DNA from: Deltaproteobacteria bacterium
GTDB lineage: Bacteria; Desulfobacterota; Desulfovibrionia; Desulfovibrionales; Desulfovibrionaceae
Assembly (NCBI GenBank): GCA_009929215.1
Contig: SAAX01000025.1
Location: forward strand, 1-34,703
Length of the DNA: 34,703 nt
Reading direction: 5' to 3'
The position numbers were made by a program, and so were the translations under genes. Below the pieces are notes generated by a model. That model was not told where the DNA came from. It was given only the letters and a program-made list of their open reading frames with translations, and did not search any database. This document shows positions 1 to 34,703 of the stretch, piece by piece (position 1 is the stretch's first letter; each line of letters starts with the position of its first letter).

Positions 1-42
1 GCTCATTTGTGCCGGTTTCCAGCAGGATGTTGGTCTGCGCCA
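1..42 (-). CDS. cheV: Chemotaxis protein CheV, N-terminal fragment (runs off the window)
   Basis: Only the first 14 codons are present, on the minus strand, reading MAQTNILLETGTNE. The ILL-x-x-GTNE pattern is the conserved opening of CheV proteins (a CheW-like coupling domain followed by a receiver), as in the Bacillus subtilis protein. CheV couples chemoreceptors to the CheA kinase in the cytoplasm. A Shine-Dalgarno site (GGAG) lies about 8 bases before the ATG. A FliA-type promoter at 137-163 fits a late flagellar or chemotaxis gene. The family call rests on a very short stretch, so the receiver domain is assumed, not seen. Confidence 0.6.
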
Positions 43-136
43 TGGAAGCTCTCCGTTGGGCCAAGGCCCGTTAATGTCGGACGGCAGATCTGAACCTGTT
101 GCTGCCAGCCGGTGAGCGAAGCTTACGCTGCCTCTC

Positions 137-163
137 TTATCGGTTGCCTGTTGCTAATATTTA
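137..163 (-). promoter_or_regulatory. Probable sigma-28 (FliA) promoter of cheV
   Basis: On the minus strand this reads TAAATATT, an 11-base spacer, then ACCGATAA. The enterobacterial FliA consensus is TAAAGTTT-N11-GCCGATAA. The -35 core TAAA, the exact spacer length and seven of eight -10 bases match. Transcription would start near 130 and give a leader of about 88 bases before the cheV ATG. The match and the motility gene behind it support each other. Confidence 0.7.
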
Positions 164-226
164 GCCATAAGAGCGCAAAAGACAATTTTTTTCGTTTTTT
201 ACACTCTCAAATGACCTTTTTGGGGT

Positions 227-1138
227 CTAGGTATCCAAAAAAAGACGCGTTGACATGTATCGCTCGGCCGTATCGCAGGCAAAGGTAACGATGTTTTTGC
301 CCTGCATTTCTGGCCGCGCAGCCAGATCAAGCGCCGCGCGCACATTGGAACCCGTGGATATACCCACCATAAGCCCCTGCGTCATGAGCTGGCGGGCCGT
401 CTGTATGGCCAGCTCGCCGTCCATCTGCACAATTTCGTCCAGCAGGCTGCGGTCAAGAATGGGGGGCACAAAGTCTGCGCCAATGCCCTGGATAAGGTGG
501 GGGCCAGCCTTGCCGCCCGAAAGCACCGGCGAGGCCGTCGGTTCTACCGCCACAACCCTGAATCCGGGGATGCGCTCCTTAAGATACCTGCCCGTGCCGG
601 TAATGGACGAGCCAGACCCCACCCCGGCAACCAGCACGTCCATCTTGCCAACGCTGTCCCTGAAAATTTCCGGCCCGGTGGTCTTGTAATGGGCCACCAC
701 GGCCTGCTGGTTGGTAAACTGGCCCAGCACAAAGCCTTCCTGTTCTTCGGCAATGCGCTTTGCCGCAGCCACGGCCCCGCTCATACCCTGGTCTGCCGGG
801 GTAAGCACAAGATCTGCGCCCAGCGCCCTCAGCAGATTGCGGCGTTCAACACTCATGGATTCGGGCATGGTCAGCACGCAGCGCAGCCCGCGCTTGGGGG
901 CCACCAGGGCCATGCCAATACCCATGTTGCCGCTGGTTGCTTCCACCAGCAGGCCGCCGGGTTCTACACGGCCTTCGTCCAGAGCTTCACCAATAAGATA
1001 AAAAGCCACCCTGTCCTTGATGGAACCACCGGGATTGCGGTTTTCGAGCTTAAGCCAGACCGTACCGGGCAAGTCACGCGAAAGGTCAAGACGGAGCAGG
1101 GGGGTATTGCCGATGGTTTGCAAAACACTGGTTAACAT
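227..1138 (-). CDS. cysK: Cysteine synthase (O-acetylserine sulfhydrylase family, PLP enzyme)
   Basis: This 303-residue protein is full length for the family. It makes L-cysteine from O-acetylserine (or O-phosphoserine) and sulfide in the cytoplasm. The PLP lysine sits in NPGGSIKDR near the N-terminus, followed by the substrate loop TSGNMG. A glycine-rich phosphate-binding stretch GSGSSITG lies mid-protein and ISTGSN near the end. The reading frame is open upstream to 1456, but the ATG at 1138 begins exactly where the family begins (LQTIGNTPLLRL) and has an AAGAGG site upstream. It stands alone, divergent from the NTF2-like gene. CysK and CysM cannot be told apart safely from sequence alone. 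Confidence 0.88.
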   Translation of the reverse strand: MLTSVLQTIGNTPLLRLDLSRDLPGTVWLKLENRNPGGSIKDRVAFYLIGEALDEGRVEPGGLLVEATSGNMGIGMALVAPKRGLRCVLTMPESMSVERRNLLRALGADLVLTPADQGMSGAVAAAKRIAEEQEGFVLGQFTNQQAVVAHYKTTGPEIFRDSVGKMDVLVAGVGSGSSITGTGRYLKERIPGFRVVAVEPTASPVLSGGKAGPHLIQGIGADFVPPILDRSLLDEIVQMDGELAIQTARQLMTQGLMVGISTGSNVRAALDLAARPEMQGKNIVTFACDTAERYMSTRLFLDT

Positions 1139-1237
1139 GGAAACGCACGCCTCTTGGTAAAAAAACGCCTGAAAGTTCGGCTCTATGGCAGATATACGCT
1201 TTACAACAGAGAGATTTTGCTTAACTCTTGAGACATA

Positions 1238-1266
1238 ACCATAGAAGAAAGCTTTTGCATTGGCAA
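1238..1266 (-). promoter_or_regulatory. Probable sigma-70 promoter of the cysteine synthase gene
   Basis: On the minus strand the elements are TTGCCA (five of six matches to TTGACA), a spacer of exactly 17 bases, and TATGGT (four of six matches to TATAAT). The predicted start near 1231 leaves a leader of about 90 bases before the ATG at 1138. No obvious riboswitch fold was seen in that leader. Confidence 0.45.
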
Positions 1267-1310
1267 TTTTTGTACGCACTGGTTTAAACGGCCCACCTTG
1301 GGAGGACACC

Positions 1311-1766
1311 ATGAAGATTCTTGCTGCATTGTTCGCTGCCCTTATGATTACCCTTTCCGGCGGTCTTGCCCAGGCCAAGCCCGACACCGTGGAGCTGTAT
1401 ACCGAAGCCGTCATGATTGGCGACGTTCCCGCCCTTGAAACCCTGCTGGCCCCCAACTACTGGCACATCAATGCCAACGGTCACATTGAAGACAAGGAAC
1501 ACTTCATCAACACCATCAAAAACAAGGAACTGGTCATTGACCGGCTTACCTTTACCAACGCCCGCACGGCCATGATCAGCGATGCCAAGCTTATCACCGG
1601 CACTGGCTACCTCAAGGCCAAGGCTACGCCGCCCCTGCCTCAGGGCCTTATGCGCGTGACGGTTGTGGTGGTTAACAACAAGGGCCGCGAACAGGTGGTG
1701 CTGTTTCAGGCCACACCGGTCATAGCTACAGAAGACTGCAATGACGGCAACTGCAAGATCCAGTAA
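1311..1766 (+). CDS. Secreted NTF2-like (DUF4440/SnoaL-type) protein
   Basis: This is a 151-residue protein with a clear signal peptide: a lysine near the N-terminus, a hydrophobic stretch to about residue 18, then a likely cut after AQA at about residue 22. The rest resembles the small NTF2-like fold: an N-terminal helix (DTVELYTEAVMIGD, then LETLLAPNYWHINANGHIEDKEHFI) followed by beta strands. Members of this group serve as small enzymes or ligand-binding domains, and no catalytic set is recognisable here. Two cysteines close to the C-terminus (DCNDGNC) may form a disulfide in the periplasm. A GGAGG site five bases before the ATG fixes the start. The gene is monocistronic, ending at a strong terminator at 1817-1849. 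Confidence 0.65.
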   Translation: MKILAALFAALMITLSGGLAQAKPDTVELYTEAVMIGDVPALETLLAPNYWHINANGHIEDKEHFINTIKNKELVIDRLTFTNARTAMISDAKLITGTGYLKAKATPPLPQGLMRVTVVVVNNKGREQVVLFQATPVIATEDCNDGNCKIQ

Positions 1767-1816
1767 TTGCCGCTAACAGATATGCCGCCCCGCATCTCTT
1801 AGTTGACGGGGGCACG

Positions 1817-1849
1817 GGCCGGGAGCGTAAGCTTTCGGCCTGTTTTTTT
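1817..1849 (+). terminator. Rho-independent terminator of the NTF2-like gene
   Basis: A ten-pair stem (GGCCGGGAGC with GCTTTCGGCC, two G-T pairs) closes a GTAA loop and is followed by TGTTTTTTT. It lies about 50 bases after the stop codon. Confidence 0.8.
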
Positions 1850-1889
1850 GCCCGCGCGAATACTTGTGCCAAACGCTTGGGCCAAACGC

Positions 1890-1923
1890 AAAAAGCCGCC
1901 CTTGCAAGCAAGAACGGCTTTTT
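1890..1923. terminator. Bidirectional terminator between the NTF2-like and YceI genes
   Basis: AAAAAGCCG pairs with CGGCTTTTT. An inner CTTG/CAAG stem extends the hairpin. It gives a T-tract on both strands and serves the converging YceI gene, which ends at 1971. Confidence 0.7.
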
Positions 1924-1970
1924 AACGTAATTCGGGGTATGGCGGGCCGCATTACGCGTTGTGGAATTGT

Positions 1971-2486
1971 TTAAGCGGGCGAAACCTCAAAATTGGCGGC
2001 AACCCGTACCCTGTCGCTCACAATGGCGGCGGGAATATTGGGGCCGATGCCAAAATCGCTACGATTTACCTCGCCGATAATGCTGAACGACCGGGTTTCC
2101 TTGCTGTTGATGGGGTTGGTGATCCTGTCGCTGGCCGTGATGGCAAAGGTTACCTCGCGAGAGATGCCGCGCATGTCCAGAATCCCCGTTATCGTGCCTG
2201 TCTTGTCTGCCCCCAGCCGCACCTCAGTGCTCTGGAAGGTCAGTTCCTGATGCTCGGCCACGTCAAAAAAATCTGGTGAGCGCAAATGTTCGTCACGCGC
2301 ATGCACATACGTGTCAATGCTGGCGGCCTTGGCAGTCATGGAAAAAACAGCCTCGCCAAGGTTGTCGCCCGGAACATCCACGTCAATATCCACTTCGGCA
2401 AACCTGCCGTTTATATCCGTAATCATCAGATGCCGCACCACAAAACCCAGATGGGAATGGTCAGGATCGTTCTTCCAGGTAGCCAT
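1971..2486 (-). CDS. YceI family protein (lipocalin-like polyisoprenoid-binding fold)
   Basis: The product has 171 residues. The opening WKNDPDHSHLGFVVRHLMIT and the later FFDVAEHQELTFQSTEV and ILDMRGISREVTF are hallmarks of YceI, whose beta-barrel binds an isoprenoid chain such as a quinone tail. Many YceI proteins are exported, but this one has no signal peptide from the ATG at 2486, so a cytoplasmic location is likely. The open frame continues upstream without a membrane segment. An AGGAGG site five bases upstream fixes the start. Its physiological role is unknown; roles in base or oxidative stress are proposed for relatives. Confidence 0.82.
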   Translation of the reverse strand: MATWKNDPDHSHLGFVVRHLMITDINGRFAEVDIDVDVPGDNLGEAVFSMTAKAASIDTYVHARDEHLRSPDFFDVAEHQELTFQSTEVRLGADKTGTITGILDMRGISREVTFAITASDRITNPINSKETRSFSIIGEVNRSDFGIGPNIPAAIVSDRVRVAANFEVSPA

Positions 2487-2629
2487 AACAACCTCCTGCT
2501 CGGTGCAGGTTATGTGTATGTATTGCAGTTTTTTTGGGCAAACCCTGCCCGCCAAAAACATACTTTCAAGCTATGAATTTTAGGTAAGTCCTTGCCTTGC
2601 AGAGTCAAGCGGCCAGGGCTTTTTTTGTG

Positions 2630-2663
2630 CAAAAAACTGCGGCAGGCAGCCAGCCCGCCGCAG
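2630..2663 (-). terminator. Rho-independent terminator of the DinB-like gene
   Basis: On the minus strand CTGCGGC pairs with GCCGCAG across a 13-base loop, followed directly by TTTTTT. It lies about ten bases past the stop codon at 2673. Confidence 0.7.
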
Positions 2664-2672
2664 CCAGAATGA

Positions 2673-3155
2673 TTAAAAAACGCCCGGCAGACCGTGATCG
2701 CGCAGGGCCGCATCGCACGAACCAAGGTGGTGGGTGGTGTGCGAAGCCAGCATGACCATAACAGCACCATAAGTAAGCTCGCGGCCAATCTTTTTGCTCA
2801 CCCTTTCCTGAACACGCGTGAGATCGGCATCAGTCAGCTTTGCCACGCGAGCGTCCACAGCGGCCTTGACCGCAGCGCCGTAGGCCTTCATGGCCTCCTT
2901 GCTCACCACCTGCTGCCCCTGCTCCTTAAGCATGAGCACGCCAAACTCGGCAGGCGCGGGCACAAAGGTGTCGTCGTCATTTTCAAGAATAAAGAAGTTG
3001 AGCACGGCAACCGTATGCGCCACCTGCTGCCATACGGGCCAGCCGCCGTTGGTTTCGGCCCAGATTTCGTCGGGGCATACATCCATAAACTGGCACATCA
3101 GGCCCCAGGCACGCTGGTACGGGCTTTCAAGCTCTGCAACTATCGCTCTGGACAT
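2673..3155 (-). CDS. DinB-fold (YfiT/DinB superfamily) putative metal-dependent protein
   Basis: This 160-residue, mainly helical protein has histidines placed like the DinB metal triad: one in WQQVAHTVAVLNFF (about residue 47) and a cluster in ASHTTHHLGSCD near the C-terminus. Members are four-helix bundles that bind a divalent metal; some are thiol transferases or hydrolases, and many have no known role. The ATG at 3155 has a GAGG site about ten bases upstream. The gene stands alone between two terminators. The superfamily call is moderately secure; the reaction is unknown. Confidence 0.65.
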   Translation of the reverse strand: MSRAIVAELESPYQRAWGLMCQFMDVCPDEIWAETNGGWPVWQQVAHTVAVLNFFILENDDDTFVPAPAEFGVLMLKEQGQQVVSKEAMKAYGAAVKAAVDARVAKLTDADLTRVQERVSKKIGRELTYGAVMVMLASHTTHHLGSCDAALRDHGLPGVF

Positions 3156-3203
3156 TGATATATCCTCACACGGTAAGGGTGTCGGGCATATCGCCCTTGA
3201 CGC

Positions 3204-3254
3204 AAAAAAACCAAAAACCGCCGCAGCTCCGCAGGTGCGGGCATACGGCGGTTT
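3204..3254 (-). terminator. Rho-independent terminator of the cyclophilin gene
   Basis: On the minus strand AAACCGCCG pairs with CGGCGGTTT. An inner CCGCA/TGCGG stem stacks within the loop, and the T-rich run continues through 3204. Confidence 0.75.
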
Positions 3255-3292
3255 CGACTGTGCACGAACAGGCTCAAGCCTGCCGCTTAAGC

Positions 3293-3802
3293 TTATTCAA
3301 AGCGGCTTGCACCGGTGATCAGCACCATGTCGGTGGGCACGTTTTCGTGGAAGCCCACGGTCTTGGTCTTGACCTTGGCAATCTTGTCCACGTTTTCCAT
3401 GCCTTCAACCACTTTGCCAAAAACGCAGTAGCCCCAGCCGTCAGGGGTGGGCGAGCTGTGGTTGAGAAATGCGTTGTCCACCAGATTGATGAAAAACTGG
3501 GCCGTGGCGCTGTGGGGATCGCGGGTACGGGCCATGGCAAGGGTGCCACGGTCGTTCTTTACGCCGTTGTCGGCTTCGTTGGTCACGGGCTCGCGGGTGG
3601 GCTTTTCGTCCATACGCGCGCCCATGCCGCCGCCCTGAATCATGAAGCCAGGGATAACGCGGTGAAAAATGGTGTTGGTGTAAAAGCCGTCATCCACATA
3701 TTTCAAAAAATTGGCAACGGTTTGGGGGGCCTTATCGGCAAAAAGCTCCACCAGAATGTCGCCGGAGGAGGTCTCCAGCAAAACCGTAGGATTGTCGGAC
3801 AT
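3293..3802 (-). CDS. ppiB: Peptidyl-prolyl cis-trans isomerase, cyclophilin type
   Basis: This is a 169-residue single-domain cyclophilin that speeds proline isomerisation during folding. The catalytic arginine lies in [14 protein letters not shown] and the substrate pocket includes QFFINLVDN and [12 protein letters not shown]. There is no signal peptide, so it is the cytoplasmic form. The ATG at 3802 has an AAGGAG site seven bases upstream, whereas the open frame beyond it carries no conserved sequence. It is divergent from mutY, and the two starts are 64 bases apart if mutY begins at 3867. Confidence 0.9.
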
Positions 3803-3866
3803 GGGTGCTCCTTGAGTGGTTATTCGCACAGCGGGGGCTAACCCGCCATTGGCGCGAATATAGGGC

Positions 3867-5141
3867 ATGCGGCCCCGGATGACAATGCCCGTTTACCAGT
3901 ATAGTCTGCAAGCCATGAACCGCAAGACTCTCAGAGCGCAACCGGCCACCCTGCCGGGCCTGCCGCAAGGGGGCCAACCCCTGCCCCAACACCTGCCGCC
4001 CGAAGATCACATTGCAGAGCTGCAAACGGCCCTGCTCCAGTGGTTTGCCCAAAACCAGCGCAGCCTGCCCTGGCGGGTCAGCTACACTCCCTACGAGGTG
4101 TGGATTTCTGAAGTCATGCTGCAACAAACCCAGATGGAACGCGGCGTCAGCTACTTCAAAAGCTGGATGCGCCGCTTCCCCGACATTGCCAGCCTTGCCG
4201 CCGCCAGTGAAGAAGAAGTGCTGCGCCAGTGGGAGGGGCTGGGCTATTATTCGCGCGCACGGCATATTCTGACTGCGGCACGCAAGATAATGACAGAACA
4301 TGGCGGCAGTTTTCCTTCTGATCTTGCCTCCATACGCGCACTGCCCGGCGTTGGCCCCTACACGGCTGGCGCACTGGCAAGCATTGCCTTTGGCGAAAAG
4401 CTGCCCTGCGTGGACGCCAACGTAGAGCGCGTGGTAGCCCGAATTTTTGACGTGGACAGCCCAGTGAAGCAGGAACCGGCAGCGGGCGTCATACACCGCT
4501 GGGCGCTGCGCCTTGTGCCCGAGGGGCTCGCCCGCGAACACAATCAGGCCATGATGGAGCTGGGCGCGCTGGTGTGCCGCAAAAAGCCCCTGTGCGGTGC
4601 GTGCCCGCTGGCGCAATTCTGCATCAGCCAGCACCTTGGCATCACCGACCAGCGCCCCGTGCCCGGCAAAAGGGCCACCATTACGCCCGTTAACGCAGTT
4701 ACCGGGGTGCTGCACTGCGGCAGCAGGGTATTTGTGCAAAAGCGCCCACCAGCTGGCGTGTGGGGCAATTTGTGGGAGTTTCCCGGCGGCAGGGTTGAGG
4801 CCAATGAAAGCCCGGAACAGGCCAGCGTGCGTGAGTTTATGGAAGAAACAGGGTTTGCCGTGCGCGTGACCAGGCGCCACGGTATCATTCGCCACGGCTA
4901 TACCACCTATAGGCTGACCCTGCACTGCTTTGGGCTGGAATTTGAAACTCCAGCCAGCGCAGACACGCCGCCGCTGCCGCCACAGCTCACAGCGGCCACA
5001 GAATGCCGATGGGTAAGCCCGCAGGAGCTCAACGAGCTCGCCATGCCCGCCGCCCACCGCAAACTGGCCGACAGGCTTTTTGCAGTGCCTGATACGCACA
5101 CAACACAGCAGACCATGCTGCCAACCAGCGACCAGGGATAA
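3867..5141 (+). CDS. mutY: A/G-specific adenine glycosylase MutY with a complete Nudix box in the C-terminal domain
   Basis: This base-excision enzyme removes adenine mispaired with 8-oxoguanine. The N-terminal domain shows the catalytic glutamate region (SEVMLQQTQ), the helix-hairpin-helix [14 protein letters not shown] and the catalytic aspartate in [11 protein letters not shown]. The four iron-sulfur cysteines read C-x5-C-x2-C-x5-C; the usual first gap is six, so that loop is one residue shorter. The C-terminal MutT-like domain has a full Nudix signature (G-x5-E-x7-RE-x2-EE-x-G), which E. coli MutY lacks. The start is uncertain: ATG codons at 3867, 3882, 3888 and 3915 all lack a good ribosome site. 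The conserved fold begins only about 50 residues in, so 3915 is equally possible. Confidence 0.9.
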
Positions 5142-5142
5142 C

Positions 5143-5177
5143 AAAAAGGGCAGACCACATAATGGCCCGCCCTTTTT
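5143..5177. terminator. Bidirectional terminator between mutY and the HdeA-like gene
   Basis: AAAAAGGGC pairs with GCCCTTTTT across a 17-base loop. The A-tract and T-tract serve both converging genes. It begins one base after the mutY stop codon. Confidence 0.75.
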
Positions 5178-5211
5178 CCAGAATCAAAACAATATGCCGC
5201 AGCGGCTTGCT

Positions 5212-5493
5212 CTAGTCTGCAACAATCGAAAGAACGGCCTTGTTGGGATTCTTCTGGCAGACCTTCATGATCTGGGTCAGGTTGTTTTCCACAGCACCGG
5301 CGTCCAGCTTGGTGTCGCCGGTTTTGGCGCTGGCGTAGCCGTCCAGCCAGAAATAGAACATGGTCATGGTCTGGGCGTCCAGTTCCATAAAGGCGCTGCA
5401 CTTCAGCTTGCCAAAGTCGATTTTTTCGGCAGAGGCCGTCATGGGCATGGCAAACATGGCCGCCAACACGATTGCGAAAAACAGTTTTTTCAT
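5212..5493 (-). CDS. HdeA/HdeB-like small periplasmic protein
   Basis: The 93-residue product has a clear signal peptide (MKK, a hydrophobic core, likely cut after ASA at about residue 22). The mature part is about 70 residues with two cysteines (KLKCSAF and MKVCQKN) spaced as in the disulfide of HdeA-type acid chaperones. It also has the helical FMELDAQTMTMFYFWLDGYAS pattern typical of that family. Such proteins unfold at low pH and bind damaged periplasmic proteins. Whether this one acts in acid stress is inference. The ATG at 5493 has only a weak GGA site upstream. The gene faces a 500-base AT-rich gap that must hold its promoter. Confidence 0.7.
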   Translation of the reverse strand: MKKLFFAIVLAAMFAMPMTASAEKIDFGKLKCSAFMELDAQTMTMFYFWLDGYASAKTGDTKLDAGAVENNLTQIMKVCQKNPNKAVLSIVAD

Positions 5494-5992
5494 CTTGCAC
5501 TTCCAGCGTTACAGGTTTCAGGACGCACCGTATGCAGCACAAAGAGGGCACGATAATAATCTGTCTGTTACAACATGCATCAAAACAGCAGTGCTCTGTT
5601 CAAAAAACTTTTTTATACACTGGCTTTTGGCATGCCTGCGATTAAACACCGAAGAGTATTATGATTAAAAACTCTCCGCAAAAGATATTGCCTCATTGGC
5701 CCATATGCCTTGCATTGCATTAGAAATACTCTCTTATTTTTCAGATTTTGTCGATACTCCCTGCCCTCAGATTAAAACATGTACCATGCTCTGTTGCCTG
5801 TTTTTTACAATATTCCCGCCCAAGCAGCATCTTCAAAACAACAGTTACCCTGGTACACGACGCACTCTATTATTTCCATTTGCAACAACCCCACTACAAC
5901 AACATATTCAGACTACATTACTAAGATTGCCCGGCAGCACAAAAAAACGCAGCCACAAGGCCGCGTTTTACTTAAAAATATGTTGCGAAATG
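5494..5992. other. AT-rich gene-free gap between the HdeA-like and serine dehydratase genes
   Basis: About 500 bases, visibly richer in A and T than the flanks, with no convincing gene. It holds the sdaA terminator (5941-5967) and presumably the promoter of the HdeA-like gene. The inverted pair AGAGTATT (5653-5660) and AATACTCT (5725-5732) is followed by CTTATTTTTC, which could be the end of an unlisted transcript. An 85-codon plus-strand frame at 5779-6036 has no ribosome site and unlikely composition. Confidence 0.5.
5941..5967 (-). terminator. Rho-independent terminator of the L-serine dehydratase gene
   Basis: On the minus strand AACGCGGCC pairs with GGCTGCGTT (nine pairs, one G-T) around a TTGT loop, followed by a T-run. 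It lies about 25 bases past the stop codon. Confidence 0.8.
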
Positions 5993-7396
5993 CTATTTAC
6001 CAGTTGTGCCAGTTGCCATTTTTTTGCGTTCCATAACCTTGGCAACTGCCTCGGCCAGACCGCCGAGCGAGGTTTCCTTGTAGCGCGATTGCAGGTCAAG
6101 CCCGGTGCGGTACATGACCTCAATGATTTCATCGAGCGAAATAACACGCTGGCGGCCATCTTCCAGTCGCGAGAGCTGGGCGCAGTTGACCGCGCGCTCT
6201 GCGGCCACGCCGTTGCGCTCAATGCAGGGAATCTGCACCAGCCCCCCCACGGGATCGCAGGTGAGGCCAAGGTTGTGCTCCATGCCGATCTCTGCCGCCA
6301 CTTCCACCTGCTTGACGTTGCCGCCCGTAACCGCGCAATAAGCCCCCGCCGCCATGGAGCAGGCCACGCCCACCTCGCCCTGGCAGCCTACCTCTGCGCC
6401 CGAGATGGACGCATTGAGCTTGTAAAACAGGCCAATGGCCCCGGCAGTAAGCAGAAAGTCGCGCGCGCCATCGTCAGTGGAATGAGGGTAAAAATTCATA
6501 TAATAGAGCAAAACAGCGGGAACTATGCCCGCTGCGCCGTTGGTGGGGGCCGTAACAATGCGCCCGCCAGAGGCGTTTTCTTCTGCCACGGCAAAGGCAT
6601 AGAGCATGGGCCACAGGCTCAGGTCGCGCCGCCCTGCCGCCTGAAGGGCGCTGACCTTGCGCAACAGATTGGGTGCACGGCGGCGCACATTGTACCCGCC
6701 GGGCAGCACGCCGTCTGTGTAGCACCCACGTTCCACAGCCTCGCGCATAACGTCCATGATGGCCGCAATACGCTCGTTGACCTCGCTTTCAGACCGCCAG
6801 AACACCTCGTTGGCCATCACAATCTGCGCAATGGTCTTGTTTTCGCGCGCGCAGATTTCAAAAAGCTCCGCGGCCTTTTTGTAGGGATAGGGAGGCGTGG
6901 CGTAAAGTTCACGCTGGCGGTCAAAGTCGTCATCTGTGCGGATAAATCCGCCGCCGATGGAATAATAATTCTTGGTGTAAATTTGCTGACCATCGGCAGC
7001 ATAGGCCGAAAGTGTCATGGCATTGGAATGGCGCGGCAAAAAAATGCCCTTGTGCTGGCGCACGTCGCGCTGAAAATCAAAAGGGATGGTGTAGGCGCAC
7101 ATGAGCACCAGATCGGCATTGTTTTGCAGCTCTGTGGTGCGATGGGCCATCTTGGCAATGTCCACCTCTTGCGGTTCTTCGCCTTCAATCCCGGCCAGCA
7201 CAGCCCCCAGAGTTCCATGCCCTTCGCCTGTGAGCGCCAGCGAGCCATACAACTCTATCTTGACCCGCTGCACAAAGGGCAGCATGCCCAGCACGGCCAG
7301 CTCGCCCGCAAAGGCCTTGCCCGCCACCATGGGACCAACGGTGTGGGAACTGGACGGCCCAATGCCAATTTTGAACAGGTCAAAAACGCTGAGCAT
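5993..7396 (-). CDS. sdaA: L-serine ammonia-lyase (iron-sulfur L-serine dehydratase, single chain)
   Basis: The enzyme turns L-serine into pyruvate and ammonia using an oxygen-sensitive [4Fe-4S] cluster. At 467 residues it is a one-chain form with the beta-type domain first ([21 protein letters not shown]) and the catalytic alpha-type domain second. Candidate cluster cysteines lie in [29 protein letters not shown] and IPCIERN. The ATG at 7396 has a GGGAGGAG site close upstream and starts at the conserved LSVFDLF; the frame beyond it is not conserved. A MarR gene lies 97 bases upstream on the same strand and may control it. Confidence 0.93.
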
Positions 7397-7493
7397 GACG
7401 CTCCTCCCGCAAGTCGCATAACAGGGCACACAAACCCATGCCGCACACTATCCCGAAAAGGTCACGGCACACAAGCAGTTACCAAAAACTTCC

Positions 7494-7940
7494 CTACTTT
7501 TTCAGGGCATGGGGCGTAGCATCACGCAACTCTGCCGCGCGCCCCGCCAACCGCTGCATGAGCGCAAGCAGGATTTCTTTGTCCTGTACGGAAAAAACTT
7601 CTGTTACCGCATCGTCCCAAATCTTTATAACGCTCATTATCTGCGGATACAGCTCATGGGCGCGCTCGGTAAGAAATACCGTGGCCGTGCGTTTGTCTTC
7701 CTGATTGACCTCGCGTCGGATGAGCCCTTTTTTTTCAAGCTGCGCCAGGGTACGGGCCACATTACTTTTGTTGATACAGATAAGTTCGGGCAGTTTGTCC
7801 TGGGTAATGCCAGGATTGTCAAAAAGATTGAGGATGAACTGGTACTGGCTGCTGTTGAGGCCAAAAGGCGCAAGAGCCCTGTTGAGGTACAGAAAGTAGT
7901 TTCTGTTAGCCAGTGTAATCCACCTATAAGCGAGTTTCAT
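7494..7940 (-). CDS. MarR family transcriptional regulator
   Basis: This 148-residue protein has the winged helix-turn-helix of the MarR family: a dimerisation helix at the N-terminus, then ITQDKLPELICINKSNVARTL (helix-turn-helix) and LEKKGLIRREVNQEDKRT, whose EDKR is the usual wing. Dimers bind palindromes and often release them when a small ligand binds. The ligand is unknown. It lies between sdaA downstream and a divergent MFS transporter, the classic arrangement for a local regulator of an exporter or uptake system. The start has an AGGA site about nine bases upstream. Confidence 0.88.
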   Translation of the reverse strand: MKLAYRWITLANRNYFLYLNRALAPFGLNSSQYQFILNLFDNPGITQDKLPELICINKSNVARTLAQLEKKGLIRREVNQEDKRTATVFLTERAHELYPQIMSVIKIWDDAVTEVFSVQDKEILLALMQRLAGRAAELRDATPHALKK

Positions 7941-7957
7941 GTTGCTTTCCTGTAGCT

Positions 7958-8084
7958 GGTTATAGGCATACGCGCGTTTGACTACGAAAAAAGTGCGGCA
8001 TGTGCGGTTATACTATCAAGCTACCCTCGAGACGCTCGCCTTGACAAGGGGGTTTGCCAAGGGCGATTGAAGTTGCGAACGCAA
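7958..8084. promoter_or_regulatory. Shared MarR-MFS control region with candidate operators
   Basis: The divergent region holds a direct repeat GGTTATA (7958-7964 and 8006-8012) and a near-palindrome TTGCG-AA-CGCAA (8073-8084). CCTTG and CAAGG also face each other across about 14 bases near 8039-8062. Any of these could bind the MarR dimer. No single site stands out and no promoter hexamers are convincing, so this is a low-confidence pointer. Confidence 0.3.
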
Positions 8085-8108
8085 CCTTTTTTGAAGGACG
8101 AGGCCAGC

Positions 8109-9323
8109 ATGCCCAAAAAATGTTGCCGCACGCGAGCAATGCAGCAAAACAGCGCCAGTCTTGGCGAGGCGCTAGCCGCCATTTGCCGGGGCAACTTTAT
8201 GGTTGTGACCTGCATCAACCTGCTGATGATGACAGATTATTATCTTATATTTGTCACCGGCACAGCCCATGTGCAAAGAACCTTTGGCGTCAGCCTGAGC
8301 ATTGCAGGTCTGTCATCGGGCATTATGGTTATTGGCTGCCTTGTGGGGCGCTTTGTTACGGGCAACCAGATTTCCGCGCTAGGAGGCAAACCTTGCCTGC
8401 TGGGGGGCCTGCTGCTGTTTGCAGCCAGCATTGGCGGTCTTGAACTTGCGCATTCGCTGCCGCTGCTATTTGTACAGCGTTTTGTGGCCGGTCTGGGCGT
8501 GGGGGTGGCGGGCACTGCTACTGGGGCCATTGTGGCCTATGTGGTTCCTGTGCGCTTTCACGGGCTTGGCATTGGAATTTTCAGCATGAGCGCCGCCCTG
8601 GCACTGGCCCTCGGCCCATTTTTGGGCATCAGCCTTGCTGCACACTTTGGCTACAATATTCTGGTGCTCTTCAGCGGCATTATCAGCCTGCTGTGCCTGA
8701 TCATTTTTATTTTTTTGCGCGATCTGCCGCCCATGCGCCTGCGCCTGCGCCCGATTTTCAGCCTGTACAGTTATATAGACCCCCGTGTGGTGCGCTTCTC
8801 GCTGGTGACCCTGGTGGTCTGCCCCGGCTACGGATGCATACAGGCCTTTTTGCCCTCATTTGCCGCAGAGCACAGGCTTACGGGTGCAGCCAGCATATTT
8901 TTTCTGTGCTATGCGGGCGCGGCCCTGCTCACCCGACCCAAAACAGGCCGCCTTTTTGATACACACGGCGAGCATGTGGTCATGTATCCGGCCTTGCTGG
9001 TCACAGCCCTGGCCCTGTTTGTGCTTTCGCAGGCACACAGCACCGCCGGGCTTTTGTGCGCCGGGCTGCTGCTTGGCGTGGGCTTTGCCAATTTTCAGTC
9101 TGTGGGGCAGGCGGTTTCGCTCTCGCTGGTTTCACGTTCGCGCTATGCGCAGGCCACCACCACCTTCTATGTTTTTTTTGATCTGGGAATTGGGCTTGGC
9201 CCCTATATTTTCGGGCATCTCATAGCCCTGGTTGGTTACAGCGGCATGTTCCTGAGCCTGAGCCTGATGGTCTTGACCAGCATGGGGATATATCGCGTGG
9301 TGCACGGCGGCCGCACCCAGTAA
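8109..9323 (+). CDS. Major facilitator superfamily transporter
   Basis: This is a 404-residue inner-membrane protein with about twelve hydrophobic segments. The loop between helices 2 and 3 (GCLVGRFVTGNQISALGGK) matches the MFS A-motif region. FVAGLGVGVAGTATGAIVAYVVP resembles helices 4-5, and the second half repeats the pattern (FLCYAGAALLTRPKTGRLFDTHG). The substrate cannot be told. The start at the ATG at 8109 has a GAGG site five bases upstream; an upstream in-frame TTG at 8067 is less likely. It is divergent from the MarR gene, which suggests regulated efflux or uptake. Confidence 0.85.
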   Translation: MPKKCCRTRAMQQNSASLGEALAAICRGNFMVVTCINLLMMTDYYLIFVTGTAHVQRTFGVSLSIAGLSSGIMVIGCLVGRFVTGNQISALGGKPCLLGGLLLFAASIGGLELAHSLPLLFVQRFVAGLGVGVAGTATGAIVAYVVPVRFHGLGIGIFSMSAALALALGPFLGISLAAHFGYNILVLFSGIISLLCLIIFIFLRDLPPMRLRLRPIFSLYSYIDPRVVRFSLVTLVVCPGYGCIQAFLPSFAAEHRLTGAASIFFLCYAGAALLTRPKTGRLFDTHGEHVVMYPALLVTALALFVLSQAHSTAGLLCAGLLLGVGFANFQSVGQAVSLSLVSRSRYAQATTTFYVFFDLGIGLGPYIFGHLIALVGYSGMFLSLSLMVLTSMGIYRVVHGGRTQ

Positions 9324-9340
9324 AAATGCCGTAACCGTCC

Positions 9341-9374
9341 GGCTATGCCCATGCTGCGGGCTTGCCTCTTTTTT
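9341..9374 (+). terminator. Probable terminator of the MFS transporter gene
   Basis: An imperfect stem (GGC and GCCC pairing with GGGC and GCC, offset by a small internal loop) is followed by TCTTTTTT, about 20 bases after the stop codon. Confidence 0.55.
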
Positions 9375-9427
9375 CCTACGGTTGTAGGCTAGTGGATAAA
9401 GATATTTTTCCAAGCCACGAGGAATAC

Positions 9428-10174
9428 ATGGCAAGCCAGAAGTCCCCCAAAGAATCAGCAGAATCCACATCGGCAGCCAAGCCAGCCGATGCCAAATCCA
9501 CCAGCGCACAAACCTTGCAGGCCGCTTCAGAAGCTGCCTCGCAGGCAGAACAGCAAAAAGGCCTCAGCAAGGTCAGCAAGGGCGTTTTTTTTGTAGGTGT
9601 TGCTCTGGCCCTTGTGCTGGGCATCTATGTGGGCAGCCTTGTACCCTCCATGTTTGGGCCAGAACCTGCACCGCAGGCCCCGGCCCAGCAGACCGCGCAG
9701 CCCCAATCCCAGGCCCCTGCACAGGCAAAGCAGGACAACCAGCCACCCATTCCACCCGAGCTGACGGCCAAGATCGCAGCCATGGAGCAAAACGTTCTGT
9801 CTGATCCCAAGAATGCGCAAAACTGGGCAGAGCTGGGCAACCTCTATTTTGACACCGGCCAGTCGCGCAAGGCTGCCAGCGCCTACGAGCGTTCGCTTAC
9901 CCTTGCCCCCGACAATGCCGATGTGCTCACCGACCTTGGCATCATGTACCGCGAGCTTGGCGAATTCGACAAGGCCGTGGTCAATTTTCGCCGCGCCTCA
10001 AGTGTGAATCCCCGGCACGAAAACGCCATGTTCAACGAAGGCGTGGTGCTTTACTTTGACCTCAAGCGCAAGGACGACGCCATGAAAGCATGGCAGCGCC
10101 TGTTGGCGGTCAACCCCGGCGCACGCGCCCCCGATGGGCAGAGCGTTTCGGATGTGATTAAAAATTTGCGTTAG
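9428..10174 (+). CDS. Membrane-anchored TPR-repeat protein
   Basis: The product has 248 residues. A charged, Ala/Ser/Lys-rich cytoplasmic stretch (residues 1-50) is followed by one membrane helix (VFFVGVALALVLGIYVGSLV, about 53-72). A Pro/Gln/Ala-rich linker (about 76-110) leads to about three tetratricopeptide repeats (NWAELGNLYFDTGQSRKAAS, DVLTDLGIMYRELGEFDKAV, AMFNEGVVLYFDLKRKDDAM). This is the layout of CcmI/NrfG-like assembly factors, although no cytochrome biogenesis genes are adjacent. The repeats probably face the periplasm and bind a partner protein. A GAGG site five bases before the ATG fixes the start. It may be co-transcribed with the giant sensor-like gene 123 bases downstream. 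Confidence 0.8.
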   Translation: MASQKSPKESAESTSAAKPADAKSTSAQTLQAASEAASQAEQQKGLSKVSKGVFFVGVALALVLGIYVGSLVPSMFGPEPAPQAPAQQTAQPQSQAPAQAKQDNQPPIPPELTAKIAAMEQNVLSDPKNAQNWAELGNLYFDTGQSRKAASAYERSLTLAPDNADVLTDLGIMYRELGEFDKAVVNFRRASSVNPRHENAMFNEGVVLYFDLKRKDDAMKAWQRLLAVNPGARAPDGQSVSDVIKNLR

Positions 10175-10297
10175 CCCCGGCTGGCCGCAAATCTGTCACG
10201 ACACGGCAAACCGCCCCCTGCCGCGAAATCGGAGGCGCTTCAGTGCCTGAAGGGGGAAGCATATAGATATATCGGCGAACTTACAGGCGGAACAACC

Positions 10298-13200
10298 ATG
10301 ATTGTCTTTTTCTCCGGCATGTCACGTGCCGTACTGCGCGTGTGCGCTCTATTTCTGTGCATTTTCTGCGCAAGTTTCGGCGCACCTTTCACAGCGCACA
10401 GTGGCATGATTCCGCCCGAGCTGCGCACGCCCAACGTGTCGCTGCTGCCCGACCTGCAATACTTTATCGATGTTACAGGAACCATGGATGTGGAGGAGGC
10501 AGCGGCCCCCGCCAATAGCCAGATGTTCAAGCCCCTCAACGTCAAGGCCCTACCCCGGCTTGCCGGTGTAATGTGGCTGCGCTTTACCTTGGCCCCCCTG
10601 CCTGCCGGTGGGCGCTCACAGGCCATACTGCTGGACATGGGGCCGGATGTTCCTGCTGATCCCGTCCTGTATCAACCCTCTCCCAGCCCCATTGCCGACA
10701 GCATCGAATGGCGCGAGATTCAGCCCACCCAACGCAATGTTCTGCTGCTGCCCGAGCCCGGGACAGAGGCCATTACCTGCTATATTCGCCTTGACGGTCT
10801 GCCCGGCATCTGGTTTTCGCCCACCCTGCGCACCCCCCAGGACGCTGCCACCAACTGGGGCAGCCTTTCTGGCACTGCGGCCCTACTGGCCCTTGGCGTT
10901 GTTATGCTGTTGTGCCTGTTGCGCGGCCTTTCTGAAAGAGGCCAGTGGCGCGTGTGGACAGCCCTGTATGTGGGCGTGGCCCTGATTCAGGGCACGCTTG
11001 GCATGCCCGCCTACGGCACGGGGCACATAACGCTCAATCAGTCCATGGCTGTGCTTGCGCCCGGCCTGGCCCTCATGCTGCTGCCCCATGTGGGGCGTCA
11101 CCTCATGCGCACACGGGGCCGCGCGCCCCTGCTCGACGCGCAGTTTGTGCTGCTTTCGCTGCCTGGCGCGGCACTGGCACTGCTGCCGCTTTTGCCCGGA
11201 TTTGGCTGGAGCATACGCTATCTTTCGCTTTGGCCCGCCTGCACCCTCATCTTTACGCTGAGCGCCCTTGGCGGCGCCATCATGGGTCTTGGCGGCGCAC
11301 GCCGCTTTTTGCTGGGTTGTCTTGTGCCCCCCCTGTTTGTGGCGGCGGGCATCATGGGCCTTGATTACGGCTACGCGGCAAACCTGCTGGCCTCTGCACC
11401 CCTGTGGGGCACAGCCCTGAGCGCCCTGCTTATTGCCGGAACCGGCCTGCCCCGCGATGCGGCCCAGGCCGATACCGCCAAGGCTGATGCGCAAAAGGCA
11501 GAGCCCGTCAAGGACAAAAAACGCGAATCCTCACCCGCAAAAAGGAACATTGCGGGGCTGGATGCCGCCTTGGTGAGCTCTGGCCTTGGCGACAGCCCCA
11601 TCACTTTGGACGCCCCGCTGGACGACCCCAATTTGCGCCTGCTGCCGCCCTCTGCGGCGGGCAAGACTGCCGCAGATTTTTCTGCCCTGCCCGTGGATAT
11701 TTCAGACAATGCCGACCCCGCGCCCTTTGCAGCGCGCGCCCCCAAGCAGGGTGCTGCCGCCGCCAGCGTGAGCCCCGGCATGTGGGAAAACCTGCTGCGT
11801 CCGCCGCTCGACCGCCTCATACGCGAGGGCGCGGCCCTGGGACACTGCTCGCTGCCGCCCGCCGTGCGCCAGTATGCGGAAAACATGATCAACGCTGCGG
11901 GCGACCTTGCCAAGATTCTCGACAATCCCGGAGAAATGCAGGAACAAAGCGGCGTTGGCGAACAGCGCGCGCCCTTCAACCTGCAACACCTCGTGCGCGA
12001 AGCCCACGATGCCGTGACCACTGCGGCGGAAAATGCCGGCATTGGCCTTGCGTGGTACATGCCTCCGCTGCTTGGGCACATGTATGAAGGACAGGCCCGC
12101 GCCCTGCGCGAAACCCTGAGTCTGCTGCTCGAAAGTGCCGTGCGCGCCACCTCGCGCGGTGCGGTGCACCTTTCTGTGCGGCGCGTGCCCGAAACCGCCG
12201 ACCCCGGCCACCTGCTCTTTACCGTAACTGACTCTGGCGCTGGCATTCCGCCTCGCGACAGGTCTACGCTGGCCCTCACCCGCGCGTGGGAGCTGGCCGG
12301 TTCCAACAACGGCTACCTCAATGTGGAATGCGGCCCGCAAGGAACATCCATTGCCTTTACCTTGCGCCTCAACCCCCTTGAAAATGCGGCAGATGCCGAC
12401 AAGGCTGCAGCTCAGGCCCGCGGCCCGCACATTGCGGTAGTGGCAGAAAGCGCCGTTGACCGTCAGGCCCTTGCCCACATGATCACCAACCTTGGCTGCA
12501 ACAGCACAGAATCGCGCAGCATGCGCGAGGCCCTGCAATGCAACCGCGAGGCCCCGGCCCTTATGCTTGTGGTGCAGTACCCGCACCACGGCCCTGCCGA
12601 GGCCGACGCCCTTGGGCGCTTTGAGGCTGAGGCGCTGGAAACAGGCCTGCCCGTGTTCAAGGCTCTGGCCATCACCAAGGACGACAAGCAGTGGGAGGCC
12701 CTGGCTGAAACCGGTTACACCCACGCTCTGCTCGACCCGGTGGATGCAGAAGCCTTTGCCGCAACCCTGAACGAAGTGCTCACCGAGGGCGGATTTTTGG
12801 GCGACAGCCCTGCCAGCCCCACGGCAGAAGGCACAGTTGCGCCCGTAATGCCCGACCAGGCCGAAATGGCCCTGGCAGCAGCCGCTGTGGAATCAGCTGT
12901 TGCTGGTTTTGGCCCAGAAGCCCAAGCAGAGGCAGGGGGCACTCCGCCGCAGCAACCCGTGGAGCTCACCCTTGACGCGCCCGCAGCCGAAGCGGCAGCT
13001 GCTGCCCCGCTGCGTATGGATGCCCCCGCCCAAGCGCCCACGCCCAACGATCTGCCCGATCTTTTTGGCGATGATGCGCCCACACAGGGTTCGCTGCTGC
13101 CCGATCTGCCACAGCATGACCATGCCGTGGACGCACCCGCTCCTGAAGTTCAGATGCCCCTGCCCCATGAGGAACCGCTTTCGTTCGGTACGCAGCAACC

Positions 13201-15217
13201 TGCCATGCCCCGCGAGACAATGGATGCAGACCCGCAGGGCAGCATGCTGCTACCGCTCATGGACGATGCCCCGCAGGATAATGACCCGCAAAATGATGGA
13301 CAAGACCCCATCGAACTTACAGAGCTTTTGCCGGAAAAAGGCATGTCCGGCGAAACGGACCAGCTGCTTCCTTCCATGACAGAAAGAGCCGAACCCGTAT
13401 TGCCCGAAATTCTGACGGAAGCCACACCAGCCGCCGAAGCTGATGCCCTGCCCGAAGTGCAGGTGGACATGGCCGAGGCTTCCACAACCGAGCCGCTTGA
13501 GCCTGAAACCATTGCTGAAACCGCCCCTGCCAACTCCCCCGAGGCCGCAGCACAGCCCACCTCGGCTGTCGACGAGTTTATGGCCTCGGCAGGCCTTGAA
13601 GGCCCCCACTGGGCCGCAGAAGATACTGTGGCGGCAACGGAAACGGCCAGCCCCGCCACAGCGACAGAATCGACTGCAATCACAAGTGAAACTGCGGATG
13701 ATGGCGTGCTTGCTGCAAGCGCAGGGGGGGAGGGCAGCACTCCAGATGCGGCCCAAGGCACAGCATTTGAGCCCCTTGAATGGCCTGCAGCGGCCCAAAC
13801 GGAGATGGCCCAAGGCGAGCCCGCATCCACCGATTCTGTCCAGCCTGAACCCGCACTGTCCGAGCCGGTACTGTCCGAACCCGCGCAGTCTGGCGATCAT
13901 GCAATCAATGACAAGGCCAGGGTAACCCCCGCCGAATTTATTGAAGCCTCATTTCCCGCAGAAGAATCTTTTGCGGAACCAGCTACTGAGGCCGTAGAAG
14001 CGTTGGCTGCCCCAGTTGAAGACGTGCTGACAGCCCACGATATCACGCCACTCAGATCCATGAGTGACCGGGTTGGTGAAGCCACCCTTACGCCTGTCAA
14101 TGCGGCAACAAACTTTAGGGAAGGCTTTGCAGATACTGCCGAAGCCAACGCCACGGGCAAAGGCAACGGCTTTGACGTGCCCGCCCCCGCTGGCAGAGGC
14201 GCATGGGACAACTACAGCCTGCAAGAAGAATGGGTGGGCGAACCCATGCCCATTGGCACGCCCGTACCCACGGCGCGCATGGCTGCTCCTGTGCAGGGCA
14301 CGGCCCCAGCAGCACCGCAGGCGCCCGAATCTGCTGTCACATCCACTTTTGCACGGCAGGAGAAAAAATCCTACGTGAGCCCCAGCCTTGCGCACCCCGG
14401 CGAATGGGTGGGCGAGCCCATGCCCATGACCAAGCCTGCCAAGCAGGAGGAGCCCGCCGCAACCCAACAGCCCGCCGAGGCGCAGCCCGATGACCGCCGC
14501 AACCGCCCGGTAGAGATGCCCCGTACCGCTACGGGCAGGATGATTCTCAAGCTGCTGGGCAGCGCTGGCGACAGGCCGCTGGATGCGGACAAAACCCCGC
14601 CCCCCAGCGGCAATCCCGACCTTTTGGCTGATCTTGCTGCCATGCCCGAACAGGATTCAGTGTCTGCCCCTGCACCTGCTGCCACAGCCGAAACGCGCCG
14701 TGGGGCCACGGCCCTCAAGCCCAGCGGCAAGGGCAATTCCATTATGAACTTTATTGCCGGAGCGGCAGAGGCCCTGCGCCATACAGATCACACCGACGTG
14801 TCCCAGCCTTCCCCGAAGGTTGAGCCCAATAAGGCCGCAGAAGCTCCTTTTACCGCTTCACAGCCCGCCGAGGCATCACAGGCAGCCTCGCCCGCTTCCG
14901 TGCCTCCTGCGGCCCTTGTGGCCCCAAATGCACCGCGCGAAACTGACCAGACAATTCCCCAGCTTGTGGCGCGGCTCGACGCCGCCATGGACGATGCCCA
15001 GCAAGGCTTCAAAAACCGCCGCTGCGCTGTGGTGGGCGATGCGGCCAACCGCATTGCCACCGAGTCCGATGCCTTTGGCTTCCGCGTGTTGGCCCGCATG
15101 GCCCGCTGTGTGGAGCGCGCCGCCAAGGCCAACGACATGAACGCCCTGCGCGACCTTTTGCCAGAGCTGGCCGTGGCGGTTGAACGCAACCGCATCGGCC
15201 TGACACCACGCCGCTAA
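10298..15217 (+). CDS. Giant 7TMR-DISM hybrid-kinase-like protein with degenerate HisKA, receiver and HPt domains
   Basis: The 1639-residue protein has a signal peptide (1-30), a periplasmic domain (37-185) and seven membrane helices (about 194-384), the 7TMR-DISM layout. A linker follows, then HisKA-like (495-543), HATPase-like (560-690), receiver-like (710-828), a long Ala/Pro/Glu-rich, probably disordered tract (840-1540) and an HPt-like bundle at the C-terminus. By hand alignment NLLRPPL replaces HEIRTPL (His to Asn498). The N-box Asn is Ser613, while DSGAG (645-649) is kept. The receiver acidic pair is Ala716-Glu717, the phospho-Asp is Val758 and the Lys is Asp813. NRIAT replaces the HPt HxLKG (His to Asn1584). 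EWVGEPMP occurs twice in the tract. A GGCGGA site precedes the ATG. It is probably a phosphorelay-like scaffold without phosphotransfer; its ligand and partners are unknown. Confidence 0.8.
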   Translation: MIVFFSGMSRAVLRVCALFLCIFCASFGAPFTAHSGMIPPELRTPNVSLLPDLQYFIDVTGTMDVEEAAAPANSQMFKPLNVKALPRLAGVMWLRFTLAPLPAGGRSQAILLDMGPDVPADPVLYQPSPSPIADSIEWREIQPTQRNVLLLPEPGTEAITCYIRLDGLPGIWFSPTLRTPQDAATNWGSLSGTAALLALGVVMLLCLLRGLSERGQWRVWTALYVGVALIQGTLGMPAYGTGHITLNQSMAVLAPGLALMLLPHVGRHLMRTRGRAPLLDAQFVLLSLPGAALALLPLLPGFGWSIRYLSLWPACTLIFTLSALGGAIMGLGGARRFLLGCLVPPLFVAAGIMGLDYGYAANLLASAPLWGTALSALLIAGTGLPRDAAQADTAKADAQKAEPVKDKKRESSPAKRNIAGLDAALVSSGLGDSPITLDAPLDDPNLRLLPPSAAGKTAADFSALPVDISDNADPAPFAARAPKQGAAAASVSPGMWENLLRPPLDRLIREGAALGHCSLPPAVRQYAENMINAAGDLAKILDNPGEMQEQSGVGEQRAPFNLQHLVREAHDAVTTAAENAGIGLAWYMPPLLGHMYEGQARALRETLSLLLESAVRATSRGAVHLSVRRVPETADPGHLLFTVTDSGAGIPPRDRSTLALTRAWELAGSNNGYLNVECGPQGTSIAFTLRLNPLENAADADKAAAQARGPHIAVVAESAVDRQALAHMITNLGCNSTESRSMREALQCNREAPALMLVVQYPHHGPAEADALGRFEAEALETGLPVFKALAITKDDKQWEALAETGYTHALLDPVDAEAFAATLNEVLTEGGFLGDSPASPTAEGTVAPVMPDQAEMALAAAAVESAVAGFGPEAQAEAGGTPPQQPVELTLDAPAAEAAAAAPLRMDAPAQAPTPNDLPDLFGDDAPTQGSLLPDLPQHDHAVDAPAPEVQMPLPHEEPLSFGTQQPAMPRETMDADPQGSMLLPLMDDAPQDNDPQNDGQDPIELTELLPEKGMSGETDQLLPSMTERAEPVLPEILTEATPAAEADALPEVQVDMAEASTTEPLEPETIAETAPANSPEAAAQPTSAVDEFMASAGLEGPHWAAEDTVAATETASPATATESTAITSETADDGVLAASAGGEGSTPDAAQGTAFEPLEWPAAAQTEMAQGEPASTDSVQPEPALSEPVLSEPAQSGDHAINDKARVTPAEFIEASFPAEESFAEPATEAVEALAAPVEDVLTAHDITPLRSMSDRVGEATLTPVNAATNFREGFADTAEANATGKGNGFDVPAPAGRGAWDNYSLQEEWVGEPMPIGTPVPTARMAAPVQGTAPAAPQAPESAVTSTFARQEKKSYVSPSLAHPGEWVGEPMPMTKPAKQEEPAATQQPAEAQPDDRRNRPVEMPRTATGRMILKLLGSAGDRPLDADKTPPPSGNPDLLADLAAMPEQDSVSAPAPAATAETRRGATALKPSGKGNSIMNFIAGAAEALRHTDHTDVSQPSPKVEPNKAAEAPFTASQPAEASQAASPASVPPAALVAPNAPRETDQTIPQLVARLDAAMDDAQQGFKNRRCAVVGDAANRIATESDAFGFRVLARMARCVERAAKANDMNALRDLLPELAVAVERNRIGLTPRR
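14228..14425 (+). repeat. Two copies of an EWVGEPMP peptide motif inside the giant gene
   Basis: Copies at 14228-14251 and 14402-14425 encode the same eight residues, 58 codons apart, in otherwise low-complexity sequence. Each is the only tryptophan-containing spot nearby. The DNA differs at one base (GAA versus GAG codon). They look like a conserved short binding motif in a disordered chain. Confidence 0.6.
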
Positions 15218-15257
15218 TACACCCCTGCGGCCTGTAACAACTAACCCAAGGGACACC

Positions 15258-15680
15258 ATGTACAAGACAGTTCTTATTCCTGTGAGCGGCAAAAATGGCC
15301 TCGTTCGCGCAAAAGCTGCCCTGACCCATGCCCGCAGACTCTCCTGCGGGGAAATCGTTCTTCTGCATGTTTTTGAGCCCCTGCCCCAAATTGTGGGCGG
15401 CGAGGCCCATGCCGAACTGCTGGCAGAACAGAAGGCCAAGGGGCAGACCCTGCTCAACACCGTCATGGCCGATTTTGACATGGCGGGTAAGCAGGTTCGC
15501 TGCCGCGTGGACGAAGGTACCACGGCAGAAACCATTATCCGCGTCGCGCATGAGGAAAATGCAGACCTCATCGTCATGTTCACCGATGGCCGCGACGGCT
15601 TGCAGGACATACTGCTGGGCTCTGTAACCGAACGCGTGTTGCGCAATACCGATACTGCCCTACTGGTAATACGCCGCTAG
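15258..15680 (+). CDS. Universal stress protein, UspA family
   Basis: This 140-residue protein forms a single Usp domain with a Rossmann-like fold. It opens YKTVLIPVSGKNG, and the nucleotide loop near the end reads TDGRDGLQDILLGSVTERVLRNT. The usual ATP-binding pattern is G-x2-G-x9-G-S/T; here GRDG followed by GSVTERV fits it closely. Usp proteins are cytoplasmic dimers that bind ATP or act as stress-linked adaptors. An AAGGG site lies about seven bases before the ATG. It starts only 40 bases after the giant sensor-like gene, so it is probably in the same operon and may act in the same response. Confidence 0.88.
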   Translation: MYKTVLIPVSGKNGLVRAKAALTHARRLSCGEIVLLHVFEPLPQIVGGEAHAELLAEQKAKGQTLLNTVMADFDMAGKQVRCRVDEGTTAETIIRVAHEENADLIVMFTDGRDGLQDILLGSVTERVLRNTDTALLVIRR

Positions 15681-15775
15681 GGCGACACCAGAATGGCTCT
15701 GTGGGGCCACCAGGGGCGTGCCACGCCTGTAACTGTGCGCACCTCTCGTTGGAGCGTACCCACTGTGGGGCAGAA

Positions 15776-17191
15776 ATGCTGCTTTTTCTTGAGACTGTAG
15801 GGCTGTTGGTTGCCCACATCCTGTCGTGGGTCGCTGTGTGCCACGCGCTGCTTACCAAGCATGATCCGCGTGCTGCCTTGGGCTGGACAGTAACGGCCCT
15901 TTTTCTGCCGGTTCTTGGGCCCCTGCTGTATGCCTGTTTTGGCATCAGCAGGGCCGAAAGCCGGGCCAGCCGCATCATGCGGCGGCAGCAGCCTTTGGAG
16001 CCAGATTACGCGCATCCGCCTTTTTCAAAAATCCCGCCAGAAAACATCCCAGACAGCATCGCCCGCATGGAGCACATTGGCCGTGTGCTTGCCGAGCAGC
16101 ACCTGAGCAGCGGCAACAGCATACGCCTGCTGCACAACGGCGATCAGGCCTACCCGGCCATGATAGCGGCCATCGACAAGGCCAGGGATCATGTTTTTCT
16201 TTGCACCTACATATTCAATGCGGGTGAGGTGGCCACGGCCTTTGGCGAGGCCATGGCCCGCGCTGCGGAACGCGGCGTGGACGTGCGCCTGCTGGTAGAC
16301 GGCATAGGCATGCTCTACTCGCTGCGCAAGCCGTGGAAAAAGCTTGCAAAACGCGGCGTTCAGGTGGCCCAGTTCATGCCGCCGCGCCTGTTTCCGCCCA
16401 ATTTCAGCATCAATTTGCGCAACCACCGCAAAATGCTGGTGTGCGACAGTGTGGCCTTTACCGGCGGCATGAACATAGCCGACGACAATCTGGCCGCAGG
16501 CAAAACCAAGTATGTGCAGGACATGCACTTTATGTGCGAGGGCCCCATTGTAGACCAACTGCGCCGGGCCTTTTTGCTCAACTGGGGTTTCTGCACCAAC
16601 AGCTACACCCCTCTGCCGCCCACAACCACCCTGCCGCGCGGCGACAGCCGCTGCCGCATCATCATGGACGGCCCCGGCTCAGAGGCCGACATACTCAACG
16701 ACATCTACTGCGCCATCATCAATGCGGCCCGGCGCTCGGTGCGCATCATGACGCCCTATTTTCTGCCTTCGCACGGCCTTGTTTCGGCCCTGCGCTCGGC
16801 TGGTCAGCGCGGGGTGGACGTGCGCATAGTGCTGCCCGCCAAGAACAACCTTTTCTATGTGCACTGGGCGCAATACCGCCTGCTGCCCACCCTGCTGCAA
16901 GCGGGCGTGCGCGTGTGGTATCAGCCGCCGCCCTTTGCCCACACCAAACTGCTGGCCGTGGACGGCTACTATTGCCAGATAGGCTCTGCCAATCTGGACG
17001 CGCGCAGCCTGCGGCTGAATTTTGAGCTCAACATGGAAGTGTTCAACCCCGACGTGCACGACCAGATCACCGCCCACATCGACAGGGCCATCATCATGGG
17101 CAAGGAAATCACCGCCAAAGAACTGGCCGCCCTGCCCCTGCTCATAAGACTGCGTAACGCCGCCTGTTGGATCTTTTCGCCCTATCTGTAG
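15776..17191 (+). CDS. cls: Cardiolipin synthase (phospholipase D family)
   Basis: This 471-residue inner-membrane enzyme joins two phosphatidylglycerols into cardiolipin. It has two N-terminal membrane helices (about 1-26 and 38-58) and two PLD domains with HKD motifs: HRKMLVCDSVAFTGGMN in the middle and HTKLLAVDGYYCQIGSANLD near the C-terminus, each H-x-K-x4-D. The ATG at 15776 puts the first helix at the N-terminus, as usual. Its ribosome site is weak, and the in-frame GTG at 15701 would add 25 non-hydrophobic residues. It follows the UspA gene by 95 bases and ends before a large hairpin at 17207. Confidence 0.9.
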   Translation: MLLFLETVGLLVAHILSWVAVCHALLTKHDPRAALGWTVTALFLPVLGPLLYACFGISRAESRASRIMRRQQPLEPDYAHPPFSKIPPENIPDSIARMEHIGRVLAEQHLSSGNSIRLLHNGDQAYPAMIAAIDKARDHVFLCTYIFNAGEVATAFGEAMARAAERGVDVRLLVDGIGMLYSLRKPWKKLAKRGVQVAQFMPPRLFPPNFSINLRNHRKMLVCDSVAFTGGMNIADDNLAAGKTKYVQDMHFMCEGPIVDQLRRAFLLNWGFCTNSYTPLPPTTTLPRGDSRCRIIMDGPGSEADILNDIYCAIINAARRSVRIMTPYFLPSHGLVSALRSAGQRGVDVRIVLPAKNNLFYVHWAQYRLLPTLLQAGVRVWYQPPPFAHTKLLAVDGYYCQIGSANLDARSLRLNFELNMEVFNPDVHDQITAHIDRAIIMGKEITAKELAALPLLIRLRNAACWIFSPYL

Positions 17192-17206
17192 TCAAAGACA
17201 CGCAAA

Positions 17207-17262
17207 AGCCCCCCACGCGCCTCCTTGCCCGTATTGCGGGCAAAAAAGGCACATGGGGGGCT
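17207..17262. terminator. Large terminator hairpin between converging cls and the cytidylyltransferase gene
   Basis: AGCCCCCCA (17207-17215) pairs perfectly with TGGGGGGCT (17254-17262). Inside it TTGCCCG pairs with CGGGCAA (17225-17243). The minus strand continues into TTTTG, so it best serves the minus-strand sugar operon, but the fold can act on both. Confidence 0.7.
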
Positions 17263-17283
17263 ATCACTGTTGCGCGGAGGCTA

Positions 17284-17970
17284 TTAGCCGAATACCCGCA
17301 CTATTTCCTTGGCGTCCATTTCGGGCGTGATGGGCTTGAGTGCCAGACGGCAGAAGTCGTCGGGCCTGTCCATGTCGAGCTTGAGGTCGGGGCGGCGCAG
17401 CCAGTCTTCCTCTGGATCAAACGTGCCTATTTTAAAACTGGCGGCGTTATCCCAAATGTAGTTGAGGCAGTGCTCGCGCTGCGAGGTTTGGGTGGCCTTG
17501 GCGTCCAGCTCGTCCAGCAGATCACGCGACAGTATCTCTGCCCCCAGGCCGTCGGGCCACAGGTTGTTGCGCGGAATGTGGTTGTAGGCATAGTCCCAGC
17601 CGCCTTGGTCGTAAAAATCCACCAGCCGGTCAACGGCCCCGCCCCAGATAAGCGGGTTGTCGGCGCACACGCGCACCACGCGCCCGGCATCGGCCTTGCG
17701 CGCGGCCAGACAAAACCGGGCCAGCACGTCGTCTTCCGACCCTGCCACGCAGGGCACGCCGCGTCTTTTCAGGTGATCGAGCAGCACGAGGTCAAGGGGC
17801 GTGTCGGGCACGGCCACCATGATGCCGTCGAGCCTTGCCGCCTGCCCAAGCCGCCGCGTAACCCAATCGATAACGGGCACATCGCGCAGACAGAGCAGCG
17901 ATTTCATGGGAAGCCGCGTGGAGCCGAGGCGGGCCTGAATAATGGCTATAACCTTGCCGGTCTTGGGCAT
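17284..17970 (-). CDS. SpsF-like cytidylyltransferase (CMP-sugar synthetase family)
   Basis: This 228-residue protein has the nucleotidyltransferase opening IIQARLGSTRLPMKSL. The R-x-GSTRLP-x-K pattern of the SpsF/KdsB-related family binds the nucleotide. Later ARVVRVCADNPLI holds the conserved metal-binding aspartate. Such enzymes activate 2-keto sugar acids with CTP. It is the last gene of the four-gene minus-strand cassette, 49 bases after the fusion gene, with an AAGGA site before its ATG. In this context it is the best candidate for making the CMP-sugar. The substrate is inferred from the kdnA/kdnB-like neighbours, not seen. Confidence 0.75.
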   Translation of the reverse strand: MPKTGKVIAIIQARLGSTRLPMKSLLCLRDVPVIDWVTRRLGQAARLDGIMVAVPDTPLDLVLLDHLKRRGVPCVAGSEDDVLARFCLAARKADAGRVVRVCADNPLIWGGAVDRLVDFYDQGGWDYAYNHIPRNNLWPDGLGAEILSRDLLDELDAKATQTSQREHCLNYIWDNAASFKIGTFDPEEDWLRRPDLKLDMDRPDDFCRLALKPITPEMDAKEIVRVFG

Positions 17971-18019
17971 GGGCGATCCTTTCTGACTGTTGAACGTGAA
18001 ACTGTTGAGCGTTGTGCGG

Positions 18020-19684
18020 TTACGGCGCGGCAGATTCCGCCTGTGGACTGGCGCCTTCTTGCAGAATGTTCTGCATCAGGCCCACCACACGCGCCTTGTT
18101 GGCCGTAAAATTAAGGGTATTCTGCCTGTCCCAGAAGCGTTGACGCCGGGCATTTTTGAGCATGGCCAGAAAAACATTGCGGATCTTGGCGTCGCTCACC
18201 CTGTCCATGATGCCCACAAAGGCAAAGCCATTGCGGGGGCGGGCAAAGGTGTGGCGCGCCTCGCGCTCGTGGTGGGCCAGCACCATTGAGGGAATACGCA
18301 TGTGGGCCAGCTCGTACACCGTGCGTCCGGCAGAGCAGATGGCAAGGTCGGCCCCTTCCATCATGCGGCTCATGACATTGGTGGCCCAGGTAAACTGCAC
18401 GAGCGGGTTGTCCAGCCTGGCAAGGTGCGCTTCCATGGCGTCCTTGTGTGCATAGCCCGGCCCGGCCACAAGGCGTATGCCAATGCCGTAGGCGCGGCAG
18501 ATGGGCTCGATAATGTCGAGCACCCGGCGTGAACAGTCGTTGAGGTCTGTGCCGCCAAAGGTGATGAGCACGCTCTTCATCTCTGGCCGAAAGGGATTGC
18601 GGGCCGCGCCCAAAAATTCGTCGCGCAGGCAAAAGTAGTCTGGCCCGTAGCACAGGCGCTCGTTGCTGTCCCTGTCTTCGTACAGGGCGTTGACCACCAG
18701 CCGCGCCCAGTCTGCGCCGGGGCCTTCGTCCTCAAAATTCACGCAGCGCACGCCCGCCGTGGTCAGGCGCGCCATGTAGGCCGAGGTGGTGTTGAGAATA
18801 TCGTTGATCACCAGATCGGGCCGCATGCGCAGCACCGTGTCTGCCAGATCCTCGTTGCCCTGACGCACGATCTTGTAATCCTTGCGGGCAATGCTTTCTA
18901 CGGCCAGCTCGCTCTCGCGCGTGCACACAAAGCTGACCTTGTGGTTGGTGATCTCGTGGGCCAGCATGAGCGCGCGAAACACATGCCCCATGCCGATGGC
19001 GGGCCAGCCAGCCACCACAAAGACCACATGCCGCCGCTGCAACAGGTGCTCGCAGATCCACCAGTCCTGATAACCCTGAATTTCAATGGCCCTGTCGTTG
19101 AGAAAGTAGGGCACGATCTTGCCGCGCCCCAGGGTATGGCCGTTGCCCTTTTCCAGCAGGGCCATGCGCAGGATGATGAGCGCGCGGCTTTCAACCACCA
19201 TGGTTTTTTCGCTGTCTTCGCCAGCGCCTTCGTCCAACAGGCTTTCCAGACCTTCGCCCTGCACGTTCCAGATGCGCTGGCGCATGCTTTTGACCGTCAC
19301 AAGGCTGTCGGCATGCGCATCGCGGTAGCGCTTCCAGGCGTCTTCCACGTCCACCCAGGTCAGCAGGGGGCACGAGGCCCGCAAAATCATGCAGTGTTCG
19401 TAGTCGCGCGCAAGCTCGGTGAGCAGACCGCGCATTTCGGTAACAATATCAAGGCTTGTAAAGCGCAGATCCCTGTTCCAATGGTGGCGCACGCCCGCAC
19501 GTTCGCAGATAAGTGCAATTTCCTGGCTGTCGGTCAGCACCATGATGTCATCACCGGGCAGCACGCTGCGCGCGGTGTTGATGGCCCTTTCCACAAGCGT
19601 GACCCCGGCCAGCTTTTTTACCAGCTGATCAGGAATAACGGCATTCTTTTTGATGGCAGGTATGACGATGCAGCGTTCTTTCAC
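18020..19684 (-). CDS. Two-domain protein: nucleotidyltransferase-like domain fused to PseG-like GT-B domain
   Basis: The 554 residues form two parts. Residues 1-220 resemble the NeuA/CMP-sugar synthetase fold (IVIPAIKKN at the start, then MVLTDSQEIALICERAG, ILRASCPLLTWVDVEDAW). However, the usual PARGGSKxxPxKN nucleotide loop is rewritten as PAIKKNAVIPDQLVKK, losing the Arg and Ser. Residues 221-540 resemble PseG/GT-B UDP-sugar hydrolases or transferases: VVAGWPAIGMGHVFRAL carries the GMGH-x-x-R catalytic-His motif, and ITFGGTDLND and GADLAICSAGRTVYEL form the nucleotide-binding half. The start codon is GTG at 19684 with a weak ribosome site. It may transfer or process the cassette's sugar; the first domain may be catalytically dead. 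Confidence 0.72.
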   Translation of the reverse strand: MKERCIVIPAIKKNAVIPDQLVKKLAGVTLVERAINTARSVLPGDDIMVLTDSQEIALICERAGVRHHWNRDLRFTSLDIVTEMRGLLTELARDYEHCMILRASCPLLTWVDVEDAWKRYRDAHADSLVTVKSMRQRIWNVQGEGLESLLDEGAGEDSEKTMVVESRALIILRMALLEKGNGHTLGRGKIVPYFLNDRAIEIQGYQDWWICEHLLQRRHVVFVVAGWPAIGMGHVFRALMLAHEITNHKVSFVCTRESELAVESIARKDYKIVRQGNEDLADTVLRMRPDLVINDILNTTSAYMARLTTAGVRCVNFEDEGPGADWARLVVNALYEDRDSNERLCYGPDYFCLRDEFLGAARNPFRPEMKSVLITFGGTDLNDCSRRVLDIIEPICRAYGIGIRLVAGPGYAHKDAMEAHLARLDNPLVQFTWATNVMSRMMEGADLAICSAGRTVYELAHMRIPSMVLAHHEREARHTFARPRNGFAFVGIMDRVSDAKIRNVFLAMLKNARRQRFWDRQNTLNFTANKARVVGLMQNILQEGASPQAESAAP

Positions 19685-19780
19685 GTTTTGTTCTCTGCTG
19701 TGCGGAAAGGGAACAGGCGGTACACAAGCCCCCGGGGTGCATCAGCAATGCCGACGCAGCCCGGGGGCGGAACAGGTGCT

Positions 19781-20968
19781 CTAGCGCAGGCTGGCCAGAA
19801 CCTCGCGGGTGGAGGCCAGCATGTAGTCAAATTCTTCCCCGCTCAGCCAGTGCTGGAAGGGGAAGGAAATCATGGAATCAAAGAAGGTGTCGGCATTGGG
19901 GCAGTTGGCCGTGCCCATGCCGAGGCGGCGGTAGTAGTCGTAGCGGTCCAGCGGAATATACTGCACCACGCACTTCACGCCTTTTTCGTTGAACATGGCC
20001 CGTATAAAGCGGTCGCGCGCTTCAACGCCCGTGGTCATGCGTGCGGCCAGCAGGTGGTAGTTGTGGCGGGGTGAATCTACGCGGTGAAATTCCAGCTCGG
20101 GAAAATCGGCCAGAGCGTCGATGAAGCGAATGGCGCGGGCGCGCTTTTCGTCATTGATGCTGTCGATGCGCTCAAGCAGCTTGGCCCCAAGGGCACATTC
20201 CACTTCGCCAAGGCAGTAGTTGTTGGGTTGCAGGGGCTCACCGTCCAGCATGGGCAGGTCAACATTGCCCATGGCGGGCTTCCAGTAGTCGGGCCGCTCA
20301 TAGTCAAAGCCGCAGTGGCCGTTGTGGCGCAGGGTGGGCACAAGGGCCGCCAGCTTGGGGTCGCGCACATAGAGCATGCCGCCCTCGCCCAAGGTGGTGA
20401 GGTTCTTGTGCGAGTGGAACGAAAAAATGGCCATGTCGCCAAAGCTGCCAGCCTTTTTGCCGTCAACCACAGAGCCGATGGCCTGGGCCGCGTCTTCGAT
20501 AAGGATCAGGCCGCGTTTCTTGCACAGGGCGGCAATGCCGACCATGTCGGCCACATAGCCGTACAGGTGCACCACCACAACGGCCCTGGTGCGGGGCGTA
20601 ATGGCTTTTTCGATGGTTTCGGCAGTGACAACCCGGGTCAGCAGGTCTACATCTGCCCAGGCCATTGTGGCGCCTTTTTTGATGTAGGGGTAGGCCGAGG
20701 CCGTGAAGGTGTGCGAGGGCATGACCACTTCGTCACCGGGCTTGAAGCGGCACAGCTGGGCAGAAAGCTCCAAGGCCGAAACGCCGTTCATGGTCACAAA
20801 GCAGCTGCCAGGGGCCACGCCCTGATAGGCGGCAAACTTGCTTTCAAAATCGCGCATGTGCACGCCCTGGGTGAGCGTGTCGGCATTGCGCATGACATCC
20901 ACAACCACCGCAATTTCTTCTTCCGTATAGCGTATGGCACGGCCACTGAAATTTACTTTAATGTCCAT
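19781..20968 (-). CDS. kdnA: DegT/DnrJ family sugar aminotransferase, KdnA-like
   Basis: This 395-residue PLP enzyme has the DegT family layout. The phosphate-binding region is MNGVSALELSAQ, the ring-stacking and aspartate region LILIEDAAQAIGS, and the PLP lysine lies in FSFHSHKNLTTLGEGG. KdnA converts 8-oxo-Kdo to 8-amino-3,8-dideoxy-Kdo in Shewanella, where it sits beside kdnB; here a KdnB-like gene also lies directly upstream. The ATG at 20968 has an AAGGAG site seven bases upstream; the frame beyond is not conserved. Another DegT sugar aminotransferase role is possible, but the pairing makes KdnA the best name. Confidence 0.75.
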   Translation of the reverse strand: MDIKVNFSGRAIRYTEEEIAVVVDVMRNADTLTQGVHMRDFESKFAAYQGVAPGSCFVTMNGVSALELSAQLCRFKPGDEVVMPSHTFTASAYPYIKKGATMAWADVDLLTRVVTAETIEKAITPRTRAVVVVHLYGYVADMVGIAALCKKRGLILIEDAAQAIGSVVDGKKAGSFGDMAIFSFHSHKNLTTLGEGGMLYVRDPKLAALVPTLRHNGHCGFDYERPDYWKPAMGNVDLPMLDGEPLQPNNYCLGEVECALGAKLLERIDSINDEKRARAIRFIDALADFPELEFHRVDSPRHNYHLLAARMTTGVEARDRFIRAMFNEKGVKCVVQYIPLDRYDYYRRLGMGTANCPNADTFFDSMISFPFQHWLSGEEFDYMLASTREVLASLR

Positions 20969-21064
20969 GCGGACTCCTTGTGGCAAATGCGCCGCCGGAA
21001 AGCCCGGCGGCGCACAATATTCGGTTATCACTCCAGGCGCGTGCGCTCGTGGCGCAGCGGCCTG

Positions 21065-22144
21065 TTACATGCGCAGGAAGCGCTCGATAACGTTTTCCTT
21101 GGTGAGGATCTTTTTGAAATCCGGGCCAAGGCGGTTGGAAAGCGGCTTTTCGTGCACAATGCTGGCGCCGTAAAGGGCATCGTACTGCGCATCGGTCAGG
21201 CCCTGGCAGATGCCCTTGGGCAGGTCAATGCCCTGGCGATCCATCATGAGCATAAAGTCTTTGTATTCGTCGGGGTAGATGTCTTCAAGCACGGTAAGGG
21301 CGTAGCAGTTGGCAATGCCGTGGTGCATATGCAGCACCATGCTGAGGCCCGCAGAAATGGGGTGCACAACACCCACAAAACCCGCAGCCATACCGCCAAG
21401 GAAGGAGGCGATCATGAGCTTTTCGCGGTTTTCATCGCTCATCATGTCGCTGGAAAGGTAGACCTGCTTGCTGAGGTCAATGGCCTTTTCGGCCAGCGAA
21501 TCGACCACCACGTTGCGGTAAGAGCCGGTGATGCTCTCAAAGCAGTGCATGTAGGTATCGATACCCGTGTAAAAATACTGGTTGCGCGGCACGCTGGCGG
21601 TGAGGTCGGGGTCGAGCAACACCTGTTCAAACATGGTGTAGTCGCTGTTCATACCCAGCTTGATGTTCTTGGCCTCGTTGCAGATGATGCCCGTGCGCGA
21701 GGTTTCTGAACCCGTGCCCGAAAGGGTGGGTACAGCGATTTTGTAGGGGGCGGGATTTTTGACCAGTTCCCAGCCCTGATAGTTTTCAGCCTTGCCGGGG
21801 TTGTTCAGCAGGTTGCCCACGCACTTGCATGTATCAAGCACACAGCCGCCGCCAAAGGCCAGCAGAGCGCAGGGAGTAGCGCCGCCAAGAAAGGCCTTGA
21901 CCTGATCGGTGTAGCCGTCCACGCTGTCAGTGGTGGGTTCGTCTGTGGTGTCCACATAGAGCACCATGTCCTTGTTTTCCACCGGCAGCTTGGCAAGCAG
22001 ATCCTTGCCTTCAAAAAATTTGTCCACAAAAAACACGGCGGGGCCATTTACGGCGGCGCGACGCGCGCCGAGCAAATCGCCAAGCTGGGTAAGACTACCC
22101 GAACCAATCATATAATAACCGACATTTTTCGCGTTGCGATACAT
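21065..22144 (-). CDS. kdnB: Iron-containing alcohol dehydrogenase, KdnB-like (Kdo 8-oxidase)
   Basis: The product has 359 residues of the iron-dependent alcohol dehydrogenase family. The NAD loop is FGGGCVLDTCKCVGN, followed by VPTLSGTGSETSRT. Likely metal ligands are in GIDTYMHCFE (D-x3-H), VVHPISAGL and MHHGIANC. YQGWELVKNPAP, LGMNSDYTMFEQVLLDPDL and YFYTGIDTYMHC closely follow what I remember of Shewanella KdnB, which oxidises C8 of Kdo before transamination by KdnA. It heads the four-gene cassette, with a GAGAGG site upstream and a 21-bp palindrome about 100 bases before the ATG at 22144. A generic alcohol dehydrogenase is the alternative. Confidence 0.75.
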   Translation of the reverse strand: MYRNAKNVGYYMIGSGSLTQLGDLLGARRAAVNGPAVFFVDKFFEGKDLLAKLPVENKDMVLYVDTTDEPTTDSVDGYTDQVKAFLGGATPCALLAFGGGCVLDTCKCVGNLLNNPGKAENYQGWELVKNPAPYKIAVPTLSGTGSETSRTGIICNEAKNIKLGMNSDYTMFEQVLLDPDLTASVPRNQYFYTGIDTYMHCFESITGSYRNVVVDSLAEKAIDLSKQVYLSSDMMSDENREKLMIASFLGGMAAGFVGVVHPISAGLSMVLHMHHGIANCYALTVLEDIYPDEYKDFMLMMDRQGIDLPKGICQGLTDAQYDALYGASIVHEKPLSNRLGPDFKKILTKENVIERFLRM

Positions 22145-22247
22145 AGTTGCCCTCTCAATAATGGCAGATGATGACCGGGCCATACGCTATAGCCAAACGT
22201 CTGGCAAGATGCCCTGCAATGGGCCAGCGGCGCGGATTTTCGCCTCT

Positions 22248-22268
22248 TTCCTCCAGATGGTGGAGGAA
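22248..22268. promoter_or_regulatory. Perfect 8-5-8 palindrome upstream of kdnB
   Basis: TTCCTCCA and TGGAGGAA flank GATGG. It lies between the end of the DUF805 gene and kdnB, about 105 bases before the kdnB ATG. The size suits an operator for a dimeric regulator. On the plus strand it is followed by CTTTTTA, so it could also end a plus-strand transcript, although no plus-strand gene precedes it. Confidence 0.45.
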
Positions 22269-22283
22269 CTTTTTATGTTGCTC

Positions 22284-22724
22284 CTAGACCCCAGCTCCGT
22301 CAAGCGGATCAGGCCCGAAACGGTTGGGGCCGCTAGTGCCCTTAAGCGCGTAAAGCACCAGAAGTGCAAGGCTCGCAAGACCAGCGGCACAGCCACCAAG
22401 CATCAACAGCCAATTGGCTTCTAGCACCGCCCCAGCCGTGGCTGGCAGTGCCGCTGCCAGCGGTAGCGCCTGCCACCAGCCGGAAAAATTACGGTCGTGC
22501 AGCCTGCGCGTTGAAATCCCCACAGTCGGCAGCAGCAACCACAGCCCCAGAACTGCACTGATTATAGAAGCCAGAGATGGCATAATCCTGCCCACGATGG
22601 CTACTGCAATCTGGATCAACAGAGTGAACAGACAGAACCACCAGAATTCAGACCGGGAAGCCCGACCCTTGAAGCAGCAATACTTTTTGGTCAGGCAGGT
22701 ATTAACAGCCTCTTTGAACTCCAT
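22284..22724 (-). CDS. DUF805 family inner-membrane protein
   Basis: This 146-residue protein shows the DUF805 signature near the N-terminus: CFKGRASRSEFWWF, followed by two hydrophobic helices, then the conserved ISTRRLHDRNFSGWW and two more membrane helices (about 84-118). The C-terminus GTSGPNRFGPDPL is also typical. The function of the family (YhaH-like) is unknown. It starts 21 bases after folD with a GGGAG site, so it is probably translated from the folD transcript, though nothing links it to folate metabolism. Confidence 0.88.
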   Translation of the reverse strand: MEFKEAVNTCLTKKYCCFKGRASRSEFWWFCLFTLLIQIAVAIVGRIMPSLASIISAVLGLWLLLPTVGISTRRLHDRNFSGWWQALPLAAALPATAGAVLEANWLLMLGGCAAGLASLALLVLYALKGTSGPNRFGPDPLDGAGV

Positions 22725-22745
22725 GTGGTTCTCCCTTGTGCAGTG

Positions 22746-23609
22746 TTAGGCCTGCGCCCTGTGCTTGCGCCACGACTGCACGGTATTGCTCAGCAGCATG
22801 GCAATGGTCATGGGGCCCACACCGCCGGGAACCGGCGTGATGGCGTGTGCCTTGGGGCTTACGCTGGCAAAGTCGGCGTCGCCGCACAGGCCCTCGGGCG
22901 TGCGGTTGATACCCACGTCAATGACCACCGCGCCCTCACGCACCATGTCACCCGTGATGCAGCGGGGCCGGCCCATGGCAAGAAACAGAAAATCGGCCTG
23001 ACGGCACTGCTCGGCAAGGTCGGGCGTGCGCGAATGGCATACGGTCACAGTGGCATCGCCAAAGCGGCCAGAACGGGCCAGCAGCATGGCCAGCGGCTTG
23101 CCCACAATGTTGGAACGTCCCACAACCACGGCCTTTTTGCCGCTGGTGGGCAGGTCGTAACGGCGCAGCAGCTCCATGACGCCAGCGGGCGTGCACGAAA
23201 CATACCCCGGCAAACCAAGCGAAAGCCGCCCCACGCTCACAGGATGGAAGCCGTCCACGTCCTTTTCCGGATCAATGGCCAGCAGGCATTCCTGCGCGTC
23301 GAGCCCCTTGGGCAGGGGCAGCTGCAACAAGATGCCGTCCACGTTGGGGTTGGCGTTGCACTGGCCGATAAGGTCGAGCAGTTCCTGCTGGGTGGTAGAG
23401 GCAGGCAGGTGGTGGGGAAAGGAAACAATACCGGCCTCGGCGCAGGCGCGCTCTTTGTTGCGCACATAGACCTGCGAGGCGGGGTCTTCACCCACAAGAA
23501 TAACCGCAAGGCCCGGCGCACGATGCCCCTGGGCAGTGGCGGCGGCCACTTCCACGCCAAGTTCTGCGCGGATATCGGCGGCTGTTTTTTTGCCGTCAAT
23601 CAAAATCAT
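22746..23609 (-). CDS. folD: Bifunctional methylenetetrahydrofolate dehydrogenase / cyclohydrolase FolD
   Basis: The 287-residue enzyme interconverts 5,10-methylene-, 5,10-methenyl- and 10-formyl-tetrahydrofolate using NADP. The catalytic lysine and tyrosine are in [35 protein letters not shown] and the nucleotide loop [16 protein letters not shown] follow, and [14 protein letters not shown] closes the active site. The frame is open far upstream, but the family begins at [10 protein letters not shown], where the ATG at 23609 has a GGAG site. It lies between eno and the DUF805 gene; the hairpin at 23647-23679 separates it from eno. Confidence 0.95.
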
Positions 23610-23646
23610 GATGAACTCCGAAAGTATGATGGCCGCCCAAAACAGG

Positions 23647-23679
23647 GCGACCGCCGCTCCCGGCCGGTGCGGCGGTCGC
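23647..23679 (-). terminator. Perfect 11-bp hairpin between eno and folD
   Basis: GCGACCGCCGC and GCGGCGGTCGC are exact complements around an 11-base GC-rich loop. On the minus strand the tail is CCTGTTTTGG, a poor T-tract, so it may attenuate or protect the eno 3' end instead of stopping all transcription. Confidence 0.6.
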
Positions 23680-23796
23680 TGGTAAACCCGCGCACTTCCA
23701 TTGGCGGTTGCACGCGGGTTGGAGGTCCATGCGCTATCAGCGGTACAAAAGCCCACAAACCCCGCCAGGTATGACAAGGTTTGCGGCTCTGTGGAT

Positions 23797-25128
<1,332 letters not shown>

Positions 25129-25284
25129 TTACGAAAGATGCACCACGGCACAATGGGCCGACGGCGAAAATGTAGTCAGAAAAAAAGCAGGCCCGTAAAA
25201 CGTATCTCAGGCCAAATGCGGCAAAGCGGGAATACTACGTTCCAAAGGCACTGGAGCTCGGTTGCTGCAAAGGGAAGCCCGGCG

Positions 25285-26079
25285 CTATTCCACCGCGCCG
25301 CGTTCTTCATAGTGCAGCCTGCGCAGACCATCAAGCAGCAGCATGGGCGATACCTGATCAAAAACAGGGCTGATACGTGCGATGGATGCGGCAAAACCGC
25401 CCGTGCCAATCACCTTGACCGAGCCGGACATCTGCCTTTTGAGTCGTTGGGTAAGCCCCTCGACCATACAGGCAAAACCGAATACCAGGCCGTGCTGAAT
25501 GCTGGTGGTAGTATTGCGCCCCGGCGTGGGCCCGTCGGCGCGCACGTCCAGGTTGACCCTGGGCAGTTTGGCCGCCTCGCGCGAAAGGGCCGTAAGGGCG
25601 GTGCGGGGGCCGGGAAAAATCAGGCCGCCCATGTAGGCATCGCCACTGACGCAGTCGATGGTCACGGCAGTGCCAAAATCGACCACCAGCAGCGATGGAA
25701 TTTCAGGATACATGCGCCGGGCCGCATACGCGCCCACAAGACGGTCTGCGCCCACTTCGGCAGGGCGTTCGTAGCGGTTCTCGAGCGGAACGGGCAGTTC
25801 CTTGCCCACGCGCTGCAAGGGGCAGCCCACATAGCGGGCCACAGCCTCACGCAACAGCGGGTCAAAACCGGGGGCCACAGAAGAGACCACACAAGCCTTG
25901 AGCTGCGAGGCCGCAACGCCAGCATGCTGCAACAGGGTGAGCAGGGTAAGGCCAAAATTATCCGCCGTTTGGGCGGTATCGGTGCGCAGGGTGTACGAGG
26001 TCAGCACGTGCCGCTCGTTGCCCAAGCCGATTTTGATGGATGTATTGCCTATGTCAAAAAGCAGAATCTCGGGCTGCAT
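25285..26079 (-). CDS. coaX: Type III pantothenate kinase CoaX
   Basis: This 264-residue cytoplasmic enzyme phosphorylates pantothenate, the first step to coenzyme A. The ASKHA-fold phosphate loop is LLFDIGNTSIKIG at the start. GADRLVGAYAAR is the CoaX pantothenate-binding hallmark, and VVDFGTAVTIDCV plus GGLIFPGPRTAL follow. Type III enzymes are not feedback-inhibited by CoA in known cases. The ATG at 26079 has a GGAGG site five bases upstream. It lies between glmS and eno, each separated by about 200 bases. Confidence 0.95.
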   Translation of the reverse strand: MQPEILLFDIGNTSIKIGLGNERHVLTSYTLRTDTAQTADNFGLTLLTLLQHAGVAASQLKACVVSSVAPGFDPLLREAVARYVGCPLQRVGKELPVPLENRYERPAEVGADRLVGAYAARRMYPEIPSLLVVDFGTAVTIDCVSGDAYMGGLIFPGPRTALTALSREAAKLPRVNLDVRADGPTPGRNTTTSIQHGLVFGFACMVEGLTQRLKRQMSGSVKVIGTGGFAASIARISPVFDQVSPMLLLDGLRRLHYEERGAVE

Positions 26080-26219
26080 GGGCGCCTCCGCGAAGGCCTG
26101 AAAGGTTACAGGGCTGGATTATGCCCAATTTGCCCCCGCTAGGCAAGCTGCCCCGCAGGGCAAGGGTCCGTGGCTGCCACAGCCGCTGGCACACTCCCCC
26201 ACAGGCAACAACAAACAGC

Positions 26220-26266
26220 GGCCCCGCGCTGCGGTGCCATCTTGTGTGCACAACAGGCGCGGGGCC
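26220..26266 (-). terminator. Probable terminator of glmS
   Basis: On the minus strand GGCCCCGCGC pairs perfectly with GCGCGGGGCC, and an inner TTGTG/CACAA stem lies within the loop. The tail GCTGTTTGTTG is T-rich but interrupted. It lies about 50 bases after the glmS stop codon. Confidence 0.65.
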
Positions 26267-26313
26267 AGATTTGCTTGCCCTTGCGGCTATGCCGCTCAGG
26301 GGTGCTCTGAAGA

Positions 26314-28143
26314 CTATTCTACCGTAACGCTCTTGGCCAGGTTGCGGGGTTGATCCACATCCTTGCCGAGGTAGTCGGCCGTTTCATAGCTGAACAGCTG
26401 CAAGGCGGGCAGGGCCATAAACCCGGCCAGCGGAGCGGGCAGCTTGGGAATAACCCAGGTGTCCTCGGCTCCAAGATCAAAGCCCTCGTTGGTCAGGGCA
26501 ATAACCTTGCCCTGGCGCGCCTGCACTTCCACCATGTTGGACTTCACCTTGGGCAGCAGGCTGTCGTCCAGCGCCAGGGCAAAGGTGGGGAAGGAGGGGT
26601 CGATGAGGGCGATGGGGCCGTGCTTCATTTCGCCAGCGGCGTAGCCCTCGGCGTGGATGTACGAAAGCTCCTTGAGCTTCAGCGCGCCTTCGAGTGCCAG
26701 CGGGTAGCAGTGCCCGCGCCCAAGGTAGAAGAAATTATGGGCCTGGGCATACTTGCGCGAAAGCTCACGGGCCTTTTCGTGCATGGCGGGCAGGGCCGCA
26801 TCCAGCATGGCGGGCAGGTTTTCGAGCATATCAATGATCTTGCGACGCTCGTCTGCGGTCATGGTTCCGTTGCGCTTGCTCCAGTACAGGGCCATGAGGG
26901 CCAGCATGAGCATCTGACTGCACATGGCCTTGGTGGAGGCCACGCTTATTTCGGGCCCGGCCTGGGTGTAGAGCACGGCAGAGGCATCGCGTGCGATGGA
27001 TGAGCCCACCACGTTGCACAGGCCAAGCACGGTAATGCCGCGCTCGCGGGCAATGCGCAGGGCGGCCAGGGTGTCGGCGGTTTCGCCGCTCTGGCTGATG
27101 ACCAGCACCATGTCGTCCTTGTCGAGCAGGAGCGAATCGCGGTAGCGGAATTCAGAGGCAATTTCTACCTGCACGGGCACATGGGCCCAGTGCTCAAGCA
27201 GGTGGCGGCCCCACATGCCGGAATGGTAGGACGTGCCGCAGGCCACAATATGCAGACGGCGCGGCACGGGCAGGTTGTCCAGCTCGGTCAGGCGCACGTC
27301 GCTGTGGTCGCCTTCCACACGGCCAGTGAGGCCGTCGGTGATAACGCGGGGCTGCTCAAAAATTTCCTTGAGCATAAAGTGGCGGTAGCCGCCCTTTTGC
27401 GCGGCCTGCATGTCCCACTGGATGGTCTGCGGCTCGGGCTGCACCGGGCTCAGGTCCTTGAGGCGCATAATGGCAAAATCTGAAGCCGTGGCGCGCACCA
27501 GCTCGCCGTCTTCAAGAAAGACCACCTGACGGGTGTAGGGCAGAAAAGCCGGAATGTCGGACGCCACAAAATTTTCGCCCGTGCCCTGACCAAAAATCAG
27601 CGGGGCAGACATGCGCGCGGCATAGATGACGCCGGGTTCGTCCTTGTCCATGAGGCAGACGGCATATGCGCCGTGGGCCTCGCGCAGGGCGGCGGCAAAG
27701 GCGTGCAGCAGATCAGGCTCTGTTTTGCGGCGCTCGGCGATAAGGTTCACCAGCACTTCGGTGTCGGTTTCAGAGCTGAAGGTATAGCCCTTGGCCGTAA
27801 GGTCTGCCTTGATTTCCTGATAATTCTCGATGATGCCGTTGTGCACGATGGCCAACGAGCCGTCATTGGAGCGGTGGGGATGGGCATTGCGCTCGGCAGG
27901 CACGCCGTGGGTGGCCCAGCGGGTATGGCCCATGGCACTGGTGGGCGTGGTGATGCCTTCTTCGGTGGCCAGTTTTTCTTCCAGCGCGGCAAGCTTGCCC
28001 GTGGCGCGCACCACATGCAGGTCGCCCTGACGGGCAAAGGCCACGCCAGCAGAGTCGTACCCGCGATATTCCAGACGGCGCAGGCCTTCAACCACAACGG
28101 GAACAGCAGGCCTGTGGCCCGCATAACCGATAATGCCGCACAT
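26314..28143 (-). CDS. glmS: Glutamine-fructose-6-phosphate aminotransferase GlmS
   Basis: The 609-residue enzyme makes glucosamine-6-phosphate for peptidoglycan and lipopolysaccharide. The catalytic cysteine is residue 2 (MCGIIGYAGH), heading the glutaminase domain with RWATHG and YEI-like loops. Two SIS isomerase domains follow (ISQSGETADTLAAL and the LGRGHCYPLALEGALKLKE region), and the C-terminus DQPRNLAKSVTVE is the conserved tail. An AAAGGAGG site precedes the ATG at 28143. Four hairpins lie in the upstream 160 bases (28162-28302). I see no glmS ribozyme core there. Confidence 0.97.
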   Translation of the reverse strand: MCGIIGYAGHRPAVPVVVEGLRRLEYRGYDSAGVAFARQGDLHVVRATGKLAALEEKLATEEGITTPTSAMGHTRWATHGVPAERNAHPHRSNDGSLAIVHNGIIENYQEIKADLTAKGYTFSSETDTEVLVNLIAERRKTEPDLLHAFAAALREAHGAYAVCLMDKDEPGVIYAARMSAPLIFGQGTGENFVASDIPAFLPYTRQVVFLEDGELVRATASDFAIMRLKDLSPVQPEPQTIQWDMQAAQKGGYRHFMLKEIFEQPRVITDGLTGRVEGDHSDVRLTELDNLPVPRRLHIVACGTSYHSGMWGRHLLEHWAHVPVQVEIASEFRYRDSLLLDKDDMVLVISQSGETADTLAALRIARERGITVLGLCNVVGSSIARDASAVLYTQAGPEISVASTKAMCSQMLMLALMALYWSKRNGTMTADERRKIIDMLENLPAMLDAALPAMHEKARELSRKYAQAHNFFYLGRGHCYPLALEGALKLKELSYIHAEGYAAGEMKHGPIALIDPSFPTFALALDDSLLPKVKSNMVEVQARQGKVIALTNEGFDLGAEDTWVIPKLPAPLAGFMALPALQLFSYETADYLGKDVDQPRNLAKSVTVE

Positions 28144-28161
28144 AAAGTGCCTCCTTTCATG

Positions 28162-28302
28162 CCGGGCTGGGCCCGGTCACAGACCACACTGGTCGCTCTA
28201 TGAAGAATAGGTAGGTATGTCGTTTTGTAAACATCCCTGCCGTCAGCACGGCGGGGAATGTGGGGGAAATATGCAAGGCCGGAACCGCAAATGCGGTTCC
28301 GG
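28162..28302 (-). promoter_or_regulatory. Hairpin-rich leader of glmS / ppiD 3' end
   Basis: Four inverted repeats follow each other. They are CCGGAACCGCA/TGCGGTTCCGG (28279-28302), CCCTGCCGT/ACGGCGGGG (28235-28256, one mismatch), GACCA/TGGTC (28182-28194) and CCGGGC/GCCCGG (28162-28176), the last just before the ribosome site. A minus-strand TATAAT lies at 28306-28311 with a weak TTGCAG 15 bases further up, so transcripts could begin near 28299 and include all four. The first two may instead end the ppiD transcript; their T-tails are poor. Confidence 0.5.
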
Positions 28303-28368
28303 TCCATTATAATACTGCCTGACTTGCTGCAAGCCCCGGCGCAGGTGCTTGTGCCGCGCCGCGCGGGC

Positions 28369-30288
28369 CTACATGTTCTTTCTGTCCACTATGTCCATGT
28401 TAAGCACTTCAACCTTGGCGGTTGAAAGCAGACGCTGCATGAAGGTCTCGTACAGACCCTGCACGCGCTCGCGCTCCACGGCGTTGGCCATGATGTCCTT
28501 GATCATGTCCCATTCCGCAGGGTCGGGAGGCTGCACAGCGCCCACATGCACAAGTACGGCACCCTGGCCGTCCTTGGGGCTGCTGACGGCAAAGGCTGCG
28601 GGCAACCACTGGCCCACCTTGGCACTGAACACGGCGGCGGCCAGTTCGGGATCGGGGCCGAAATCTGCCAGGCTGCCGCTGCGATCCATGGCATTGGCGG
28701 TCTTGATGCCCATGCCTGTCTTGGCCGTGGGGTTGATGGCCCCGTCGGTAAGGCTCTTGCGACGCTCGGCAGCCGTGCGCATAGCCTCGCCCAGCGCCTT
28801 TTCGCCCTGCAAACGGGCAACAATCTTTTCTTTCACGGCTTCAAGAGGCTGGGTAGAAGCGGGCTCGGCCTTGAGTACACGGGCAACCACATAGGCGTCG
28901 CCTGCTTCAAGGGCCCTGTCCACCGGCGAATTGGCCGGTGTTTTTTCAAGCACGGCAGCACCTTCAGCCGTTACGCCCATCTTTTGCTGCAATTCCTGCG
29001 CGCTCGCAAGGCCGCTCTGCTGCGCCTCCAGGCCCAGAGCCTGAGCGCTCTTTTCCAGCGGTTTGCCCAAAATGTTGTCTTCAATCAGGTTGTCGAGCAC
29101 ATCGCGCAGCTTGTCCGCGCCCTGTTCCTTGGCCATGGCCGTGCGCACTTCGGCGGCCACAGCGGCAAAGGGTTGCGTGCCGCCGCTCTTCTTTTCTTCA
29201 ACCTTGATGATGTGCAGGCCAAACTGGCTGCGCACCGGGGCAGAAACCTTGCCCGCTTCAAGGGCAAAGGCCGCGTCTTCAAAGGGCTTGACCGTGGTGC
29301 CGCGCTTGAGCCAGCCAAGCTCGCCACCAGGGCCAGCGGCATTGGGGCCATTGTGGGCGTTGCCCACATCGGCAAAGCTTTTGCCGCTCTTGAGTTCCTT
29401 TTCAATGGCAGCCACAGTTTCCTGGGCTTTCTTTACGTCAGCTTCGGCGGCGTCTTCGGCCAGGGGCACAAGAATATGAGCGGCCTTGATTTCTTCCTGC
29501 TGGTTAAAGCGGGCGATGTTGGCATCATACCACTTGCGGGCGTCGGCCTCGCTGATGGATTCGGTCTTCACCAGAGCCTCTGGTGTAAGGCGAATATAGG
29601 CCACGTCCACCTTGGGTGGCACGGCAAATTCGGCCTTGTGGCTGTCGTAATAGGCGGCCACTTCTGCATCTGTGGGCTTGGCCCCGGCCATGAACTCGGC
29701 AGCGGGAATAAAGATGTAATCAGGCACGCGCTGCTCACGCAAGAAGTTGTAGCGGTTCTGCGCCTCAGCCGGGTCGTGCCACGCAGCAGAAGTTACCAGG
29801 CCAAAAAGCTTTTGACGCAGCATGTCTTCGCTCATGTCGTGCTCGTACTTGGCGGGTGCAATGCGCTGCATCTCAAGCACGCGTTTGTACGCGGCCGGAT
29901 CAAACTGCCCGCTGGCGTTCTGGAAGGCAGGAACCTGACCAATGGCTATGCGCAGCTCGAGAGGGGTAACCGTAATGCCCGCCCGGGCGGCTTCCTGCCG
30001 CACCAATGCCTGGCTGATGAGGTCACGCAGCACCTGACGCCCCAGACCCTGACGCAACTGCTCACGCGAAACGCCGGGGTTATTGCGAAGCACACCTTCT
30101 TCTGCGCTGCGGTAGGCCAGCTCAAAATCGCGGATGGTGATAGGCTCGCCGTTGACCGAGGCCACGAGGCTGCCCGTGCCGCTATCCTTCATGCTGCCCA
30201 CGCCCCAGAAAACGAAGACGAGGATGATCAGACCAAAGGCCAGTTTGACGCCAAGAGATTGTGAATTTGAACGGATATACTCAAGCAT
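28369..30288 (-). CDS. ppiD: PpiD/SurA-like membrane-anchored periplasmic folding factor
   Basis: The 639-residue protein begins MLEYIRSNSQSLGVKLAFG with one membrane helix at about 12-30. A SurA_N-type chaperone domain follows (VNGEPITIRDFELAYR to about 170). A parvulin PPIase domain lies at about 260-360 (AAHILVPL, GGELGWLKRGT, FGLHIIKVEEKK), and a long C-terminal chaperone part runs to the end. PpiD sits at the Sec exit and helps outer-membrane and periplasmic proteins fold. A CGGAG site precedes the ATG at 30288. It lies upstream of glmS and downstream of the sigma-54 activator, with its own presumed promoter in 30289-30480. Confidence 0.9.
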   Translation of the reverse strand: MLEYIRSNSQSLGVKLAFGLIILVFVFWGVGSMKDSGTGSLVASVNGEPITIRDFELAYRSAEEGVLRNNPGVSREQLRQGLGRQVLRDLISQALVRQEAARAGITVTPLELRIAIGQVPAFQNASGQFDPAAYKRVLEMQRIAPAKYEHDMSEDMLRQKLFGLVTSAAWHDPAEAQNRYNFLREQRVPDYIFIPAAEFMAGAKPTDAEVAAYYDSHKAEFAVPPKVDVAYIRLTPEALVKTESISEADARKWYDANIARFNQQEEIKAAHILVPLAEDAAEADVKKAQETVAAIEKELKSGKSFADVGNAHNGPNAAGPGGELGWLKRGTTVKPFEDAAFALEAGKVSAPVRSQFGLHIIKVEEKKSGGTQPFAAVAAEVRTAMAKEQGADKLRDVLDNLIEDNILGKPLEKSAQALGLEAQQSGLASAQELQQKMGVTAEGAAVLEKTPANSPVDRALEAGDAYVVARVLKAEPASTQPLEAVKEKIVARLQGEKALGEAMRTAAERRKSLTDGAINPTAKTGMGIKTANAMDRSGSLADFGPDPELAAAVFSAKVGQWLPAAFAVSSPKDGQGAVLVHVGAVQPPDPAEWDMIKDIMANAVERERVQGLYETFMQRLLSTAKVEVLNMDIVDRKNM

Positions 30289-30334
30289 GCTTACTCCGAG
30301 ATGCGGTATTTCCAAAAAGATAGGGAGGGATCAT

Positions 30335-30472
30335 ATGCGCAAACTGTACGAAACTCAACAACAGGAACAGCAGGCAGGAAAATACCTGTATTCTGCTGTT
30401 GTGGTCATACACCGGGCACAGCCTGACGGCTTATGCCAGCTTGCGCATTCTGTGTTGCAGGGTAGCGGCTGA
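30335..30472 (+). CDS. Possible 45-residue small protein (unrecognised)
   Basis: A 45-codon plus-strand frame begins MRKLYETQQQEQQAGKYLYS and ends HSVLQGSG. It has a strong GGGAGGG ribosome site six bases before the ATG, which is why it is listed. It is the only plus-strand candidate between 17 and 34 kb and starts 46 bases from the divergent ppiD start, so it would overlap the ppiD promoter region. Part of it forms a hairpin (ACAGCAG with CTGCTGT, inner CAGG/CCTG). The sequence matches no family I know. It could equally be a chance frame in a regulatory region. Confidence 0.3.
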   Translation: MRKLYETQQQEQQAGKYLYSAVVVIHRAQPDGLCQLAHSVLQGSG

Positions 30473-30476
30473 ACCT

Positions 30477-30522
30477 TAAAAAAATCAGGCCAGCTCTCCC
30501 CCGGTACAGGGAATAACTGGCC
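30477..30522 (-). terminator. Rho-independent terminator of the sigma-54 activator gene
   Basis: On the minus strand GGCCAG pairs with CTGGCC around a 23-base loop holding a further CCC/GGG pairing, followed by TGATTTTTTT. It begins about 30 bases past the stop codon at 30554. Confidence 0.65.
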
Positions 30523-30553
30523 ATGTGATAATTTTTACCCTGGAGGCTCAGAA

Positions 30554-32071
30554 TCAGTCGATGGGATGTCCGGCAGCGCGGTATTCGTTGAGCTTGTTGC
30601 GCAAGGTACGCACAGAAATGCCCAACAGATCAGCGGCCTGTGTGCGGTTGCCTGAGGTAACCTCAAGCCCTTTGAGAATCATGATCCGCTCCATTTCGTG
30701 CAGGGGAATAACCGCACCCTGCATGCGACCCTCTGCCAGAGATACGGCAGCAGGTGCACCCTCAGACGCCGGGGCTGAGCCTCCAATAACCGGGGCAGAA
30801 CCCACTGCCATGGCAAGGGCTTCTTCTGCAGCACTGGCGGCAAGGCCGCTACCAGCATTGGCAGCGGGAGCAGGGGAATCTTCTTCAAACAGCGGCCAGT
30901 CGTCATTTTCCAGCAGAAAATGACAAGGCTCCACTGGTCTGCCGTTGGCCAGCAGTACGGCGCGCTCCATCAGATTTTGCAGCTCACGCACGTTACCGGG
31001 AAAATCATACTGCTGTAACCAGGCCACCGCGCTGTCAGAAAGAGGTGAAACCGACAGCTGATATTCGCGCGTGTACATGTTCATGAAAAAGCGCGCCAGT
31101 TGCAGCACGTCGTCGCCGCGCTCGCGCAGCGAAGGCAGCCGCAACGGAATGACATTGAGCCGGAAATACAAATCCTGGCGGAATTTGCCCTCTTTGACCC
31201 ACCCCTCAAGATCGCGGTTGGTGGTGGCAAGCACGCGCACGTCAACCTTGATGGTTTCCGTGCCACCCACGCGGTCTATCTCGCCTTCTTGCAGTACGCG
31301 CAGCAATTTGGCTTGCAGGGCCATGTCCATTTCAGAAATTTCGTCCAGCAGCAGAGTGCCGCCGTCAGCCAGTTCAAACTTGCCGGGCTTGCGTGCGATG
31401 GCACCGGTAAACGCGCCTTTTTCGTGACCAAAAAGTTCGCTTTCCAACAGGTGCTCGGGCAGGGCGGCGCAGTTAACAGCCACAAAGGGCTGGTCGGCGC
31501 GTTTGCTCATGGCGTGCAGATAGCGGGCAAACATTTCTTTGCCTGTGCCCGATTCACCAGTGATCAGTACCGTAGCGCGCGAACCGGCAACCTGACGGGC
31601 CAGTTGCAGCACGCGGGCTATGGCCGGGTGCTCACCCACAATACGCGGGCCAGAGCCCTCTGCACGGGGCTTATGTCCACCCAGGGTTGATACAGAAGGT
31701 ACGGCAGCAGCATTTTTGCGCTTTTGACCCGCAACGGCGGCAATGCGCTCCACATCGAGGGGCTCAAGCCAGTAGTCGCGCGCGCCAAGGCTCAGGAGCC
31801 TCTCGGCTTCCTCGGCGCTGCCCTTGTCGGTAATAACAATAACCGGGGGAAAATTGGGGTCTTCGGCGCCTACGGCCAACAGGTCTTCAACGCGAAAGCC
31901 CGGCAGGGTAGGGCGAGAAAAAATGACATCCGGCCCGGATTTTTTGATAAAAACAGAAGCGCCCTTAAGATTTTCTGCAATACCAAGCTCAAAACCCGCG
32001 TTGCGCAACGCGGGAAAGACGGCAGTAACTGCCTGAGCGGGGGTAAGAAAAAGCAGACGGCGCGATGACAT
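30554..32071 (-). CDS. Sigma-54-dependent transcriptional activator with a degenerate receiver domain
   Basis: The 505-residue protein has three parts. The receiver-like domain (about 5-120) lacks the phosphorylation site: IFSRPTLPG puts Arg53 where the Asp belongs, TP replaces the acidic pair, and Glu replaces the Lys. The AAA+ domain (about 155-390) is complete, with Walker A GESGTGKE, the sigma-54 contact loop GAFTGA, LLLDEIS and arginine-finger region. A Fis-type helix-turn-helix follows at the C-terminus (NRTQAADLLGISVRTLRNKL). This layout recalls FleQ-type regulators of flagella or exopolysaccharide that are controlled by something other than phosphate. The ATG at 32071 is chosen over a TTG at 32107; neither has a good ribosome site. 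Confidence 0.88.
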   Translation of the reverse strand: MSSRRLLFLTPAQAVTAVFPALRNAGFELGIAENLKGASVFIKKSGPDVIFSRPTLPGFRVEDLLAVGAEDPNFPPVIVITDKGSAEEAERLLSLGARDYWLEPLDVERIAAVAGQKRKNAAAVPSVSTLGGHKPRAEGSGPRIVGEHPAIARVLQLARQVAGSRATVLITGESGTGKEMFARYLHAMSKRADQPFVAVNCAALPEHLLESELFGHEKGAFTGAIARKPGKFELADGGTLLLDEISEMDMALQAKLLRVLQEGEIDRVGGTETIKVDVRVLATTNRDLEGWVKEGKFRQDLYFRLNVIPLRLPSLRERGDDVLQLARFFMNMYTREYQLSVSPLSDSAVAWLQQYDFPGNVRELQNLMERAVLLANGRPVEPCHFLLENDDWPLFEEDSPAPAANAGSGLAASAAEEALAMAVGSAPVIGGSAPASEGAPAAVSLAEGRMQGAVIPLHEMERIMILKGLEVTSGNRTQAADLLGISVRTLRNKLNEYRAAGHPID

Positions 32072-32169
32072 GAGAATTTGTGTATCGTTTCGCGCTTCAC
32101 AATGCAACCGCCCAGGACCAAAACAGGGCGTGTTCAGTCACTTGCGGGAAAAATTGAGGGAAAATGGTT

Positions 32170-32394
32170 TTAAGCCCAGCCGCTGGCGATGTTGCCAAGA
32201 CCGCTTAGATTGGCCGCAGAGTGCCGCCACTGGGTCTGCATAAAAGATTTTGCGCTTTCTTCCTGAAACAGCGCGTCCACGGCAGCCGTACTGTCGCCCA
32301 TGATGGAAGGATAAAAAATAATAGGGCAGGGATTGCTGGACAAACTGTCCACAACAACAAATGTCATGCCGGATACAGGATCATAATGGGTCAT
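32170..32394 (-). CDS. Small protein of unknown function (74 residues)
   Basis: The frame MTHYDPVSGMTFVVVDSLSS to LSGLGNIASGWA has an excellent GGAGGAG site five bases before the ATG and sits cleanly in a 420-base gap between two real genes, so it is probably translated. There is no signal peptide or membrane helix. A short central hydrophobic patch (PCPIIFYPSIMG) and an amphipathic C-terminal half are visible. It matches no family I recognise. It lies between the M23 peptidase gene and the sigma-54 activator on the same strand. Confidence 0.65.
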   Translation of the reverse strand: MTHYDPVSGMTFVVVDSLSSNPCPIIFYPSIMGDSTAAVDALFQEESAKSFMQTQWRHSAANLSGLGNIASGWA

Positions 32395-32491
32395 ACCACT
32401 CCTCCTGCACGCAAAATGCCACTACCTTGCCACCACACCAAACTACTCGCCCTTGCTGTAGCCTATGCCGTTTTTTGGCAAAGTTCACGCA

Positions 32492-34045
32492 CTAATCCCT
32501 GCGCTTTTTTTTGCGCTTTTCTGTCTTTTTTTCCGGCTCGTCGGTCTTTTCAAGCTGCGGCTGCTCCATCACGTCGGGTACGATGCTGTCCACCGTATAT
32601 TCTGCCGCACCGCCTTCACCCTTGAGTAAGGCAAGCTCCTGAGCCATAACCTTTTCAAAAGCGGGCATGGCTGCCTTGCTGACTGGCTCACCCCGGGGGT
32701 TGATGGCCTTGGCGGGATTGATAAACTTGCCGCCCTGACGCAGCCTGAAATCCAGATGAGGCCCGGTGGCAAGGCCTGTCATGCCCACAAAACCGATAAC
32801 CTCGCCCTGTCGCACCTTTTGCCCGGTTTTCAACCCGCGCGCGTAACCAGAAAGATGCGCGTACAAAGACTCCAAGCCGCCGCCGTGGCGCACTATAACC
32901 TGATTGCCGTAACCACCAGACCAGCCGCGCTGCGTAACAACACCCTCGCCCACGGCCTTTACCGGCGTGCCTGTGGGGGCAGCGTAGTCCACGCCTTCAT
33001 GGGGCCTTGTATATCCCAAAATGGGATGCAAACGATTTTTTGTAAAACGCGAGGTCACCCGCGTGAAGGCCAACGGAGCCTGCAAAAGCGACTTGCGGAT
33101 ATTTTCGCCCTTGTTGTTGTAATAATTGGCGCTCTTTTTGCCCTCGCGAAACAGATATGCCTCAAAGGTCTTACCTTTGTTGATAAAATGAGCGGCCAGT
33201 ATACGCCCATAGCCCTTGTACTCGCCTTCACGGTAGCGTTTTTCGACCAGCACGACAAAGGAATCGCCTTCCTGAAGATCGCGGATAAAGTTTATTTCTG
33301 AGCCAAAAAGCTCTGCCAGTCGCAGTGCCAGTTGCGGCCTTTCACCCGCATCGGCCACGGCCTGAAACAGATTGTCGTCGATAACGGCGTTTACGGTGCT
33401 GAGCAGGGTGGTGTACTCAATGGCCTCAACGCGGGCCACGGGTTGTTCCATGCCTTCAACCACCAGACGCCGACGACTGTCTATTTCGTACTCAAAGCGC
33501 TTTACCTTGCCCGTGGCGGCATCGGTCACCACCACATAGGGCTGCCCATCGCGGAAAGCCCGCATGGAAAAAACCCTTCTGGCCGCATTTATGTATTCCT
33601 GCGTAGCCTGGCTGTCTGCCCCGGCAAGCATTTTGATGACCGTATCGCCTTTTTCCACAGTTCCACGCACAACAGACTCGCCAGGGGCAGCGCCTTCTTC
33701 ATCAGCAGTCGGGCTTGCGGCTGTTTCGCCTACAGCAGGATTGTCACCCGAAGCCTCAGCGGCAACCTGTCCAGCAGATTGCTCAGAGGCATCTTCTGAC
33801 GCCTTGTTGTCTGCGCCATTATCTGAAACTGAATCAGAATTTTGCAGCGGGCTTTCGCCTTGTGCAGCCTCCTGCCCAGATTTTGACGCGGAATCCGCCT
33901 TGCCAGCTTCAGCCTGTTCCACAGCAGGGTTCAGCCGGCCTTCAAACGGCGGCAGCCCCTTGTGCCAGGCAAACACGCCTGCAAGAAGCAATAAAAGGGC
34001 CACACCGACCAAGCAGAGTTTTTTGATCAAAGACATGCCAAACAT
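32492..34045 (-). CDS. M23 family metallopeptidase, membrane-anchored (cell-wall endopeptidase-like)
   Basis: The 517-residue protein has an N-terminal membrane anchor (about 8-26) and an acidic Ala/Glu/Ser-rich linker (about 35-130). A GDTVIKMLAGA stretch resembling the LysM/OapA-like region of MepM and Csd3 follows, then a central substrate-guarding domain. The LytM domain is at about 345-450 and the tail is highly basic (KKTEKRKKKRRD). The zinc motif HEGVDYAAP (H-x3-D) and LYAHLSGY are present. The usual HxH, however, reads GPHLDFRL, with Asp in place of the last metal ligand. It probably cuts peptidoglycan cross-links in the periplasm. The ATG at 34045 is chosen over one at 34036; both ribosome sites are weak. 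Confidence 0.85.
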   Translation of the reverse strand: MFGMSLIKKLCLVGVALLLLLAGVFAWHKGLPPFEGRLNPAVEQAEAGKADSASKSGQEAAQGESPLQNSDSVSDNGADNKASEDASEQSAGQVAAEASGDNPAVGETAASPTADEEGAAPGESVVRGTVEKGDTVIKMLAGADSQATQEYINAARRVFSMRAFRDGQPYVVVTDAATGKVKRFEYEIDSRRRLVVEGMEQPVARVEAIEYTTLLSTVNAVIDDNLFQAVADAGERPQLALRLAELFGSEINFIRDLQEGDSFVVLVEKRYREGEYKGYGRILAAHFINKGKTFEAYLFREGKKSANYYNNKGENIRKSLLQAPLAFTRVTSRFTKNRLHPILGYTRPHEGVDYAAPTGTPVKAVGEGVVTQRGWSGGYGNQVIVRHGGGLESLYAHLSGYARGLKTGQKVRQGEVIGFVGMTGLATGPHLDFRLRQGGKFINPAKAINPRGEPVSKAAMPAFEKVMAQELALLKGEGGAAEYTVDSIVPDVMEQPQLEKTDEPEKKTEKRKKKRRD

Positions 34046-34094
34046 ATACCTGCCGTGGTGTTCATTGTCCAGCCAGCATGTTTGACCCTATGGG

Positions 34095-34113
34095 TTTTTC
34101 ACAACTTTTCACA
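34095..34113 (+). repeat. Two DnaA-box-like repeats, 10 bp apart
   Basis: TTTTTCACA (34095-34103) differs from the DnaA box TTATNCACA at one base, and CTTTTCACA (34105-34113) at two. They repeat on one helical turn in the intergenic region before the DnaA-like gene. Alone they would be weak evidence; they matter together with the perfect box at 34382. Confidence 0.4.
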
Positions 34114-34114
34114 G

Positions 34115-34189
34115 GTAATGCAGCCCATTACACTTGTTACAGCTTGTGGCATATTGCTGCCCCCACAAAAATTGTGGGCAGCAATTTTT
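34115..34189 (+). ncRNA. Possible small RNA ending in a strong plus-strand terminator
   Basis: GTAATG and CATTAC form a hairpin at 34115-34131. At 34153-34185 ATTGCTG-CC-CCCACAA pairs with TTGTGGG-CAGCAAT (14 pairs with a CC bulge, AAA loop) and is followed by TTTTT. No plus-strand gene precedes it, so a short transcript starting after about 34050 is the simplest explanation. No convincing promoter was found, and the folds could instead be structural parts of an origin. Confidence 0.4.
34153..34189 (+). terminator. Rho-independent terminator without an upstream plus-strand gene
   Basis: The stem has 14 pairs with one two-base bulge and a clean T-run on the plus strand only. The minus strand lacks a T-tract, so it does not end a minus-strand transcript. 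Confidence 0.7.
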
Positions 34190-34381
34190 CCCTACCAATA
34201 CCCTTGGCCGAGGCGCATTTTCTACCCGCTGCCCTGGCTTTGCGGCACTTGTTTCGTATTATGCTTTATGGTATGCATGTTCTTTGTTCCTTCACGGCGT
34301 GAACCGCGCCAAATCCGGCGCGCAAGGCTTGTTGGCCCTGCAAATATACCGGTCACCCAGCGCTGCACGCAGAAGGAATTG

Positions 34382-34406
34382 TTATCCACAGGCCTATGGA
34401 CAGGCC
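34382..34406 (+). repeat. Perfect DnaA box within a 12-bp tandem repeat
   Basis: TTATCCACA at 34382-34390 is an exact match to the DnaA box TTATNCACA. TATCCACAGGCC (34383-34394) is followed directly by TATGGACAGGCC (34395-34406), ten of twelve bases alike. The pair abuts the ATG of the DnaA-like gene, so DnaA bound here could block its transcription or translation start. Confidence 0.7.
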
Positions 34407-34703
34407 ATGTACGCTATGCTGAAAAACGAGTTGCGGGACATACTGGCTCTGCAAAAAGCCGACGAAAAGGGAGACTGGCTGGAATCCCTTATCCTGCGGC
34501 AAGATGGCCATACGCTGCATGTTGGTTTTCCCCACTTTTACTTTGCCGTGTGGTTCAGCCAGCACAAGCGCGATCTTTTTGAACAGGCGCTTTCCTGCCG
34601 TTTTGCCGATGCACAGCTTCCGCACATTGTCTATGAGCAGCCCACGCTTGGCCCGGTACAGGGTCGTTCACAGTCGTGGCTTTTTTATGACGCGGAGCAG
34701 CAA
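34407..34703 (+). CDS. DnaA N-terminal-domain-like protein, 5' part (runs off the window)
   Basis: Ninety-nine codons are open to the window end, beginning MYAMLKNELRDIL. The segment HTLHVGFPHFYFAVWFSQHKRDLFEQAL follows the pattern of DnaA domain I, where a short strand hairpin precedes an aromatic helix that contacts helicase or regulators. No AAA+ or DNA-binding part is visible yet, so it may be full DnaA or a short DnaA-domain protein, which I recall near the origin in Desulfovibrio genomes. ATG codons at 34407 and 34416 are both possible. The adjacent DnaA box strengthens the call. Confidence 0.6.
   Translation, partial: MYAMLKNELRDILALQKADEKGDWLESLILRQDGHTLHVGFPHFYFAVWFSQHKRDLFEQALSCRFADAQLPHIVYEQPTLGPVQGRSQSWLFYDAEQQ

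Follow-up and report, generated by a model that had tools for sequence, protein, structure and literature searches.

A membrane receptor with the predicted folds of a hybrid histidine kinase and none of its phosphotransfer residues

Introduction

RcsD is a membrane protein with an inactive, kinase-like body, and its HPt domain passes phosphate. RetS of Pseudomonas aeruginosa is not known to have an HPt-like C-terminus or a long arm, DivL is not known to have a receiver or an HPt domain, and the output of ChiS is not known to proceed by phosphorelay. RetS is described as controlling another kinase, GacS, through a DHp-DHp heterodimer (PMC12148439), and as acting on the phosphate groups of GacS as well (PMC12189002). 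In DivL of Caulobacter, the histidine-kinase fold is reported to be re-used without kinase activity; the N, G1, F and G2 boxes are kept, Tyr stands in the place of His, PAS domains are present, and some relatives are described as having no DHp-CA part (PMC4211667). ChiS of Vibrio has been called a noncanonical hybrid histidine kinase and ends in a DNA-binding domain (PMC8092284).

The window, by which the whole analyzed stretch of 34,703 nucleotides is meant, is carried by a 3.1-Mb genome of the Desulfovibrionaceae. A sequence-only reading had proposed that one of its genes encodes a hybrid architecture in which all phosphotransfer residues are replaced. This was confirmed here by site alignments across the protein family and by predicted folds.

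Materials and methods

The core alignment comprised 46 same-genus rows (the window protein included) and 25 rows from outside the genus. Loci L011, L022, L031, L032 and L093 were left out, as were L063, L067-L069 and L105, which are without a full core. The HPt alignment comprised 69 rows, 47 of them same-genus; L011, L022, L031, L033, L034, L048, L074, L093, L099, L100, L102 and L106 were omitted owing to a C-terminus out of frame, a cut sequence or duplication. L031 is a duplicate of L045 on the same contig, and L093 was taken as a duplicate of L033. For loci L117-L136, sites were assigned from sequence patterns and visual inspection; these loci stand outside the site tallies of 46, 25, 47 and 69 rows. 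Values of dN/dS were calculated by the Nei-Gojobori method using our own script, with L094, L095 and L096 as near relatives.

Results

The gene and its parts are the following.

10298..15217, + strand: complete receptor gene (hybrid-kinase-like, phospho-dead; 1639 aa)
10448..10795, + strand: periplasmic 7TMR-DISMED2-like sensor, residues 51-166; sub-threshold Pfam match, E 0.003
10856..11443, + strand: multi-pass membrane region of residues 187-382, with hydrophobicity rising >1.5 in six peaks
11768..11947, + strand: DHp/HisKA-like two-helix region, residues 491-550; Asn498 for His (codon 11789-11791)
11963..12388, + strand: CA/HATPase-like domain, residues 556-697
12134-12136, + strand: N-box Ser613, in the CA/HATPase-like domain
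12230-12244, + strand: DSGAG (645-649), kept, in the CA/HATPase-like domain
12262/12263, + strand: point of ATP-lid loss, after Arg655, in the CA/HATPase-like domain
12422..12793, + strand: receiver-like domain, residues 709-832; Thr793 kept
12443-12448, + strand: Ala716-Glu717, at the receiver acidic pair
12575-12577, + strand: Gln760, at the receiver Asp site
12734-12736, + strand: Asp813, at the receiver Lys site
12794..14932, + strand: Ala/Pro/Glu-rich arm, residues 833-1545; disorder read from composition
13052..13069, + strand: PDLFG linear motif (LPDLFG, residues 919-924)
14231..14251, + strand: first WVGEPMP linear motif, residues 1312-1318
14405..14425, + strand: second WVGEPMP linear motif, residues 1370-1376
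14942..15214, + strand: His-less HPt-like four-helix domain, residues 1549-1639
15047-15049, + strand: Asn1584 at the HPt His site, aligned with the His of HptB

Pfam recognized only HATPase_c and a weak sensor domain in the window protein. The latter match, to 7TMR-DISMED2, scored 17.9 bits against a cut-off of 22, and 7TMR-DISM_7TM gave no Pfam match there. Orthologues L033 and L075 exceed the 7TMR-DISMED2 cut-off, and L033 also exceeds that of 7TMR-DISM_7TM. Among the NCBIfam models, residues 499-840 were matched by TorS (1.1e-15) and RcsD (9e-9, spanning residues 499-658), both far below their cut-offs. The top PDB sequence matches were GacS (3.4e-5) and RetS (3.9e-4).

Structure prediction returned DHp/CA, receiver and HPt folds in that order, as the sequence-only reading had it. 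RetS and GacS stood near the top when the predicted core was compared with known structures; confidence in the core model, which was built from four sequences, is moderate, and the matches are only a slight test of its DHp part. HPt domains led the structural matches of the C-terminus, 1sr2 (YojN, the HPt domain of RcsD) being the second VIA match. The family profile of the C-terminus found HptB among PDB sequences at 2.7e-4, but a designed protein came next at 2.8e-4. The sole phmmer matches of the L091 C-terminus in the PDB were haemoglobin chains, which were judged to be due to chance. A search of the same genome for a second copy of the HPt-like domain returned this gene and one weak match (E 0.23) only; other matches to the Hpt family numbered five over the cut-off, one of them in a 158-residue frame.

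Absent from the window protein are these features of an active hybrid kinase: the HisKA His, the N-box Asn, the ATP lid with G2, and the receiver acidic pair, Asp and Lys and the HPt His. The earlier placement of Asn498, Ser613, the Ala-Glu pair, Asp813 and Asn1584 at the phospho-sites, with DSGAG kept, was borne out by alignment; the receiver Asp, however, had been placed wrongly at Val758, and the aligned position is Gln760. About 20 residues, covering the F box and the ATP lid, are missing from the CA-like domain. The spacing between D645 and W664 is 16-21 residues in 69 rows (exactly 20 in 63) and 40 in L091 and L092; the lid is missing in 69 of the 71 core rows.

No same-genus row has His at the HisKA position (N in 14, D in 11, E in 6, a gap in 4 and other residues in 11 of the 46), and outside the genus His is found there in two of 25 rows, L091 and L092. 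The N-box position is Ser in 40 of the 46 and Asn in one. At receiver position 760, Gln and His occur in 16 rows each, Cys in six and other residues in eight, with no Asp; Asp stands there in 20 of the 25 rows outside the genus. The receiver Lys position is occupied by E (33), L (5), A (4), D (3) or K (1). The HPt His is absent from 68 of the 69 rows and from all 47 same-genus rows, which have G (12), N (6), E (6) or others (23). As a side observation, the one row with His at this site, L078 (G197, g41), sits on a long branch, and its receiver Asp is gone.

Much else in these domains is held. G647 of the G1 box is kept in 46/46 and D645 in 44/46 same-genus rows, receiver Thr793 and Pro814 are fixed in 45/46 rows each, and helix positions of the HPt-like domain, R1596 and R1600 among them, stay fixed. 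Within the HPt-like domain, few parts vary as much as the face around the His site: position 1584 exceeds 92% of the columns in variability and 1588 exceeds 89%. The expectation that the replacement residues would be conserved in orthologues failed, residue 498 being Asn in 14/46 rows and 1584 in 6/47. As judged from the alignments, the phospho-acceptor positions drift while much of their surroundings is held; the sites have been released, not fixed as Asn. The drifting His face of the HPt-like domain speaks against classical receiver docking there.

Orthologues were found in 76 of 79 sampled genomes of the same genus, Desulfovibrio, that of the window included, and family matches at E up to 1e-30 occur in 15 of the 44 genera of the bacterial family. 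Against L094, L095 and L096, respectively, dN/dS was 0.053, 0.205 and 0.071 for the HisKA-like part (0.05-0.21), 0.058, 0.096 and 0.063 for the HATPase-like domain (0.06-0.10), 0.039, 0.121 and 0.112 for the receiver-like domain (0.04-0.12), and 0.017, 0.007 and 0.015 for the HPt-like domain (0.007-0.017), the lowest of all domains in these comparisons; the arm gave 0.31, 0.26 and 0.30. In three farther relatives, dS was often saturated, and the usable values were 0.07-0.41 (0.07-0.18 for the four dead domains), with the HATPase-like value below that of the HPt-like domain in two of the three. Median column entropy over the genus was 1.31 for the HATPase-like, 1.50 for the HPt-like, 2.05 for the receiver-like and 2.10 for the HisKA-like part. 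The HPt-like domain cannot, in general, be called the best conserved part of the protein; this is true only of dN/dS against the three near relatives. The receptor is not decaying, because it is kept in 76/79 genomes and dN/dS in its dead domains is 0.007-0.21. On these codon comparisons, its predicted folds are kept by purifying selection, in line with the claim of selection, not decay, made from the sequence.

Other members of the family retain some of the sites. L091 and L092, of genus g35, keep all tested kinase and receiver features, and L117 and L118 of the same genus have the full kinase and receiver set by motif; the HPt His is absent from all four. In L119-L123 (g35), the HisKA His, N box and G2 are kept and the receiver Asp is lost; in L124 (g35), the DHp/CA motifs are absent. 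Eight rows outside the genus (g24, g23, L033, L034, one g41 and one g50) have every receiver feature but a dead kinase; L119-L123 thus show the opposite of what is seen in g24, g23 and L033. In a tree of the sensor and membrane part, for which the kinase domains were not used, g35 was sister to the rest (98/92) when rooted with L129, an ordinary hybrid kinase on a long branch; in a first tree, built without L129, g35 grouped with g20/g50, and a long-branch warning was raised. The simplest order of loss to read from these sequences would place the HPt His first; the kinase would then have been lost a single time, on the branch that leads to the remaining sampled genera, and the receiver several times.

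Whole domains are missing from certain relatives: CA from L067-L069 and L105, CA and receiver from L063, and DHp from L057-L059 and L107. Most of the domain-lacking relatives, L124 included, retain the sensor and the HPt-like end. The receptor frame is broken in L034, L099, L100 and L106. In L099 (G112), L100 (G106) and L106 (G114), which fall in two subclades, the HPt-like domain lies in another frame directly behind a poly-A run; these runs of nine, nine and ten A start 15, 15 and 39 bases, respectively, before the end of the main frame. Runs of at least nine A were found in these three alone among 80 frames; a run of ten C is present in L041. The arrangement may reflect either programmed slippage or an error of assembly.

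A WVGEPMP-like motif occurs in the arm in 41 of 78 receptor reading frames (within the genus, and leaving the window protein aside, in 29 of 50), a count made without the duplicates L031 and L093 and including L011 and L022, though these end before the arm. The exact DNA pattern for WVGEPMP had 19 matches in 12 of 41 genomes, and by coordinates all 19 lie inside the receptor gene; the reversed control pattern had no match in the same 41 genomes.

The neighboring genes of interest are the following.

9362..10174, + strand: upstream TPR gene; one hydrophobic segment, then TPR repeats
15258..15680, + strand: gene for a universal stress protein, present downstream of the receptor gene in 32/74 loci
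15701..17191, + strand: downstream phospholipase-D-like gene, found in 37/74 loci

In 62 of 74 loci, including those of g35, g24 and g44, a TPR gene precedes the receptor gene in the same orientation at a distance of 0-0.9 kb; some of the 12 loci without it end at contig edges. Of 20 further loci, 13 have it upstream as well, every one of the eight g35 loci included, and it adjoins active-looking receptor forms too. The hydrophobic segment sits in the N-terminal half of the TPR protein, whose TPR part is probably periplasmic, judging by eye from the translation. Neither the stress-protein gene nor the phospholipase-D-like gene was seen in g35 and g24 loci, and there was no two-component gene among the neighbors scanned by Pfam. 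Farther along the window, 17284-22183 on the - strand holds nucleotidyltransferase-like, DegT/DnrJ-type aminotransferase and iron-type dehydrogenase genes and resembles a surface-sugar set.

Discussion

The protein has lost its phosphate sites, whereas selection has preserved its predicted folds; it therefore probably signals by binding partners, not by passing phosphate. The explanation that we favor, and hold to be probable, is that of a 7TMR-DISM-type membrane receptor or scaffold in which a phosphorelay has been emptied of its chemistry, its folds have been kept, and output occurs by binding. Input would be periplasmic or in the membrane, perhaps together with the upstream TPR protein, and would shift the DHp/CA/receiver-like body in the cytoplasm to another conformation. 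Output would then be by protein binding: the former kinase and receiver, now dead, would offer surfaces for it, as would the linear motifs of the arm and the HPt-like domain that has lost its His. The receptor itself would pass no phosphate, and its partners may include true two-component proteins. Descent from an active hybrid histidine kinase is part of this reading and shares its standing as the probable case. The site losses, predicted folds, low dN/dS, stepwise loss, TPR neighbor and arm motif argue for it, as does the fact that the top fold matches include RetS, whose effect on GacS is exerted through DHp heterodimers. Against it stand the variable HPt His face, the dispensable domains, the broken frames, the moderate model and the long-branch rooting.

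A more detailed form can be offered tentatively. In such a “hollow phosphorelay”, the His-Asp-His steps would have been lost in turn, the body would have become a phosphate-free conformational relay with the former HPt domain as its output surface, the periplasmic TPR protein would provide the input, and the WVGEPMP repeats would be docking sites.

Two rivals are narrower versions of the receptor or scaffold explanation. The first, which we regard as possible but somewhat doubtful, is a competitor resembling RetS and AHP6; its DHp/CA and HPt-like modules, themselves dead, would attach to an active hybrid kinase or to the response regulators of that kinase and so block or titrate true phosphorelays, an idea already put forward in the sequence-only reading. 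It draws on the high rank of RetS and GacS among the core matches and of HPt domains among those of the C-terminus, on the five further Hpt-family matches in the genome, and on the description of AHP6 as a negative regulator, with a tea protein of the AHP6 clade that has no phosphorylatable His (PMC13206810). However, the HPt face that should touch a receiver is the one that drifts (1584 and 1588), the Pfam-scanned neighbors include no two-component gene, and several relatives without DHp or CA retain the rest.

The second, which we consider unlikely, is a cell-envelope scaffold unrelated to phosphorelays, the TPR, receptor, and stress and phospholipid genes forming a module and the old folds serving as docking blocks. 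The recurrence of the three neighbors (62/74, 32/74 and 37/74 loci) and the motif-bearing arm are consistent with this, and RgsP is described as a 7TMR-DISM protein with a role in growth and a degenerate GGDEF domain (PMC6107284). Gene neighborhood alone does not show function, however, and both downstream genes were unseen in g35 and g24.

Catalysis through residues outside the usual sites is very improbable: the DxGxG of the G1 box is kept (G647 and D645 as above), but the N-box Asn has become Ser in 40/46 same-genus rows and the lid is missing in 69/71 rows. Nucleotide binding, earlier put forward as a possibility, is likewise weakened because the N-box Asn and the ATP lid are both lost. 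Slow decay of a useless kinase, to which stepwise site loss, domains gone in some species and the four broken frames might point, is scarcely credible and was rejected on the selection estimates for all four dead domains, near and farther, and on retention in 76/79 same-genus genomes.

Histidine-type pseudo-kinases have been known singly, in DivL, RetS-like regulation and RcsD; the present family runs from a g35 relative in which every kinase and receiver site is present to proteins without a single phospho-site. Because the TPR gene accompanies receptors that look active as well as dead ones, the family offers natural controls. There is strong selection on a His-less HPt domain, and phosphate-free signalling by two-component folds becomes testable.

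Literature searches for 7TMR-DISM with Desulfovibrio, and a four-term search on RcsD, returned no match. Among the matches listed for Desulfovibrio with hybrid histidine kinase and with pseudokinase, the receptor was not found in titles or abstract openings, nor was any such protein among those listed for dead hybrid kinases. The earlier statement that no system of this kind has been described goes too far: none with all sites dead is among the matches listed, but RetS, DivL and RcsD each anticipate some of its features.

The receptor resembles RetS in its putative 7TMR-DISM-like input and its histidine-kinase-like region, and RetS is a top-ranked structural match of the core; it differs in having lost all sites and the ATP lid. 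As with DivL, parts of DHp-CA are missing in some relatives; the window protein, however, has Asn498 and not Tyr in place of His, and its N box and lid are lost. Like RcsD, it has a kinase-like body and a predicted C-terminal HPt fold, and it matches the RcsD model below the cut-off (9e-9); it differs in lacking the HPt His and in having a receiver-like domain between the two. The AHP6 type of plants has an HPt fold without the phospho-His (PMC13206810), and in the receptor such a fold is predicted and the His is missing; AHP6 is a plant protein described as inhibitory, whereas here the domain ends a membrane receptor and the site residue is unconserved. The C-terminus is HPt-like and not DNA-binding, unlike that of ChiS. 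By analogy, the mode of action that fits best would combine binding through the kinase region, as in RetS, use of the kinase fold as a sensor, as in DivL, and an inactive body joined to an HPt fold, as in RcsD.
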